Assembly (NCBI RefSeq): GCF_002163675.1
Contig: NZ_CP019334.1
Coordinates: forward strand, 3,267,501 to 3,331,500
Direction: 5' to 3'
Origin: Polaribacter sp. SA4-12
GTDB lineage: Bacteria; Bacteroidota; Bacteroidia; Flavobacteriales; Flavobacteriaceae
Length of the DNA stretch: 64,000 nucleotides
In this document: piece after piece, positions 1-64,000 of the stretch
Layout of the letters: every line of letters begins with the position of its first letter
Position numbering within the stretch: position 1 is the stretch's first letter
The notes under the pieces: model-generated
Told to the model about the DNA's origin: nothing
Database searches by the model: none
The model's input: the letters and a program-made list of their open reading frames with translations, nothing else
Translations under genes and position numbers: made by a program

Positions 1-2
1 TT

Positions 3-464
3 GATGTTTTAAAACACTTTAAGAAAAAGAAAATAGACCAAAAAGTTATAATATTATCTAGTTATGATGATCTTAAAATTGTTCAAGAAGTTTTAAATCT
101 CGGTTGTAAAGGTTACATCTCTAAAAACAGTGCAGGAGAGCATATAGTAAATGCAATTAAAACTGTTGCAAAAGGGGAGCAATATTTTAGTACAGATATT
201 CAAAGTATGTTACTAAAATCAATATCAGGTCAAATGGTTCCGCAAGGAGAAATGCCAGACAAGTTCTTGTTAGATAGTTTAACAGAAAGAGAGCTTGATG
301 TACTGAAATTAATTACTAAAGAATACAGCACTATAGAAATGGCTGATTTAATGAATCTTAGTACTAATACAGTAGAAACATATAGAAAGAGTTTGTTAAA
401 AAAATTAAATGTAAAAAATGCAGTAGGATTAGCAATGTATGCAGTGAAAAACAAAATAGTATAG
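3..464 (+). CDS. NarL/LuxR-type response regulator, 3' part (gene starts before the window)
   Basis: The reading frame is open from base 3, so the gene begins upstream of the window. The visible part holds the end of a receiver domain (VIILSSYDD, then KGYISK, which carries the conserved lysine) followed by a linker and a LuxR-type helix-turn-helix (LTERELDVLKLI, then STNTVETYRKSLLKKL). An internal ATG at 207 gives an 85-residue fragment, but it lies inside the protein. Such regulators are activated by phosphorylation of a receiver aspartate, here outside the window. The HisKA_3-type kinase at 1341-3158 is the likely partner, with a lipoprotein gene between them. Confidence 0.93.
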   Translation, partial: DVLKHFKKKKIDQKVIILSSYDDLKIVQEVLNLGCKGYISKNSAGEHIVNAIKTVAKGEQYFSTDIQSMLLKSISGQMVPQGEMPDKFLLDSLTERELDVLKLITKEYSTIEMADLMNLSTNTVETYRKSLLKKLNVKNAVGLAMYAVKNKIV

Positions 465-656
465 CTCCCCCCCAAAAAAAACAACTATTCATAAGCTTTG
501 ATTATTTTAAATCGTCCCCTAAAAAGCTTTATAGTTAATTTCCCCAGAAACACTATTTGTGCATACATTCTAACCTTACTAATAAAATAAAGATTAAAAA
601 CAACCCTGCCCCAAATTAACCCAAAACAAAATAGTATTAAAACAGTTCCCTCAATT

Positions 657-1328
657 ATGAAAAATTTCAATTTATTTGCTTTATTAGCTTCATTCACATT
701 AATTTTATCTTCTTGTTCAACAAATGATACTCTTTTACCAGAAGAACAATCTTTAGATTTATTAAAAACTTATACGATTATTAGAGATGTAGATGGAGCA
801 TATTCTTTAGATTATAGTTTAAATGGTAATGCTGAAACAGAAAATGTAATTGATAATAATACAAATACTAATAATATTTATTTATATTCGTCGGACAGTC
901 AATCAAGCAGAAGGGTTACTCAGGATTTAACTATTGATGGAACTCAAATTACAGTAGGTTTTGTTGACACAAATTCTAATAACTCTCCAGAGATTACTAT
1001 TATTGATGATAATGTAACAACATTAGCTAAAACTTCAGATAACAAAATGTTAAATGAATATAGTATTTCTAGTAGTGAAGATGGAACGTACAATTTAGAT
1101 TTTTCTGTAAATAATAAGGTTAGAGTAGATTTTGTTTTTAATGAAGAGATAGATACTTATGAAATTCATTTAGAAGAAGGAAAAACAGGAGAAAAGAATT
1201 TTTCTAGAGTTTTAGAAAAGGAATATGGTTTGCCTTTAAAGTTTACTTTTGTAAATCACATTAATGGTACTAATTCTCGAAGCGATGTTTTTACAACTAT
1301 TAAAAAGCCGGCAGTTATTATTTTATAA
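657..1328 (+). CDS. Predicted lipoprotein of unknown function
   Basis: This 223-residue protein starts with a lipoprotein signal peptide: a short basic start, a hydrophobic stretch and a lipobox LSSC with cysteine 20 as the acylation site. The mature part is rich in Asn, Asp, Ser and Thr. It contains two related segments (DVDGAYSLDYSLN near residue 47 and EDGTYNLDFSVN near residue 141), which suggests an internal duplication. I do not recognise a family. It lies between a response regulator and a sensor kinase on the same strand (12 bp before the kinase), so a role as a sensory or accessory lipoprotein of that system is possible but is only inferred from position. Confidence 0.8.
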   Translation: MKNFNLFALLASFTLILSSCSTNDTLLPEEQSLDLLKTYTIIRDVDGAYSLDYSLNGNAETENVIDNNTNTNNIYLYSSDSQSSRRVTQDLTIDGTQITVGFVDTNSNNSPEITIIDDNVTTLAKTSDNKMLNEYSISSSEDGTYNLDFSVNNKVRVDFVFNEEIDTYEIHLEEGKTGEKNFSRVLEKEYGLPLKFTFVNHINGTNSRSDVFTTIKKPAVIIL

Positions 1329-1340
1329 AATTTTAATATT

Positions 1341-3158
1341 TTGAATATAAAAATTTTGTTGATTTTTTTCCACCTATCAACAAGTTGTTTATTTAGTTTT
1401 ACAAAAGAAGAAGTTGTGTCTAACACAACTTCTTCTTTTGTTTTTCAAAATTACACATTATCAGAAAATTACAAGAAAGCAAAAATATTTTATGAAAATA
1501 AAGATTATGCTAATTCTTTGAGATTGGCATTAAAAATTAGTGAATCAGACAATCCTAAAAATGAGGTTGAATTAATTTTATTAAATCATTTAATTGCTAA
1601 TATATATTATGCAACTCGAAATAATAAGAATGCTTTAGTTTATCATAAAAAAACTTTAAATTATCTAAAAGAATTTAATCTATCTGTAGATAAAAATGAA
1701 ATTAACAGTGATAATATAACTTATTTTGATAAAGATTACATAACGTCAGAGACGTTGTTAAATTATGGTAATGCTTTTTATCGATTAAATATTAGAGACA
1801 ATATTAAAAGATATAAAGATAGCGCTTTATATTATTATAATGAAGTTGATAAAATTAACACTCTTAAAAATAATGTTTTAGAGGTAAAGTCAAAAGCTTA
1901 TAATAATATTTCAAGTATTTATATGAATGATAGTTTATATGAAAAAGCAAAATACTATGCTATAAAGTCGATTGGTATTCATAAAAAAATAAATAACAAA
2001 GTTAATGAAGCAGCAGCATTAGGTACCTTATCAAGTATTTATTTATCGGAAAATAATTTTGCAGAAGCTAAAAAAACTTATATAAATGCATTAGATTTAA
2101 TAAGAAATATTAAAACAGATAAAGCAGTATTAGTAAGAGAGAAATTATATTTTAATTTAGCATACAATTTATATAAACTAAAAGATTACAAGGCCTACGA
2201 TTATCAAGAATTATCTTATATTATTAAAGATAGTTTGAGAGATAATGAATTTAGAGGTATGATTGCTGAAATTACAGAGAAGTATAATTTTGATAATAAA
2301 AAAGAGCTTTTTCAAAAACAAGAAGAAAACAAACGATTAAAAGACCAAAGAATTTTTTGGATGATTGGTATTGGTGCTTTTATAATTATTCTTTCATTAT
2401 TATTTTGGGTTAATTTTTATAAGTTAAAACAGAAAAATTTAAGGCTTAAATTATCGCAATCAAAATTGATTCAGAATCAGAATTTAGAAAAAGTAAGGTC
2501 AGAATCTCAGGTTAGAATTTTGAATGCTACTATAGATGGTAAAGAAACTGAAAGAAAACAAATTGCTGAAACGCTACACGATAGTGTAAGTGCACTTTTA
2601 TCTTCTGCAAACCTTCATTTGCAAGCTACAAGAAGTCAATTAAAAGGAGATGCTCCTATTGAAATTGATAAAACACAAAAAATAATAACCGAAGCTTCAC
2701 AAAAAATAAGAGACCTGTCACATACTTTGGTTTCATCAGTTTTATTAAAATTTGGATTAAAATTTGCAATAAATGATATGGCAGATAAATACTCAAATTC
2801 TCAAATTGAAATTGATACAAAAATAGGTGAGACTAGAAGGTATCATCAAGATTTTGAAATAAAAGTTTATAATATTACTCAAGAATTTGTCAATAATATT
2901 CTAAAACATAGTAAAGCCGAAAAAGCGGTAATCAGATTAGACGAAGTAAATGGGAAATTGTCGTTAAAGATTACAGATGATGGTGTTGGCTTTGATAAAA
3001 CAAAAATAACAAATAAAGACGGTCTTGGTTTAAATCAGATTGATGCAAGAATTCAAATGATGCAAGGGACTTTTAATATAGATTCAACTAAAAAGCAAGG
3101 TACAGTTATTAAAGTTGTGCTTCCAATTTTAGAAAAAGATGGAATTAACCTCGCTTAG
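1341..3158 (+). CDS. TPR-containing sensor histidine kinase (HisKA_3 / NarX-like)
   Basis: The 605-residue protein has an N-terminal signal segment and a periplasmic region with tetratricopeptide-like helices (about residues 45-300). A single membrane segment at about 337-356 and a coiled linker follow. Next come a dimerisation/phosphoacceptor segment with the HisKA_3 pattern (ERKQIAETLHDSVS, His near residue 412) and an HATPase_c domain (N box near EFVNNILKHSKAEKA, G boxes DDGVGFD and GLGLNQI). It uses a TTG start. Kinases of this class phosphorylate NarL/LuxR regulators, and one ends at base 464, so a pair is likely. Its 3' end overlaps the convergent gene by 14 bp. Confidence 0.9.
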   Translation: MNIKILLIFFHLSTSCLFSFTKEEVVSNTTSSFVFQNYTLSENYKKAKIFYENKDYANSLRLALKISESDNPKNEVELILLNHLIANIYYATRNNKNALVYHKKTLNYLKEFNLSVDKNEINSDNITYFDKDYITSETLLNYGNAFYRLNIRDNIKRYKDSALYYYNEVDKINTLKNNVLEVKSKAYNNISSIYMNDSLYEKAKYYAIKSIGIHKKINNKVNEAAALGTLSSIYLSENNFAEAKKTYINALDLIRNIKTDKAVLVREKLYFNLAYNLYKLKDYKAYDYQELSYIIKDSLRDNEFRGMIAEITEKYNFDNKKELFQKQEENKRLKDQRIFWMIGIGAFIIILSLLFWVNFYKLKQKNLRLKLSQSKLIQNQNLEKVRSESQVRILNATIDGKETERKQIAETLHDSVSALLSSANLHLQATRSQLKGDAPIEIDKTQKIITEASQKIRDLSHTLVSSVLLKFGLKFAINDMADKYSNSQIEIDTKIGETRRYHQDFEIKVYNITQEFVNNILKHSKAEKAVIRLDEVNGKLSLKITDDGVGFDKTKITNKDGLGLNQIDARIQMMQGTFNIDSTKKQGTVIKVVLPILEKDGINLA

Positions 3159-3642
3159 CAAGTTCTATAATTTCCATATTTTTTATTTCAGTATTATCTA
3201 ATTCAAAACGCAACATCGTTCTTATTTTATGAAACCCATGGTTTCCTGCAGCTCCAGGGTTTAAGTGCAATAAATTCAGTTTCTTATCATATTGTACTTT
3301 TAAAATATGAGAATGCCCAGAAATGAATATTTTAGGAGGGTTTAATTTTATTTCGTCACGAATTCTTTGATAATATTTATTTGGATAACCACCAATGTGT
3401 GTCATCCAAACTGAGACTTTTTCTACTTCAAACTTTGCATCTAAAGGGAATTCAGATCTTGCATCTGCTCCATCAATATTACCAAAAACAGCACGTAAAG
3501 GTTTTAGTTTTTTAATAGTGTCAGTAACTTCTAAATTACCAATATCACCTACGTGCCAAACTTCATCAGCTTGTTTAACAAACTTTAAAATTTGATCATC
3601 AATAAAACTATGAGTATCAGATAATAATAAGATTTTCTTCAT
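3145..3642 (-). CDS. Metallophosphoesterase, YfcE/MJ0936 family
   Basis: This 165-residue protein is a compact calcineurin-like phosphoesterase. Metal-binding motifs appear in order: SDTH (residues 8-11), GDIG (near 32), GNID (near 54, where many homologues have GNCD), MTHIG (near 80) and GHSH (near 107). Members of this family hydrolyse phosphodiesters in vitro with Mn2+ or Ni2+, and the natural substrate is unknown. It is transcribed towards the histidine kinase and overlaps its 3' end by 14 bp. It has no signal peptide, so it should be cytoplasmic. Confidence 0.9.
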   Translation of the reverse strand: MKKILLLSDTHSFIDDQILKFVKQADEVWHVGDIGNLEVTDTIKKLKPLRAVFGNIDGADARSEFPLDAKFEVEKVSVWMTHIGGYPNKYYQRIRDEIKLNPPKIFISGHSHILKVQYDKKLNLLHLNPGAAGNHGFHKIRTMLRFELDNTEIKNMEIIELAKRG

Positions 3643-3805
3643 TCGAGTATTAAAAAAGCGGACTTTAAGTTTAATAATTGGTAGCTAAAACTAACATTAT
3701 TTTACTTTTTGATCAAAGTAAAAATACTTAGAGCCACTTAGTGGCCAAATGTAAGGATAACAAAATAAATTTCGTAATTTTGAAGGCTACAAAAAACAAA
3801 TCTTC

Positions 3806-4531
3806 TTGAGGTATTTTATAGAACTTTCTTACAAAGGAAAAAATTATCATGGTTGGCAAATTCAACCTGATGTTATCTCTGTACAAGAAAAATTAAACAA
3901 AGCTGTTAGTACAATCTTTCAAAATAAAATTGAAGTTGTTGGTGCAGGAAGAACAGATACAGGTGTTCATGCATCGCAAATGTTTGCTCATTTTGATTTG
4001 GATAAAGAATTGAAAGGAGATATTCCTCATAAATTAAATTCGCTTTTGCCTTCAGATATTGTTGTATACAATGTTTTTTCTGTTGATGATGAAAAGCACG
4101 CACGTTTTGGTGCAATTAGTAGAAGTTATGAATATAAAGTATGGTTGGGTAGAAATCCTTTTTTATTAGATTTTTCATGGCAAATCCATTCTCAGAATCT
4201 GAATATAGATTTAATGAATGACGCTGCCAAACTATTATTAGAATATACAGATTTTCAAACTTTTTCTAAAGTGAAAACAGATGTGTATACTTATAACTGC
4301 GACGTTACAGAAGCCGTTTGGAAACAGAATGGAAAAGAACTTACATTTTATATTTCAGCAAATCGTTTTTTAAGAAATATGGTAAGAGCCATTGTTGGTA
4401 CTTTGGTTGATGTTGGTTTGGAAAAAATTACTAAAGACGAGTTTAGAAAAATTATAGAAAGTAAAAGTAGAAGCAATGCAGGATTGTCGGTTCCTGCAAA
4501 AGGATTATTTTTAACAAAGATAAAATATTAG
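3806..4531 (+). CDS. truA: tRNA pseudouridine(38-40) synthase TruA
   Basis: TruA isomerises uridines 38-40 in the anticodon arm of many tRNAs. The 241-residue protein has the family N-terminus (RYFIELSYKG, YHGWQIQP), the catalytic motif GAGRTDTGVHA with aspartate 51, and the C-terminal segment FLRNMVRAIVG. Length is normal. The start is TTG, as the family N-terminus begins exactly there. A TAATTTTG box at 3775-3782 fits the flavobacterial -7 element, though I see no good -33 TTG. The ABC transporter gene starts 3 bp after the stop, so the two are probably co-transcribed. Confidence 0.95.
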   Translation: MRYFIELSYKGKNYHGWQIQPDVISVQEKLNKAVSTIFQNKIEVVGAGRTDTGVHASQMFAHFDLDKELKGDIPHKLNSLLPSDIVVYNVFSVDDEKHARFGAISRSYEYKVWLGRNPFLLDFSWQIHSQNLNIDLMNDAAKLLLEYTDFQTFSKVKTDVYTYNCDVTEAVWKQNGKELTFYISANRFLRNMVRAIVGTLVDVGLEKITKDEFRKIIESKSRSNAGLSVPAKGLFLTKIKY

Positions 4532-4534
4532 GTT

Positions 4535-6301
4535 TTGGCAGATAAAACAGGGAAAGCTTTTGATTTACAGATTTTTTTAAGACTTATGTCTTTTGCAAAA
4601 CGTTATAAGTTTAAGTTTTTTATTGCAACCTCTTCAACAATATTATTGGCTTTAGTTTCATTATTAAATCCTCTTTTAATAAAAGAAACTGTAGACAAAT
4701 ACATTACAGAAAAAGATAACGAAGGTTTAATTAATAATACTATTTTAATGTTTGCAGTTGTACTTCTAGAAGTATTGCTGCGTTTTACATTTATATATTT
4801 TGCAAATTGGGTTGGACAACATATTATTAGAGATATAAGAGCAAAAATATTTAGACATATTTTGCAATTTAAGATGTCTTATTTTGATAAAAATTCAGTT
4901 GGTAAATTGGTTACAAGAGTTGTTTCTGATATAGAAACTATTGCAGCTTTCTTTAGTAGTGGTGTTTTTACAATCGTGAGTGATGTTTTGCAAATGTTTG
5001 CAATTGCAGCTTTAATGTTTTACATGAAGTGGAAATTAGCCCTAATAGCCTTGGCTGTATTACCAATCCTAATTTATGCAACACGAGTTTTTCAGCAAGC
5101 AATAAAAGCAACTTTTCAAGAAGTAAGAAATCAAGTCGCAAATTTAAATGGATTTGTACAAGAAAGAGTTACAGGAATGAAAATTGTGCAACTCTTCAAC
5201 AGAGAAAAAATAGAATATAAGAACTTTAAAGACATCAATGATAAGCACAAAGAAGCTTATGTAAAAACGATTTGGTATTTTTCGATTTTCTTTCCTATTG
5301 CAGAAATTTTATCATCAATTGGTATTGGTTTAATTGTTTGGTTTGGTAGTAAACAAATTCTTGGAGGAGAAGTTGCTGGTCCTGGAACTGTAATGGCATT
5401 TGTACAAATGGCACAAATGATGTTTAGACCTTTACGTCAGATTGCAGATAAATTTAATCAATTACAAATGGGAATTGTTTCTGGAGAGCGTGTTTTTAAA
5501 GTAATTGATACCCAGAGTAGTATTGTTAAAAATGGAACAATTAAAGCAAAAAAATTAAAAGGAGATATCAGTTTTAAAGATGTTAGATTCAGTTATATAA
5601 AAGATGAAGAAGTTTTAAAAGGAATTTCTTTAGACGTAAAAAGTGGACAAACAGTTGCAATTGTCGGAGCAACAGGTGCAGGGAAATCTACAATTATCAA
5701 CTTAATAAACCGTTTTTATGAAATTGATAGTGGTATTATTTGTGTTGATGGTGTTTCTGTAAAAGAATATGATTTAGAAAGTTTAAGAAATCAGGTTGCA
5801 GTAGTTTTACAAGATGTCTTTTTGTTTTCAGATTCAGTATTAAATAACATTACTTTAAAAAATGAAAATATCACTTTAAAAGAAGTTGAAGAAGCTGCGA
5901 AACAAATTGGTATTCACGATTTTATTATGACGCTTCCTGGAGGTTATCAATATAATGTAAAAGAACGTGGAGCAATGTTATCTTCAGGTCAAAGACAATT
6001 AATAGCTTTCTTAAGAGCTTATGTAAGTAAACCAAGTATCTTAATTTTAGATGAAGCTACTTCTTCTGTAGATTCTTATGCAGAAAAAATGATACAGTAT
6101 GCTACAGAAACAATTACAAAAGGCAGAACGTCTATTGTAATTGCCCATCGATTAGCAACCATTAAACAAGCGGACAAAATTATTGTGATGGATAAAGGTC
6201 TTATTGTTGAAGAGGGAACGCATACTGAGCTGTTAGAAAAAGAAAATGGGTATTATAAGAATTTATACGATAAACAATTTAGTTTAGATGTTGCTTCTTA
6301 G
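4535..6301 (+). CDS. ABC transporter, fused permease/ATPase (MsbA/MdlB-like exporter)
   Basis: A 588-residue half-transporter. The N-terminal membrane domain (about residues 1-320, six segments) is followed by a nucleotide-binding domain with Walker A GATGAGKST (near 383), Q-loop VVLQDVFLF, signature LSSGQRQL, Walker B ILILDEATSSVD and H-loop IAHRLA. It should work as a homodimer or heterodimer in the inner membrane. Lipid or drug export is usual for this group, and the substrate cannot be read from sequence. The start codon is TTG, 3 bp after truA. This truA-ABC order is common in flavobacteria (recalled, not checked). Confidence 0.92.
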   Translation: MADKTGKAFDLQIFLRLMSFAKRYKFKFFIATSSTILLALVSLLNPLLIKETVDKYITEKDNEGLINNTILMFAVVLLEVLLRFTFIYFANWVGQHIIRDIRAKIFRHILQFKMSYFDKNSVGKLVTRVVSDIETIAAFFSSGVFTIVSDVLQMFAIAALMFYMKWKLALIALAVLPILIYATRVFQQAIKATFQEVRNQVANLNGFVQERVTGMKIVQLFNREKIEYKNFKDINDKHKEAYVKTIWYFSIFFPIAEILSSIGIGLIVWFGSKQILGGEVAGPGTVMAFVQMAQMMFRPLRQIADKFNQLQMGIVSGERVFKVIDTQSSIVKNGTIKAKKLKGDISFKDVRFSYIKDEEVLKGISLDVKSGQTVAIVGATGAGKSTIINLINRFYEIDSGIICVDGVSVKEYDLESLRNQVAVVLQDVFLFSDSVLNNITLKNENITLKEVEEAAKQIGIHDFIMTLPGGYQYNVKERGAMLSSGQRQLIAFLRAYVSKPSILILDEATSSVDSYAEKMIQYATETITKGRTSIVIAHRLATIKQADKIIVMDKGLIVEEGTHTELLEKENGYYKNLYDKQFSLDVAS

Positions 6302-6415
6302 CTTGTCTATTATTTTTGTTAGTCTACCTATTTATTAGGTTATTTCGTCTATTATTTATAGTAATATTAGGATTAATTACTGAAATTTGCATCTCAAACA
6401 AAAACAAGTTTAAAA

Positions 6416-6883
6416 ATGAAAAAAATCGTATTATCTGTATTAGTTGCAGGTTCTTTATTAGCAACGTCTTGTAAAGAAGTGAAAAAAGGAGCTACTGACT
6501 TAAAAGATGCAACAGTAGAAACAGCTGGTTCAGCTGTAGATGCAACAACTGACGCTGCAGGTGCAGTAGCAGATGGAGCAAAAGACGCAGCAAACGCTGT
6601 TGTTGATAAAGCTTCAGAAATGGTAAGTTCTGCATTAGAAGGAGTTTCTATTCCTAGTTTTGCAAACGAAGCTGTAACAAAAAACTTAACTGAATATGCT
6701 GCTTATGCAAAAGACTACATTGCTGCAAATGGTAATTTAGCTAAGATTTCTGCATTAGCACCTAAAGGAGCTGCTTTATTAGCAAAAGGAAAAGAATTAG
6801 CATCTAAATTAGACGTTAAAGAAATGGCTAAATACAAAAGTGTATTATCTGCTATTCAATCTAAAATGGCTCCTTCTAAATAA
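6416..6883 (+). CDS. Alanine-rich lipoprotein with amphipathic repeat segment
   Basis: The 155-residue protein has a lipoprotein signal with lipobox LATSC (cysteine 19). Residues 25-75 are almost entirely Ala, Asp, Lys, Thr, Val and Gly in a repeating amphipathic pattern (units such as TDAAGAVADGAKDAAN), resembling LEA-like or apolipoprotein-like helices. A second helical part (about 85-150) follows. Codon choice is simple and strongly biased, and a strong terminator follows directly, which suggests high expression. No enzymatic motif is seen. A role in envelope stress or as an abundant periplasm-facing lipoprotein is a guess. Confidence 0.82.
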   Translation: MKKIVLSVLVAGSLLATSCKEVKKGATDLKDATVETAGSAVDATTDAAGAVADGAKDAANAVVDKASEMVSSALEGVSIPSFANEAVTKNLTEYAAYAKDYIAANGNLAKISALAPKGAALLAKGKELASKLDVKEMAKYKSVLSAIQSKMAPSK

Positions 6884-6908
6884 GGATAGTTATTTTTATA
6901 TATAAAAA

Positions 6909-6938
6909 AGGTTCTCAATTTTGAGAACCTTTTTTTTT
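6909..6938. terminator. Rho-independent terminator
   Basis: A 10-bp perfect stem AGGTTCTCAA / TTGAGAACCT (6909-6918 and 6921-6930) with a 2-base loop is followed by a run of T. It ends the alanine-rich lipoprotein transcript. The A run on the other side may let it also stop the convergent cdaA transcript. Confidence 0.9.
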
Positions 6939-6962
6939 GTCATTTTTTTTAAAGAGTTAATA

Positions 6963-7739
6963 TTACATTAAGTCTTTTCTAAGTTTTTCATTGAGTTCAC
7001 TATAATCAGAATAGAGTTCAAACTCCCCATCTTTTATATAAGAAATTTCTCCTGTTTCTTCAGAAACTAATAAACAAACAGCATCTGTTTTTTCTGAAAC
7101 TCCAATTGCTGCTCTGTGTCTTAAGCCAAACCTAGCAGGAATTTTAGTGCTATCAGAAATTGGTAAAACTACTCTTGTAGCTACAATAAAATTATCTCTA
7201 ATAATTAATGCTCCATCATGTAAAGGGCTGTTTTTATAGAAAATACTTTCTAAAATAGCAACATTAACTAAAGCATTCATAGTATCGCCAGTATTTATCA
7301 AAAAATCTAAAGCATTGGTACGTTCAATAACGATTAATGCACCTGTTTTTGTTTTTGATAATTTTTTACAAGCTTCTAAAATAACTTCAGTTTCAATTTC
7401 TGTACTAATTTCTGTTTGTAAAAATTTTAATTGTTTTAAAAAACTTCGTTTATTAGTGAAGTTTGTAGTACCAATCATTAATAAGAATTTTCTTATTTCT
7501 TGTTGAAATACAATGATTAATGCAACAACACCACCTCCTAAAAGAGTCCCCAAAATACCACTTAGCATTTCCATTCTTAACGCTTCTGTTATTTTCCAAA
7601 TAACAAATACAATGGCAATTCCTATTACTATATTTATAGCAACAGTACCTTTTAATAATTTGTAAATGTAATAGAGCAGTGTAGCTACTAATAAAATATC
7701 TAAAACATCTAATAAGGAAAATTCAATAAAATCGAACAT
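6963..7739 (-). CDS. cdaA: Diadenylate cyclase CdaA (DisA_N / TIGR00159 family)
   Basis: The enzyme makes cyclic di-AMP from two ATP. The 258-residue protein has three N-terminal membrane segments (about residues 10-95), a short coiled linker and a DAC domain with the two signature motifs: DGALII near residue 174 and RHRAAIG near residue 206. Length and order fit the membrane-bound CdaA type. It lies 52 bp downstream of the broken exbD gene on the same strand, so it may share its transcript. In related genomes cdaA is commonly near folP. Here they are separated by exbD and an IS110 copy. Confidence 0.94.
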   Translation of the reverse strand: MFDFIEFSLLDVLDILLVATLLYYIYKLLKGTVAINIVIGIAIVFVIWKITEALRMEMLSGILGTLLGGGVVALIIVFQQEIRKFLLMIGTTNFTNKRSFLKQLKFLQTEISTEIETEVILEACKKLSKTKTGALIVIERTNALDFLINTGDTMNALVNVAILESIFYKNSPLHDGALIIRDNFIVATRVVLPISDSTKIPARFGLRHRAAIGVSEKTDAVCLLVSEETGEISYIKDGEFELYSDYSELNEKLRKDLM

Positions 7740-7791
7740 GAAAATTGACAGGTTTTAGGCTAAAGTACTAATAAATTCGCTGATTACAATA

Positions 7792-8397
7792 TCAGTTATT
7801 GATTTCTGCATCTGATAATAATAACGGATATTTCTCTCGAATCAATTTTATTTTTTCTTGAATATTTTTATCTACACTGTTTGACTTTTGAGATGCTGCT
7901 AGTAAGCTAACATAGTTTCTGTTGTATAGTTTTATAGAAAGTTTATTTCTCAAATTTGTGTAAGCAGAATTTAAAACATCTAAGGTAGAAATGTAAGTTT
8001 CGTAAGTAGTTGTTCTATCTGTTTTTATTGATATAATTGCTTTTGTTGGGTGATCTGAAGATGATTTATCTTTATTTCCTTCACACCAATCACAATTATT
8101 TTTGTTGATGTCTAAACCACCACCATTATCAATAAAATTAATTGCAATTTGCTTTAATTCTTTTAATTGAATTGTTTTTCAGTCTACAAATAGATCATTG
8201 TTTTTATTAATGTTTACTTCTAGAATGTTTCTTTCATTAATATCGAATTTTGGTGGAATTTCTTGTTTCTGCGGAATTTTTCTTGAAATTCCTGCATCAA
8301 CATTCATAGTTGTAGTTACCAAAAAGAAGATTAATAATAAAAATGCGATGTCTGCCATTGAACCAGCATTAATTTCTGGAGATTCTTTTCTGCTCAT
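7792..8397 (-). pseudogene. exbD: ExbD/TolR family protein interrupted by an in-frame TGA
   Basis: The first 72 codons encode a typical ExbD N-terminus: SMADIAFLLLIFFLVTT, including the membrane aspartate used for proton coupling, then the start of the periplasmic domain. An in-frame TGA lies at 8181-8179. After it the same frame stays open for another 128 codons to a TGA at 7794-7792 and continues as plausible ExbD sequence (KTIQLKELK, then LREKYP-like repeats near the end). In homologues a glycine is usual at this point, so one GGA to TGA change explains the break. It could be a true nonsense mutation, a sequencing error or readthrough. No exbB partner is present next to it. Confidence 0.8.
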
Positions 8398-8654
8398 AAT
8401 TTCTAGTATTTAAAAGTTAATAAAATGGGTTTTCTTCTCGATAAAATTATCGGAAGATTTATTAAAGTTTGACTAGTTGGATTTTTGGCGTTAACATTTA
8501 TTTAACAAAAAAGATGCCAAGAAAAATTTTCACTCGTCATTGCGAGGGAAGAATGACTGAAGCAATCTGTTTATTTAAAAGGTGAATTAAGAGATTGCTT
8601 CGTTCCTCGCAATGATCTGTGTTAAAAAACTATTATTTATTGTTAAAATTTCTT

Positions 8655-9626
8655 TTATTTCAGAAAATATAAGTTTTGATGATTTTCATTGTAAATTTGT
8701 TTGTTAGTCGCAATAGAAAAAATTTGCTTTATTAATTTATTAGCTATTGCAATTTTAATTACTCTCTCGGGTTTTCCTTTTTCTTTAAGTCGTTCATACA
8801 TTTCGATACAATTTTTATTTACTCTTTTTGCAGACCAACTACATAAATACAAAAGTTTTCTAATTTGAGGTTTGCCCATTTTACAAATATGTCCTTTACC
8901 TTTTACACTTGTTCCTGATTGATATAGCCTTGGACTAAATCCTACAAAAGCAGTCAGTTGTTTATAGTTATCAAATTTTGTGAAATTATCTGTAATAACA
9001 CTCATCATAATAGCCGTTTTTAGCCCGATTCCTGGTATCGTTTTTATTCTTTCAACCGTGTCTTTATAAGCTAATCTTCCTATTTGCTCTATCTTTTTTT
9101 CAAACTTATCAATACGTCTTATTAATAATATTAGTACTTGTTTTAATTCTTTTCTAAGATCCGAACTCAACAAACCTGTTGCTTCAAAGGATTCTAATTG
9201 TCTTTTTGTTTGATGTTTTTGTTTTTTTAGTAATTCTAAAGCTGTGTAAAGTTGTTTAATTTCTATACTAGGTTTACTCTCTGGACACCATCTTTTTAAC
9301 TCATATTGAGCACCATATTCGGCAATTGTCTTTGCGTCTTTTTTATCTGTTTTTGCTCTATATAATCTTGTTTGACTATATCTTCTAATTATCAAAGGAT
9401 TTAATACACATACATTAAAACTAGATGCATGTAAAAAAGTTGCTAACTGAACATAATAAGGACCACTAGCCTCCATTACAATCCAGTCTGATGCACTAAT
9501 CAATTTAATAAATTGCTCAAAACCTGTATTTTGATTCTTAAAAATTTTGTGCATCCATTTATCTTTTTCTAAATAAGAAACATCAAAGGTTTGCTTACTA
9601 ATATCAATTCCTATAATTTTACTCAT
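8655..9626 (-). CDS. IS110-family transposase (DEDD/RuvC-like recombinase)
   Basis: This 323-residue recombinase starts at the ATG at 9626 (the frame is open to a TTG at 9668, but the family N-terminus begins MSKIIGIDISK). The RuvC-like DEDD domain shows GIDISKQTFD, MEASGPYY and KTDKKDAKTIA. The C-terminal Transposase_20 domain shows TIPGIGLKTA and the serine region SGTSVKGKG. IS110 recombinases cut and rejoin DNA guided by a bridge RNA made from the element's own non-coding end. The only amino acid difference from copy 2 is Met versus Ile in the KW(M/I)HKIF segment (base 9552). Confidence 0.95.
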   Translation of the reverse strand: MSKIIGIDISKQTFDVSYLEKDKWMHKIFKNQNTGFEQFIKLISASDWIVMEASGPYYVQLATFLHASSFNVCVLNPLIIRRYSQTRLYRAKTDKKDAKTIAEYGAQYELKRWCPESKPSIEIKQLYTALELLKKQKHQTKRQLESFEATGLLSSDLRKELKQVLILLIRRIDKFEKKIEQIGRLAYKDTVERIKTIPGIGLKTAIMMSVITDNFTKFDNYKQLTAFVGFSPRLYQSGTSVKGKGHICKMGKPQIRKLLYLCSWSAKRVNKNCIEMYERLKEKGKPERVIKIAIANKLIKQIFSIATNKQIYNENHQNLYFLK

Positions 9627-9649
9627 ATCAAATGTTTTTATAGAAAAAT

Positions 9650-9800
9650 TACTACATTTACTTATCAATCCTAAATACAGACTTGATGGTCTAATGATCT
9701 GTTCAAGTTTATGTAGTAAGGGGTAAAGTGATTAGCATTGCGAACGGTCTTTAATGACAAATGACGGACTATAATCTTTTCCTTTACCCTTACTTTTCTT
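9650..9800 (-). ncRNA. Candidate IS110 bridge RNA, copy 1
   Basis: On the transposase strand this segment folds into two enclosed loops. Loop 1 has an outer stem of 9715-9728 with 9782-9794, an inner stem GATTA/TAATC, and two single-stranded guides. CCGTCAT (9767-9761) matches the left target half and CGCAATG (9742-9736) is complementary to the right target half CATTGCG. A small GTC/GAC hairpin lies between them. Loop 2 is closed by CTACAT/ATGTAG (9716-9711 with 9657-9652). It holds ACAGATCATT (9702-9693), identical to the element's right end at 8611-8620, an AGAC/GTCT hairpin, then TAGGAT (9673-9668), complementary to the left end of copy 2. This is the known bridge-RNA layout. Exact RNA ends are unknown. 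Confidence 0.72.
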
Positions 9801-9866
9801 GTTAAATATTAAATCTAAATTTAAGCTTTTTAAAAACAGATCCTTATTTTTATAAACAGATGACAG

Positions 9867-10038
9867 AAAGTTGGCAAACAAGTCTAGCCCTGATTGAACG
9901 GTCTGTTTAATCTCTTTTTTTTATGCTGAACTCGATTCAGTATCTGTAGCAATAATGAAATTACTTTTTAAAAGTGAGAGATGCTGAAGTAAATTCAGCA
10001 TAAAAAAAAAGCGAGTAGTGAAAGCAGGAAATAGCTTC
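9867..10038 (+). repeat. A-family intergenic repeat, copy A1, with enlarged central hairpin
   Basis: It carries the 5' module (TTAGCCCTGATTGAACGG-like, here with CTAGCCC) and the 3' module (GCGAGTAGTGAAAGCAGG then AAATAGCTTC) seen in A2, A3 and A4. The centre is expanded: 9915-9930 pairs with 9994-10010 (T run plus ATGCTGAA against TTCAGCAT plus A run), enclosing two smaller CTGAA/TTCAG hairpins. The 3' module ends on the last base of folP. It begins 3 bp after the R1 right arm. Confidence 0.75.
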
Positions 10039-10862
10039 TAATAAGAAATTTGATTTACAATTTTTACAGCTTCTACAGCTTCTTTTACATCGTGAACACG
10101 CAAAATATTTGCGCCATTTAAAAGTGCAATTGTGTTGGCAGAAGTTGTTGCATTCAGTGCTTCTTGGGCAGAAATGTCTAAGGTTTTATACAACATAGAT
10201 TTACGAGAAATTCCTGCTAAAATAGGCGCGTCTAAATTTTTAAAAAGTGATAAATTCTTTAAAATTTCAAAGTTATGATCGATGGTTTTACCAAAACCAA
10301 AACCAACATCGATAATAATATCGTTTAATTTAAGTTGATGTAGTTTGTGTATTTGTGCTGCAAAAAAGGAAATGATTTCTTTAGTTACATCATTATAAAC
10401 AGGGTTTTGCTGCATGTTTTGTGGAGTACCTAACATATGCATTAAAATATAAGGAACCTGTAAATTGGCAGCAGTAGAAAACATGTTTTCATCCATTTTA
10501 CCTCCAGAAATATCATTGATAATTGCTGCACCAGCGTTTATAGTTTCTTGGGCAACTTTACTTCTAAAAGTATCTACAGAAATAATGATTTCTGGAAAGT
10601 TTTTGACTAATAAATTAATGACAGGTACAATTCTGTTGAGTTCTTCTTCTTCAGAAATGTGTTTTGCTCCAGGTCTAGAAGAATAAGCGCCAACATCTAT
10701 AAAAGTTGCGTCATTGAAAAGCATTTTTTCAACTTGAGAAAGAATGTCTGCTTCGTTTTTATATTTTCCTCCGTCAAAAAAAGAATCTGGAGTAATATTT
10801 AAAATTCCCATCACTTTTGGTGATGATAAGTCGACTAAAGTACCTTTGCAATTTATTGTCAT
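10038..10862 (-). CDS. folP: Dihydropteroate synthase
   Basis: FolP condenses 6-hydroxymethyl-dihydropterin pyrophosphate with p-aminobenzoate in folate synthesis. The 274-residue TIM-barrel protein has the two signature motifs, GILNITPDSFFDGG (near residue 19) and DVGAYSSRPGA (near 57). Later come IINDISGG, IIDVGFGFGKT and GISRKSML, which line the pterin and phosphate site. The start ATG is 1 bp after the stop of the LOG-family gene, so the two are co-transcribed. The 3' end touches the A1 repeat. Confidence 0.95.
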   Translation of the reverse strand: MTINCKGTLVDLSSPKVMGILNITPDSFFDGGKYKNEADILSQVEKMLFNDATFIDVGAYSSRPGAKHISEEEELNRIVPVINLLVKNFPEIIISVDTFRSKVAQETINAGAAIINDISGGKMDENMFSTAANLQVPYILMHMLGTPQNMQQNPVYNDVTKEIISFFAAQIHKLHQLKLNDIIIDVGFGFGKTIDHNFEILKNLSLFKNLDAPILAGISRKSMLYKTLDISAQEALNATTSANTIALLNGANILRVHDVKEAVEAVKIVNQISY

Positions 10863-10863
10863 T

Positions 10864-11445
10864 TTAACTTACTACTTTATTAATTACATGTTCAATTACC
10901 GGTGCTTTGTAATTGTTCATTTTTTGCATTAAAGCTTCTACAGAAGTTCCAACTAATAACAATTCTCTGTTTTGTTGTTTTAAATAACCTTCTTCTACCA
11001 TTTTATCTAATTGTAATAAAACCGCATCAAAAAAGCCATTAACATTTAGTAATCCAACAGGTTTTTGTTCTATATGTAGTTGCCCTAAAGTTAAAGCTTC
11101 AAAAAGTTCATCAAGTGTTCCAAAACCACCAGGAAGTGTAATGTAACCATCAATTAATTTACTCATGATTACTTTTCGTTCGCTCATTTTTTTGCAAACA
11201 ATCATTTCTTCTACACCAGAATGCACCACTTCTTCCTTTTCTAATAACTTAGGTATTACACCAATAACTTCGCCATTATGAGCTAGAATTGTGTCTGCAA
11301 GAATACCCATCATTCCAATTTTTCCACCACCATAAACCAAACCTATTTTATTGTTAGCAAAATAATTACCTAATTCTATAGCGCCTTCTTTATAAATAGG
11401 GTTAAAGCCTAAGCTTGATCCACAAAAAACAACAATTCTTTTCAT
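10864..11445 (-). CDS. LOG-family protein (TIGR00730, nucleoside 5'-monophosphate phosphoribohydrolase type)
   Basis: I chose the ATG at 11445 (193 residues) because the fold begins at MKRIVVFCGSS. The longer frame adds 33 unrelated residues. The family motifs are GGGKIGMMG (near residue 43) and PGGFGTLDELFE (near 105), which bind the nucleotide and carry the catalytic arginine and glutamate. LOG proteins release the base from (cytokinin) nucleoside monophosphates, and the bacterial substrate is often unknown. It sits directly upstream of folP with 1 bp between. The divergent DUF1599 gene starts 83 bp away, so the gap holds both promoters. Confidence 0.9.
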   Translation of the reverse strand: MKRIVVFCGSSLGFNPIYKEGAIELGNYFANNKIGLVYGGGKIGMMGILADTILAHNGEVIGVIPKLLEKEEVVHSGVEEMIVCKKMSERKVIMSKLIDGYITLPGGFGTLDELFEALTLGQLHIEQKPVGLLNVNGFFDAVLLQLDKMVEEGYLKQQNRELLLVGTSVEALMQKMNNYKAPVIEHVINKVVS

Positions 11446-11528
11446 ATTAATGGTTGATAAATTCATCGTAAAAATAAATGAAATGCGTTTAAGTTTTACT
11501 ATTTTTACACAAATACTTTTACTGAAAA

Positions 11529-12065
11529 ATGCAAGATACCTCAAAACAATACGATGCTGTAATTGAAGAATGCAGAAGTTTATTTATTAAGAAAATGTCT
11601 GACTATGGTTCTGCGTGGAGAATTCTACGTTTACCATCTTTAACAGATCAGATTTTTATTAAGGCGCAAAGAATTCGTCAATTGCAAGAAAATGAGGTTC
11701 GTAAAGTAGATGAAGGTGAAAAATCTGAGTTTATTGGAATCATCAATTATTCTATAATGGCGTTAATTCAGTTAGAGAATGGTGTTGTTGAAAACCCAGA
11801 TTTAAACACGGAAGAAGCTACTGTTTTATATGATAAACATAGTAAGATTACTAAAGAATTAATGATGAATAAAAATCATGATTATGGTGAAGCTTGGAGA
11901 GAAATGCGTGTTTCTAGTTTAACAGATTTAATTTTACAAAAATTATTACGTGTTAAACAAATTGAAGATAATAAAGGAAAAACGTTGGTGTCTGAAGGGA
12001 TTGATGCAAATTATCAAGACATGATTAACTATGCTGTTTTTGCAATGATTCATTTGGCTGAGTAA
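11529..12065 (+). CDS. DUF1599 protein (nucleotide modification associated domain 1), two tandem copies
   Basis: The 178-residue protein consists of two related halves. The first has KKMSDYGSAWRILRLPSLTDQI (shortened here to its key words DYGSAWR and SLTDQI), the second has DYGEAWREMRVSSLTDLI. Each half continues with K..R..Q.E and ends in INYS/INYA followed by AL or AM. The family is of unknown chemistry, and the name comes from its links with nucleotide metabolism. It is divergent from the LOG-folP pair and followed by the DoxX gene, an arrangement I recall as common in Bacteroidota. Confidence 0.88.
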   Translation: MQDTSKQYDAVIEECRSLFIKKMSDYGSAWRILRLPSLTDQIFIKAQRIRQLQENEVRKVDEGEKSEFIGIINYSIMALIQLENGVVENPDLNTEEATVLYDKHSKITKELMMNKNHDYGEAWREMRVSSLTDLILQKLLRVKQIEDNKGKTLVSEGIDANYQDMINYAVFAMIHLAE

Positions 12066-12168
12066 GGTTTAAAGTTGAAGAATTTAAAGGAATAAAAAGA
12101 AGATTATTTTTTGCAATTTATTATTTAACAGTAAATGATAAACAGCATAATTATATAAGCAGAAAGCC

Positions 12169-13137
12169 ATGATATTAAAAATTATCACACAAATTGCAAG
12201 AGTTTTAGTTGGAGCCTTATTTATATTTTCAGGCTTTGTTAAATTGGTAGATCCTATTGGTTCTAAATACAAGTTTCAAGAATATTTTTCTGAAGGTGTT
12301 TTAAATATGGAATTTTTAATTCCTTATACATTGCCATTCGCAATTCTATTAATTATTGCAGAAATTCTCTTAGGAGTAATGGTTTTAATCGGCTACAAAC
12401 CTAAGGTTACAGTTTGGAGTTTGTTTTTATTAACACTAGTTTTCTTGTTTTTAACTTGGTATTCAGCTTTTTATAATAAAGTAACAGATTGTGGTTGCTT
12501 TGGTGATGCTGTAAAATTATCTGCATGGGGAACCTTCTATAAGAACATTGTTTTAATTGCTTTAATCATCATTTTAGTGATAAAAGTTGAGCATGTTAAA
12601 CCAATTTTTAAAGGGAAAATACCAAAAGTAATTACTTTTTTATCATTAGCAGGGTTTCTATTTATTACGCAACACGTCTTAACACATTTGCCTTTAATTG
12701 ATTTTAGAGCGTATGCAATTGGAAAAAATATTTCTGAAGGTATGGAGTATAAAGATGATGGAGAAATCCCTCCTGTTCATGATTTTATGTTAGAAAATGA
12801 GCAAGCAGATTTAGCGCCAGAGTTATTAAAAAAGGAAAAAGTAATGTTGGTTATTATCTATGATTTAGAAAAAGTAGATGTTAATGGTTTTCCTGCAATT
12901 AAAGAAGTTACAACTAGAGCAAAAGAAAAAGGATATACAGTTTATGGTGTTTCGGCTTCTTTTACGGATGATTTAATTCTTGCTAAAGAGAAACACAATT
13001 TACCTTTCGATTTCTTATTCTGTGATGAAACTACTTTAAAAACTGTGATTAGAGCAAATCCAGGAGTTATTATTTTAGATAAAGGAACTGTCGTTGAAAA
13101 GAAAAATTGGATAGATACTGAAGATATAGAGTTGTAA
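12169..13137 (+). CDS. DoxX-like membrane protein with C-terminal thioredoxin-like domain (BT_3928 type)
   Basis: The 322-residue protein has four to five membrane segments in residues 1-185. The DoxX/MauE signature lies at the start (GALFIFSGFVKLVDP), with a CGCF motif near residue 108. The C-terminal soluble part (about 215-322) resembles a degenerate thioredoxin fold (VMLVIIYDLEKVD, VYGVSAS, FLFCDETTL), without a CxxC active site. It follows the DUF1599 gene. A redox or disulfide-related role in the membrane is inferred from the DoxX/MauE relation only. Confidence 0.85.
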   Translation: MILKIITQIARVLVGALFIFSGFVKLVDPIGSKYKFQEYFSEGVLNMEFLIPYTLPFAILLIIAEILLGVMVLIGYKPKVTVWSLFLLTLVFLFLTWYSAFYNKVTDCGCFGDAVKLSAWGTFYKNIVLIALIIILVIKVEHVKPIFKGKIPKVITFLSLAGFLFITQHVLTHLPLIDFRAYAIGKNISEGMEYKDDGEIPPVHDFMLENEQADLAPELLKKEKVMLVIIYDLEKVDVNGFPAIKEVTTRAKEKGYTVYGVSASFTDDLILAKEKHNLPFDFLFCDETTLKTVIRANPGVIILDKGTVVEKKNWIDTEDIEL

Positions 13138-13285
13138 AATAAGTTACAATTTTAAAGGATTTTGTATTGAAAGTAGCTGTTTTAAGAACGGATTTCATTC
13201 GAAGGTAAATGGGAGTGAGTAAAAATGCAACAACTTTAGGTTAATCTAAAATAAGTAATTTTTTTAAACGTTATTGTAGGTAGTG

Positions 13286-13738
13286 TTATCTATATCCTAA
13301 ATCTTCTTTTTTGTGATAAAAATTTGTTTTAATTCCTCCTTTTTCTAGTATTAAATTTATTTTTTCAGACTCATTTCCACTACAGTCAAATCGTGTTTTT
13401 TCGATATTAAATTCAATTTTATAGTGAGCTGGTGTCCTATACATATATTCATAATATGTAGCTTTTTTGACTTCAGAAAAAGAAAAAGTTGTTTTTTTAT
13501 TTCCAATAAGATTCATTGGGTATTCTATTCGAAATTCAGCTTTTTTTGGGTCAATTTTCACACTTTTAATCCACTGTTTGTTTTTCATAATTAGAACAAC
13601 AAAAAAGATAATAAATGATATTATAAAAAGGATATATTGATTCTCGATTTCTAAAAAGTAAATCGGTAAAATAGAAATCAATAGAGTTAAAATCAAAACT
13701 TTACTTATTCCAACTATGTATTCTGGTTTAAATTCCAT
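13286..13738 (-). CDS. Small membrane protein of unknown function
   Basis: 150 residues. The N-terminal half holds two hydrophobic segments (about residues 10-29 and 32-51, including FIISFIIFFVVLIM). The C-terminal half is a mixed, probably beta-rich cytoplasmic domain (IDPKKAEFRIEYP, FSFSEVKKATYYEY). The overall layout of two membrane segments plus a small beta domain is like bacterial PH-domain membrane proteins, but I cannot assign a family. It lies 36 bp downstream of the CLC gene on the same strand. Confidence 0.7.
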   Translation of the reverse strand: MEFKPEYIVGISKVLILTLLISILPIYFLEIENQYILFIISFIIFFVVLIMKNKQWIKSVKIDPKKAEFRIEYPMNLIGNKKTTFSFSEVKKATYYEYMYRTPAHYKIEFNIEKTRFDCSGNESEKINLILEKGGIKTNFYHKKEDLGYR

Positions 13739-13774
13739 TTCGTTTTTTTATATTACCTACACCATCTATAACAA

Positions 13775-15076
13775 CTACTTTTTATGTCTTTGATTATCTA
13801 CCTCAGTAAGCGTTAGTCCTTTCTCTTTCATAAAAAACGTATGTTTCGGACTTCCTACAATTTGTGCGGAATAAATACCTGAATGTCCAGAAAATAAATA
13901 AGAAGTAGTACAAGCTAAAGCGATAAAAATTCCAGATTCAATTCCGAATAATTCTATACCCATAATTGTACAAGCAATAGGTGTATTTGTTGCTCCTGCA
14001 AAGACAGCTACAAATCCCATTCCTGCTAATAAAGGCATTGGCATTGGAATAAACCAGACTAAAGCATTTCCTAAAGTAGCTCCGATAAAAAATAGCGGAG
14101 TTACTTCTCCTCCTTTAAATCCCGCACCTAAAGTGAAGGAAGTAAATAATACTTTCAATAAAAAATCGTAAGAATTTAAATCGATATTAAAAGCATCTAC
14201 AATTGTTGGTACACCAAGTCCTATGTATTTTGTTGTTCCCATTAGATAGACAACAACTGCTAAAATTACTCCACCAATTACAGGACGAAGTGGCGGATAT
14301 TTAATACGTTTTTTAAATAAATTTTCCCAAAAATGAGTAGACTTAGAAAACAACATACTTACCAAACCAAAAATAATACCTGCCAATAAAGACCATAAAA
14401 TGGTTGCGGGCGTTAAGTCAGAAACTGTTGGAATATTATAATGTGTGTGATGAGATATTTGCCAAACATCACAAAAATAATTTGCGAAAACCGCTGCTAA
14501 AAAACTTGGTACAATAGCTTCAAATCTCACTCTTCCAATAATCATAACTTCTAGCGCAAAAATAGCGCCTGCTAAAGGTGTACCAAAAACAGAAGCGAAA
14601 CCTGCACTTATACCTGAAATTAATACAATTTTTCTATCTAAATCAGACAGTTTAAAAATTTTGGTAAATTGATCTGCAATTGCACCACCAACTTGTACAG
14701 CTGTTCCCTCTCGCCCTGCAGAACCACCAAATAAATGAGTAAGAATAGTTCCTATAAATACTAACGGAGCCATTTTAAAAGGAATTATTTTTTTAGGAGA
14801 ATGAAATTCTTCAAGTAGTAAATTATTTCCTTTTACAACACTTTCTCCATAATAATGATAAGACAAACCAATCATTAAACCACCAATTGGTAAGAAAGCA
14901 ATAATCCATAAATTAGCTTCTCTATAATTTGTAGCCCATTCTAAAGTCCATAAAAAAACAGCAGAAGTACTACCTGTTAATGCTCCAATAAGTAAACAAA
15001 TAAAAACCCATTTTAAAAGAAAAAGCAAGGAAAAGCTTTGTTCAAACGAAAGAAATATTTTTTTAATTTTATCCAT
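13775..15076 (-). CDS. CLC-family anion transporter, possibly the fluoride (CLC-F) type
   Basis: The 433-residue membrane protein has about ten to twelve hydrophobic segments and no CBS domain. The gating-glutamate motif is present as GREGT (E123 counted from the ATG at 15076). The usual GSGIP motif is replaced by KGNN (near 82-85). Later motifs are GTPLAGAIFALEV and GGEVTPLFFIGATLG. GREGT/GREGV and loss of the GSGIP serine are features I associate with fluoride/proton antiporters, so fluoride export is plausible but unproven. The longer frame would use GTG at 15091. The second CLC gene of the window (59794-61578) is of a different type. Confidence 0.88.
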   Translation of the reverse strand: MDKIKKIFLSFEQSFSLLFLLKWVFICLLIGALTGSTSAVFLWTLEWATNYREANLWIIAFLPIGGLMIGLSYHYYGESVVKGNNLLLEEFHSPKKIIPFKMAPLVFIGTILTHLFGGSAGREGTAVQVGGAIADQFTKIFKLSDLDRKIVLISGISAGFASVFGTPLAGAIFALEVMIIGRVRFEAIVPSFLAAVFANYFCDVWQISHHTHYNIPTVSDLTPATILWSLLAGIIFGLVSMLFSKSTHFWENLFKKRIKYPPLRPVIGGVILAVVVYLMGTTKYIGLGVPTIVDAFNIDLNSYDFLLKVLFTSFTLGAGFKGGEVTPLFFIGATLGNALVWFIPMPMPLLAGMGFVAVFAGATNTPIACTIMGIELFGIESGIFIALACTTSYLFSGHSGIYSAQIVGSPKHTFFMKEKGLTLTEVDNQRHKK

Positions 15077-15202
15077 AGATGTTACTTCCACTTAAAAAAA
15101 GAAATTGTTAGATTTTATGGTCTAAAAACAATTTAATAAGTCTTTGATTTGTTTTAAATGGCAAAAATAAACAATTAATAACGAATTATTGAATTTAGAT
15201 TG

Positions 15203-15301
15203 TTAGCAAGTAGGTTGCGTTAGGGATTGAAGTGGAAATCCTTTTTTTGAGGTACGAAAAAAAAGATTGTAGCGTAAAGCCTGACCTGAAAGGAACGCCC
15301 A
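15203..15301 (-). repeat. C-family intergenic repeat, copy C1
   Basis: Read on the minus strand this is TGGGCGTTCC..., a pyrimidine-rich centre with a T run and an A run, then CTTCAATCCCTAACGCAACC and TACTTGCTAA. It matches C2 (18605-18701) over most of its length and the two parts of C3 (33746-35166). GCGTT and AACGC near the ends can pair. It lies in the 300-bp gap between the divergent CLC and crotonase genes. The rest of that gap shows nothing recognisable. Confidence 0.75.
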
Positions 15302-15378
15302 AATAAAATTAAGGATGCACTGTAAATTGTTATGTTGTGTTTTTATTTTTTATTGTAACTTGGTTTAAAATCAAAATT

Positions 15379-16080
15379 ATGAACGAATTCGTCAAGTATC
15401 AATCAGAAGAAAATTATGCAATTATTACAATTCAAAACGGAAAAGCAAATGCAATTTCTCTTGAAGTAATTGAAGGATTAAATTTAGGTTTAGATAAAGC
15501 AGAAAAAGAAAATAAAGTCGTAATTCTTACAGGACAAAACGGAATTTTCTCTGCCGGTTTTGATTTAAAAATAATGACGAAGTCGCCTAAATCTGCAATA
15601 GAATTAGTTACAAAAGGTTCTAAATTATCTTTAAGAATGTTGTCTTTTCCACAACCAATAATTGTTGCTTGTTCTGGTCATGCAATTGCAAAAGGGGCTT
15701 TTTTATTACTTTCTTCAGATTATAGAATTGGTACAGAAGGCGATTTTAAAATTGGTTTAAACGAAGTTATCATTGGTATGACAATGCACGATGCAGGAGT
15801 TGCCATTGCAAAAGCACGTTTATCTGAAGTTTACTTAAACAGAAGTGTAAATAATGCAGAGATTTATAATCCGAAAGATGCTGTAAAAGCAGGGTTTTTA
15901 GATTTGTTGGTTCCAGAAGGTCATTTATTACCAACTGCAATTAAAGTAGCAGGTATGTTTTCTAAATTAAATAAGAAAGCACATGTTGAAACGAAGTTAA
16001 AAGTCAGAAAACAACACTTGCTAGATTTAGAAAATGCAATTGAATTAGATTTAAAAGCAGAAATTTCTTTGAATTCTTAA
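15379..16080 (+). CDS. Enoyl-CoA hydratase/isomerase family protein (crotonase fold)
   Basis: I start at the ATG at 15379 (233 residues), because the crotonase fold begins at MNEFVKYQ. A GTG at 15337 would add 14 hydrophobic residues without homology. Family landmarks are NGKANAISLEV, FSAGFDLKIM (first oxyanion-hole segment) and GHAIAKGAFLLLSSDYRIG (second). The usual pair of catalytic glutamates is not clear, as EVIIGM occupies that region, so the reaction could be hydration, isomerisation or hydrolysis of a CoA thioester. It is a lone gene upstream of aroA. Confidence 0.88.
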   Translation: MNEFVKYQSEENYAIITIQNGKANAISLEVIEGLNLGLDKAEKENKVVILTGQNGIFSAGFDLKIMTKSPKSAIELVTKGSKLSLRMLSFPQPIIVACSGHAIAKGAFLLLSSDYRIGTEGDFKIGLNEVIIGMTMHDAGVAIAKARLSEVYLNRSVNNAEIYNPKDAVKAGFLDLLVPEGHLLPTAIKVAGMFSKLNKKAHVETKLKVRKQHLLDLENAIELDLKAEISLNS

Positions 16081-16122
16081 AAAAAGCATCAAATTTTTAC
16101 ACTTAATTCTTGCTTAGAAACT

Positions 16123-16152
16123 TTGTTAGAGTTCTTTTGAGTAGTAACTTTG
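16123..16152 (+). promoter_or_regulatory. Flavobacterial-type promoter for aroA
   Basis: TTG at 16123-16125 and TAACTTTG at 16145-16152, separated by 19 bases, match the Bacteroidota TTG / TAnnTTTG pattern. The aroA ATG is 38 bp further on. Confidence 0.6.
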
Positions 16153-16189
16153 GCACTTTGAAAAAAAACTGATTTATAGATTTTAAGAA

Positions 16190-17419
16190 ATGGATATATT
16201 ATTAAATGTTTTAGGGAATAAGAAAATTAATGAGAATATTACAATCTCTGGTTCTAAAAGTGAATCGAATAGATTGTTAATTCTTCAAAATTTATTTCCA
16301 GAAATTTCTATAGAAAATTTATCAGATTCAGACGATTCTGTGCACATGCAACATGCACTTTCTACAGATAAAGAAACGGTAGATATTGGTCATGCAGGTA
16401 CAGCAATGCGTTTTTTAACTTCATATTTTGCAGTTAAAGAAGGTAGAGAAGTTGTTTTAACAGGTTCTGAAAGAATGCAAAACAGACCAATTGAAATTTT
16501 AGTGAACGCATTAAAAGATGTTGGCGCTTCTATTTCTTATGAAGACAAAGTTGGGTATCCTCCAATTAGAATTAAAGGAACAAAAATTACAACAGATAAA
16601 GTCCAAATTAACGGAAACGTAAGTAGCCAATATATTTCTTCTTTATTATTGATCGCATCAAAACTAGAAAACGGTTTAGAAATAGAATTATTGGGTAAAA
16701 TTACTTCTGTTCCTTATATAAAGATGACTTTAAGTTTATTGAATCAATTAGGAATTGAAACTAATTTTGAAGGAAACTTCATTAAAGTGAATCCTAAGAA
16801 ATCAATAGAAAAACAACTTGTAGTAGTAGAATCAGACTGGTCTTCTGCTAGTTATTTTTATTCAATTATTGCATTATCAGATGTTGGATCAGAAATTCAA
16901 TTATCAGCATATAAAAAAGAAAGTTTACAAGGAGATTCTTGTTTGGCAGAAATCTATCAACATTTTGGAGTAGAAACAGTTTTCGGTCAGAATTTTATCA
17001 CCCTAAAAAAGGCAAAAGAAAGTAAAAAAGAAACCTTAGAAATTGATTTAAAAAATGCGCCAGATATTGCACAAACAATTGCAGTAACTTGTTTTGCAGA
17101 AAAAGTAGCATGTAATCTAACGGGTTTGCACACTTTAAAAATTAAAGAAACAGACAGATTAGTCGCTTTAAATGACGAGTTAACCAATTTAGGAGCCGTA
17201 ATTTCTGTAACTGATAAAAGTTTACATTTAGAAATTTCTTCAGAAATAAATTCAAATATTTCTATAAAAACCTATAAAGATCATAGAATGGCAATGGCAT
17301 TTGCGCCTTTGGCATTAAGAGTTCCTATTAAAATACTAGAAGCAGAAGTGGTAACAAAATCATACCAAAAATTTTGGGATGACATGCAACAAATTGGTAT
17401 TAAAATAGATAAACTATAA
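16190..17419 (+). CDS. aroA: 3-phosphoshikimate 1-carboxyvinyltransferase (EPSP synthase)
   Basis: AroA transfers the enolpyruvyl group of PEP to shikimate 3-phosphate, the sixth step of the shikimate pathway. The 409-residue protein shows [59 protein letters not shown] (catalytic Asp), IKETDRL (catalytic Glu) and [13 protein letters not shown] in the expected order. It is slightly shorter than E. coli AroA, as usual in Bacteroidota. queA follows 73 bp later with its own promoter. Confidence 0.96.
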
Positions 17420-17436
17420 ATTAAGTCGTCAAACAC

Positions 17437-17468
17437 TTGACAACGCCTATCTCGATATCGTATCTTTG
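17437..17468 (+). promoter_or_regulatory. Flavobacterial-type promoter for queA
   Basis: TTG at 17437-17439 and TATCTTTG at 17461-17468, 21 bases apart, fit TTG / TAnnTTTG closely. The box ends 24 bp before the queA ATG at 17493 and covers the alternative TTG at 17466, so translation starts at the ATG. Confidence 0.7.
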
Positions 17469-17492
17469 CCGCCTTTACAAGCAAATATACAT

Positions 17493-18542
17493 ATGAAATT
17501 ATCGCACTTTGAATTTGAGTTACCAGAAGAATTGTTAGCAACATATCCTGCTGAACATAGAGATGAGTCTCGTTTAATGGTATTAAACAGAAAAGAACAA
17601 ACTATAGAACATAAGGTTTTTAAAGACGTTATAAATTACTTCGACGAAGGTGATGTTATGATGTTGAATAATACCAAAGTGTTTCCTGCAAGAATGTTTG
17701 GTAATAAAGAAAAAACTGGAGCAAGAATCGAGGTTTTCTTATTAAGAGAATTAAATGCAGAAAATAGATTGTGGGATGTTTTAGTAGATCCAGCAAGAAA
17801 AATTAGAATCGGAAACAAATTATTTTTCGGAGAAGATGATAGTTTAGTTGCTGAAGTTATAGACAACACAACATCTAGAGGAAGAACATTACGTTTCTTA
17901 TATGATGGTTCTTATGAAGAATTTAGAGTAAAATTATTAGAATTAGGTCAAACGCCATTACCAAAAGCAATTGGTAGAGACGTAGAAGCTATAGATGATG
18001 AACGTTACCAAACTATTTATGCAAAACATGAAGGAGCTGTTGCAGCACCAACTGCTGGTTTGCACTTTTCTAAACATTTAATTAAACGTTTAGAAATTAA
18101 AGGAGTTGAGTTTGCAGAAACTACATTACATGTTGGTTTAGGTACATTTAGCGCTGTAGAAGTAGAAGATTTATCGAAGCATAAAATGGATTCTGAGCAA
18201 ATTGATATTTCAGATGCAACTGCAGATAAAATTAACAAAGCAAAGAAAGAAAAAAGAAGAGTTTGTGCTGTAGGTACAACTGTAATGAGAACTATAGAAT
18301 CTTCTGTTTCATCTAAAGGTGAATTAAAAGGATTTACAGGTTGGACAAATAAATTTATTTTCCCTCCTCATGAGTTCAGTATTGCAACTGCAATGATTAC
18401 GAATTTTCACACGCCAAAATCTACGTTGTTAATGCAAGCAGCAGCTTTTGGAGGTTACGATTTTGTAATGGAAGCGTACCAAGTAGCTATCAAAGAAAAA
18501 TATAGATTCTCTACTTACGGAGACGCTATGTTAATCATATAA
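17493..18542 (+). CDS. queA: S-adenosylmethionine:tRNA ribosyltransferase-isomerase QueA
   Basis: QueA adds the cyclopentane ring of queuosine by transferring ribose from SAM to 7-aminomethyl-7-deazaguanine in tRNA. The 349-residue protein shows the usual N-terminus [17 protein letters not shown], then [41 protein letters not shown] and the C-terminal [16 protein letters not shown] segment (here [12 protein letters not shown]). The start at 17493 is set by the upstream promoter and family length. A strong terminator follows. Confidence 0.96.
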
Positions 18543-18564
18543 TATATTCAAGAATTTAAAAATT

Positions 18565-18602
18565 AAAGGTTGATAATTATTTAATTGTCAACCTTTTTTT
18601 TT
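18565..18602. terminator. Rho-independent terminator after queA
   Basis: AAAGGTTGA (18565-18573) pairs with TCAACCTTT (18588-18596), with further AT pairing inside (TAATTA region), followed by a run of about nine T. It ends the queA transcript and lies directly before repeat C2. Confidence 0.88.
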
Positions 18603-18604
18603 AT

Positions 18605-18701
18605 TTGGGCGTTCCCTAAAAAGGTCGCGCTTTACACTATATCTTTTTTGAAAAAACAAAAAAGGATGCCGTTTCAATCGCTAACGCAACCTACTTGCTA
18701 G
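18605..18701 (+). repeat. C-family intergenic repeat, copy C2
   Basis: It starts TGGGCGTTCCC, continues GGTCGCGCTTTAC, a T-rich then A-rich centre, and ends CAATCGCTAACGCAACC then TACTTGCTA. It is the inverted counterpart of C1 (15203-15301). It ends 5 bp before the -33 TTG of the rlmN promoter. Confidence 0.75.
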
Positions 18702-18705
18702 CAAA

Positions 18706-18737
18706 TTGAATAACCTCAAATTATATGTGTATTTTTG
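18706..18737 (+). promoter_or_regulatory. Flavobacterial-type promoter for rlmN
   Basis: TTG at 18706-18708 and TATTTTTG at 18730-18737, 21 bases apart, match TTG / TAnnTTTG. The rlmN start codon is 50 bp downstream. Confidence 0.65.
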
Positions 18738-18787
18738 CAGATGTAATTTTTAATTACTAAATTTTTCAATCTTTTAATATTTTTATT

Positions 18788-19825
18788 TTGGATAAAAAGA
18801 AAGACATAAGAGCCTTATCAAAAGACCAATTACGCGATTTTTTTGTAGAAAATGGCGACAAAGCTTTTAGAGGAAATCAAGTTTATGAATGGCTTTGGAG
18901 CAAGTCTTTACATACTTTTGATGCAATGACAAACATCTCTAAAGAAACGAGAGAAATGTTAGAAACAAACTTTGTTATTAATCATATCAAAGTAGATTCT
19001 ATGCAAAAAAGTAAAGACGGAACCATAAAAAACGGAATTAAATTACACGATGGTTTAATTGTCGAGTCTGTTTTAATACCTACAGATAAAAGAACAACAG
19101 CTTGTGTTTCTAGTCAAGTTGGTTGTAGTTTAGATTGTTTGTTCTGTGCAACTTCGCGCTTAAAAAGAATGCGTAATCTAAACCCAGATGAAATTTACGA
19201 TCAAGTTGTTGTTATAGACAAACAAAGTAGATTGTATTATGATAGAAAATTAACCAACATTGTTTTTATGGGAATGGGAGAACCATTAATGAACTATAAA
19301 AACATGATGAAATCTATAGAGATGATTACCTCTCCAGAAGGTTTAGGAATGTCATCAAAAAGAATTACAGTTTCTACATCTGGAGTTCCAAAAATGATAA
19401 AAATGATGGCAGATGAAGAAGCTAAATTTAATTTAGCAGTTTCATTGCATTCAGCTATCGATGAGGTAAGAACTAAAGTAATGCCCTTTAATGCTACTTT
19501 TCCTTTAAAAGATTTGAGAGAATCATTAGAATATTGGTACGAAAAAACAAGTAGAGAAATTACTTACGAATATATTGTTTGGAAAGGTATTAACGATAAA
19601 AAAGAAGATATAAAGGCTTTAGTAGAATTTTGTAAGGCTGTGCCTTGTAAGGTTAATTTAATTGAATACAACCCAATTGACGATGGTGAGTTTCAACAAG
19701 CAAGTTCATCAGCAATAAACAATTATATTTCTAATTTAGAAATGCACGATATTACTGTAAATGTAAGAAGAAGTAGAGGTAAAGATATCGACGCTGCTTG
19801 CGGACAATTAGCAAATAAATCTTAA
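18788..19825 (+). CDS. rlmN: 23S rRNA (adenine(2503)-C(2))-methyltransferase RlmN
   Basis: RlmN is a radical-SAM enzyme that methylates A2503 of 23S rRNA and A37 of some tRNAs. The 345-residue protein has the radical-SAM cysteines C113, C117 and C120 (CSLDCLFC), the GMGEPLMN motif, SLHSAIDEVR, and the resolving cysteine C338 (AACGQLA) close to the C-terminus. The start is TTG, as no ATG fits the family N-terminus (KKDIRALSKDQLRDFF). Transcription should start from the promoter just after repeat C2. Confidence 0.96.
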   Translation: MDKKKDIRALSKDQLRDFFVENGDKAFRGNQVYEWLWSKSLHTFDAMTNISKETREMLETNFVINHIKVDSMQKSKDGTIKNGIKLHDGLIVESVLIPTDKRTTACVSSQVGCSLDCLFCATSRLKRMRNLNPDEIYDQVVVIDKQSRLYYDRKLTNIVFMGMGEPLMNYKNMMKSIEMITSPEGLGMSSKRITVSTSGVPKMIKMMADEEAKFNLAVSLHSAIDEVRTKVMPFNATFPLKDLRESLEYWYEKTSREITYEYIVWKGINDKKEDIKALVEFCKAVPCKVNLIEYNPIDDGEFQQASSSAINNYISNLEMHDITVNVRRSRGKDIDAACGQLANKS

Positions 19826-19870
19826 GAAATTTGTTGTATCAAATTTAATAAGAGCATAAAATAGATTTAT

Positions 19871-19914
19871 AAAAAAAGAGATAAACGGACCAATGTATGT
19901 TTATCACTTTTTTT
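19871..19914. terminator. Bidirectional terminator between rlmN and yecH-like gene
   Basis: AAAAAAAGAGATAAAC (ending 19886) pairs with GTTTATCACTTTTTTT (from 19899) with a single mismatch, giving a long stem with an A run on one side and a T run on the other. It can stop both convergent transcripts. Confidence 0.85.
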
Positions 19915-19920
19915 TAGCTT

Positions 19921-20184
19921 CTAATGACTATGCTTATTCTCGTCACACATTTTCATATTTGGGTCTAAAGACAGGTTTTCAGAAGTGTCGATGCTTATTT
20001 TATTTTTCATAATTAAAAAATCAAATGCTTCATTTGCGTCCATATTAGTACTAGAACAAGCATTAAAACTAACATCTGAGCCAAATTGTTCTTTTATATC
20101 TTCAACAAAAGCGTCTCTACTATTGTAAGTCTTTTGTGTGTCTTGCATCATGCGTAAAACGTCGTGTATGTGTAATTCGTTCAT
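19921..20184 (-). CDS. YecH-family putative metal-binding protein (TIGR03853/DUF2492)
   Basis: An 87-residue protein fitting the small YecH family: IHDVLRMM near the start, a YNSRDAFVEDIKEQFG segment, FNACSSTNM with the conserved cysteine, then FDFLIMKNKI. The C-terminus (MKMCDENKHSH) adds a Cys and His cluster that could bind metal. The function of the family is not known. It stands between two unrelated genes and is closed by the terminator on its 3' side. Confidence 0.82.
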   Translation of the reverse strand: MNELHIHDVLRMMQDTQKTYNSRDAFVEDIKEQFGSDVSFNACSSTNMDANEAFDFLIMKNKISIDTSENLSLDPNMKMCDENKHSH

Positions 20185-20215
20185 TTTATTGGGGGTTATT
20201 TGTTATCTTTTATTT

Positions 20216-20677
20216 TTATATTTTTTTCCAATTTTCGATTTGTAGATAGTTGATTTCATATTCTACTGTTTTGCCTGTAGCCAAATACTTTTTTTCAAAA
20301 ATTATGAGTTCTTTTTCAAATCTTAATGGTTTTACAAATCCTTTTTCTGTTTTTGAGATTCTTGCAAACTCTCTAGTGTCTAAGTTCACCAATGTCAAAG
20401 CAGTAATTGGTCCTTTTTGGGCATCAGTAGTTAGCCATTCTTGCAATGCCAAATACTTTGATTCTGGCTGCCATTTAAATTCAAATCCAAAAATCCTATT
20501 AGAAATTAACATTCCATCTAATTTCAGTTTATAATATTCAGGACCAAATCGTATTTCTCCTTCAAATATGAAGTCGAATCCATGAGTCTTTCTGGGTGAT
20601 TTATATGCTCCTTTAATATTGTTTTCCATTTTATTTAATGTGTCACAAATAACGTTGTTGAATAAGCTTTGTTGCAT
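20216..20677 (-). CDS. Hypothetical protein
   Basis: 153 residues, no signal peptide or membrane segment, fairly rich in aromatic and charged residues (FDFIFEGEIRFGPEYYKL, FGFEFKWQPESKY). A shorter start at MENNIKGAY (residue 17) is possible. I do not recognise a family. The pattern of alternating hydrophobic residues suggests a mostly beta-structured cytoplasmic protein. It lies 31 bp upstream of the yecH-like gene on the same strand. Confidence 0.65.
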   Translation of the reverse strand: MQQSLFNNVICDTLNKMENNIKGAYKSPRKTHGFDFIFEGEIRFGPEYYKLKLDGMLISNRIFGFEFKWQPESKYLALQEWLTTDAQKGPITALTLVNLDTREFARISKTEKGFVKPLRFEKELIIFEKKYLATGKTVEYEINYLQIENWKKI

Positions 20678-20810
20678 GGTTTAAGCAATGAATTTACTAA
20701 ATAAAACGCGAACGGCGAAATTCCGAAGGAATTTCCCAAGTGAGCTAAAAACAGCAATAAAGTTTATATGGTGTTGGCAAATTGTTGTTTTTCAGTTTTT
20801 AATTAAAATT

Positions 20811-21317
20811 TTAAATTTTCAATGCTTTTTTCGCATATTTTAAAGGAGTTATGTGTGCTTTAGGAGCATATTTTAGATACCCAAAACTATTTTTTCTTTG
20901 ACCTTCAATTTTTATACAATTTAAAAGATTATTACAGTTTAAATAGTAATATTCCATTTTAAAAACTTGAATTGTTTTTTTATAATTTTTTTCTTCTGTT
21001 TCAAAATTCTTTTCAATTTCAAAATATTGAATTGGTTTATTTTCTGAAAAATAAGTTACTCCAATAAAAATACCCCAAGATAAAAGCATTCTTTCTTTTG
21101 TTTTCAATATTTCACCATTCTTACTCCAGACTTCTAATGTTGAACCTTTTGTTATTAAAACAGGATTTAGTTTGTTATAATCAAATTTAGATTTATTCAG
21201 ATTTTTGTTCGATTCAATTTTTAATATTATTGAATTAATTGAGTCAAATTTTTCATTTTGACCAAAAGCTAAATTCCAACAATTTAGAATAAAATATAAA
21301 GTTATTATCTTTTTCAA
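20811..21317 (-). CDS. Hypothetical secreted protein
   Basis: 168 residues with a signal peptide (KKIITLYFILNCWNLAFG, cleavage near residue 19). The mature part has the motif VWSKNGEILKTKERMLLSWG and two cysteines close together (NCNNLLNCIK), which could form a disulfide. No family recognised. Its neighbours on the same strand are also small unknown genes, and base use is as AT-rich as the rest. Confidence 0.62.
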   Translation of the reverse strand: MKKIITLYFILNCWNLAFGQNEKFDSINSIILKIESNKNLNKSKFDYNKLNPVLITKGSTLEVWSKNGEILKTKERMLLSWGIFIGVTYFSENKPIQYFEIEKNFETEEKNYKKTIQVFKMEYYYLNCNNLLNCIKIEGQRKNSFGYLKYAPKAHITPLKYAKKALKI

Positions 21318-21421
21318 GTTATTCAGAGTTAATTTAATAGTTACTAATTTTTCCTACAATATTTGCCAACTTGGGGGTAAACTCACCTTTCTTAAGTTTA
21401 TCTCCTTGTTTTTATATTTTA

Positions 21422-22018
21422 TTAACCTCTTCTTCTTTCTAGTAATACAAACATCATTAAAGAAAGCATCACTCTATCGTCGTCATCACTATCTAGTTCA
21501 CCAGTTTTAGAAACTTCAAAGTTTTTACCAAAAAAGGATTTTAATTTTTTAAGTTCAACAACCGTTTTACCTTCGTTGTTTTTTACTAGGTAGGTTGGGT
21601 TAAAAAGATATCCTGTAAAAAAACTTAAAACAGGAATTTCACCAAGTAAAGAATCTAATACTTTAACCCAAGGGTTTTTCTCGTTAATTACATATTGTTG
21701 TTTTTGATGTTCATCAATAATTTCATAATGAGCATTCCAAATAGATTTCCATCCTTTTCTAGCAACTTTTCCGAACTCTTTATTTTTTTCATCATAAAAA
21801 GAATAAGCAGTAGAAAAGTCTAACCATTTATCAGCTTTAATTTTATAGTTTAATTTAGATCTGGTATCATTCTCATAAATACTAATATCTTCTTTAAGCT
21901 TAAACATTTTTTGGCGCACATAAGCAATAGGTTTGCCACTACTATCTTTTGCTGTAAAATCATTAGAAAAAGTAGATATGTTAAATTCAAAAGTAACGGG
22001 GAAATGAATGTTTTGCAT
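21422..22018 (-). CDS. LURP-one-related / scramblase-like (Tubby-fold) protein
   Basis: 198 residues. The layout matches the LOR/scramblase family: an N-terminal strand region, a segment of the form F.A.D..G.PIAYVRQKMFKLKE, then GKVARKGWKSIWNAHYEI, and a C-terminal YLFNPTYLVKNNEGKTVVELKKLKSFF split over several strands. Eukaryotic relatives bind membranes or lipids, and the bacterial members have no established role. The 233-bp gap upstream holds its promoter and that of the divergent prenyl synthase. Confidence 0.75.
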   Translation of the reverse strand: MQNIHFPVTFEFNISTFSNDFTAKDSSGKPIAYVRQKMFKLKEDISIYENDTRSKLNYKIKADKWLDFSTAYSFYDEKNKEFGKVARKGWKSIWNAHYEIIDEHQKQQYVINEKNPWVKVLDSLLGEIPVLSFFTGYLFNPTYLVKNNEGKTVVELKKLKSFFGKNFEVSKTGELDSDDDDRVMLSLMMFVLLERRRG

Positions 22019-22216
22019 TTTAATTTATTAAGTTTAAAATTTCATAGTTTTTTAAGATTAAAAAAGAAGTTAATATTCTAATTCAATACATCTCAAATGT
22101 ATTATAATAATAGAGAAACTAAGTGTTGTTTTGGTAAAAAGAAGGCTTTAAAACGCTAAAAAATGGTCATTTAGAAAGATTCTAAGTTCAATTAAAAGTT
22201 TATTAATTTATTTCTT

Positions 22217-22224
22217 TACTTTTG
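22217..22224 (+). promoter_or_regulatory. Probable -7 element before the polyprenyl synthase gene
   Basis: TACTTTTG fits TAnnTTTG. It overlaps the alternative TTG start at 22222, which supports the ATG at 22252 as the real start. No clear -33 TTG is seen at the right distance. Confidence 0.45.
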
Positions 22225-22251
22225 ATTAATTATTATGAAAAGTATTCGTTA

Positions 22252-23229
22252 ATGAAACCAGTAGAACTTATAAAACTTCCCATTAAAAATGAGATGGAAC
22301 TCTTTGAGGAAAAATTCAAAGATTCTATGTTGTCTAAAGTTCCGCTTTTAAACAGAATTACCTATTATATTGTTCGTAGAAAAGGAAAGCAAATGCGACC
22401 AATGTTTGTTTTTTTAGTTGCAAAAATAGTTTCTGATGGTGGTTTCGATGAAAGAACTTATAGAGGAGCTTCTGTTGTAGAATTGATTCATACAGCAACT
22501 TTAGTACACGATGATGTTGTAGATGAAAGTAACAGACGTAGAGGTTTTTTCTCTGTAAACGCACTTTGGAAAAATAAAATTGCAGTTCTTGTTGGTGATT
22601 TTTTATTGTCTAAAGGTTTGTTATTATCAATAGATAATGAAGATTTTGATTTGCTAAAATTAATTTCTATTGCTGTTCGCGAAATGAGTGAAGGTGAATT
22701 GCTTCAAATAGAAAAAGCAAGAAAATTAGATATTACAGAAGCAATATATTTTGATATTATTCGTAAAAAAACGGCCACTTTAATTGCTGCTTGTTGTGGT
22801 ATTGGTGCAGCTTCTGTTGGTGCAAATAATGATACTGTTCAGCAAATGAGAAAGTTTGGTGAATATATTGGTATTGCTTTTCAAATAAAAGATGATTTGT
22901 TCGATTATTCTGATGAAAAAATAGGGAAACCTACAGGGATTGATATCAAAGAACAAAAAATGACGTTGCCTTTAATTTATACTTTAAATAATTGTTCTAA
23001 AAAAGAGAAATCTTGGTTGATCAATTCTATAAAAAAACATAATAAAGATAAAAAAAGAGTAAAAGAAGTAATTGCTTTTGTAAAAGAAAACGGAGGGTTA
23101 GAGTACACGACAACCCAAATGAATGATTACAAAGATAAAGCGATCGCTATTTTAGAAAACTACCCAGAATCTAAATATAAAAGTTCTTTATTAACCATGA
23201 TAGATTACGTTGTAGAACGTAAGATTTAG
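22252..23229 (+). CDS. Polyprenyl diphosphate synthase (octaprenyl-type, trans-isoprenyl synthase)
   Basis: The enzyme extends farnesyl or geranylgeranyl diphosphate with isopentenyl diphosphate, usually to make the quinone side chain (menaquinone in this phylum). The 325-residue all-alpha protein has GKQMRPMFVFL, the first aspartate-rich motif DDVVD (residues 87-91) followed by RRRG, and the second DDLFD (214-218). The residues before the first motif are small to medium, consistent with a long-chain product, but chain length is not readable with certainty. Confidence 0.92.
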   Translation: MKPVELIKLPIKNEMELFEEKFKDSMLSKVPLLNRITYYIVRRKGKQMRPMFVFLVAKIVSDGGFDERTYRGASVVELIHTATLVHDDVVDESNRRRGFFSVNALWKNKIAVLVGDFLLSKGLLLSIDNEDFDLLKLISIAVREMSEGELLQIEKARKLDITEAIYFDIIRKKTATLIAACCGIGAASVGANNDTVQQMRKFGEYIGIAFQIKDDLFDYSDEKIGKPTGIDIKEQKMTLPLIYTLNNCSKKEKSWLINSIKKHNKDKKRVKEVIAFVKENGGLEYTTTQMNDYKDKAIAILENYPESKYKSSLLTMIDYVVERKI

Positions 23230-23291
23230 TTATAATTAACGCATAGTTTTTAGTATTTTTGATGTATTATTAATCGTGATAAATCAATGCT

Positions 23292-25169
23292 ATGAACAGA
23301 ATCACATTCTTTATTATAATTTCCTTTTTTTGCTATTCTTCAATAAAAGCACAAGATGCTTTTGATATTGTTTTGACTAGGTATTCTAATCAAGAAAATA
23401 AATGTACTTACTTCGATAATTATTTTAAAAACACGCCAAAAGAAATAGGCTTTTCAATTAAAAGAGAAGGAGACAAATTATATTTTCAAGTAACAGATAA
23501 AGCTTGGGCAATTCAGTTATTTAAAAAATCTGGAGATGGAATTGCATTAGACGTAGTTTCTAAATCTCGATATGATTGTGATAAAGAAATTGAAGATGTA
23601 CAAATAAGAGGTACTCTTTTAAAACCTGTGTATGCACAACAATTAATAAGAGGATTTAAACCTTCTCTTGGAAATAGATTTAAAACCTTTATTGGTAGCG
23701 TTCCAGAGAACTTAAGAGAGGACGAATTAGAATTTAATATTCTTTTTTTAAATAATAAAGTGCTTTGTAGATATCAAAGAATTTATAATTTAGAATCTTA
23801 TCCTTGGGAATTACTAGATATGGGAGTATATTTAGATTCCTTAACTTATAAATCAAAGAAAATAACAAATACTACAGATCAATTTATTACTAAATACAAG
23901 CAATTAAAGTTTGTAATTCCATTTCAAAAAAACAAGTCAGAATATTCTTCGGAAGATATTAAGCCTTTGTATGACTCATTAAGATTGACAGATTTTAATA
24001 TCAAGAAAATTAATATTCAAGCTTATTCTTCTATTGAAGGAAGTTTAGAAAGGAATTTAGAGTTGCAAGAAAAACGTGCAAATAGTATTATAAAATCTTT
24101 ACAATCTTTTCAGAAACCAGATATTGTTACAGAAATTTCATCTTCAGAAAATTGGGTTGAGTTTTTTAATGATGTTACAAACAGTAAATATAAAGCACTT
24201 AAAAACCTTTCTAAAAAAGAAGTAAAACAAAAAGTTATTGGTGCAGTTTCTAAAGAATTAGAAATGTATTTAAAAAATCATAGAAAGGCAGTAATAACGC
24301 TAAGTTTAGAAAAGAAAGATAAGTACAAAGATATGACTACAAGTACTTTAATATCTACTTTTAATCAATTGGTAAAAGAAGAAAATGTTAAAGAAGCTTT
24401 AGTGGTTCAAAACTCACTTTTCGAGAAGATAAAAGAAGAAAAAACTCCAGATAAATTATGGCGTTTAACGATACCAAAGCAAGTTAAGTTTGTACCTATC
24501 TTGAATGAGAATAGTATGTTTAAATACTTGTATAGTTTGGGGTATTCTAAAACTGCTTTCGATGAGTTAAAAAAGTTAGAAAAATTAGATCCAAAAAATA
24601 AAAGAATTAAATACAATCTAATTGTTGTGAAATTTATTATTTGGAAAAACAATTGGATGCCAATAAAAATGTCAGACTTTAAGTCAGAAATTTTAAAATT
24701 AAAATCATTTGGAATAACACAAAACTTAATTGACAGAATGTTAGTGAATTTTCATATTGTTAAAGCTCAAAAAGATTTAAGAGAAAGAAAATATGACGCA
24801 AAAGACGAATCTATAGAATTCATTATTGATACGTACGAAAACTTTAACTTGTCTGATTATGATTATTTAAGTTTAGCACAATTTTTAAATTTTTATTCTA
24901 ATAAAGATGAGGCAATAGAGGTTTTGTATGATAAGGTAAGAACAATTACTATTGATGAAGATTTGTTGTTTTATTATTTAAATTTAACAATAACAGATGA
25001 GTACAGTGTTGCTTCTAGCAATTATAGAACAGTGATGTTAAATGCTATTAATATGAACAAAAAAAGGTTTTGTAAGTTGTTTAATTCTTCTTTGAATGAT
25101 GGAGTTACTTTTCAGTTGTTAGAAAATAAATATTTGAAAAAAACGTATTGTGAGAATTGTAATAAGTAA
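23292..25169 (+). CDS. Large secreted protein with an OmpA-like segment, unknown function
   Basis: 625 residues with a signal peptide (cleavage near AQDAFD, residue 21). Residues about 205-345 resemble an OmpA C-terminal-like domain: FVIPFQKNKSEYSSEDIKPLYDSL, then IQAYSSIEGSLERNLELQEKRANSI, matching the usual pattern of a strand, GYSS, then N..LS..RA. The rest is alpha-helical with TPR-like spacing (about 400-600) and ends in a CENCNK tail. It could be an envelope protein touching peptidoglycan. I cannot assign a family. It follows the prenyl synthase by 62 bp. Confidence 0.75.
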   Translation: MNRITFFIIISFFCYSSIKAQDAFDIVLTRYSNQENKCTYFDNYFKNTPKEIGFSIKREGDKLYFQVTDKAWAIQLFKKSGDGIALDVVSKSRYDCDKEIEDVQIRGTLLKPVYAQQLIRGFKPSLGNRFKTFIGSVPENLREDELEFNILFLNNKVLCRYQRIYNLESYPWELLDMGVYLDSLTYKSKKITNTTDQFITKYKQLKFVIPFQKNKSEYSSEDIKPLYDSLRLTDFNIKKINIQAYSSIEGSLERNLELQEKRANSIIKSLQSFQKPDIVTEISSSENWVEFFNDVTNSKYKALKNLSKKEVKQKVIGAVSKELEMYLKNHRKAVITLSLEKKDKYKDMTTSTLISTFNQLVKEENVKEALVVQNSLFEKIKEEKTPDKLWRLTIPKQVKFVPILNENSMFKYLYSLGYSKTAFDELKKLEKLDPKNKRIKYNLIVVKFIIWKNNWMPIKMSDFKSEILKLKSFGITQNLIDRMLVNFHIVKAQKDLRERKYDAKDESIEFIIDTYENFNLSDYDYLSLAQFLNFYSNKDEAIEVLYDKVRTITIDEDLLFYYLNLTITDEYSVASSNYRTVMLNAINMNKKRFCKLFNSSLNDGVTFQLLENKYLKKTYCENCNK

Positions 25170-25170
25170 T

Positions 25171-26679
25171 TTATAGTTCTAATAATTCCTCAATAAATTT
25201 TCTTGAATTAGATAATCTAGGTACTTTATGTTGGCCACCTAATTTGTTGTTTTTCTTTAACCAACTATAGAATAAACCATCTTTAGCTTGATGTACTTTT
25301 GGTGCCATTAATGTAATATTCAAATAACGTTTTGCTTCATAATCTGAATTAATAGATTTTAAAGCATTGTCTAAAATTTCAGAAAAATACCCCATAGAAG
25401 CTGGTTTTTTACTGAATTCAATCATCCATTCATGTCCGCCTTTTTCTTTTCCTTGCATAAAAATTGGGCCAACAGTATAATCAGAAATTGTAGCTTCCGT
25501 TTTATCACAAGCAAGTTTTAAAGCATCTTCAACATTTTCAATATTTAACTCTTCACCAAAAACATTTATGTAATGTTTTGTACGACCTGTAATTTTAATT
25601 CGATAAGGATCTAAAGATGTAAAACGAATAGTATCACCAATTAAATAACGCCACAAACCACCATTTGTAGTAATAATTAAAGCATAATCGATTCCTTTTT
25701 TAACATCAGCAAGTGTAATTGTTTTTGAGTTTTCGCCATTGTATTCGCTCATCGGAATAAATTCATAGAAAATTCCGTAATCTAACATTAACAACAATTC
25801 TTTTGAATTATTTACGTCTTGAATTGCGAAAAAACCTTCAGAAGCATTGTAGATTTCATAGTATTTGAAATCTGCATTCGGAATCATTTTTTTGTACTGT
25901 TCTCTATAAGGATTAAAGTTTACACCTCCATGAAAATAGACTTCCAAATTTGGCCAAACTTCTAAGATATTATCTTTACCTGTTCTTTCTAAAACACGAT
26001 TTAATAAAACCAACATCCAACTTGGTACACCGGCTAAACTTGTAATGTTTTCATCAATAGTTTCATCAATAATTGCATCCATTTTTGTCTCCCAATCGCT
26101 CATTAAAGCAACTTCTTGACTTGGAGCCGAACTAAAATCTGCCCAAAAAGGCATGTTTTCTATAATAATTGCAGATAAATCTCCAAAATAAGAACCATTG
26201 TCTTGATACACTTCAGAGCTTCCACCTAATCGTAAACCTTTACCTGTAAATAACTGCGCATCAGGATTGTTGTTTATGTAATTACACAACATGTCTTTAC
26301 CCGCTTTCATATGGCAATCTTCAAGAGCATCTTCAGAAACAGGAATAAATTTACTTTTTGCATTTGTGGTTCCGCTACTTTTTGCAAACCATTTTATTTC
26401 TGTTGGCCAAAATAAATTTTGTTCACCTTTTCTACAACGTTCAATTAAAGGTTCGAAAGTTTCATATTTTTGAATAGGAACATTTGCTGCAAAGTCTTCA
26501 TGGTTTTTAATGGATGAAAAACCGTTTTCTTTACCAAATTCCGTGTTTTTAGCTGTGTTTAAAAGCCTTAGAAGTAATTCGTCTTGTACATCAATAGGAT
26601 ATTTTAAAAACAGCTCTATTTGATGTTCTCGTTTCTTTAAAAACCAAGAAATTATAGAATTGATAATTTGAAACGCCAT
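25171..26679 (-). CDS. GH3 auxin-responsive promoter family protein (acyl-adenylating enzyme)
   Basis: The 502-residue protein belongs to the bacterial GH3 group of the adenylate-forming superfamily. The nucleotide-binding motif SSGTTNAKSKFIPVS lies near residue 100, followed by GLRLGGSSE, YYEIYNASEGFFAIQD, and GLWRYLIGDTIRF with the conserved aspartate, then TGRTKHYINVFGEEL. Plant GH3 enzymes join acids such as IAA to amino acids. The bacterial substrate is not known. It ends 2 bp from the convergent secreted-protein gene. Confidence 0.92.
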   Translation of the reverse strand: MAFQIINSIISWFLKKREHQIELFLKYPIDVQDELLLRLLNTAKNTEFGKENGFSSIKNHEDFAANVPIQKYETFEPLIERCRKGEQNLFWPTEIKWFAKSSGTTNAKSKFIPVSEDALEDCHMKAGKDMLCNYINNNPDAQLFTGKGLRLGGSSEVYQDNGSYFGDLSAIIIENMPFWADFSSAPSQEVALMSDWETKMDAIIDETIDENITSLAGVPSWMLVLLNRVLERTGKDNILEVWPNLEVYFHGGVNFNPYREQYKKMIPNADFKYYEIYNASEGFFAIQDVNNSKELLLMLDYGIFYEFIPMSEYNGENSKTITLADVKKGIDYALIITTNGGLWRYLIGDTIRFTSLDPYRIKITGRTKHYINVFGEELNIENVEDALKLACDKTEATISDYTVGPIFMQGKEKGGHEWMIEFSKKPASMGYFSEILDNALKSINSDYEAKRYLNITLMAPKVHQAKDGLFYSWLKKNNKLGGQHKVPRLSNSRKFIEELLEL

Positions 26680-26762
26680 AGAAATTCGTAAGTTTGTTTA
26701 GTTCGATTTTTAAAATGAAAATACCTTCAAAATCGAATATTAAAAGTAGTAAAATATTTTAT

Positions 26763-27554
26763 ATGAAGTACCAAGGAGTCTTAAAAAAAATGCTGACTGA
26801 AAATGGGGATGAAATTCAGTATTATTTAGATATGAAAACTGATTTTATAAATATGAATCAGTTGTTAAACAAAGAAGTATCTCTAAGTTTTGTGAAGTAT
26901 GAATGTTTAAATTGTCATTTAGAAAAACAAATTTATAGACAAGGTTTTTGTAAATCTTGTTTTTTTGATACTCCAAATGCTGGAGATTGGATTATGCGAC
27001 CTGAATTAAGTAAGGCACATTTAGGTATTGAAGATAGAGATTTAGCGTATGAACAATCTGTGCAATTAAAACCACATATTGTGTATTTGGCAAATTCTAG
27101 CAATGTAAAGGTTGGAGTTACCAGAAAACAACAAGTGCCAACACGTTGGATAGATCAAGGAGCGCATGAAGCGATAGAAATTGTTGAGGTTCCTAATCGT
27201 TATTTAGCAGGAATTACGGAGGTTGCTTTAAAAGATTATGTAGCTGATAAAACCAATTGGCGTAAAATGCTGAAGAATGATGTTAAAGATGAATGTTTAA
27301 TGGAATGGAGAGATCGATTAAGAGAATTTATCCCTGAAGAAGCACAACAGTATTTTATTGAAGATAATGTTGAAACACATTTAAATTTTCCTGTTTTAAA
27401 ATATCCTTTAAAACCAAAAAGTTTAAACTTGATTAAAACGCCAAATTATACTGGAACATTAGTCGGAATAAAAGGACAGTATTTAATTTTTGAAGACGAA
27501 ACCGTTTTTAATGTAAGAAGTAACGAAGGTTTGGTAGTTTCAATTACAATATAA
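26763..27554 (+). CDS. DUF2797 protein with a zinc-ribbon-like cluster
   Basis: 263 residues from the ATG at 26763, chosen because the family begins at MKYQGVLKKM. A TTG at 26694 would add 23 residues that look like leader sequence. Near residues 49-67 is a CLNCHLEKQIYRQGFCKSC cluster, four cysteines in a zinc-ribbon layout. The middle has VGVTRKQQVPTRWIDQGA, which resembles the GIY-YIG-like core described for this family. The function is not established. It is divergent from the GH3 gene. Confidence 0.85.
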   Translation: MKYQGVLKKMLTENGDEIQYYLDMKTDFINMNQLLNKEVSLSFVKYECLNCHLEKQIYRQGFCKSCFFDTPNAGDWIMRPELSKAHLGIEDRDLAYEQSVQLKPHIVYLANSSNVKVGVTRKQQVPTRWIDQGAHEAIEIVEVPNRYLAGITEVALKDYVADKTNWRKMLKNDVKDECLMEWRDRLREFIPEEAQQYFIEDNVETHLNFPVLKYPLKPKSLNLIKTPNYTGTLVGIKGQYLIFEDETVFNVRSNEGLVVSITI

Positions 27555-27622
27555 AATAATCTTGTAGTAATAAATTGTCAACGTTGATACTTTGTTACTT
27601 TCAAACTTTGTAACTAAAAAAA

Positions 27623-28576
27623 ATGAAAAACAACAACCTAAAAGTAGCATTAGCGCAAATTTCACCCGTTTGGTTGAATAAAGAAAAAACACTTGAAAAG
27701 ATTGAGAAATCAATTGTAGATGCTGCAAAAGAAAGTTGTGAACTCATTGTTTTTGGAGAAGCATTATTACCAGGTTATCCTTTTTGGATTGCTTTAACAA
27801 ATGGCGCAGAATGGGATTCTAAAACTCAAAAAGAAATTCACGCACATTATGTTCGTAATTCTATAACGTTAGAAAAAGGCGAATTAGATTCCGTTTGTAA
27901 ATTGGCAAAAGAACATAAGATTTCTATTTATTTAGGAATTATGGAGCGTGCACAAAACAGAGGCGGACATAGTATTTATTGTTCTTTGGTGTATATAAAC
28001 AAAGAAGGAGAAATAAAATCTGTTCATAGAAAACTACAACCAACTTATGATGAACGTTTAACTTGGGCGCCTGGAGATGGAAATGGATTACAAGTACATC
28101 CGTTAAAAGAATTTACAGTTGGTGGTTTAAATTGTTGGGAAAATTGGATGCCTTTACCAAGAACAGCTTTATATGGTTTGGGAGAAAATTTACACATTGC
28201 AGTTTGGCCAGGTTCTGATCATAATACCAAAGATATTACACGATTTATAGCAAGAGAATCTCGCTCTTTTGTGATTTCAGTTTCTAGTTTAATGGCAAAG
28301 TCAGATTTCCCAAAAGACGTTCCTCATTTTGATAAAATAGTAGAAAATGCTCCAGATGTTTTAGCAAACGGAGGTTCTTGTATTGCTTCGCCAAATGGAG
28401 AATGGCTTGTTGAACCCGTTTTACATAAAGAAGGATTAATTATAGAAACATTAGATTTTAATAGAGTTTTAGAAGAACGACAAAATTTTGATGTTGTTGG
28501 TCATTATTCGAGACCAGATGTAACAAAATTACAGGTGAATAGAGAAAGACAAAGCACTGTTTTTTACAACGATTAA
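27623..28576 (+). CDS. Nitrilase-type carbon-nitrogen hydrolase
   Basis: 317 residues with the complete catalytic set of the nitrilase superfamily: E46 (FGEALLPGYP), K137 (HRKLQPTYDE) and C171 (LNCWENWMP). The CWENWMPL context and the LPGYPFW segment are typical of true nitrilases (nitrile to acid plus ammonia) rather than amidases, so nitrile hydrolysis is likely. The natural substrate is unknown. No signal peptide. It stands alone, 68 bp after DUF2797, with its own terminator. Confidence 0.9.
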   Translation: MKNNNLKVALAQISPVWLNKEKTLEKIEKSIVDAAKESCELIVFGEALLPGYPFWIALTNGAEWDSKTQKEIHAHYVRNSITLEKGELDSVCKLAKEHKISIYLGIMERAQNRGGHSIYCSLVYINKEGEIKSVHRKLQPTYDERLTWAPGDGNGLQVHPLKEFTVGGLNCWENWMPLPRTALYGLGENLHIAVWPGSDHNTKDITRFIARESRSFVISVSSLMAKSDFPKDVPHFDKIVENAPDVLANGGSCIASPNGEWLVEPVLHKEGLIIETLDFNRVLEERQNFDVVGHYSRPDVTKLQVNRERQSTVFYND

Positions 28577-28593
28577 AAGTTTTTTAATTCATA

Positions 28594-28627
28594 AAAAAGT
28601 CCATAAAACTTAGTTTTATGGACTTTT
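28594..28627. terminator. Bidirectional terminator between nitrilase and VWA genes
   Basis: AAAAGTCCATAAAA pairs with TTTTATGGACTTTT around a short CTTAG-type loop. A and T runs flank both sides, suited to ending both convergent transcripts. Confidence 0.88.
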
Positions 28628-28648
28628 AAGAATCAACTAACTAAATAA

Positions 28649-29779
28649 TTACCAAGAGTAGTTTTTTGATTTTGCTTGTCTTTTAATAGCGTTAATCATT
28701 ACGTTGTTAAGCTCATCTTTTTTTGAGCCTTCTTTTTGTTTTTTGGTAATAAAACTCCTTCTTTTTGCATCATATTCTTTAATTTTTTTCTGAATTTCGG
28801 CACGCTCATTTGCTTTCTTTTTTACATAGATTTTTATTTCTGCCTCAGATTTGTTTTGTAGTTCTTTTGGTAATTTTTTCTTTTCAATTTTTTTATAATC
28901 TACTTTTTGTTTTTTATCAGCATCTACCAAATCCCAAGAAGAATTATCATACAAACGAGAGCTTTTACTAATCGTTCTTTTTACTTCAACTTCCTTACTC
29001 ATTGTTAATGCGTTTGAATCTTGCTTTTTCTGATTCGAATATTTAGAATATCCTTTATTGCCATAATAAATATACGTTTTGTTCAATTTTTTATTTAGAA
29101 TAATAATTTCATCATCATAAGGAGTTACAATATGTACAATCTTTTTATCCTGATTAATCGTCATATAATCTCCACCGCCTAACTTAGCACCATCTTGCCA
29201 CATTCCTGAAATTCCATTAGAATAGTTTCCACAAAAAATAGTGTTGATAATTACATTCTTTTCTTTAGCATCTGTAATTGCATCTTTATAATTGATTTTC
29301 CCTTGTGTAAAAGGTTCGTTACCAGCAATAAAAATAATTCGTAAATCGTTTTTATTCTTTCCCCAAGAAAGTTCATCTAAAGATATTTTTATTACTTGTC
29401 CGCAAAACTCATTTCCACCATTTGTAGTTAAAGAAAACAGTTTTTCTGATATTTCATCTAAGTCATTACTAAACTGTAAAACTTGTTTTATGTAACCTTC
29501 TCTTGATGATAAATTAGAATTTCCATATTCATATAAAGCAATTTCTAAATTTGGTTTTTCAATTCCATATTTAGCATAAGAAAGTTCGTTTACAATTTCC
29601 CAAAGTTGTGCTTTTGCTTGATTGATTAAACCATCCATACTATTACTTGTGTCTAATAATAAGGCGACTTTAATAGTTTGTTTATTTGTTTTTTCTGTGG
29701 ATGGATTTTCTGCTGCAAATTGAATTGTTGTTACAAATAATAGTAGCACTGATAAGACTTTTAATGCAAGTATTTTCAT
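28649..29779 (-). CDS. Secreted von Willebrand factor A domain protein
   Basis: 376 residues with a signal peptide (cleavage near AAENPST). The VWA domain covers about residues 38-230 and carries the metal-ion-dependent adhesion motif DTSNSMDG (residues 43-50), with a GGNEFCGQ segment and FIAGNEPF further on. The C-terminal third is very rich in Lys and Glu (KKQKVDYKKIEKKKLPKEL) and predicted helical, with possible coiled coil. Partner unknown. The 240-bp gap upstream to the kinase gene shows no other feature. Confidence 0.86.
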   Translation of the reverse strand: MKILALKVLSVLLLFVTTIQFAAENPSTEKTNKQTIKVALLLDTSNSMDGLINQAKAQLWEIVNELSYAKYGIEKPNLEIALYEYGNSNLSSREGYIKQVLQFSNDLDEISEKLFSLTTNGGNEFCGQVIKISLDELSWGKNKNDLRIIFIAGNEPFTQGKINYKDAITDAKEKNVIINTIFCGNYSNGISGMWQDGAKLGGGDYMTINQDKKIVHIVTPYDDEIIILNKKLNKTYIYYGNKGYSKYSNQKKQDSNALTMSKEVEVKRTISKSSRLYDNSSWDLVDADKKQKVDYKKIEKKKLPKELQNKSEAEIKIYVKKKANERAEIQKKIKEYDAKRRSFITKKQKEGSKKDELNNVMINAIKRQAKSKNYSW

Positions 29780-30020
29780 GATGTTTAATTTTAGGTAGTT
29801 ATTACAGATGATTAAAAGTTTGGATGTTTTTGATACTTCAATATTAACACCAACTTAATTCATATAAAACCTAGAATGAGTGAAACCTACTTTTGAATGA
29901 GTGAATGAGATTACAAATTGAGTGAACAAATATTTTTAGTTGATAAAATGAAGGAATTATTAGAATACACGTTTTTTTTGATGCTTTTTTGTGTGTATGT
30001 TTACAGTATTAAATAGAATA

Positions 30021-32225
30021 ATGATTTTTAAAAAACACATAACATATCTCTTTCTCTTCTTATTCCTAAGTATTTCTGCACAAGAAATAAATACAAATTT
30101 TGAATCAAATACCTTTGATGTAGAAGTAGTTGTTTTAGATAAGGATACTGATAATCCTATAAAAAATGCTGAGGTTTTTGTTAGCGGAAAGTTTTTTGAC
30201 TATTCAGAAATTAGAAGTAATTATTTAATAAAAGCGAAAGTAGGAGATCAGTTAAGAATTACGCATCCAGATTTTGAAACTGTTTATTATACCATAAAAT
30301 CTAACGAGGAAATTAAAATTTTGGTGGAAGATTTTTCAACAAAACAAGCATCTAAAATTAGTAAATATTCACGTAGTGAAACTGTTTCTAAGGAAGCAAA
30401 TTTTTATCATCAGTATTTAGATTCAGCAAAATTTTATAAGAAAAAAGATATTGATAAAAGTCTGTCTTTTGTAGAACAGGCTTTAAAGGACAAACAATCT
30501 AGAGAACGAAATTCAGCATCTTATAAAACATTGGCAGATGTCTATTTGTATTGGAAACAATATGATTTAGCAGTAAATAATTATAAATTATCATATCAGA
30601 TAAAAGAAAATATTGCAACAAAAATTGATTTAGCAAATGCTCAGTTTTTATTAAAAGATTATAAAGGAAGTGAAGCAACTTATTTAGAGTTATTAAAAGA
30701 AGACTTGAGTAATTACGAACGGATAATTGTTTTAGAAGGTTTAGGTGATATCGATTTTGATTTGAAAAAAAATACCACAGCAAAAACGTATTATAATCAA
30801 TCTTTAAAAATTGCAAAATCTGAATTAGTTACTCCGAAAATTACAGATTTAAATTCAAAAATAGCCGCTGTTTTTGCTGCTGAAGGAAATGTAACTCAAG
30901 CAAATATTCGTTACAAAAACTCATTGGATTTAGCTTCTAAAGAAAATATAAGTCGTGCTTTAAAAGAAGAAGAAAAAGTAGCAGACTTTTATAATGCGAA
31001 CAGACAATTTGATGCCGAAATTAAATTAAGAAAAGAAAGTCTTTTAAAGGAAGCCAAGAATAAAACGTCTAAAAAGAAACCTAGTTTACAGCCAGATTCT
31101 ATTACTTCACAAAAAATAAACTACAAAATAGGAAATGCTTATATTTTAAAAGAAGAATATAAAAGTGCTATTCCGTTTTTAGAAAAGAGTAAAAAAGATG
31201 CAGACGATAAAAAAGATATTATTGTAGAAAAAGATGCGACTAGAAAATTATCTGAAGTGTATGCTGCTGTTGGAGATTATGATAAAGCGTTAGAAAGTTA
31301 TCAAGATTATGTAAAGTTGGTAGATCAATCTTATATACAAAAGGAGCAAGAAATTCAGCAAGTACAACGATTTTCTAAAAAGATTTCTGACAATCAAAAC
31401 AGAATTGCAAGTTTAGAAAAAGACAAGGAGTTAGCAGAGAGTAAAATCAGTTTAGCGTATATAGATAAAAAACTATCTGAAGAAAGTAATCAAAAACAGA
31501 GAACGATTATTTACGCTCTTTTTGGTGGAATTTTATTGATGAGTTTATTAGGGTATTTTATGTTTAGAAACATAAAACAACAAAAATTAGCGAATAATTT
31601 ATTGGCATTAAAATCGATGCGTTCTCAAATGAATCCACATTTTATTTTTAATGCTTTAAATTCTGTAAACAGTTTTATTGCTGTAAATGACGAAAGAAAT
31701 GCAAATAGATATTTAACGGAGTTTTCTGCATTAATGCGCTCGGTTTTAGAAAATTCTGATGAAGATTTTATTCCACTAACAAAAGAAATTGAGTTACTAG
31801 AATTGTATGTAAAGTTAGAGCATAATCGTTTTAAAGAAAAGTTTGATTATCAGATTTCTGTGGATAAAAATATCAGTTTAGACCAATTCTCGATTCCACC
31901 AATGTTATTGCAACCTTATATAGAAAATGCTATTTGGCACGGATTAAGATACAGAAAAGAGAAAGGAAATTTAGATATTTCAATTACAAAAAAAGATGAA
32001 GAAACGGTTGCTGTTATTATAAAAGACAATGGAATTGGTAGAAGTAAATCCCAGGAATTAAAGACAAAAAATCAGCTAAAACAGAAGTCAAAAGGAATGA
32101 TTAACATTAAAAATAGAATTGCTATTTTAAATGATATGTATAAAGATCGAATTTCTGTAAATGTATCTAATGTTTTAGAAAACGGAGAAGGTACAAAAGT
32201 AGAATTGTTGCTCAAAAAGAAGTAA
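30021..32225 (+). CDS. TPR-containing sensor histidine kinase, LytS type (His_kinase domain)
   Basis: 734 residues from the ATG at 30021 (a GTG at 29991 is possible). After a signal peptide comes a CarboxypepD_reg-like beta domain (about 25-105), then TPR repeats (about 130-450), a coiled coil, one membrane segment (about 495-515) and the kinase. The phosphoacceptor segment is MNPHFIFNALNSV (His near 541), and the ATPase part has LQPYIENAIWHGL and DNGIGR. It lacks a classical HisKA. Its partner is the LytTR regulator 242 bp downstream, and an A-family repeat lies between them. Confidence 0.92.
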   Translation: MIFKKHITYLFLFLFLSISAQEINTNFESNTFDVEVVVLDKDTDNPIKNAEVFVSGKFFDYSEIRSNYLIKAKVGDQLRITHPDFETVYYTIKSNEEIKILVEDFSTKQASKISKYSRSETVSKEANFYHQYLDSAKFYKKKDIDKSLSFVEQALKDKQSRERNSASYKTLADVYLYWKQYDLAVNNYKLSYQIKENIATKIDLANAQFLLKDYKGSEATYLELLKEDLSNYERIIVLEGLGDIDFDLKKNTTAKTYYNQSLKIAKSELVTPKITDLNSKIAAVFAAEGNVTQANIRYKNSLDLASKENISRALKEEEKVADFYNANRQFDAEIKLRKESLLKEAKNKTSKKKPSLQPDSITSQKINYKIGNAYILKEEYKSAIPFLEKSKKDADDKKDIIVEKDATRKLSEVYAAVGDYDKALESYQDYVKLVDQSYIQKEQEIQQVQRFSKKISDNQNRIASLEKDKELAESKISLAYIDKKLSEESNQKQRTIIYALFGGILLMSLLGYFMFRNIKQQKLANNLLALKSMRSQMNPHFIFNALNSVNSFIAVNDERNANRYLTEFSALMRSVLENSDEDFIPLTKEIELLELYVKLEHNRFKEKFDYQISVDKNISLDQFSIPPMLLQPYIENAIWHGLRYRKEKGNLDISITKKDEETVAVIIKDNGIGRSKSQELKTKNQLKQKSKGMINIKNRIAILNDMYKDRISVNVSNVLENGEGTKVELLLKKK

Positions 32226-32342
32226 TCAGTTTTCAGTTGCAGTTTTTAGTAAAAGTTGATTGTTTGCAAGAGTTTGTCATTCCTGCGCAGGCAGGAATCT
32301 ATAATTGGCTGCTAAGTATTTTTTAATTTATTAATATTAAAA

Positions 32343-32446
32343 AAGTTAGCAAACAAGTTTAGCCCTGATTGAACGGTTTGTTTGAGCTCTTTTTTATTCC
32401 TTTTTAGGATAAAAAAAGCGAGTAGTGAAAGCAGGAAATAGCTTCA
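32343..32446 (+). repeat. A-family intergenic repeat, copy A2
   Basis: 104 bp, identical by eye to A4 (59044-59147). Central hairpin: TTTTTTATTCCT pairs with AGGATAAAAAA. It fills much of the gap between the LytS kinase and its LytTR regulator, ending 21 bp before the regulator's ATG. A short palindrome, ATTCCTGCGCAGGCAGGAAT, lies upstream at about 32279-32298. Confidence 0.8.
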
Positions 32447-32467
32447 AAAAAAGTAAAAGAAAAAACT

Positions 32468-33199
32468 ATGAAATTAAATGCAATCATTGTAGAAGACGAG
32501 CAAATAAGTAGAGATATTCTGCGAAATTATATTGGTAAATATTGCCCCAATGTTCAGTTGTTAGGCGAAGCAAGTAATATTGATGATGGTTATAAGTTAA
32601 TTGAAGAACACGAATTAGATTTGGTGTTTTTAGATGTAGAAATGCCTTTTGGAAATGCTTTTGATTTGTTAGAAAAAGTAGAAAACAGAACGTTCGAGAC
32701 TGTTTTTGTAACTGCCTACGATCATTATGCAATAGAAGCGTTAAATAATCATGCAAGTTATTATTTGTTGAAACCAATTTCTATAGACGAATTAATAAAA
32801 GCTGTAAATATTGTTACAGAAATTAAGGAAAAAGAAAACCAGTTACAACATCAAATATTAGCTCCAAAAACAAACTCTGCAACTGGTAAAATTACAATTC
32901 CTCAGCAAGATGGTTTTGAAGTTTTAGACATAAACGACATTGTTTTCTGTAAAGCAGACGATAATTATACCGAAATCCATTTGGCAAACTCTAAGAAATT
33001 AGTGAGTAAAACGCTAAAGTATTTCGAAGAAGCGTTAAAAGAATATACGTTTGCAAGAATTCATAAATCGTATTTAGTAAATGTAAATGCCATTACAAAA
33101 TACAAAAAAGGAAAAGGAGGAAGCGTCATTGTTTCTAACGGAAAAGAAATTTTAGTTTCTGCCTCTCAAAAAGGAAATTTATTGTCATATTTTAAGTAA
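32468..33199 (+). CDS. LytTR-type response regulator
   Basis: 243 residues. The receiver domain (1-120) has the acidic pocket E9-D10-E11, phosphoacceptor D56 (FLDVEMP), the VTAYDHY switch region and the lysine of LLKPIS. The C-terminal LytTR DNA-binding domain (about 140-243) shows DIVFCKADDNYTEIHL, FARIHKSYLVN and the SASQKGNLLSYF end. It should act on the signal of the upstream LytS-type kinase. The A2 repeat in its leader could affect transcription or translation of the regulator. Confidence 0.94.
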   Translation: MKLNAIIVEDEQISRDILRNYIGKYCPNVQLLGEASNIDDGYKLIEEHELDLVFLDVEMPFGNAFDLLEKVENRTFETVFVTAYDHYAIEALNNHASYYLLKPISIDELIKAVNIVTEIKEKENQLQHQILAPKTNSATGKITIPQQDGFEVLDINDIVFCKADDNYTEIHLANSKKLVSKTLKYFEEALKEYTFARIHKSYLVNVNAITKYKKGKGGSVIVSNGKEILVSASQKGNLLSYFK

Positions 33200-33227
33200 A
33201 TTTATGCCTCAATTTAGAATTTAAAAA

Positions 33228-33743
33228 ATGGCACTAATAAAATCCGTACAAGGAAAACACCCACAAATACCAGAAGATTGTTATGTAGCAGAAAACGCAA
33301 CTATTGTTGGCGATGTTTCTCTAGGTAAAGAATGTAGTATTTGGTTTAATGCAGTAATTCGTGGCGATGTACATTACATCAAAATCGGGAATAAAGTAAA
33401 CATTCAAGATGGCGCAGTTATACATGCAACCTATCAAAAATCGCCTACAACAATAGGTAATAACGTTTCTATTGGGCACAATGCAATGGTACATGGTTGT
33501 GTAATTCATGACAACGTTTTGGTTGGTATGGGGTCAATTATTATGGATGATTGTATAGTAGAATCGAATTCAATTATTGCTGCCGGAGCAGTGGTAACTA
33601 AAAATACACACATAAAAAGTGGAAGTATTTATGCAGGAGTTCCTGCTAAAAAAGTAAAAGATATTTCTGAAGAATTAATTTCTGGTGAGATTGATAGAAT
33701 TGCCAACAATTATGTAAAATACTCAAGTTGGTTTAAAGAATAA
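33228..33743 (+). CDS. Gamma-type carbonic anhydrase family protein
   Basis: 171 residues forming a left-handed beta helix of hexapeptide repeats (such as IVGDVSLG, IIAAGAVV). The three metal-binding histidines are in place: H66 (AVIHAT), H84 (IGHNA) and H89 (MVHGC), with the RGD motif near residue 45. Many relatives (YrdA/PaaY type) have weak or no carbonic anhydrase activity, so hydration of CO2 is possible but not certain. It starts 28 bp after the LytTR gene and may be in the same transcript. Confidence 0.9.
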   Translation: MALIKSVQGKHPQIPEDCYVAENATIVGDVSLGKECSIWFNAVIRGDVHYIKIGNKVNIQDGAVIHATYQKSPTTIGNNVSIGHNAMVHGCVIHDNVLVGMGSIIMDDCIVESNSIIAAGAVVTKNTHIKSGSIYAGVPAKKVKDISEELISGEIDRIANNYVKYSSWFKE

Positions 33744-33912
33744 GTTTTGGGCGTTACACAAGGTCGGGCTTTACTTTATTTTTTTTTAATACTGTCATTG
33801 CGAAGTTTACTTTTTTGTAAACTGTGGCAATCTCATTATAAGAAAGAGATTACTTCGTTTACACTCGTAATGATCTGTGTTAAAAAACTATTATTTATTG
33901 TTAAAATTTCTT

Positions 33913-34884
33913 TTATTTCAGAAAATATAAGTTTTGATGATTTTCATTGTAAATTTGTTTGTTAGTCGCAATAGAAAAAATTTGCTTTATTAATTTATTA
34001 GCTATTGCAATTTTAATTACTCTCTCGGGTTTTCCTTTTTCTTTAAGTCGTTCATACATTTCGATACAATTTTTATTTACTCTTTTTGCAGACCAACTAC
34101 ATAAATACAAAAGTTTTCTAATTTGAGGTTTGCCCATTTTACAAATATGTCCTTTACCTTTTACACTTGTTCCTGATTGATATAGCCTTGGACTAAATCC
34201 TACAAAAGCAGTCAGTTGTTTATAGTTATCAAATTTTGTGAAATTATCTGTAATAACACTCATCATAATAGCCGTTTTTAGCCCGATTCCTGGTATCGTT
34301 TTTATTCTTTCAACCGTGTCTTTATAAGCTAATCTTCCTATTTGCTCTATCTTTTTTTCAAACTTATCAATACGTCTTATTAATAATATTAGTACTTGTT
34401 TTAATTCTTTTCTAAGATCCGAACTCAACAAACCTGTTGCTTCAAAGGATTCTAATTGTCTTTTTGTTTGATGTTTTTGTTTTTTTAGTAATTCTAAAGC
34501 TGTGTAAAGTTGTTTAATTTCTATACTAGGTTTACTCTCTGGACACCATCTTTTTAACTCATATTGAGCACCATATTCGGCAATTGTCTTTGCGTCTTTT
34601 TTATCTGTTTTTGCTCTATATAATCTTGTTTGACTATATCTTCTAATTATCAAAGGATTTAATACACATACATTAAAACTAGATGCATGTAAAAAAGTTG
34701 CTAACTGAACATAATAAGGACCACTAGCCTCCATTACAATCCAGTCTGATGCACTAATCAATTTAATAAATTGCTCAAAACCTGTATTTTGATTCTTAAA
34801 AATTTTGTGAATCCATTTATCTTTTTCTAAATAAGAAACATCAAAGGTTTGCTTACTAATATCAATTCCTATAATTTTACTCAT
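33913..34884 (-). CDS. IS110-family transposase (DEDD/RuvC-like recombinase), second copy
   Basis: It is a 323-residue protein identical to the copy at 8655-9626 except for Ile in place of Met in the KW(M/I)HKIF segment (base 34810). The RuvC-like motifs (GIDISK, MEASGPYY, KTDKKDA) and the Transposase_20 domain (TIPGIGLKTA, SGTSVKGKG) are intact, with no frameshift, so it is probably active. The start is the ATG at 34884, as the 14 codons before it belong to the non-coding left end. Confidence 0.95.
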   Translation of the reverse strand: MSKIIGIDISKQTFDVSYLEKDKWIHKIFKNQNTGFEQFIKLISASDWIVMEASGPYYVQLATFLHASSFNVCVLNPLIIRRYSQTRLYRAKTDKKDAKTIAEYGAQYELKRWCPESKPSIEIKQLYTALELLKKQKHQTKRQLESFEATGLLSSDLRKELKQVLILLIRRIDKFEKKIEQIGRLAYKDTVERIKTIPGIGLKTAIMMSVITDNFTKFDNYKQLTAFVGFSPRLYQSGTSVKGKGHICKMGKPQIRKLLYLCSWSAKRVNKNCIEMYERLKEKGKPERVIKIAIANKLIKQIFSIATNKQIYNENHQNLYFLK

Positions 34885-34907
34885 ATCAAATGTTTTTATA
34901 GAAAAAT

Positions 34908-35058
34908 TACTACATTTACTTATCAATCCTAAATACAGACTTGATGGTCTAATGATCTGTTCAAGTTTATGTAGTAAGGGGTAAAGTGATTAGCATTGCG
35001 AACGGTCTTTAATGACAAATGACGGACTATAATCTTTTCCTTTACCCTTACTTTTCTT
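34908..35058 (-). ncRNA. Candidate IS110 bridge RNA, copy 2
   Basis: This is the same sequence and fold as in copy 1. Guides are at 35025-35019 (CCGTCAT), 35000-34994 (CGCAATG), 34960-34951 (ACAGATCATT) and 34931-34926 (TAGGAT). Here all four guides find partners at this copy's own flanks and ends. The right target half CATTACG has one mismatch to the guide. RNA ends are not known. Confidence 0.72.
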
Positions 35059-35190
35059 GTTAAATATTAAATCTAATTTAAGCTTTTTAAAAACAGATCC
35101 TTATTTTTACAAACATAGGATGACGTAAATCTATAATAAAAGGTTGCTACTTCAATCCCTAACGCAAATACAAAACGTAATAAATTCAAA

Positions 35191-35222
35191 AACCCGATTT
35201 CAATTAAGAAATCGGGTTTTTT
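35191..35222. terminator. Terminator of the first Spy-like gene
   Basis: AACCCGATTTC (35191-35201) pairs with GAAATCGGGTT (35208-35218). T and A runs on both sides suit either strand. It lies 32 bp after the stop of the gene at 35254-35730. Confidence 0.85.
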
Positions 35223-35253
35223 CAATCAACTAAAACTAATCAACCAAAACTAG

Positions 35254-35730
35254 TTATTTTCCTTGTTGAGGTCTTTCTCCTCTTTTGTCTCCCTTATTTT
35301 TTTTTGACCCTTTCTTTCCTTTCCTTTTATTATGAGCCATTCTCTTTCTACCTTTTTGCATTTTTTCAAACTTCTCAAATTGATCTTTATTTAAAATCTC
35401 TTTCATCCTGTTTTTCATTGCAATCTGTGTGTCTAATTGCTTATTTTTCATTGCAAACATTTCACCAGCGGTAGGTCTTTCTTTATTTTTTCTTGCTTCT
35501 TTTCTTTTTTCCATAGAAGCCTTTCTTTCTGCCATTTTTGCCATTAATAGTGGCTTAATTTCTCTCTGTTGCTTAGCTGATAAATCTAAAGCCAAAGTCA
35601 TTTTTTTAACTGCCAAAGTTGTGTGTTGTTCTGCAGTTAAATTAGAACCTCTTTCTCCTCTTTTCTTTTGTGCTTGTGTAGTAAATGTTACTGCAATTAC
35701 TAAAACTAAAATACTTACTATTTTTTTCAT
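35254..35730 (-). CDS. Secreted basic helical protein, Spy/CpxP-like (paralogue of the next gene)
   Basis: 158 residues with a signal peptide (cleavage after TTQAQ, residue 20). Residues 32-120 form long charged helices with the pattern LDLSAKQQREIKPLLMAKMAER and KEILNKDQFEKFEKMQ, which resembles the LTxxQ repeats of Spy/CpxP-type periplasmic chaperones. The tail is strongly basic (KGKKGSKKNKGDKRGER). It has its own terminator. The gene at 35917-36318 is a paralogue. An envelope-stress chaperone role is inferred from this likeness. Confidence 0.78.
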   Translation of the reverse strand: MKKIVSILVLVIAVTFTTQAQKKRGERGSNLTAEQHTTLAVKKMTLALDLSAKQQREIKPLLMAKMAERKASMEKRKEARKNKERPTAGEMFAMKNKQLDTQIAMKNRMKEILNKDQFEKFEKMQKGRKRMAHNKRKGKKGSKKNKGDKRGERPQQGK

Positions 35731-35844
35731 CTTTATAAATTTTAATGTTATTTTGTATACTTCTTTGACTATTGAAAAGTAAAAAGGTTTAATGTAAATT
35801 TCTGTTTAACAAGTTTTTAACATATAAGAAGTGTTTTAAAAACA

Positions 35845-35876
35845 AAAACTCGGCTTCAATAAAGAAACCGAGTTTT
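35845..35876. terminator. Terminator of the second Spy-like gene
   Basis: AAAACTCGG (35845-35853) pairs with CCGAGTTTT (35868-35876), with TTC/GAA extending the stem after one mismatch. It parallels the terminator of the paralogue but with different stem bases. Confidence 0.82.
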
Positions 35877-35916
35877 CAAATCAACTAATCAACCCAAAAC
35901 TAGTTATTATAATCTC

Positions 35917-36318
35917 TTATTGTTTTTTCATTTTCATTCTATCTTTTCCTTTCTCTTTTCTTTCTTTAGCAATTTTTTCAAATTTCACTAATTGTTCTTC
36001 ATTTAAAATACTAGCTATTTCTGTATTAAAAGCAGCTTCTTTTTCCATTCGATCTTCTCTTAGTTGCGTGCGCTCTTCTTTAGATGGTTTCTTTCCAGAT
36101 TCTCTGCTAGCTTTTCTATTATCATTCATTGCCATTCTATCTGCAATTTGAGCGTATAATAGAGGTTTAATCTTACTTTGCTGAGCTTCAGTTAAATTTA
36201 ACTCCTTAGTCATTTTTGTAAGCATCTTTTCAGCAGAAGGTTTTCCACCTCTTTTTTGAGCTTGTGCAGTAAAAGTAAAGGCGAATACTAGAACTACTAT
36301 CGTTAATATATTTTTCAT
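35917..36318 (-). CDS. Secreted basic helical protein, Spy/CpxP-like (second paralogue)
   Basis: 133 residues with a signal peptide (cleavage after FTAQAQ, residue 20). The helical part carries LNLTEAQQSKIKPLLYAQIADR and ASILNEEQLVKFEKIAKER, matching the paralogue's two LTxxQ-like repeats. The tail is shorter but also basic. Each gene of the pair has its own promoter region and terminator, so they arose by tandem duplication but are transcribed separately. Confidence 0.78.
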   Translation of the reverse strand: MKNILTIVVLVFAFTFTAQAQKRGGKPSAEKMLTKMTKELNLTEAQQSKIKPLLYAQIADRMAMNDNRKASRESGKKPSKEERTQLREDRMEKEAAFNTEIASILNEEQLVKFEKIAKERKEKGKDRMKMKKQ

Positions 36319-36416
36319 TTTAATTGTTTTATTATTTTAATTACACTTCTTTGACACTTAAAAAATGAAAAGGTTTAAATTTGTTTCTTGTTTAACATGT
36401 TTTTAACAAAGTAAAG

Positions 36417-38030
36417 ATGAAGAATTTTTTGTGGTTAGTACTATTGTTGCCAATGCTTACAGCTGGTCAAGACAGTATTCGTGTAAATGTGAGAAATCCT
36501 CATGCTACAATTTATACACATTTATATTTTTTGCAATCTGATTCTTACGAGCCTAAAAAAGCAGCAAAAACTATTTTAGGTCTTTCTGAAGAGAAAGCAA
36601 TTGAAAAAGCCATTAAAATAAAGCAAGTTTTAGATGGTAAAGGTTTATATGTAGATGTAAATAAAATACCTACAAACCCTAATTATAAAGATACTATTGG
36701 TTATTCTTCTTATTCTAGATATGTTTTGTTTCCTCAAAGAATGCCTCAAATTTATGTAGAAAAAATCGATGATAATTGGTATTACTCAACAGAAACTGTT
36801 GCGAAAATAGAAGGTTTATACAAAGAAGTTTTTCCTTGGTATATTCAAAAATTACAGAAATTAATTCCTGTTTCTGGACATAAAAAATTATTAGGGTTAG
36901 AATTATGGCAGTTTATAGGGCTATTATTAATGTTAGTTTTAGGATATCTTGTTTTTTTTATAGTAAAAAGAATTGCCTTTTTTATATTAAGAAAAATTCA
37001 ACAACAAGTAACTAAAAATTCAAATATAGAAGTAAATAAAGTGCTTAAAAAGTTAGCACATCCTATAAGTTTATTACTATTAGTTGCTTTTATTGATAAA
37101 ATATTTCCATCCTTACAATTTGGTTTAACTACAAATACATGGGTGTTTTTGGGATTAAATATTGCCGAAACCGTTTTTTGGATTTATGTTTTCTTAAAAT
37201 TAGTACAAGTTGTAATGCGAATTTATGCCGAATTTACAGAGAGAACACATGGTAGATTAGATGATCAATTAGTACCAATTTTAGACAGCTTTCTTACAGG
37301 ATTAGTTATTGTAGTTGGTGTTTTTAGATTGTTAGTCCTTTTTGGAGTAGATGCATCAACAATGTTAGCAGGTGCAACAATAGGAGGTTTGGCATTTGCA
37401 TTGGCTTCTCAAGATACTGTGAAAAACTTGATAGGAACGATCATGATTTTTCTAGATAAACCTTTTCATATCGAAGATTGGATTGAAGCAGGGGAAGTTG
37501 TCGGAACCGTAGAAAGAGTAGGTTTTAGGTCTACACAAGTTCGTGCAGCAGATACTTCTATTTATCAAATACCAAATAGTAAATTGTCAGAATTGGTTAT
37601 TAATAACAAAGGTTTGCGATTATTTAGACGTTATAATACAAATTTAGGTTTGCGTTATGATACACCGCCAGAATTAATTGAAGCATTTGTAAAAGGACTT
37701 AGAGAAATTGTGATTGAACATCCAGAAACACGTTCAGACTCTTTTAATATTGAATTTACAGGTTTTGGAGATTCCGCTTTATTAATTATGGTAAACGTGT
37801 ATTTTAAAAGTTTAGCTTGGGGCATAGAGCAATCTTCTAAACACAGATTGCATATTGCAATTGTTAAATTAGCGTCAGAATTAGGTGTTGATTTTGCATT
37901 TCCATCTACAACTGTTACTATTGAGCAGTTTCCAGAAAAACAAGGTATAAGTCTAAAATACGATATCAATAAAGAAAGAACAGATGCTGTTATCTCTAAA
38001 ATTGTAAGCGATTTTAATAAAGGAAACTAG
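36417..38030 (+). CDS. Mechanosensitive ion channel of the MscS family
   Basis: 537 residues with a signal peptide (cleavage near TAGQDS), a periplasmic domain of about 130 residues, four to five membrane segments (about 155-330) and the MscS core. The pore helix shows GATIGGLAFALASQDTVKN (glycine/alanine packing), followed by the beta domain IEDWIEAGEVVGTVERVGFRST and VYQIPNSKL-like sequence (here IYQIPNSKL). It should open under membrane tension and release solutes. It is transcribed divergently from the Spy-like pair. Confidence 0.92.
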   Translation: MKNFLWLVLLLPMLTAGQDSIRVNVRNPHATIYTHLYFLQSDSYEPKKAAKTILGLSEEKAIEKAIKIKQVLDGKGLYVDVNKIPTNPNYKDTIGYSSYSRYVLFPQRMPQIYVEKIDDNWYYSTETVAKIEGLYKEVFPWYIQKLQKLIPVSGHKKLLGLELWQFIGLLLMLVLGYLVFFIVKRIAFFILRKIQQQVTKNSNIEVNKVLKKLAHPISLLLLVAFIDKIFPSLQFGLTTNTWVFLGLNIAETVFWIYVFLKLVQVVMRIYAEFTERTHGRLDDQLVPILDSFLTGLVIVVGVFRLLVLFGVDASTMLAGATIGGLAFALASQDTVKNLIGTIMIFLDKPFHIEDWIEAGEVVGTVERVGFRSTQVRAADTSIYQIPNSKLSELVINNKGLRLFRRYNTNLGLRYDTPPELIEAFVKGLREIVIEHPETRSDSFNIEFTGFGDSALLIMVNVYFKSLAWGIEQSSKHRLHIAIVKLASELGVDFAFPSTTVTIEQFPEKQGISLKYDINKERTDAVISKIVSDFNKGN

Positions 38031-38051
38031 TTTACTGAAAGCATTTTTTTT

Positions 38052-38149
38052 GAAGCTATTTCCTGCTTTTCGCACTCGCTTTTTTTACGAAAAGTAAAAA
38101 AGAGCTCAAACAATTGCTTCAATCAGGGCTAAACCTGTTTGCTAACTTT
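38052..38149 (-). repeat. A-family intergenic repeat, copy A3
   Basis: Read on the minus strand it has GTTAGCAAACAGGTTTAGCC, CTGATTGAAGC, TTGTTTGAGCTC, a T run, a central hairpin TTTTTTAC / GTAAAAAA, then GCGAGTGCG and AGCAGGAAATAGCTTC. The central stem bases differ from A1, A2 and A4 but the pairing is kept. It lies in the 152-bp gap between the convergent MscS and Dus genes. Confidence 0.78.
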
Positions 38150-38182
38150 TGTCTTTTATTCAGAAGTTTAGATTAAAATCTA

Positions 38183-39136
38183 TTAACTGTTTTTCGCTTC
38201 TTTAAGAATTTCTCTCACAGCAATCGCATAATTTTTTGGATTACTTGCCTTTTTAATCTTTTTATAGGTTTTCTGAGGATTAGAAAAACTTTGAGCAAAG
38301 TATTCCCAGAAACCAAGCATCTTCATTTTAATTGGAGTTGGTCCAGAAAGAGCGGCATCATATTCTTGATAAATACGATCGTGAAATTCATTAAAAATAT
38401 CAAACCTATTTTTAGGATATTCAGTAGTGTCGTTTTTAATCATACTTGGTAAAAACGGATCCGCAATTAAGCCTCTACCAATCATCCAATGATCTATGGT
38501 TGTAAAACGTTCTTGTAACTTCTTAAATGACGCTACAGAAGTAATATCACCATTATAATACATTTTATGTTTGCTATTGTCTAAACATTTCTGAAATGCT
38601 TCTAAATTTGTTCCGCCTTTATAAAGTTGTTTTCCAATTCTTGCGTGAATGGCTATATTTTTTAATGGGTATTTATCTAAAATAGGCAAAGTATCTAAAA
38701 TTTCTTCAGGATTTTCATACCCCATTCTCATTTTCATAGAAACAAGAATATCAGATTCATTATGTACTTTATGAAGAATACTATCTATTTTTTCTGCATC
38801 ATGTATCAATCCAGAACCCATTCCTCGTTTTGTAACCATCGGGTAAGGACAACCTAAATTCCAGTTTAATTCTTTGTAGCCTAATTCTCTTACATACTTA
38901 GAAACAAATAAGAACTCATCAGCATCATTTGTAATAATCTGCGGAATAACTTCAAGTTCTGTATTATTCTCTAAATCGATATCCCTTTTGTAAGAATTTT
39001 TAATCACCATTTTTCCATTCAAACGAATGTAAGGAGAATAAAAAGTATCAATTCCACCAAAAAAATGGTTAAAAGCGTTTCTGAATTTATAATCTGTAAA
39101 ACCCTGTAAAGGAGAAGAAAGTAAAGTATGACTCAT
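38183..39136 (-). CDS. tRNA-dihydrouridine synthase
   Basis: The FMN enzyme reduces specific uridines in the tRNA D-loop. The 317-residue protein shows the TIM-barrel motifs SPLQGFTD near the start, LNWNLGCPYPMVTKRGMGSG with the catalytic cysteine (near residue 96), VSMKMRMGYENP, IHARIGKQLY and MIGRGLIADPFLP. It is nearest to the DusC-like group by eye, and the exact position modified cannot be told. It is a single gene with A3 on its 3' side. Confidence 0.92.
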   Translation of the reverse strand: MSHTLLSSPLQGFTDYKFRNAFNHFFGGIDTFYSPYIRLNGKMVIKNSYKRDIDLENNTELEVIPQIITNDADEFLFVSKYVRELGYKELNWNLGCPYPMVTKRGMGSGLIHDAEKIDSILHKVHNESDILVSMKMRMGYENPEEILDTLPILDKYPLKNIAIHARIGKQLYKGGTNLEAFQKCLDNSKHKMYYNGDITSVASFKKLQERFTTIDHWMIGRGLIADPFLPSMIKNDTTEYPKNRFDIFNEFHDRIYQEYDAALSGPTPIKMKMLGFWEYFAQSFSNPQKTYKKIKKASNPKNYAIAVREILKEAKNS

Positions 39137-39210
39137 GTAAAATATTGAGTTGCAAATATAGAATACTTTTTAGAGCAAATTATAATTTAAGATAAACCTC
39201 TTCTAAAAGT

Positions 39211-40809
39211 TTAATTTCCTTTTTTCACTTTTAAAGGAGTATTCATCCAATAGTTGTTTTCTAACTTTAAAGGAGTAATTATAGATTTCGATAAAGGTAA
39301 ACTCTTATCTATAAAGTTTTGCTGAAGTGGTATTTTTTTATTTTCAAAGACTTCTTGCACAAAAAACTCTCTATATTGATTCATTTTGATGCTTGCTCTT
39401 TGGTTAATAATAAAACCATTTATGTCTTTAATATTTTCAATTTCGAAACTAAAGTATTTACCATAATTGGGGTTGTATTTCTCTTTTTCGAAGTTTATTT
39501 TAGTAAGTGATTCTTTATCTATATGAATGGTAACTGTTCTATCATTGGTGTCAAAAGTATTAACGTCTATTACTTTTAACCTTTCGTTTTTATAATACAT
39601 TTTAAAATTCCTGCGAAAAGGCTCTAAGCTATCAAAGTATAATTGACGATTAAATGAAACTATAAACGAGTTTTTTTTCGGATCAAAAATAGTTTTATCA
39701 ATTTTAAAATAATTACCATTTGTTGCTTTAAAAAAGTTATTGAAAGTTATGTAATTCAAATACATTTTATCTTTTTTTGGTCTGTATTCTATTGTAATTG
39801 AATATTGTGGGTTTTTCTTACGCTTATAATATAGATTGTAGTTTAATTTATGAATTGCAAATTCTTGTTTAGAAATATAAATACTTCCATACGCAGCATA
39901 ATCGTTACTAGTTTTTGTGTTAATTGAAGAAAAAGTAATTTCGTAAAGCGGTATTTTATCAGAAAAAATAATTCTTTTAACTATAAATGTGTGATTTTTT
40001 AAAAAGTCTTTCTGAAAAATATTTGTAAAAGAAAAAGACATTTTGTTGTAATTTCTAACAGCATTTGTAAGCTGTAATATATTCAATTCATTCCCGCCTA
40101 AAGGAGTAATATATACACTTTCTGAATATTTTTTACTTTTATTGTCATAAGGTACCGTTAGCGTAGAATCTTGAACAAAAGATTTATTTGTTCTGTATTT
40201 ATAAAGTAAGGTTTGATTCTTTTTACTTTTTAGTTTATCGCTATCAAAGCCGTCATCAAAAGATTCTAAAATTGCTTCGTTAACGTTTAAATACTTTATT
40301 TGTTCTTCAGATTTTATCGTTTTTTGATAAGAATCACCAACAGGTTGTTGGTAATCTCTATAATAGCCAATGTAAGAATGTGCTTCTGTAGGGTAGTTTT
40401 CTAAAATATTTTCAATAGCTTTTCTAACAATCTGTTTTGCTAAAGGTTGTCTTTCTTTCTTTTTGGTAGTTTTTACAACTATTTCACTTAAATAATTATT
40501 AGAAGGTGATACATAAATGATATTAGTGCTTTTTCTTTTTAAAGTTGATAACTTTATTTCTTTGGTTTTGTAACCAATAGAAGATATTCTTATAATTCCT
40601 GTTTTCTTATACCGAAGAGGAATTTCAAAATTACCATTTAAATCTGCATGAGTTCCTCTATTTATTTTTTTAAGCATAACAGTTGCATATACAACGGGTT
40701 TTTTGGTTGTAATATCTAAGACTGTACAAGAAAATTTTTCTTGAGAAAATAAGCTTCCAAGAATAAAGTTAAAAGCAAAAAAAAAGAAATATATTTTTTT
40801 CAAAAACAC
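39211..40809 (-). CDS. CarboxypepD_reg-like outer-membrane-associated protein
   Basis: 532 residues with a signal peptide (cleavage near LFSQEK). Residues about 23-105 are a CarboxypepD_reg-like beta domain (TTKKPVVYATVMLKK, GNFEIPLR, ISSIGYKTKEI), as often found at the start of TonB-dependent receptors and related proteins. The remainder is beta-rich without a TonB plug (YYRDYQQPVGDSYQK, FAIHKLNYNLYYKRK). It is probably a surface or outer-membrane protein of unknown role, in the same direction as the metalloprotease gene upstream, with a terminator between. Confidence 0.8.
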   Translation of the reverse strand: MFLKKIYFFFFAFNFILGSLFSQEKFSCTVLDITTKKPVVYATVMLKKINRGTHADLNGNFEIPLRYKKTGIIRISSIGYKTKEIKLSTLKRKSTNIIYVSPSNNYLSEIVVKTTKKKERQPLAKQIVRKAIENILENYPTEAHSYIGYYRDYQQPVGDSYQKTIKSEEQIKYLNVNEAILESFDDGFDSDKLKSKKNQTLLYKYRTNKSFVQDSTLTVPYDNKSKKYSESVYITPLGGNELNILQLTNAVRNYNKMSFSFTNIFQKDFLKNHTFIVKRIIFSDKIPLYEITFSSINTKTSNDYAAYGSIYISKQEFAIHKLNYNLYYKRKKNPQYSITIEYRPKKDKMYLNYITFNNFFKATNGNYFKIDKTIFDPKKNSFIVSFNRQLYFDSLEPFRRNFKMYYKNERLKVIDVNTFDTNDRTVTIHIDKESLTKINFEKEKYNPNYGKYFSFEIENIKDINGFIINQRASIKMNQYREFFVQEVFENKKIPLQQNFIDKSLPLSKSIITPLKLENNYWMNTPLKVKKGN

Positions 40810-40833
40810 AAATTTTATAGATTATTATATGCA

Positions 40834-40860
40834 AAAACCACGCCATAATGACGTGGTTTT
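40834..40860. terminator. Terminator after the metalloprotease gene
   Basis: AAAACCACG pairs with CGTGGTTTT around a CCATAATGA loop. On the minus strand a T-rich tract follows. It separates the metalloprotease from the CarboxypepD_reg-like gene. Confidence 0.8.
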
Positions 40861-40882
40861 ATATAAGTATTTACAAGAAATA

Positions 40883-43369
40883 TTATTTAGGATCTAAAAT
40901 AGTATCAATTCTATCTACAACATCTTGTAAGTGGTAACGAGTTAAAGTGTTTCCTCTTTTAGAAGCTGCTTTTGCATCTCTTTGAATACGTTTTAATTCA
41001 CCTCTTGCAACAGATTTTACATCAGATTGATTGATGTTAATTCCACTTTGCTTAAAGTAACCTCTATTAGCACCTCTTTGATCTTTGGCTTTATTCAATA
41101 AATAGTCTAATCTATCTAAATAAACTCTTTGTAAGTTTCTTCTATAAGTATCAATAGATTTTCCTGAATAAATTTCACTCCAAACTCCTTTTCTTAAGTC
41201 ACTCATCATACTAACTAAAGAGTATGCTTTAGAACCGTTAGACGTTTCGTTTTCAATCATACGAGCCATTCTACCTGGATCTAACATGTTGTTTAACGTT
41301 CTTGCTTGTAAACCACGAACTCTTTCTACAGAACCAGAAAATTCAGTTTTGCTGAAAATGTTTTTATCTAACATCCAAGTTGGAGTTTTAAATAATTCGT
41401 CAACCACAAAAGTTAAAGCTTCTTTTTGAGTTGCTTTGTCTACATGTGTATAAACTGCGCCTTCTTGGTCAGTTGTCTTATATTGTTCATAAACACCACC
41501 AACATTAGCAGTTACATGTCCCATATATCTATTAAATTGACTTAAAACTTGTCCGTACATAGTAGATAAGTCATCATAATTTTCACCTTTTTCAGACGTC
41601 CACTCCTCTAAATTAGGAAGAATTCTTTTTAAATTTTTAATTCCATAAGTAGAAGCTTTCATAGCATTATCACCTAAGTCTTCTGTTTGAGAACTAGGGT
41701 CTACTACACCACCAGCTTGTTGGTGCCCAAATCTGTACATTGGATCTCCAGCATGTTTTAAAATCCAAGAATCTAAAACAGGCTTTTCATCTTTAGCATC
41801 AGTATCTAAGATTGGTCTATAACCCCAAGAAATTGCATATTTATCATAAATACCAATATTTGGCATTAAAGCAACACCTTTATCTTCTGGTTGTGCAACA
41901 TAATTAAAACGAGCATAATCCATTATAGATGGTGCTGTTCCGTATTTTTTAGTGAAAGAAGCAGAACGTAAAGAATCTACTGGATACGCATTTGAACTAC
42001 CCATATTGTGAGGTAAACCTAAAGTGTGACCAAGTTCGTGAGAAGATACAAATTTGATTAATTCACCCATTGTTTCTGTCTTAAAATTATTAGTTCTTGC
42101 ATCAGGATTAATAGCTGCTGTCTGAATAAAAAACCAATTATGTAATAAAGACATTACATTATGATACCAATTAATGTCTGATTCTAAAATCTCACCAGAA
42201 CGTGGATCACTAACGTGAGGTCCATTTGCATTTGGTATTGGGGAAGCTAAATAACGAATTACAGAATAACGAATATCTTCTGGACTATAATCTGAATCTT
42301 CTTCTTTAGTAGGAGCTCTTTTTGCAATAATTGCGTTTTTAAACCCTGCAGCTTCAAAAGCAACTTGCCAGTCATTAACACCTTGAATAATATAAGGAAC
42401 CCACTCTTCTGGAGTTGCTCTATCTACATAATAAACAATTTGTTTTTTTGGCTCAACTAATTCGCCTCTCTTAAATTTTTCGATGTCTTCGTCTTTAACT
42501 TCTAAACGATATCTATCTAAGTACTTTACAGTTTTACTTTTTTGAGCATCTAAACCATAATCTGTTTGTCCTCTTGCAAACCAACCAACACGTTCGTCAA
42601 AATAACGACGCTTCATAGGTACTTTAGGTAATAAAACCATAGAGTTACTCATTTCTAAAGTAATTGAACCTAGCGCATTATTAGATGGTGCTTTACTTGC
42701 TAAATATGTTTTTACGTGCCTAATTTCTATATTTTGTGGATAACTGCTAACTCTATCTATATAAGAACGCGATTTATCCATTCTTGTAGCTTGGTATCTT
42801 TTTCTATAAAACCCAGGGAAACCTAATGGCTTAATATCTGTAGAAAATAATTCAGTAGCATCAATTACAGTAGCTGTAGAATCTTTACTGATAGCTTTAA
42901 TTGGAAAAGAAAATAATATTGGCTCTAAATTAGAGTTCATAACAGCTTCATGAACAGGTAAAATAGTATCTGCAACTACGTTGTGTGAAACAATTCTTAA
43001 AAGAATTTGTTTATTTCTCTTTTCCCAACGTAAAACTTGAGTGTTGGTTTTACCACCACCAAATCCAATTCCGCTAGAAGTTTTTGCAATTCTTGTAACC
43101 ATTAGCATTTCTCTTTTTAAAAGAGAATCAGGGATTTCAAAAAGATAAGCATCATCTTTTGTGTGAACTTTAAATAAACCTTCGTCTGTTTTGTGTTCTT
43201 TTGTAACTACTTTGCTATAAGGTTTAATGTCTCCTTTTTTCGGTTTTGGTTTGGGAGTTTCTTTTGAAGTTTCTTTTTTCTTTTTCTTCCAAAATTGTGC
43301 ATTAGATTCTGTAGAAAAAGCAAAAACGAAAGCTACCAAAAGTAGTCTAGTAAGTATCTTTTTTGTCAT
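40883..43369 (-). CDS. Zinc-dependent metalloprotease (DUF5117/DUF5118 family)
   Basis: 828 residues with a signal peptide (cleavage near SNAQFW). After a Lys-rich linker comes the DUF5118/DUF5117 region. The metzincin zinc motif SSHELGHTLGLPHN lies near residue 445, with the expected methionine turn SIMDYARFNYV further on. The C-terminal DUF4953-like part is helical. The enzyme should be periplasmic or exported. Substrate unknown. It is closed by its own terminator, and another terminator lies upstream, so it is transcribed alone. Confidence 0.92.
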   Translation of the reverse strand: MTKKILTRLLLVAFVFAFSTESNAQFWKKKKKETSKETPKPKPKKGDIKPYSKVVTKEHKTDEGLFKVHTKDDAYLFEIPDSLLKREMLMVTRIAKTSSGIGFGGGKTNTQVLRWEKRNKQILLRIVSHNVVADTILPVHEAVMNSNLEPILFSFPIKAISKDSTATVIDATELFSTDIKPLGFPGFYRKRYQATRMDKSRSYIDRVSSYPQNIEIRHVKTYLASKAPSNNALGSITLEMSNSMVLLPKVPMKRRYFDERVGWFARGQTDYGLDAQKSKTVKYLDRYRLEVKDEDIEKFKRGELVEPKKQIVYYVDRATPEEWVPYIIQGVNDWQVAFEAAGFKNAIIAKRAPTKEEDSDYSPEDIRYSVIRYLASPIPNANGPHVSDPRSGEILESDINWYHNVMSLLHNWFFIQTAAINPDARTNNFKTETMGELIKFVSSHELGHTLGLPHNMGSSNAYPVDSLRSASFTKKYGTAPSIMDYARFNYVAQPEDKGVALMPNIGIYDKYAISWGYRPILDTDAKDEKPVLDSWILKHAGDPMYRFGHQQAGGVVDPSSQTEDLGDNAMKASTYGIKNLKRILPNLEEWTSEKGENYDDLSTMYGQVLSQFNRYMGHVTANVGGVYEQYKTTDQEGAVYTHVDKATQKEALTFVVDELFKTPTWMLDKNIFSKTEFSGSVERVRGLQARTLNNMLDPGRMARMIENETSNGSKAYSLVSMMSDLRKGVWSEIYSGKSIDTYRRNLQRVYLDRLDYLLNKAKDQRGANRGYFKQSGININQSDVKSVARGELKRIQRDAKAASKRGNTLTRYHLQDVVDRIDTILDPK

Positions 43370-43466
43370 AATAAATATTTAGTTTGAATAGTCTTCGAAA
43401 TTAAGGAAACCAAATATGATGAAGTCTTAAAGAAACGTTAAAGGGAAATAGTTGTTTTAACATAAA

Positions 43467-43505
43467 AACACCCTAAATTATAATATTGATATAATTTAGG
43501 GTGTT
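43467..43505. terminator. Terminator after the T9SS cargo gene
   Basis: AACACCCTAAATTATA (43467-43482) pairs perfectly with TATAATTTAGGGTGTT (43490-43505), a 16-bp stem with a 7-base loop. Confidence 0.85.
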
Positions 43506-43561
43506 TAATTAGTTGTGAAAAAAATACCTAAAGAAGCTTTTTTTCTGACTGATAATGTAAC

Positions 43562-46500
43562 TTACTTTATTAATATTTTTTTAGAGATTACACCTTCTGA
43601 TGTTGCAATATTAACAATATAAACTGATGTTGAAATTTTGTTCGTTTTAAATGTTATTTCAGCATTCTTTAAAACTTCATTATCCGTTAAATTGATGATT
43701 TTTTGACCTGTAAAAGTATATACTGAGATGTTACTTATTATTTTTTTATTTATATTTTTAACTACAAGTTCTTTTGTTTTTGAATTTTGATAAACATTAA
43801 AACTTCGATTTAACAATTCATCTTCTATAGATAAAACTTGATCATTAAAAGTGATGAAAAAACGATTAGAATATGTTCCTTTAGGTAAATTTAAAACAAT
43901 AGGATTAGAAGTGTTATAATAAATATTTTCATCTATATCAAAGATAAATACATTATTAGAGATGTTTTCTTTTTCATCAAGCACTATAAATATATCTTCT
44001 GTTGTACCTATTTTTAATGTTATAGGAACTAATAAATCTTCTTTAATTTCTTGAACACCAGCAATCACTAATTTTTCTCCATTTTCATCAAATTGAAAAT
44101 AAATATCAGAATCTTTAATTTCAACCTTTTTACTATCAAAACCAGTTTCTGTTGCAAATGTTTTTCCTTTTGAAAAAGAAATTCCTACTTGAGAATGAAT
44201 ATATATATCATCAGAGTTCTTGGCTTCAAAACCAAATTTTAAAATAGCGTATTCTGATGATTTATTTTTTTCTTTTATATTTTCTGTTCTAAAGAAATGA
44301 GAATCTTCAGCTTCAGTTATAAAAGCTCTTTGTTGGTTTTTAAAATTCACAGTTGCTGCTAAACCTGTAGCTGTTTCTGCAAAGAAACCTTGACCAATAG
44401 CAATGTATTCTCCAGGAGCAGTATATCTTCTATTACCTAATCCTGTAATTCCATTTATGTTTGAATTTGCAGCAATTCCCATAGTTGAATTTCTATAACT
44501 ATAACCACCAATGTAACCACTTTTATAATGACCTTGGTTATTATTTCCTTTATTTGTTTCATTATGATGTTCCCAAAAATATAATGTTGCTAAGTTAGAG
44601 CTATCTGCAAATAGTTGATTAACATTTATTGCAGATGGATAGGGGTTACCTAATAAGCTAGTATTATCAGCATCTATTGAGAAAGAAATATCACCATCAT
44701 TAGGGACTCCCTTAAAAGTATAGTTTTGAGCTGATCCTGGGCTTTTTAATAAATACCCTTCTCCGGGATTAAATGTTCCTGTTTCATGTTTTTGAGACCA
44801 ACTAGTACCATCAAGTCCATTTAAATATCCATAAATCCAATAACTTGATAATGTTAAAGGGCTTGTTGAGCCATCATAACCAGAAGTAAATGTTAAATCC
44901 AATGGAGTAGAAGTAGCAGAGGTAGGTGTTGTACCGTCTTTCATAACTCCTTTTACAGTAAATGTAGCAGTACCTATTTCTTTTACAGGTGATGACCAAT
45001 AGTTGTATCTATAAATACTTGTTAAATCACTGTTTTGGTCTACATAAAGATTACCAGAACCGGTATTAAAGTTTGTACCTGTTGTATGTGTTTGTATTAG
45101 TTGAGATGTGCCAACTAATCTAATATCTCCATTGTTGTTAATACCATTAGCTACTTTTAGTCGATATCCTGTATTTACCACTAGTTTTCCTCCATATTCT
45201 ACTTCAACTTCTCTTACATCGGCATTTTCAGTTAAAGAAAGTGTACCATTTGCTGTACTTTTAACTAATAGTTTATAACAATCATCAGTTATGTCTGGTA
45301 CGTTTAATGCACCTGACCCGTTATAAAACTGAGAATCATCTACAACTATAGTATCAAAATATTCTAAAGTAAAATAATCGTCATCTAAGAAACTAACCTC
45401 TGTTGCAGTATAAACTCCTTTTGAAAGACTTAAATTATATGTGGTTTTTGTAATTGAAGAAAAATCACTAGTATTATCTACTACTAATTGTAGTGAAGCA
45501 CAAGATGATTTTTTTGATAAATCTAAATCTGACGCATTTATAGAAACAGAAACTGATCCTAAATTATTTCGTTTACTAACTTTCCATTTAGTATCTAATC
45601 TTTCTAGATAATTTGTAGATACTGAAGATGAAAAATCATAAGTAGCATCTTTTACGTCTTCACCCCAAAATAAAAAATCACCATCACTTAAAGCTTTAGG
45701 GGTGTTTATTCTTATAATACCTGTTCCTTGAGAATCTGTGTGATTTGAGCCATCTGATGCTTGACCAATACCTGCTACTTTATGGTCAAAATCTCCATTG
45801 TCATCTTCATTGTAAAAATCATTCGTAACTAAGGCAATATCATACTTTGCTGACACATAATTATCTATGATTATTTTTTCGGCTAAATTTAAATCTCTAT
45901 CAAATATAATTACTTCTGAAATATCTCCTGTAAATGTCCTTCCATTATATGTACCACCTAAATACAATTTACTTTCATAGGTAGTTGGTCTTGTTTGACT
46001 TATAAAATGTATTTGATTATTATGAGTACCTGTATTGGTTGCAGAACCATTAACAAAAGATGACCCTGTATTTGTAGACCAAGTATCATTATTTGCCCCG
46101 TTTCCTGGAGATTGCCAATTGTTGTCTCCACTACTAGCTCTTCTTATACTTTTGTCTCCGTTCAAACCAATAACGGTCTCAAAACTATTTCTTGTTTTTG
46201 GATTATTTACTACCAAGATTGTTTTTGCGGTTACGTTATTTGCTGTTACAAACTGTCTATTTAGAGCTGTGGCCGTTAAAGTAGCGTAACCGTTAATAAT
46301 ACCTTCTGTATAAACTGCTGTTCCGGTGTTAGTTGCAGTCTTATTATTACCAGATGCATCTAACCAAGTGCTTACAGTTTGTCCATCTGTAGGTAGAATA
46401 TCTGCATTTCTCATATTATTTGGTAAATACCAAACTTCTAAATCTGACGAACCATCTGTATTACCAACACCTCCAGGGCCTAAATAACCTTCTGATCCAG

Positions 46501-47029
46501 GAGTAATAGGGGTAGAATAACAAAGGTTTAAAATAACCTCATTAATAGTACCTCCATCTTGATTAGCATCATCTGTAATTTCTAAGACCCAATTACCATT
46601 TGAATTTTCACCATTAAAAGTGGTTAAACTTCCTTCTGGTTGATAATCTCCAGAAAGTGCAGAATTACCTTTTGGTAATGTTTTTGTAGAGTCATCATTA
46701 AAAATAACATTCTCATAATTATTTAATTTACCTCCATTATCTGTAGACAATTCTACTCTTGTTCCTAAAGGGGAAACTAAAAAAATATCTAAATCGTCAT
46801 TATAAGTATGTGTAATATCTACTGTTATGTTTACATCTGTTAATGTGTAAGAATCGGGTACGTTTATAGTTGTGTTATATACAGATCCAGATCCAGATGA
46901 AGAAATTGTGGTACTTGGGGTTTCGGAGTAATCTCTACAAATGTTTTGCCCAAAAGACTTAATACTTATAAGGAAAAATATAAATAATAAAAACTCAATT
47001 GCGTACTTATTGTGTGTTCGTTTTAACAT
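43562..47029 (-). CDS. Secreted multidomain protein with T9SS sorting domain, P-domain and LamG-like domain
   Basis: 1155 residues with a signal peptide (cleavage near SFGQNI). Residues about 35-170 are a proprotein-convertase P-domain (VPDSYTLTDVNITVDITHTY, DLDIFLVSPLGT, NGNWVLEITDDAN). Next is a concanavalin/LamG-like region (about 190-400; VWYLPNNMRN, IIFDRDLNLAEKIIIDNYVS), then beta-rich repeats. The last 75 residues are a type A T9SS sorting domain (NISVYTFTGQKI, STSVYIVNIATSEGVISKKI). No protease domain accompanies the P-domain. It is probably a surface adhesin or polymer-binding protein. Confidence 0.9.
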   Translation of the reverse strand: MLKRTHNKYAIEFLLFIFFLISIKSFGQNICRDYSETPSTTISSSGSGSVYNTTINVPDSYTLTDVNITVDITHTYNDDLDIFLVSPLGTRVELSTDNGGKLNNYENVIFNDDSTKTLPKGNSALSGDYQPEGSLTTFNGENSNGNWVLEITDDANQDGGTINEVILNLCYSTPITPGSEGYLGPGGVGNTDGSSDLEVWYLPNNMRNADILPTDGQTVSTWLDASGNNKTATNTGTAVYTEGIINGYATLTATALNRQFVTANNVTAKTILVVNNPKTRNSFETVIGLNGDKSIRRASSGDNNWQSPGNGANNDTWSTNTGSSFVNGSATNTGTHNNQIHFISQTRPTTYESKLYLGGTYNGRTFTGDISEVIIFDRDLNLAEKIIIDNYVSAKYDIALVTNDFYNEDDNGDFDHKVAGIGQASDGSNHTDSQGTGIIRINTPKALSDGDFLFWGEDVKDATYDFSSSVSTNYLERLDTKWKVSKRNNLGSVSVSINASDLDLSKKSSCASLQLVVDNTSDFSSITKTTYNLSLSKGVYTATEVSFLDDDYFTLEYFDTIVVDDSQFYNGSGALNVPDITDDCYKLLVKSTANGTLSLTENADVREVEVEYGGKLVVNTGYRLKVANGINNNGDIRLVGTSQLIQTHTTGTNFNTGSGNLYVDQNSDLTSIYRYNYWSSPVKEIGTATFTVKGVMKDGTTPTSATSTPLDLTFTSGYDGSTSPLTLSSYWIYGYLNGLDGTSWSQKHETGTFNPGEGYLLKSPGSAQNYTFKGVPNDGDISFSIDADNTSLLGNPYPSAINVNQLFADSSNLATLYFWEHHNETNKGNNNQGHYKSGYIGGYSYRNSTMGIAANSNINGITGLGNRRYTAPGEYIAIGQGFFAETATGLAATVNFKNQQRAFITEAEDSHFFRTENIKEKNKSSEYAILKFGFEAKNSDDIYIHSQVGISFSKGKTFATETGFDSKKVEIKDSDIYFQFDENGEKLVIAGVQEIKEDLLVPITLKIGTTEDIFIVLDEKENISNNVFIFDIDENIYYNTSNPIVLNLPKGTYSNRFFITFNDQVLSIEDELLNRSFNVYQNSKTKELVVKNINKKIISNISVYTFTGQKIINLTDNEVLKNAEITFKTNKISTSVYIVNIATSEGVISKKILIK

Positions 47030-47227
47030 ATTATAAATTGTTAATACTACACTTAAGATACTTATGGGGAGTGGATGCTTAAGATATTGTAAATTGATTA
47101 TTTTTTTCTAAACTTATAATTTAGACACTATTAAATAGTATTTGTTATTTAGAATTATAAAAGGAAGAGGTGTTTAATTATCAAAAAATCTTCCTATACA
47201 AATATAATGATTATTAGGAAATATAAA

Positions 47228-47272
47228 ATAAAATAGGGTGTTAAAAATTAAATTTTTAACACCCTATTTTAT
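47228..47272. terminator. Terminator after the PurF-like gene
   Basis: An almost perfect 20-bp inverted repeat (AAAATAGGGTGTTAAAAATT and its complement) lies at 47230-47270, 25 bp after the stop of the gene at 47296-49194. The rest of the 266-bp gap should hold the promoter of the T9SS gene. Confidence 0.85.
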
Positions 47273-47295
47273 TTTATAAAACACCTATTTATTCA

Positions 47296-49194
47296 CTAAT
47301 AAGCTCTCTTGTCATTCCCTTCATAGAAATTAATAAAAGCTTGGTTAACAACTCTTCTACCTCCAGGAGTAGGATAGTTTCCTGTGAAATACCAATCTCC
47401 TAAATTATCTGGACATGCTTTATGCAAACCTTCTATAGATTGATAAATAACTTCAACATCTGCATTTATATCGTCTGTTTTTAACATTTCTGCAATTTTT
47501 GCAGAAATCTCTTCAGCAGTAAAAGGTTTGTATATTCCTTTTACATAGTTTACAATATCCTCATCAATTTTAGACTGCTGATCTTTACACTTTTTATAAA
47601 CTTCTTCTATAATGTTTTCTTGATTTGTGTCTTTTAATAATTCTATAGCAGCTTTAAAAGCAATAAAGGCGTCAATTCGTGCCATGTCAATTCCATAACA
47701 ATCTGGGTAACGAATTTGTGGTGCAGAAGAAACTACGACTATCTTTTTAGGACTTAATCTGTCTAAAATTCTAATAATACTTTTCTTTAAAGTAGTTCCA
47801 CGAACAATACTATCATCAATAATAACAAGATTGTCAGTAGGTTTTACAACACCATAAGTAATGTCGTAAACGTGCTCTACTAAATCATCTCTACTGCTGT
47901 CATCAGCAATAAAAGTTCTTAATTTTGCATCTTTAATTGCTATTTTTTCAAAACGAGCTCTTTCAGATAAAATTTCGGTTACTTGTTCTGCGGATAAATT
48001 TTTACCTCCTTTTAATATTTTAGTTGTTTTTTGTTGATTTAATAAATCTTCAGCAGCTTCTATCATTCCGTAAAAAGACGTTTCTGCGGTATTTGGGATA
48101 AAAGAAAAAACAGAATTTGAAATGTCACTATCAATAGATTTTAAAATTTTAGGAAATACATATTTTCCTAAATTTTTACGTTCCTTATAAATAGAAGCAT
48201 CACTTCCTCTAGAAAAATAGATGCGCTCAAAAGAACAAGCTAAATTTTCTCTTGGTTCTAAAATTTTCTTAATTGAAGTTACTCCACTTTTTTTAATAAT
48301 TAAAGCATGACCTCTTTCTAATTCTTGAACCTGATCAATTTTTACATTAAAAACGGTTTGTATTACTGGTCTTTCAGACGCAACGACAACAACTTCATCA
48401 TCTTCATAAAAGTAAGTAGGTCTAATTCCGTTAGGATCTCTTAAAACAAAAGCATCTCCATGACCAACTAAACCAGCCATTGCATAACCTCCGTCCCAGT
48501 TTTTAGCAGATCTTTTTAATACTTTTTTAAGGCTTAAGTTTTCTTCTATATATGGTGAAGCATCTTTTTTATTAAATCCTTCTTTTTTAGCTTCTTGGTA
48601 TAATTTAGAAACTTCATCTTCTAAAAAATGACCAATTTTTTCCATAACAGTTACAGTGTCTGTAAACTCTTTTGGATGCTGACCTAACTCAACCAATTCT
48701 TCTAATAATTGTTTAGAATTCGTCATGTTAAAGTTACCTGCAACAATTAGGTTTTTGTGTTTCCAGTTACTTTGGCGTAAAAAAGGATGTACACTTTCTA
48801 TACTGTTTTTACCAAAAGTTCCATAACGAACGTGTCCTAAAAACAAGTTTCCTATGTATGGCATATTTTCTTCTTGCCAAGCAACATCATCTTTTTTATC
48901 AGGGTTTTGTTCTAAAACACTGTTTAAACGATCATTAATTTGAGCAAAAACATCTTGTATTGGAGTTGCTTTGTTAGATCGAACTCTACTAATATATCTA
49001 GTACCAGGTTCTACATTCAATTTTAAGCTGGCAAAACCTGCACCATCTTGACCACGATTGTGCTGTTTTTCCATTAATAAATACATTTTATTAATTCCGT
49101 AAAAAGCAGAGCCGTATTTGTCTTTATAAAACTGTAAAGGTTTCTTTAATCGAACAAGTGCAATTCCACATTCGTGTTTTATAGCATCACTCAT
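47296..49194 (-). CDS. Amidophosphoribosyltransferase-like protein, long Bacteroidota form
   Basis: 632 residues, longer than classical PurF (about 470-510). The N-terminal class II glutamine amidotransferase domain has the catalytic cysteine at residue 9 after a short propeptide (HECGIALVRL), with RGQDGAGFASL and GHVRYGTFG. The phosphoribosyltransferase part has the PRPP loop VIIDDSIVRGTT near residue 455. A C-terminal extension of about 100 residues follows. It may catalyse the first purine step or be a specialised paralogue. I therefore give no symbol. It lies downstream of the PfkB gene with a hairpin between. Confidence 0.85.
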   Translation of the reverse strand: MSDAIKHECGIALVRLKKPLQFYKDKYGSAFYGINKMYLLMEKQHNRGQDGAGFASLKLNVEPGTRYISRVRSNKATPIQDVFAQINDRLNSVLEQNPDKKDDVAWQEENMPYIGNLFLGHVRYGTFGKNSIESVHPFLRQSNWKHKNLIVAGNFNMTNSKQLLEELVELGQHPKEFTDTVTVMEKIGHFLEDEVSKLYQEAKKEGFNKKDASPYIEENLSLKKVLKRSAKNWDGGYAMAGLVGHGDAFVLRDPNGIRPTYFYEDDEVVVVASERPVIQTVFNVKIDQVQELERGHALIIKKSGVTSIKKILEPRENLACSFERIYFSRGSDASIYKERKNLGKYVFPKILKSIDSDISNSVFSFIPNTAETSFYGMIEAAEDLLNQQKTTKILKGGKNLSAEQVTEILSERARFEKIAIKDAKLRTFIADDSSRDDLVEHVYDITYGVVKPTDNLVIIDDSIVRGTTLKKSIIRILDRLSPKKIVVVSSAPQIRYPDCYGIDMARIDAFIAFKAAIELLKDTNQENIIEEVYKKCKDQQSKIDEDIVNYVKGIYKPFTAEEISAKIAEMLKTDDINADVEVIYQSIEGLHKACPDNLGDWYFTGNYPTPGGRRVVNQAFINFYEGNDKRAY

Positions 49195-49244
49195 TTTTGT
49201 TGTAGTTTTTTGTAGTTGTTGTGTTGTAGTTGTTGTAATAAAAA

Positions 49245-49266
49245 ATCCGCAGTAAAAACTGCGGAT
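49245..49266. terminator. Hairpin between the PfkB and PurF-like genes
   Basis: ATCCGCAGT (49245-49253) and ACTGCGGAT (49258-49266) form a 9-bp stem with an AAAA loop and a T-rich tail on the minus strand. It is a likely terminator or attenuator of the PfkB transcript. Confidence 0.8.
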
Positions 49267-49270
49267 TAAA

Positions 49271-50197
49271 TTAAGATATTTTTATGTCAAATTGTGTTAA
49301 TTCTTTAAAAGCTTGCAAACGCGTTTTAACTTCATCTGCTGTAAGCTCTTGCATACGTTCTGTACCAAACTTTTCTACACAGAAAGAGGCTAAGTTAGAA
49401 CCATATATAATGGCATTCTTCATATTGTTAAATGAGATATCTTCTGTTTTTGCTAAAAATCCGCAAAAACCACCTGCAAATGTATCTCCTGCTCCTGTTG
49501 GATCAAAAACTTCTGCTAAAGGTAAAGCTGGTGCATAAAACATGTTTCCATCATTAAAAAGTAAAGCTCCATGTTCACCTTTTTTAATAACCACATATTT
49601 TGGTCCCATTTCATGAATCTTCTTCGCTGCATTTACTAAAGAATATTCTCCAGATAATTGACGCGCTTCTTCATCATTAATAGTAATTACATCTACTCTT
49701 TTTAAAACAGTATGTAAATCATCTAAAGCAATATCCATCCAAAAGTTCATAGTATCTAAAACTACTAATTTTGGTCTTTCTGCCATTTGATCTAAAACAG
49801 ATGCTTGTGTTAAAGGATGTAAATTTCCTAACATTACAATACCTGCATCTTTAAAGTTTTCAGGAACTACTGGTGCAAATGTTTCTAAGACATTTAATTC
49901 TGTAATTAAAGTATCTCTCGAGTTCATATCATTATGATATTTACCACTCCAGAAAAAAGTTTTACCTTCTTTGTCAACTTCAATTCCATCAGTATTAATT
50001 CCTTTAGAATTCATCATTTCTAAATATGAAGCAGGAAAATCTCCTCCAACAACAGAAACAACACCTGTTTCTACTCCAAATTGACTTGCGGCTAAACCTA
50101 CATAAGTTCCAGAACCACCAAGTATTTTATCTGTTTTTCCAAAAGGTGTTTCAATAGCATCAAATGCTACTGTACCAACTGCTAATAATTTGCTCAT
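49271..50197 (-). CDS. PfkB-family carbohydrate or nucleoside kinase
   Basis: 308 residues of the ribokinase fold. The signature DPTGAGDTFAGGF lies near residue 236, with the catalytic aspartate in GAGD. The N-terminal motif GGSGTYVGLAASQFG (near 28) fits the sugar-binding glycine pair. Substrate is unclear: the family includes ribokinases, fructokinases and nucleoside kinases, and the purine-gene neighbour makes a nucleoside or ribose substrate conceivable. The start codon overlaps the promoter region of the divergent sufE gene. Confidence 0.88.
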   Translation of the reverse strand: MSKLLAVGTVAFDAIETPFGKTDKILGGSGTYVGLAASQFGVETGVVSVVGGDFPASYLEMMNSKGINTDGIEVDKEGKTFFWSGKYHNDMNSRDTLITELNVLETFAPVVPENFKDAGIVMLGNLHPLTQASVLDQMAERPKLVVLDTMNFWMDIALDDLHTVLKRVDVITINDEEARQLSGEYSLVNAAKKIHEMGPKYVVIKKGEHGALLFNDGNMFYAPALPLAEVFDPTGAGDTFAGGFCGFLAKTEDISFNNMKNAIIYGSNLASFCVEKFGTERMQELTADEVKTRLQAFKELTQFDIKIS

Positions 50198-50222
50198 TTC
50201 TTAAATTTAATCAGTAATTTTG
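50190..50222 (+). promoter_or_regulatory. Flavobacterial-type promoter for the sufE gene cluster
   Basis: TTG at 50190-50192 and TAATTTTG at 50215-50222, 22 bases apart. The -33 element lies across the first codons of the divergent PfkB gene, and the sufE ATG is 51 bp further. Confidence 0.55.
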
Positions 50223-50272
50223 CACGATACATGCAAAAAGCTTTTTATAAAGCGCAAAAATAAGTTTAAAAA

Positions 50273-50692
50273 ATGACTATCAAAGAAATACAAGAAGAAA
50301 TTATTGACGAGTTTTCTATGTTTGATGATTGGATGGAACGTTATGAATACATTATAGAGTTAGGTAAATCTTTGCCAATTATTGAAGAGAAAAACAAGTT
50401 GGATGAGAATTTAATAAAAGGTTGCCAGTCTAAAGTTTGGTTGTTTTCTGAACTAGATAACGATATTATTAAATTTTCTGCGGATAGTGATGCGATTTTA
50501 ACCAAAGGAATTGTGGCACTATTATTGCGCGTTTATTCAAATCAAAAACCAGGAGATATTTTAACAGCCAATACAGATTTTATTGATGAAATTGGTTTAA
50601 AAGAACATTTATCACCAACAAGAGCAAATGGATTAGTTTCCATGATTAAGTACATAAAAATGTATGCAATAGCACAACAAACTAAATTATAG
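50273..50692 (+). CDS. sufE: SufE-family sulfur acceptor protein
   Basis: SufE accepts persulfide sulfur from the cysteine desulfurase SufS and passes it to the SufBCD scaffold for Fe-S cluster assembly. The 139-residue protein has the active-site cysteine C51 in IKGCQSKVW and the C-terminal SPTRANGLVSMIKYIK. The next gene is a DUF59 assembly factor, which supports a Fe-S role. The desulfurase itself is not in this window. Confidence 0.93.
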   Translation: MTIKEIQEEIIDEFSMFDDWMERYEYIIELGKSLPIIEEKNKLDENLIKGCQSKVWLFSELDNDIIKFSADSDAILTKGIVALLLRVYSNQKPGDILTANTDFIDEIGLKEHLSPTRANGLVSMIKYIKMYAIAQQTKL

Positions 50693-50708
50693 AATTAAGA
50701 TTTTAAAG

Positions 50709-51029
50709 ATGACAGATAAAGAATTAGAAGAAATAGGAGACAAAATTGTAAATGTTTTAAAAACAATTTATGATCCAGAAATACCTGTAGATATTTACGA
50801 ATTAGGTTTAATTTATGATGTTTTTGTTTCTGAGGATAACAATGCAAAAATATTAATGACCTTAACATCTCCAAATTGCCCAGTTGCAGAAAGTTTACCT
50901 ATAGATATTGAAGAGAAAGTAAAATCATTGAAAGAAATTAATAGTTGTGAAGTAGAAATTACTTTCGATCCTACTTGGACACAAGACATGATGAGTGAAG
51001 AAGCAAAACTAGAATTAGGAATGCTTTAA
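50709..51029 (+). CDS. DUF59 (MIP18/SufT-like) iron-sulfur assembly factor
   Basis: 106 residues. Motifs of the family are YDPEIPVDIYELGLIY near residue 22 and TLTSPNCPVAESLP near 55, with the conserved cysteine. Such proteins help in maturation of Fe-S proteins. It lies 16 bp after sufE and is probably in the same transcript. Confidence 0.92.
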   Translation: MTDKELEEIGDKIVNVLKTIYDPEIPVDIYELGLIYDVFVSEDNNAKILMTLTSPNCPVAESLPIDIEEKVKSLKEINSCEVEITFDPTWTQDMMSEEAKLELGML

Positions 51030-51116
51030 AATAAGTTGACATTTAATGTCGATTCGAGTAATTTGGATTTTTCTTCGAAATTGTATCGAGTACAACATTG
51101 AAATTAGGAATAATAT

Positions 51117-51626
51117 ATGGCAGAAGAAATTATAAACAGAGTTACAAATAGTAAATTAAAAACTTTTGATTTAGAAGAAATCTATCCTGAAGGGAAAAGA
51201 GTTTTGTTTGATGTAAAAGATTGGTTGTTTCAAGAGTTAATTTTGAAAGAAACAGATTTTAGAGAATCTGTAAAAAACCATGATTGGTCTCAATATAAAA
51301 AAACATTTGTTGCAATTACCTGCTCTGTAGATGCTATTATTCCTTCTTGGGCTTTTATGTTAGTTGCTTCAGAATTAATTCCGTTTGCAAATAAGGTTGT
51401 TATTGGTGATAAAGAATTGTTAGAAACAGTTCTTTATCAAGAATTAATAAGCTTCTTAGATTTTAAAGAATTTGCAGATGCGCCAGTAATCATAAAAGGA
51501 TGTGCAAATAAGCCGATACCTAATTCAGCCTATGCTTTTTTAATAGAAAAATTACAGCCAATAGCTAAATCCATTATGTTTGGAGAAGCTTGTTCAACAG
51601 TACCTTTATATAAATCAAAAAAATAA
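51117..51626 (+). CDS. DUF2480 family protein
   Basis: 169 residues, cytoplasmic, with the family start EEIINRVTNSKLKTFDLEEIYPEG and a central VAITCSVDAIIPSWAFML. Near the C-terminus two cysteines (IKGCANKPIP and FGEACSTVPL) are conserved in my recollection of the family. The function is unknown. Its place after sufE and DUF59 suggests a link with Fe-S or sulfur metabolism. The 87 bp between DUF59 and this gene show no clear signal. Confidence 0.85.
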   Translation: MAEEIINRVTNSKLKTFDLEEIYPEGKRVLFDVKDWLFQELILKETDFRESVKNHDWSQYKKTFVAITCSVDAIIPSWAFMLVASELIPFANKVVIGDKELLETVLYQELISFLDFKEFADAPVIIKGCANKPIPNSAYAFLIEKLQPIAKSIMFGEACSTVPLYKSKK

Positions 51627-51635
51627 TCCCTCATT

Positions 51636-52511
51636 ATGAAAAGAATTTTTTTCATTTTTTTCATTCTTTTTACAACAATTCTAATCGGTCAAGAAAAGAA
51701 AAACAAAAAGAAGAAAGACAGCGTTCGTATTCCTGTATGGAAAATACATGGGCGTTTTGCGTTTGTATTTAATCAATCTTCATTTTCTAATTGGGCTTCT
51801 GGTGGAGAAAACACAATTGCAGGAAACTTTAATGTTAATTATGATTTTAACTATAAGAGAGATAATATTAACTGGGATAGTAGAGTAATTACAGGTTATG
51901 GTTTAAGTCATTTAAGTGAAAAAGGATATCGAAAAACGAATGACCGTTTTGAACTTAATACATTATTGGGTGTAAAAACTACTAAATATTGGTTCTTCTC
52001 TTTTATAGGGAATTTTAAAACTCAATATTCTAAAGGTTTCGACTACAAAAAAGATCCTAAAGTTCTAGTTTCGGACTTTTTCTCACCAGCTTATTTAACT
52101 TTTGGTCCAGGTATGTTATGGAAGAAGTCTGATAAGTTAAGTATTAATATTGCTCCTGCAACAGCAAGATATACTTTTGTAAATGATGTTTTTACTGGGA
52201 AATTTGGTGTTGAAGAAGGCGAAAATACGGCTTTCAGTTTAGGTTTTAACCTTTCTGGCTATTACAAGTTTGGTTTAATGACGAACATAGAAATGGAAAA
52301 CGTATTAACTGCATATTCAGATTATTTAGCGAACGTTGGTAACATCGATTTAGATTATCAAACAAATATTCGTTTTAAAGTGAATAAGCATGTTAAAATG
52401 CACATGACTTTTCATACAATTATTGATGATAATGCTTCTAGTAGAATACAATTTAGACAATTATTTGGTCTTGGTGTAAACTATAGTTTTCATCAAAAAG
52501 TGACTTATTAA
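51636..52511 (+). CDS. DUF3078 outer membrane beta-barrel protein (first of a pair)
   Basis: 291 residues with a signal peptide (cleavage near ILIGQEKK), a short Lys-rich stretch and a series of amphipathic strands with aromatic ends (WASGGENTIAGNFNVNYDF, FSFIGNFKTQYSKGFDY), typical of an outer membrane barrel. The SFSNWASGGENT segment is a DUF3078 hallmark. It starts 9 bp after DUF2480. It is a distant relative of the next gene. The transported or bound substrate is unknown. Confidence 0.85.
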   Translation: MKRIFFIFFILFTTILIGQEKKNKKKKDSVRIPVWKIHGRFAFVFNQSSFSNWASGGENTIAGNFNVNYDFNYKRDNINWDSRVITGYGLSHLSEKGYRKTNDRFELNTLLGVKTTKYWFFSFIGNFKTQYSKGFDYKKDPKVLVSDFFSPAYLTFGPGMLWKKSDKLSINIAPATARYTFVNDVFTGKFGVEEGENTAFSLGFNLSGYYKFGLMTNIEMENVLTAYSDYLANVGNIDLDYQTNIRFKVNKHVKMHMTFHTIIDDNASSRIQFRQLFGLGVNYSFHQKVTY

Positions 52512-52516
52512 ATTTT

Positions 52517-52549
52517 TTGTTGTCTAAATAGAAGAAAAGTGTACTTTCG
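52517..52549 (+). promoter_or_regulatory. Probable promoter of the second DUF3078 gene
   Basis: TTG at 52517-52519 or 52520-52522 and TACTTTCG at 52542-52549 (one base off TAnnTTTG), about 19-22 bases apart and 28 bp before the ATG at 52578. Confidence 0.5.
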
Positions 52550-52577
52550 CACGCTCAAAATAAAAAAATTAAAAAAA

Positions 52578-53480
52578 ATGAAAAAATTATCAATCTTATT
52601 TTTATTGGTATGTTTTAGCTTTTCAGTGAATGCTCAAACTGCCGAAGAATTAAAAAAAGAACAAGCTCCTAAAAAAGCTGAAATTGCTAAATTAAACGGA
52701 GAAGTAAAAGCTTTACAAGCAAAAATAGATGCACTTCCAGGATGGAGAAAAGGTGCTTTTGGTACAATTGGTGGTAGTCTATCTGGTTTTAATAACTGGT
52801 ATTCTAGAACTGCACCAACAGCTTCTGCAGGTAACATTGGTATTACTGTAAATGGTTTTGCAAACTTAATTGAAGATGACTTTTTCTGGAGAAATTCAGC
52901 AGCAATTAATTTAGGTTGGGTAAAATTAGATGAAAAAGGTGTTTCTGGAGATGAAGGTTTTGATACAGCTACAGATGTTTTTACAATTAGTTCTTTATAT
53001 GGTAAAAGATTAAATAAAAAATGGGCAGTTTCTGCTTTAACAGAATACAGAACAACTATAATAGATAACTTTAATGATCCAGGTTATTTAGATTTTGGTG
53101 TTGGTATGACATGGACGCCAACAAACAATTTGGTTGTTGTAATGCACCCAGGAAACTACAATTTTGTTTTTAGTAATGGAGATACTGTTTTTGCATCTTC
53201 TTTAGGAGCAAAAATTGTTGCAGATTACACAAAAAAATATGGTAAATTAAGTGTAAAATCTAACTTATCTGTTTTTCAAAGTTATAAAACTTCTGATTTA
53301 TCTAACTGGACTTGGACAAACTCTTTTGGTTACAAAATCTGGAAAGGAATTGGTTTAGGATTAGAAGTTGGTTTGCGTAAAAACAAACAAGAAGCTGCAT
53401 ATTCTCAAGGTGTAACTTTAGCAAACGGAGACAATAAATTGCAATCTTACTATTTATTAGGTATGAGCTATGCTTTTTAA
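52578..53480 (+). CDS. DUF3078 outer membrane beta-barrel protein (second of the pair)
   Basis: 300 residues from the ATG at 52578 (a GTG at 52539 would place 13 residues before the signal peptide). After the signal (cleavage near VNAQTA) is a short coiled coil (EELKKEQAPKKAEIAKLNGE) that the first DUF3078 gene lacks, then the barrel domain with GSLSGFNNWYSR and repeated aromatic strands. Codon use is strongly biased, suggesting high expression, and a promoter-like signal and terminator make it a separate transcript. Confidence 0.87.
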   Translation: MKKLSILFLLVCFSFSVNAQTAEELKKEQAPKKAEIAKLNGEVKALQAKIDALPGWRKGAFGTIGGSLSGFNNWYSRTAPTASAGNIGITVNGFANLIEDDFFWRNSAAINLGWVKLDEKGVSGDEGFDTATDVFTISSLYGKRLNKKWAVSALTEYRTTIIDNFNDPGYLDFGVGMTWTPTNNLVVVMHPGNYNFVFSNGDTVFASSLGAKIVADYTKKYGKLSVKSNLSVFQSYKTSDLSNWTWTNSFGYKIWKGIGLGLEVGLRKNKQEAAYSQGVTLANGDNKLQSYYLLGMSYAF

Positions 53481-53502
53481 TTAGAACAATAATATATTTA
53501 CG

Positions 53503-53536
53503 AAACCTCAAGAAGTAATTCTTGAGGTTTTTTATT
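53503..53536 (+). terminator. Rho-independent terminator after the DUF3078 gene
   Basis: AAACCTCAAG (53503-53512) pairs with CTTGAGGTTT (53521-53530), followed by a T run. Confidence 0.9.
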
Positions 53537-53567
53537 TTACTTACTTTTACATTCTAAACTTTTATTG

Positions 53568-54680
53568 ATGACATTATTAATAATTTTCGCAACTATTTCT
53601 ATTTTCTTTTCATTCTTGTGTTCTATACTAGAGGCAGTATTGTTAAGTATTACACCAACTTTTATCAATTTAAAAAAGAAGGAAGGGCATCATTTTGCTA
53701 CTGAATTAGAAGTCTTAAAGAAGGATGTAGACAAACCTTTAATAGCAATCTTAACAATTAATACAATTGCGCATACTGTTGGTGCAATTTTGGTAGGTGT
53801 ACAAGCAAAAGTAGCATATGCAGAAATGTATGGAACTTCTGTAAAAACTATTTTTGGAATTAGAATAACAGAAGATGTTATGGTAGGTGTTGTTTCTACA
53901 ATAATGACTATTTTAATATTAGTAGCATCAGAAATTATCCCTAAAACCATTGGAGCAACGTATTGGAAACAGTTAGCTAATTTTACTTCTAAAGCTTTAA
54001 AGGTGATGATTTTTCCATTAAAATGGACAGGTTTTTTATGGATATTACAATTAACAACAAAATTAATTGGGGGTAAAGGTCATGGAAGTATTCTAAGTAG
54101 AGAAGGGTTTTTGGTGATGACAGAAATGGCTGAAAAAGATGGCGTTTTTCAAGAAAGTGAAAGTAAAGTTATTAGAAATTTATTAGGCTTTAAAGAGATT
54201 AAGGTAAATGATGTGATGACACCTAGATCTGTTTTAGAAATTGCTGATGAAAGCCAAACAATTGAATCTTTTTATAACGAACATAAAAATTTGCGTTTTT
54301 CTAGAATTCCTGTTTTCTCAGAAAATATTGATGAAATTACTGGGTATTTTCTAAAAGATAATTTATTAGAAGCAATGATTAATGGAAAAGGAAATGAACC
54401 TTTATCTTCTATCAAAAGAAATATTATAGTAACAACTAGAGATTTATCTATCCCTAATTTGTTTGATGAATTAATTAAAGAAAAAGAACATATTGCTTTA
54501 GTAGTTGATGAATATGGTTCTGTAAGCGGACTCGTTTCTCAAGAAGATGTAATAGAAACTTTACTAGGTTTAGAAATTATGGATGAAAGCGATTCGGTTG
54601 CAGATTTGCAAGCTCATGCCAGAAAATCTTGGGAGAATCGTGCTAAAAGAATGGGGATTATTGAGGATGAGAAGGAGTAG
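53568..54680 (+). CDS. CNNM-domain transporter/hemolysin-like protein with CBS pair
   Basis: 370 residues from the ATG at 53568. The N-terminal CNNM (DUF21) domain has three to four membrane segments (about 1-140). Then come two CBS motifs (MTPRSVLEIADES near 210 and LVVDEYGSVSGLVSQEDVIE near 315). The C-terminal CorC_HlyC domain found in many relatives is missing, as the protein stops after the CBS pair. Relatives take part in Mg2+ or Co2+ homeostasis. It is a lone gene with terminators on both sides. Confidence 0.9.
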   Translation: MTLLIIFATISIFFSFLCSILEAVLLSITPTFINLKKKEGHHFATELEVLKKDVDKPLIAILTINTIAHTVGAILVGVQAKVAYAEMYGTSVKTIFGIRITEDVMVGVVSTIMTILILVASEIIPKTIGATYWKQLANFTSKALKVMIFPLKWTGFLWILQLTTKLIGGKGHGSILSREGFLVMTEMAEKDGVFQESESKVIRNLLGFKEIKVNDVMTPRSVLEIADESQTIESFYNEHKNLRFSRIPVFSENIDEITGYFLKDNLLEAMINGKGNEPLSSIKRNIIVTTRDLSIPNLFDELIKEKEHIALVVDEYGSVSGLVSQEDVIETLLGLEIMDESDSVADLQAHARKSWENRAKRMGIIEDEKE

Positions 54681-54723
54681 TAACTTTTCCTTATTCAATA
54701 TTGTAACAGTATTATAAAAACTT

Positions 54724-54762
54724 AAAATCCATTAATAATTTAATTATTAATGGATTTTTAAG
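54724..54762. terminator. Bidirectional terminator between CNNM gene and hflX
   Basis: AAAATCCATTAATAAT pairs with ATTATTAATGGATTTT around a short TTAA loop, with A and T runs on either side. Confidence 0.88.
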
Positions 54763-54794
54763 TTTATGACTATAGTAGGTTTCAATTGTTGCGT

Positions 54795-56006
54795 TTACTC
54801 TTCCTCTTTATATTCATTATATAAGAAGTCGTTATAAGGAAAACGTTGAATATGAATTTTCTTTATTGCTTCGTATGTTTTTTCTTTAAAGTCTTCTAAA
54901 TTATCTTTGTTTAAAGCAGAAATAAAGATAGATTCTACTTCATAATCATTCATCCAAGTTTTTTCCCAGTCTTGTAAAGTAAAATGCTCTTTTCCTCTTT
55001 CAGTAACAATATCATCTTCATCAATTGTTTCATGAGAATACGCATCAATCTTATTAAAAACCATTAAAGTAGGTTTGTCTGCACACTTTATATCAGCTAA
55101 AACAGAGTTTACAGAAGCAATATGATCTTCAAAATTAGGATGAGAAATATCTACAACATGTAATAATAAATCTGCTTCACGAACTTCATCTAAAGTAGAT
55201 TTAAATGATTCTACCAATTGTGTAGGTAACTTTCTAATAAAACCAACAGTGTCTGTTAATAAAAAAGGAAGGTTCTTAATAACCACTTTTCTAACGGTAG
55301 TGTCTAAGGTTGCAAATAATTTATTTTCTGCAAAAACATCACTCTTACTAATTACGTTCATCAATGTAGATTTACCAACATTGGTATAACCAACTAAAGC
55401 AACTCTAACCATTTTCCCACGGTTTTTACGTTGCACAGCCATTTGTTTATCAATGGTTAGTAATCTCTTTTTTAGAACGGTAATTTTATCACGAATAATA
55501 CGTCTATCTGTTTCAATTTCTGTTTCTCCAGGTCCACGCATTCCAATACCACCTTTTTGTTTGTCAAGGTGCGTCCAAAGTCTTGTTAAACGAGGTAATA
55601 AATATTGACACTGTGCCAATTCTACTTGCGTTTTTGCAGAACTTGTTTGTGCTCTTTGTGCAAAAATATCTAGAATAAGATTGGTTCTGTCTAAGATTTT
55701 ACAATCTAAAACTTTTTCAATATTACGTATTTGTGCAGGAGATAATTCATCATCAAAAATGGCAGTACCAATATGATTAGATTCAATATAATCTCTAACT
55801 TCTTCTAACTTACCAACACCTAAAAAAGTTTTTGGATTTGGTTTTTCCATCTTTTGTACAAAACGTTTTACGGCAACTCCACCTGCAGTTAACGTTAAAA
55901 ATTCTAATTCATCTAAATACTCAGTAGATTGAATTTCGTCTTGTTTCTGGGATATAATACCGATTAAAACGGCTTTTTCGGATATAACTTCGCGTTCGTC
56001 TATCAT
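54795..56006 (-). CDS. hflX: GTPase HflX
   Basis: HflX is a ribosome-associated GTPase that splits stalled ribosomes under stress. The 403-residue protein (ATG at 56006; a TTG at 56015 is also in frame) has the HflX N-terminal domain, the hallmark GPGETEIETDRR, and a G domain with G1 GYTNVGKST, G3 DTVGF and G4 NKID. The RGPGE to G1 linker with KKRLLTIDKQMAVQR is typical. The gene is divergent from the EEP nuclease gene. Confidence 0.95.
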   Translation of the reverse strand: MIDEREVISEKAVLIGIISQKQDEIQSTEYLDELEFLTLTAGGVAVKRFVQKMEKPNPKTFLGVGKLEEVRDYIESNHIGTAIFDDELSPAQIRNIEKVLDCKILDRTNLILDIFAQRAQTSSAKTQVELAQCQYLLPRLTRLWTHLDKQKGGIGMRGPGETEIETDRRIIRDKITVLKKRLLTIDKQMAVQRKNRGKMVRVALVGYTNVGKSTLMNVISKSDVFAENKLFATLDTTVRKVVIKNLPFLLTDTVGFIRKLPTQLVESFKSTLDEVREADLLLHVVDISHPNFEDHIASVNSVLADIKCADKPTLMVFNKIDAYSHETIDEDDIVTERGKEHFTLQDWEKTWMNDYEVESIFISALNKDNLEDFKEKTYEAIKKIHIQRFPYNDFLYNEYKEEE

Positions 56007-56046
56007 AGATTGCAAAAATACAAAGATTAGATTTGTAAAAGCATAA

Positions 56047-56076
56047 AAAAATCCTCAATAAAAATTAAGGATTTTA
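56047..56076. terminator. Hairpin resembling a terminator between divergent genes
   Basis: AAAATCCT pairs with AGGATTTT, with AAT/ATT extending past a mismatch and a four-A loop. It lies upstream of hflX and upstream of the EEP gene, where no annotated transcript ends. A 13-codon ORF on the minus strand (56109-56150) ends just before it. Confidence 0.55.
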
Positions 56077-56268
56077 ATAATTAATTCAAATTGATTTTCC
56101 TTCTTTTCTTATAGTTCTTGTTTTAATAAGTTCTTTAATTTAGTATTCATTTTAATCACAACAAAACTAGAAATTCTGACAACTAGAAGTGTGAATATTG
56201 TATTAACAAAAGGTGTTTTGTATGTTATTAAATTAACTTAAGTTTACGTTTAACAAAAACATTTATAC

Positions 56269-57246
56269 ATGCTATCATTTTTTTCATCATCAAAAAAGCG
56301 TAAAGATATTTTTACTGTAGGTTTCTATAACGTAGAAAATTTATTTGATACGGTAGATGATCCTAAAACGTTTGATGATGATTTTACTTCCGAAGGAAAA
56401 AAGAAATGGGGAAATAAACGCTATAGAGATAAAGTTAAAAAATTAGGTTCTGTAATTTCTCAATTAGGAAATGAGCAATCTCGTCATGCACCTGCAATTG
56501 TTGGTTTGGTTGAGGTAGAAAATGCGAAGGTTGTAAACGATTTAGCAAATTCTAAATATTTAAGAAAACATCATTACGATTTTGTGCATTATGATTCTCC
56601 TGATGATAGAGGAATTGATGTTGCGCTTCTATACAACAAGCAATTATTCGAATTATTAGGTTCAGAACACTTCCCACTGTATTTAGAAGATGAAGAAGGT
56701 AAGAGAGACTACACGCGTGATGTTTTAGTTGTTTATGGAAATTTAAACGGAGAGTTGGTTCATGTTTTGGTAAATCATTGGCCATCTAGAAGAGAAGGAA
56801 CAGAAGAGTCTGAATACAAACGAGTAGAAGCGGCAAAATTAGCAAGAACGATTGTTGAGGTAATTCAAGAGAAACATTACGATGCAAAAATTCTAATTAT
56901 GGGCGATTTTAATGACGACCCAACAAGTACAAGTATTAAAGATCATTTAATGACTGAAGATTTCTATAATCCTATGGAAAGCTTATTAGATAGAGATGCA
57001 ATTGGTACTTTAACTTATAATAGTAAATGGAATTTATTTGATCAGATTATTATTACAAAAAATTTCACAACCGAAAAACCAGAAAAGCATACTTTTAAAC
57101 ATGCCGAAGTTTTTAATAAAGAATGGTTAAAAATATTTAAGGGAAAATTAAAAGGAAGTCCGTTTAGAACTTATATTGGTCCTTGGTATCAAGGAGGGTT
57201 TTCAGACCATTTTCCTGTGTATTTATTTTTGAAAAAGGAAAAATAA
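56269..57246 (+). CDS. Endonuclease/exonuclease/phosphatase (EEP) family protein
   Basis: 325 residues. The EEP fold is shown by FYNVENLFDTVDDP near the start, AIVGLVEVENAKV (metal-binding Glu), VNHWPSRREG, ILIMGDFNDDPTS (Asp and Asn of the active site) and FSDHFPVYLFL at the end (catalytic His). No signal peptide is seen. Substrate could be DNA, a phospholipid or a small phosphoester. The next gene starts 1 bp after the stop. Confidence 0.9.
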   Translation: MLSFFSSSKKRKDIFTVGFYNVENLFDTVDDPKTFDDDFTSEGKKKWGNKRYRDKVKKLGSVISQLGNEQSRHAPAIVGLVEVENAKVVNDLANSKYLRKHHYDFVHYDSPDDRGIDVALLYNKQLFELLGSEHFPLYLEDEEGKRDYTRDVLVVYGNLNGELVHVLVNHWPSRREGTEESEYKRVEAAKLARTIVEVIQEKHYDAKILIMGDFNDDPTSTSIKDHLMTEDFYNPMESLLDRDAIGTLTYNSKWNLFDQIIITKNFTTEKPEKHTFKHAEVFNKEWLKIFKGKLKGSPFRTYIGPWYQGGFSDHFPVYLFLKKEK

Positions 57247-57247
57247 G

Positions 57248-57664
57248 ATGTTCTCTGAAAAAGAGTTAGAAAAACAAAATTCAAAAATTAAAAGAACTCT
57301 TTTTGTAGTTTTTGTACCTATTTTAATATTTATTTCTGTAATATTTGTTTACAGGAATAACTCATTTAGTTACATTAAAGAAGAATATTTTAGTAGTAGA
57401 AATAAGGAGTTTAATGGTATAGTTGTTTCTAAATATCAAGATGGAGATAATTTTAGAGCTACAAGATATCTCATTTTGGATATTAACCATCAAGAATTTG
57501 TTGATAAAGAATTATATCAAAAAATAAGTATTGGAGATTCAATAATAAAAAGAAAAGGAAGCGACTCAATTTTATTTAAATTGAAAAACGGAAAAAAGAT
57601 AGTGAAGGATTACAATTCTCGTTTAAGAAAAAAGTATCAAGAGTTACTAAAAAATAAAAATTAA
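57248..57664 (+). CDS. Small membrane-anchored protein of unknown function
   Basis: 138 residues with one membrane segment near residues 18-37 (VFVPILIFISVIFVY). The rest is a soluble domain with NRNKEFNGIVVSKYQDG-like sequence and DINHQEFVDKELYQKISIGDSI, possibly a small beta fold. It follows the EEP gene by 1 bp, so both are likely co-transcribed. Its last 4 bp overlap the convergent small membrane protein gene. Confidence 0.72.
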   Translation: MFSEKELEKQNSKIKRTLFVVFVPILIFISVIFVYRNNSFSYIKEEYFSSRNKEFNGIVVSKYQDGDNFRATRYLILDINHQEFVDKELYQKISIGDSIIKRKGSDSILFKLKNGKKIVKDYNSRLRKKYQELLKNKN

Positions 57665-57900
57665 TCTTTTCCTTGACCCTTAAAAGCATTTCTCAATTTT
57701 TCATCGTTTAAAATATACTTCTTGTATTTTCCATCTCTGTATCTGTAGTAAATAAAGAAAGGCATAAATAAAAACGAAAAATAAAATACGCCTAAACCCA
57801 TTACAATTTGTGCTTTTTCGTGATCTGTATTTACTAAATACAATCCAGTAATCATCCAAACTAAAAAGATGACAAACATTATTTTTAACGTTAACTTCAT
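57661..57900 (-). CDS. Small two-segment membrane protein of unknown function
   Basis: 79 residues with two hydrophobic segments (about 5-24 and 33-53), a YYRYRDGKYKKYIL motif and a basic C-terminus. The stop overlaps the convergent gene by 4 bp. An out-of-frame ORF on the same strand overlaps it, but this frame has the more protein-like composition. The gene is divergent from the glycerophosphodiesterase, with 48 bp between. Confidence 0.6.
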   Translation of the reverse strand: MKLTLKIMFVIFLVWMITGLYLVNTDHEKAQIVMGLGVFYFSFLFMPFFIYYRYRDGKYKKYILNDEKLRNAFKGQGKD

Positions 57901-57948
57901 ATTGCAAAATTACAAAAGTTATATCTTTAAATTCTAATTTTCATCAAA

Positions 57949-58926
57949 ATGAAATCAATTTCATTATTTTTGATTGGTTTGTTACTCATTTCATGCAATC
58001 CATTTAAAAAAGAACTTAATATGAATACAAAAATTGTTGTTGCTCATAGAGGTGCTTCTGGTTATTTACCAGAACATACTATAGAAGCTAAAGCGATGGC
58101 ACATGCTATGAATCCTCATTTTATTGAACAAGATTTAGTGTTGAGTAAAGATGATGTACCTGTTGTTATTCATGATATTTATTTGGATGATGTAACTGAT
58201 GTTGCTATAAAGTTTCCTGATAGAAAAAGAAAAGACAATCGTTTTTATGTAATTGATTTTTTGTTTGATGAATTACTTACGCTAAAAGTTACAGAACGTT
58301 TTAATCCCGAAACTGGCGAGCAATTCTATCCAAATCGTTTTCCGAAAGGAAAGGGGAATTTTAAACTCCATTCTTTTAAAGATGAAATTGAACTGATACA
58401 AGGTTTAAATGCATCAACTCAAAAGAATATTGGAATCTATCCTGAAATTAAAGAACCTGAATTCCATAAAAAAGAAGGAAAAGATTTAACGGGAATTGTT
58501 TTAAAAACCTTGGCTGATTATGGCTACAAAACAAAAAAAGACAATTGTATTTTACAATGTTTTGATGCTACAGAATTAGAAAGAATCAGAAAAGATTTAA
58601 AGTCTAAATTATTTTTGGTTCAGTTGATAGAATTCCCAGAAGAAGCAAAACAATTAGCGCATTTTGCAAGTTATGCTGATGGAGTAGGACCTTGGTATAA
58701 ACAGATTTTAGACAAAAAAGTAGATGGAAAATGGCATTTTACTTCTTTAGTTGTTGATGCTCATAAATTGGGTTTAAAAGTGCATCCTTATACATTTAGA
58801 GCAGATGCTTTAGATGAGTTTGCTTCTTTTAAAGAAATGATGCAAACACTTTTAATAAAAGCAAATGTAGATGGTGCTTTTACAGATTTCCCTGATTTGG
58901 TTGTTGATTTTTTAAGGAATCAATAA
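57949..58926 (+). CDS. glpQ: Glycerophosphodiester phosphodiesterase, lipoprotein
   Basis: The enzyme splits glycerophosphodiesters to glycerol 3-phosphate and an alcohol. The 325-residue protein has a lipoprotein signal with LISC (cysteine 16), then the GDPD barrel: VAHRGASGYLPEHT (catalytic His, near residue 28), HFIEQDLVLSKDDVPVVIHD and IYPEIKEPEF, ending with HPYTFRAD. It resembles the periplasmic GlpQ class in length and in the KxxHSF-like region. It stands alone. Repeats R3 and A4 follow. Confidence 0.93.
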   Translation: MKSISLFLIGLLLISCNPFKKELNMNTKIVVAHRGASGYLPEHTIEAKAMAHAMNPHFIEQDLVLSKDDVPVVIHDIYLDDVTDVAIKFPDRKRKDNRFYVIDFLFDELLTLKVTERFNPETGEQFYPNRFPKGKGNFKLHSFKDEIELIQGLNASTQKNIGIYPEIKEPEFHKKEGKDLTGIVLKTLADYGYKTKKDNCILQCFDATELERIRKDLKSKLFLVQLIEFPEEAKQLAHFASYADGVGPWYKQILDKKVDGKWHFTSLVVDAHKLGLKVHPYTFRADALDEFASFKEMMQTLLIKANVDGAFTDFPDLVVDFLRNQ

Positions 58927-58943
58927 CAGTTTAAATTTGCGAT

Positions 58944-59041
58944 GTCATTTCGAAATGAGCTTTTTTGAGCGATTGAGAAATCTCTATAATTGAAGCTTTT
59001 CTTAATTAAGAAGATTCTTCTTCGTTTCTTGTTCGAATGAC
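58944..59041. repeat. R-family REP-like palindrome, copy R3 (uninterrupted)
   Basis: Ends are GTCATTTCGAA (58944-58954) and TTCGAATGAC (59032-59041), with inner arms GAGAAATCTC-like and GAAGCTTTTCTTAATTAAGAAGATTC-like partial pairing. It is directly followed by A4, as R1 is by A1. No IS is inserted here. Confidence 0.65.
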
Positions 59042-59043
59042 AA

Positions 59044-59147
59044 AAAGTTAGCAAACAAGTTTAGCCCTGATTGAACGGTTTGTTTGAGCTCTTTTTTATT
59101 CCTTTTTAGGATAAAAAAAGCGAGTAGTGAAAGCAGGAAATAGCTTC
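59044..59147 (+). repeat. A-family intergenic repeat, copy A4
   Basis: 104 bp identical by eye to A2 at 32343-32446. It lies between the convergent glpQ and DUF gene, 2 bp after R3, and ends 8 bp before the stop codon of the gene at 59156-59752. Confidence 0.8.
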
Positions 59148-59155
59148 AAAAAAAA

Positions 59156-59752
59156 TTATACACCTAATATTTGAGGCGAAAATTGTAAAAAGACTAATAG
59201 TACTATTATACTTATTGAAATAATTAAAGGTTTCCAAATTTCCTTTTTTCTGTGCTGTAAATGTTTTCCTAAATTTCTATTCCAATAATATTCTGTTAGA
59301 ACAGCGTATCCAATGATGTTGAATAATAAAGTTATAAAAAACATTTTAGGAAGGTAATTTAAAAGTATAACCGTAAAAATGGAGTAGGCGATACCAAAAA
59401 CAAGTACTTCAACTCGTGCTTTGGGTTTGTTCATTGCCTTTAAATTACTCATAAGTAAAACGACACCAAAAATAGTGCTAAATAGAATGGAGAAACCTTG
59501 TATTGCTTTTTTTGAATACAAAATGGGCAGGACTAATTCTTCAAAAGGACTTTCGTTATTTTCTAAATCTTCTTTAGGAACTGATGTTTCTGCTATTTCA
59601 CTGTTTACTTGTGTTTCTAAATAAGAAATATCTGTTTTTTCAATTAAGTTTCGGTTTTCTAATTCCCAAATTACAGCTTGTACAGCTTCATCTGTATAGT
59701 CACTTTTATTTTCAAAAATTTGCTCTAACTCTGTGTTAGATTTTGTACTCAT
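59156..59752 (-). CDS. Membrane protein of unknown function
   Basis: 198 residues from the ATG at 59752 (an ATG at 59779 would add 9). The N-terminal 60 residues are soluble, with a helical LEQIFENKSDYTDEAVQAVIWELENR segment split by polar residues. Then four hydrophobic segments follow (about 75-195). The N-terminal piece resembles short helical motifs found before membrane domains in Bacteroidota proteins of unknown role. It follows the CLC-CBS gene by about 40 bp in the same direction. Confidence 0.68.
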   Translation of the reverse strand: MSTKSNTELEQIFENKSDYTDEAVQAVIWELENRNLIEKTDISYLETQVNSEIAETSVPKEDLENNESPFEELVLPILYSKKAIQGFSILFSTIFGVVLLMSNLKAMNKPKARVEVLVFGIAYSIFTVILLNYLPKMFFITLLFNIIGYAVLTEYYWNRNLGKHLQHRKKEIWKPLIISISIIVLLVFLQFSPQILGV

Positions 59753-59793
59753 TTTTTTAGTAAAACTATTCGTCCTCATTTCTTTCTATCCTT

Positions 59794-61578
59794 TTATGCA
59801 GTAACCTCAATCAATTTATTTCTATAAGCAGTCAATAATTTAGATTTTGAGATAAAACCAATATATTTTCCTTCTTTAACAACAGGTAAATTCCAAGCGC
59901 CACTTTCTTTAAATTTCTTCATAATATCGGTCATTTTATCTTTACCTATTATAATTACTTCTGGTGGATTTTGCATTATATCTCTTGCAAAAACAGTTTT
60001 ATACAAACTTCGATCGAACATTATTGGTCTTAAATCGTCTAGTAAAATAATACCAATAAGTTTATCATCTTTTTCTCTAATTACAGGAAAAATATTTCTG
60101 TTAGATTTTACAACTGCATGTTTAATCATTTCTTCTAAATTCATTTCAGAATAAACAGAGACAAAGTTGTTTTCTATAACGGTATTAATATCCATTAGCG
60201 TTAATACGGCGTGGTCTTTATTATGTGTTATTAATTCTCCCTTTCTACCTAATTGCATTGCATAAACAGAATAAGGATGTGCGTATTTTGCAATAGAATA
60301 TGAAATTGTAGCTGTTAACATAAGTGGAATGAAAAGATCGTAACCACCCGTAAGTTCTGCAATTAAAAATATTGCGGTTAATGGAGCGTGTAAAACTCCT
60401 GCCATTAAACCTGCCATTCCTACCAGAGTAAAATTACTTTCAGAAACATTAGAAATTCCTGTTGTATTAATTATTTTGGCAACGCAATTCCCCATTACAC
60501 TTCCCATAAATAGTGTTGGTGCAAAAATACCACCAACTCCTCCTGCTCCAAAAGTAAAAGCACTTGCTATAATTTTAAAGATAACTAAGCCAAATAATAA
60601 TAAAATTACAACCCATACATTTGTTAAATCTAAATGCATAAAATTGTTTTCTAATGCTTTTATATGATTTCCTGCAAGAAGGTTATTAATTACTTCAAAA
60701 CCCTCACCATACAAAGGCGGAATAAAATAAATAAGAATACCTAAACCAATTCCACCAACTAAAAGGCGTTTTACTGGAGAAGCTATTTTGTCAAAAAATT
60801 TCTGAATTCTTTCATACGTTTCTGTAAAATAAATTGAAACTCCACCACCGATAATTCCTAGGACTATAAAAAATGGGACATCAGCGATCACAAAGGCATC
60901 TTCAATTTTAAATGACAACAAAACATCAGAACCAAAAAAGAAACGAGAGGTAATAATTGCTGATAAAGATGCTAGAAGTAAAGGTAACATCGAAGCCATT
61001 GTTAGGTCTAAACTAAAAACTTCAATTGCAAAAATAATAGCTGCAATTGGTGCTTTAAAGATTGATGAAAGTGCGCCTGCAGCAGCACAACCAATTAATA
61101 AATTTCTTGATGTTTGATTTAAATGAAGCCATCTAGCAATATTAGAGCTAATTGCTGCGCCTGTTGCAACTGTAGGTCCCTCAAGTCCAACAGAACCACC
61201 AAAACCAACAGTAATAGGAGCTGTTAAAATAGAACCAATCATTTGGTAACGTTTCATGATTCCTTTTCTTTTTGAAATAGCAAAAAGTGTTGAAGGAATA
61301 CCATGACTCACTTTATTTCTAATAATGTATTTTATAATAAAATAGACAATTGTTAAACCTATAATTGGAAATAAAAAGTAAAAAGCAGTATGATAATAGC
61401 GTATTAAATTACCTTCTAAAAGGTGTTGGAAAAAGTGCGTTAAGTTTTTTAGAATTACGGCTCCAAAACCTGCCAGAAATCCTACTAAAATACTTAATAT
61501 ATATATAAACTGTCTTTCAGAAATATGTTTATATCTCCAAATCAATATTCTTCTAAATATGCTTTTTGTTGTTGGCAC
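59794..61578 (-). CDS. CLC-type chloride channel/antiporter with C-terminal CBS domains
   Basis: 594 residues. The CLC core (about residues 20-430) has GHSHGIP-like SHGIPS, GSVGLEGPTVATGAA (the gating motif with Glu in GLEGP) and GGVGGIFAPTLFMG. Two CBS motifs follow (about 455-590). This is the classical chloride type, unlike the GREGT protein at 13775-15076. CBS pairs in such proteins can bind adenine nucleotides and change gating. The start is 4 bp after the stop of the upstream gene. Confidence 0.93.
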   Translation of the reverse strand: MPTTKSIFRRILIWRYKHISERQFIYILSILVGFLAGFGAVILKNLTHFFQHLLEGNLIRYYHTAFYFLFPIIGLTIVYFIIKYIIRNKVSHGIPSTLFAISKRKGIMKRYQMIGSILTAPITVGFGGSVGLEGPTVATGAAISSNIARWLHLNQTSRNLLIGCAAAGALSSIFKAPIAAIIFAIEVFSLDLTMASMLPLLLASLSAIITSRFFFGSDVLLSFKIEDAFVIADVPFFIVLGIIGGGVSIYFTETYERIQKFFDKIASPVKRLLVGGIGLGILIYFIPPLYGEGFEVINNLLAGNHIKALENNFMHLDLTNVWVVILLLFGLVIFKIIASAFTFGAGGVGGIFAPTLFMGSVMGNCVAKIINTTGISNVSESNFTLVGMAGLMAGVLHAPLTAIFLIAELTGGYDLFIPLMLTATISYSIAKYAHPYSVYAMQLGRKGELITHNKDHAVLTLMDINTVIENNFVSVYSEMNLEEMIKHAVVKSNRNIFPVIREKDDKLIGIILLDDLRPIMFDRSLYKTVFARDIMQNPPEVIIIGKDKMTDIMKKFKESGAWNLPVVKEGKYIGFISKSKLLTAYRNKLIEVTA

Positions 61579-61582
61579 TTGT

Positions 61583-62287
61583 TTAATTTTTTGTCAAAAT
61601 ATCGGTTCCTAAATAACCATTGTCTTTATTGTAATACCAAGCTCTAATTTTTGGCATTTTTACTTCATTGATAGTTTCTAAACCAGATAGTAAAATATAC
61701 TCACCACTATCTTTTGCTTCTTTAAAGAACTGATAGACTTCCATAGCATAGGTTTCTGGATTAAAATAAAAGTACCAAATATCTTTACCAACTTCTTTAT
61801 TGTAAGTTGCTTTTAAAACTAAATATTCTTTTCCTTTAAATTTTTTTCTTTCTACTTTTTGATGAATAACTGTTCCCTCATCTTTCAATTTCATTGGTAA
61901 ACCATACAAATAAGTATAATAATTTTTATACATTTTTGCACGCTCGCAATTCAAACTAAACTTCTTTTTAATTTCTTCTGATGGATTTTCATTTCCATTA
62001 AGAGAACTATTACAAACACCTTTGTCAACTGTATATTTTGTAACTATTGTATCTTTAATTGCTTCTACAGAAAAGTACTCTTTAGGTAAATTAATACTGA
62101 TTGTACTCTTTCTACTAGCTCTTTTAGGGATTTCCATAGTTACAAAAAGTTCACCATTAAAAGTGTCCCAATTTCCATTTGGATCGTGAAATTGAATTGC
62201 TTTTTCTAATAATTGATCTCCTGTAATTTCTTGCGAAAAGGAAGTGATTGAAATAAAAAGGAGTAATAGTGTTGTTAGTTTTTTCAT
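61583..62287 (-). CDS. Secreted protein, DUF6503-like
   Basis: 234 residues with a signal peptide (cleavage near TSFSQEI, residue 19). The mature protein looks like a beta-rich lipoprotein-carrier fold: LEKAIQFHDPNGNWDTF, FNGELFVTMEIP, then YTYLYGLPMKLKDEGT, VLKATYNKEVGKDIWYFYFNP. The family is found in Bacteroidota and relates by eye to LolA/outer membrane sorting-like folds. Function not known. It is in the same direction as ribA, 21 bp downstream. Confidence 0.78.
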   Translation of the reverse strand: MKKLTTLLLLFISITSFSQEITGDQLLEKAIQFHDPNGNWDTFNGELFVTMEIPKRASRKSTISINLPKEYFSVEAIKDTIVTKYTVDKGVCNSSLNGNENPSEEIKKKFSLNCERAKMYKNYYTYLYGLPMKLKDEGTVIHQKVERKKFKGKEYLVLKATYNKEVGKDIWYFYFNPETYAMEVYQFFKEAKDSGEYILLSGLETINEVKMPKIRAWYYNKDNGYLGTDILTKN

Positions 62288-62308
62288 AACTTAAAAGTAA
62301 TAAATTTT

Positions 62309-62821
62309 CTATAACTCAGTTTTTTGAATTCCAGTAACAGTAATTCCGTGTTTTGTTAATGTCTCCACTTTACTCGGATTATTAGTCAACATTTTTACAG
62401 ATTTCACTTTTAATGCCTTTAAAATTTCTGCGGCAACTGTAAAATCTCTTGCATCTTTACTAAAACCTACTTTTTCATAAGCTTCTGCTTGTGGTACACC
62501 TTTTTTCTTATGCTCTATACTTTTAATTAAAGCAAAATGACCATTTCCTTTACCTTCTTGTTCTAACCAAATAACAATTCCTTTTCCTGCTTTCTGAATC
62601 AGCTGTTGAGAAATTTCCATTTGTTCTCTACAATCACATTCTATACTATTAAAATGATGCGCAAAAATACAAGACGAATGTATTCTACATAATATATTTT
62701 CTTCACCTTCAATATTACCCATTACCAAAGCATGAGATTCCTTTTGTCCGTTATAAAATAACGTTTCTTTGAACTCTCCAAACTTTGTTTTAATAGAAGT
62801 CTCTGCTAATTTTACGATCAT
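62309..62821 (-). CDS. GTP cyclohydrolase II-like protein
   Basis: 170 residues, close to the core size of RibA. The zinc-binding cysteines are present as CRIHSSC and DCREQ (near residues 45-66), with VIWLEQEGKGNG and KMLTNNPSK further on, which bind the GTP base and phosphate. RibA starts riboflavin synthesis from GTP. In many Bacteroidota the main enzyme is a RibBA fusion, so this single-domain protein may be an extra copy or a divergent member, and I leave the symbol empty. Confidence 0.83.
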   Translation of the reverse strand: MIVKLAETSIKTKFGEFKETLFYNGQKESHALVMGNIEGEENILCRIHSSCIFAHHFNSIECDCREQMEISQQLIQKAGKGIVIWLEQEGKGNGHFALIKSIEHKKKGVPQAEAYEKVGFSKDARDFTVAAEILKALKVKSVKMLTNNPSKVETLTKHGITVTGIQKTEL

Positions 62822-62834
62822 TTTTTTGTATTAA

Positions 62835-62858
62835 AAAATCCCGCAAAAGCGGGATTTT
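62835..62858. terminator. Terminator after aspS
   Basis: AAAATCCCGC (62835-62844) pairs with GCGGGATTTT (62849-62858) around AAAA. The T run on the minus strand (TTTAATACAAAAAAA is the far side) and the position just after aspS suit termination of aspS. Confidence 0.85.
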
Positions 62859-62863
62859 AAATT

Positions 62864-64000
62864 TTATTCTTGAATATCTAATTTCAAACTTAATTCTTTT
62901 AATTGATCGTCATCGATAAATGCTGGAGCGTCAATCATTACATCTCGTCCAGAATTATTTTTAGGGAATGCAATAAAGTCTCTAATAGTTTCTTGTCCGC
63001 CTAAAATAGCAACCAATCTATCCAAACCAAAAGCCAAACCACCATGAGGAGGCGCACCATATTCAAAAGCATCCATTAAGAAACCAAATTGTGCTTTTGC
63101 ATCTTCATCAGAAAAACCTAAATGTTTCAACATTGTAGCTTGCATTTGTTTATCGTGAATACGAATAGAACCACCACCAATTTCATTACCGTTTAAAACC
63201 AAATCATACGCATTTGCTTTTACTGCTCCAGGATCTGTGTCTAACAATTCCATTTGACCAGGTTTAGGAGAAGTAAATGGGTGATGCATTGCATGATAAT
63301 GCCCAGTTTCTTCATCTAACTCTAATAAAGGGAAATCAATTACCCAAAGAGGAGCAAAAACTTTAGGATCTCTCAAGCCTAAACGTTCTGCTAATTCCAT
63401 ACGTAAAGCAGATAATTGTACTCTTACTTTATTTGTTTCTCCAGATAAAACACACACTAAATCACCAGGTTTTGCACCAGTAACTTCAGCCCATTTAGCT
63501 AAATCTTCTTGGTCGTAGAATTTATCTACAGAAGATTTAAAAGATCCATCTTCGTTTACACGAGCATAAATCATTCCTAAAGCACCAACTTGAGGGCGTT
63601 TTACCCATTTAATAATATTGTCTATTTCTTTTCTTGTGTAAGAATTTCCTCCAGGAACTGCGATACCAACAACTAATTCTGCGCTATTAAAAACACCAAA
63701 ATCTTTATGTTGAGTAACTGCATTTAACTCACCGAATTCCATTCCGAAACGAATATCTGGCTTGTCATTTCCGTACAATTTCATTGCATCGTCATATAAC
63801 ATTCTAGGGAATTTCTCCACTTCAACATTATTTACTTCTTTTAGTAAGTGACGCGTTAATCCTTCAAAAATATTTAAAATATCTTCTTGCTCAACAAATG
63901 CCATTTCACAGTCAATCTGTGTAAATTCTGGTTGTCTGTCTGCACGTAAATCTTCATCTCTAAAACATTTTACAATCTGAAAATATTTATCCATTCCACC
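62864..64000 (-). CDS. aspS: Aspartate--tRNA ligase, C-terminal part (gene starts beyond the window)
   Basis: The frame is open to the window edge, and about 378 of the usual 580 residues are visible. Class II motif 2 is present ([17 protein letters not shown]), followed by the bacterial GAD insertion and motif 3 ([13 protein letters not shown]), then FIAFPKN near the end. The N-terminal anticodon-binding domain and motif 1 are outside the window. An internal ATG at 63994 is not the start. The enzyme charges tRNA-Asp with aspartate. Confidence 0.96.

Follow-up and report, generated by a model that had tools for sequence, protein, structure and literature searches.

Introduction

Insertion sequences of the IS621 type, in which a bridge RNA guides the recombinase, were first described in 2024. 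For IS621 itself, Durrant et al. (2024, PMC11208160) describe an RNA that supports recombination when supplied in trans. The same source describes a long left end holding a two-loop RNA, in which the 5' side of each loop is identical to the top strand and the 3' side complementary, both overlapping on a dinucleotide core; IS621 enters palindromic repeats, and its promoter spans the circle junction. The ISEc21/seekRNA elements, as presented by Siddiquee et al. (2024, PMC11187229), are also of IS110 type, with non-coding sequence ahead of the transposase gene, RNA segments that match both target strands and a circle with a promoter. Circle-junction promoters are known in the IS110 family (PMC11208160; PMC11187229).

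Here, we analysed a window of 64,000 nucleotides (GC 29%) from the genome of Polaribacter sp. SA4-12, a single contig of 3.99 Mb. In a first-pass annotation made from the sequence alone, the left end of an IS110 element in this window had been read as a bridge RNA whose four guide segments match its own target and ends. That observation is confirmed and its interpretation is supported: we consider it highly probable (about 0.93) that this is an IS110-group insertion sequence with a bridge RNA in its left end, whose guides read the target and the element's own ends. The sequence features listed above for IS621 and for the ISEc21/seekRNA elements recur here, with the same two Pfam domains as in IS621; a circle would be expected from the family, and a junction promoter is predicted from sequence. 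It is well supported that the element belongs to the IS621-type kind, and its mechanism is not new.

Results

The element and its copies

Comparison of copies with one another and with relatives establishes, at the sequence level, the ends of the element, its core, its sites and a conserved fold, as well as guide-DNA covariation for three of the four guides. The features of the two copies in the window are the following:

8614-9859, minus strand: copy 1 of the IS110-family element, flanked by AT cores on both sides; boundaries from copy comparison and the empty site, one AT core uncounted
8655-9626, minus strand: DEDD recombinase (transposase), 323 aa and stop, with PF01548 and PF02371; the 41-nt right end follows the gene
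9627-9859, minus strand: non-coding left end of copy 1, in which a CTA near the outer edge is gone compared with the other 13 copies
9860-9861, minus strand: AT core on the left-end side of copy 1
8612-8613, minus strand: AT core on the right-end side of copy 1
8536-8613, no strand: REP-like palindrome split by copy 1, resuming with GAC at 9862-9864
33872-35119, minus strand: copy 2 of the element, with its recombinase at 33913-34884 and cores at 33870-33871 and 35120-35121

The interval that had been called the left end indeed lies between the end of the transposase ATG (9626) and the core AT, and copy 1 thereby has 233 nt of left end against 41 nt of right end. A left end longer than the right, with the RNA inside it, is the arrangement of the IS110 group, and a DEDD recombinase with both Pfam domains and a length within the range of about 300-460 aa is that of the family. 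The IS1111 group was considered and rejected, since it needs the RNA in a long right end. The recombinase scored 196 bits against the NCBI model NF033542, 'IS110 family RNA-guided transposase' (cut-off 140), and at E 0.001 it matched two solved structures, ISCro4 and IS621. D8, E52, D94, D97, S237 and S240, which we take to be the catalytic residues, were all found in the recombinase and aligned with ISCro4. Among named organisms, the closest relatives found for the element are those of Polaribacter sp. Hel1_85, with recombinases up to 94% identical.

A genome-wide search gave 14 left ends. The recombinase frame is intact (323 residues) in 12 of the 14 copies and broken in two (L003/L028/L029 and L014/L027/L030/L032; L numbers denote loci and G numbers genomes), being either split or open only from residue 88; the left end of L014 has diverged as well. 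A DNA search of plasmids with the element gave no match, and none of the 11 pattern stretches in IMG/VR viral contigs encoded a relative. Matches below 60% identity were obtained for 31 phage records (10 among the matches listed).

The window also holds a direct repeat of 113 nt, 100% identical, at 32340-32452 and 59042-59154 (26.7 kb apart), and two Flavo-1 RNAs above gathering score, at 15201-15290 (plus strand) and 18619-18703 (minus strand), inverted and about 3.4 kb apart.

Guides and two-loop RNA fold

The guides and the RNA cores were placed as follows:

9650-9794, minus strand: two-loop bridge RNA core of copy 1, from model R1 and pair counts; target loop (5') at about 9716-9794, donor loop at about 9650-9715
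9761-9767, minus strand: left target guide CCGTCAT, of which GTC and the core AT are the bases fitting all sites
9736-9743, minus strand: right target guide TCGCAATG, complementary to (C)AT-TGCGA
9693-9702, minus strand: left donor guide ACAGATC-AT(T), ACAGATCATT, identical to the right end and core
9668-9673, minus strand: right donor guide TAGG-AT, the complement of AT-CCTA as present at the left end in the other 13 copies
34908-35052, minus strand: two-loop bridge RNA core of copy 2, with left target guide 35019-35025, right target guide 34994-35002, left donor guide 34951-34960 and right donor guide 34926-34931

All four segments quoted by the first-pass annotation were found on the transposase strand, the right target guide having been quoted as CGCAATG (9736-9742). 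The site rebuilt by removing the element, GTC-AT-TGCG, agrees with the joined flanks and is also present uninterrupted in the same genome. The 10-base identity claimed between the left donor guide and the right end holds for nine element bases (ACAGATC and AT), but the tenth, T, belongs to the target. TAGGAT fits ATCCTA at the left end of copy 2, as proposed, and AT-CCTA is present in 13 copies. In copy 1, TAGGAT does not fit its own left end, AT-CTGTTTA, which is AT-CCTATGTTT elsewhere, the only such case among the 14. Because the bases meant to pair with the right donor guide are missing from copy 1, together with the -7 box, this copy is probably a poor donor.

The loss of the two-loop structure in homologous left ends had been named as a possible refutation; the structure is kept. 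Two stem-loops are common to the left ends of our element and of relatives from Hel1_85, Epilithonimonas, Ignavibacteriota, Bacteroidales, Mucilaginibacter and Sphingobacteriaceae. In these seven sequences and 33 pairs, 90.4% of the cells are paired, against 32.5-50.2% when the structure is slid by 1 to 3 columns, a control that leans toward the structure since it was drawn on our own sequence. Both sides have changed in 13 pairs, and the covariation score is 0.369 versus 0.202 for shuffled alignments, with 0/500 shuffles as high; a count of further pair types in the same alignment was not above shuffles (269/500). The copy 2 core (146 nt) folds at -30.8 kcal/mol (z -2.58, 0/200 shuffles as low); for the left end of copy 1 taken as a whole, the advantage over shuffles is only modest (z -1.67, 10/200). 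Some guide bases are paired together in the minimum-energy folds of these single sequences (copy 1 left end and copy 2 core), and it is the comparative structure that supports the loops being open. Rfam gave no match within the element at gathering score and, at E up to 10 in 8600-9900, a single chance-level match, lysM-Prevotella (E 3.3).

Guide-DNA covariation among relatives

Relatives were found with the covariance model R1 in 8/395 genomes of a phylum sample and 6/395 of an order sample (both at E 1e-6), and in 15/395 of a class sample (at E 1e-5); our own genome is included each time and some matches belong to a sister subfamily. Loci found by protein were added to the set. The homologs tested were mostly from Bacteroidota, and 57 loci were examined; guide and target were both legible for 51 insertions, which belong to 19 elements. 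The 19-element test leaves out L046 (right end off the contig; guide GTCAA instead of GTCAT), L128 and L134, which are cut by contig ends, and L097, L121 and L095, whose right ends could not be located; the low-identity loci L048-L060, the partial matches L116, L117, L119 and L120 and the sister subfamily are left out as well. Five of eight places were read for G1376, and where two right-end candidates were present (L011, L012, L104, L115) the one ending the element was taken.

With the commonest target of each element, the right target guide matches the five bases beyond the core at 92/95 positions, perfectly in 16 of the 19 elements. When targets were shuffled among elements the mean was 56.7 and 0/100,000 shuffles were as good, although, given the shared ancestry of some elements (own element and Hel1_85; G1148 and G1326), such shuffles treat them as more independent than they are; when each distinct guide is counted once, 45/45 positions match. 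By insertion, this guide is exact in 41/51 and has one mismatch in 10/51, eight of these ten being on the second base after the core. The guide/target pairs include TCGCA/TGCGA (our element), TCAGA/TCTGA (Ignavibacteriota MAG), TCACC/GGTGA (Mucilaginibacter), CCGGA/TCCGG (Desulfobulbaceae MAG), TCTGG/CCAGA (G1148, whose type of target is GTCATCCAGA) and CGGGG/CCCCG (G1275). Moreover, one genome (G501) carries two guide variants, CCGGG/CCCGG at two sites and TCGGG/CCCGA at one, each of which fits its own sites; at the latter site, the left guide CGGTCAT also matches the flank CGGTCAT.

The donor guides follow the ends of the element in the same manner. The left donor guide tracks the right end through ATC, TTC and TAC (17/19 exact, p ~1e-5) and is one base off in G1148 and G1326 (L122, L123); the right donor guide tracks the left end through CCTA, CGTA and CATA (13/18 exact, p 0.0004) and is off by one base in the other 5/18. 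In L124 and the G1376 copies, the left donor guide has AG instead of AT at the core position, and L125 has CT as its right-end core. Throughout the members of the subfamily used, the left target guide reads GTC, and so does the target, an invariance of GTCAT that is partly built in because R1 was made from GTCATT members and favours them. As guide and target never vary there, covariation is silent on this guide in our own subfamily. The guide assignment thus stands with covariation for the right target, left donor and right donor guides, but the left target guide fits the sites without varying.

Two relatives lie outside Bacteroidota, L045 (Desulfobulbaceae MAG) and L042 (Ignavibacteriota MAG), which suggests horizontal transfer unless these contigs are misbinned. 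Four other loci, L116, L119 and L120 (G931) and L117 (G907), match only the target-loop half of the RNA model (about positions 2-79) and are short owing to contig ends.

Insertion sites in host palindromes

Copies inserted at sites of another kind had also been proposed as a refutation, and the sites proved uniform. All 14 left ends are preceded by GTC-AT and all 14 copies sit at GTC-AT-TNCGA in a single polarity, their right ends being followed by AT-TGCGA in 12, AT-TACGA in one (L002) and AT-TTCGA in one; the last two deviate from TGCG by one base. By base composition, about 8 occurrences of GTCATTGCG would be expected in 4 Mb, and 0.13 in the window. The target GTCATTGCGA forms the end of a palindrome dispersed in the host genome, and the element therefore lands in REP-like repeats. 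Indeed, the genome contains 36 uninterrupted GTCATTGCGAGG sites and none of the reversed pattern, for an expectation by composition of about 0.06. A tandem array of palindromic units of about 90 bp each (L138, G000:C1:674300-679300) has seven empty units and two occupied by the element. At L011, the joined flanks reproduce an empty unit apart from small differences; at L007, the array end, they match an empty unit closely on the left and, on the right, for about the first 30 bases.

Since the targets are palindromes, the recombinase might recognise the repeat, as hairpin or as sequence, by protein contacts, and the left-end segments would be captured target remnants or chance. A partner ATGAC arm is indeed found within 160 bases in 11/14 sites, and repeats of a similar type are targets in many host genomes. 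However, the arm is absent in 3/14 (L006, L009, L013), and protein contacts would not need the covariation of guide and target that is seen over 19 elements, always at a fixed position within one loop, nor that of the donor guides with the element's own ends. We regard this explanation as improbable. Still less probable is that the left-end structure guides nothing and serves the transposase gene only as a leader or regulatory RNA: its place immediately before the gene, and its expected co-transcription with the gene from a junction promoter, would suit this, but four segments fitting target and ends, and their covariation, would be left unexplained. Finally, it is hardly credible that the copies multiplied through segmental duplication or through homologous recombination between repeats, inheriting their site rather than choosing it, for although they are near-identical (98-100% in the left end) and within one repeat type, their left flanks are unrelated beyond GTC (except L007 and L011, in one tandem array), L009 lies in a different repeat type and L002 at TACGA, and unrelated genomes follow the same rule with other guides. 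A guide RNA that reads the sites is the explanation that we retain, and insertion into host palindromes would follow this RNA, the hairpin not being required.

Predicted circle-junction promoter

In promoters of the Bacteroidota type, TTG is the -33 element, with the usual spacing to the -7 box. The circle junction was written out for 17 elements, and TTG stands exactly 20 bases before a -7-like box in 15/15 of those outside our own and Hel1_85, where 0.23 would be expected at this column in 15 shuffled right ends, these elements sharing ancestry. The box is TAnnTTTG in 11 of the 15 and TATGTTTA, TATATTAG, TATACTTG and TATACTTG in the other four. Our own element and Hel1_85 keep the box TATGTTTG but have TAG in place of TTG. 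In the window, the box lies as follows:

35110-35117, minus strand: TATGTTTG, a -7 box resembling TAnnTTTG in the left end of copy 2, gone in copy 1

TAnnTTTG is given as the flavobacterial sigma-A -7 consensus in PMC9723704, and the predicted junction promoter may be of Bacteroidota type. The junction of L045 (Desulfobulbaceae MAG) also holds TTGACT-N17-TATGTT, with sigma-70-like spacing.

Sister subfamily

A sister IS110 subfamily (L061-L089, L094, L101 and others), with recombinases about 36-41% identical, was encountered among family, class and phylum relatives. Its flanks are like TATACACG on the left and TTTGTTRRRY on the right, which we take to resemble integron attC sites. Loop 1 matches, on its 5' side, longer stretches of its own left flank than of the left flanks of other loci (sum 180 vs 130.5; 0/2,000 shuffles), for 27/36 loci parsed and 9 unparsed, with L063, L074, L078, L083 and L118 kept though seemingly misplaced. 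In these sequences, the left-target-guide side of the loop thus covaries with the left flank. With the core position assumed, TTG lies 17 bases before TAAGTT-type boxes in 24/26 resolved junctions.

Discussion

Our results support a bridge-RNA element in which transcription, circle and strand exchange are proposed by analogy with the family. The element would be excised as a circle in which the right end, the AT core and the left end abut. A promoter formed across this junction would drive transcription of the left end, giving an RNA that holds two internal loops. In loop 1, GTC-AT would read the left half-site and TCGCA-AT, complementary to AT-TGCGA, the right half; in loop 2, ACAGATC-AT would read the right end and TAGG-AT, complementary to AT-CCTA, the left end. 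The four pairings might then be used by the recombinase to join circle and target at their common AT.

The 51 readable insertions of 19 elements amount to a natural, replicated test of bridge-RNA targeting and show which bases are read, and one genome carries two differently programmed relatives. The covariance model R1 finds further relatives. At somewhat less than even odds, we propose a Bacteroidota-centred lineage in which the left target guide is fixed at GTC-AT, which many host palindromes share as their end, and the right target guide drifts and so retargets the element between host repeat families by few base changes; the donor CCTA would overlap the start of the -7 box, and guide RNA would be abundant only from a correctly closed circle. 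The interest of the element lies in replicated natural retargeting and in a likely promoter design. In a literature search covering few subscription journals or preprints, no paper joined IS621, bridge RNA and Bacteroid-.

Among solved structures, the best match to the recombinase is ISCro4 (PDB 9t56; E 8.2e-27, residues 4-306), with which D, E, D, D and the SGxSV motif line up, a distant relative compared by protein only. The similarity to the IS621 recombinase is also distant (E 9.6e-26). The ISEc21/seekRNA elements, as described in PMC11187229, differ in target and host, the likeness being drawn from the published description. In contrast to IS621 as described in PMC11208160, whose core is CT and whose target is ATCAGGCCTAC, the core is here AT, and three bases to the left and five to the right of it are read, a shorter left and a longer right part. 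A different repeat family is entered, and the predicted junction promoter looks Bacteroidota-like and not sigma-70. AT-core recombinases with short targets in AT-rich hosts offer material for comparison with IS621 and ISCro4.
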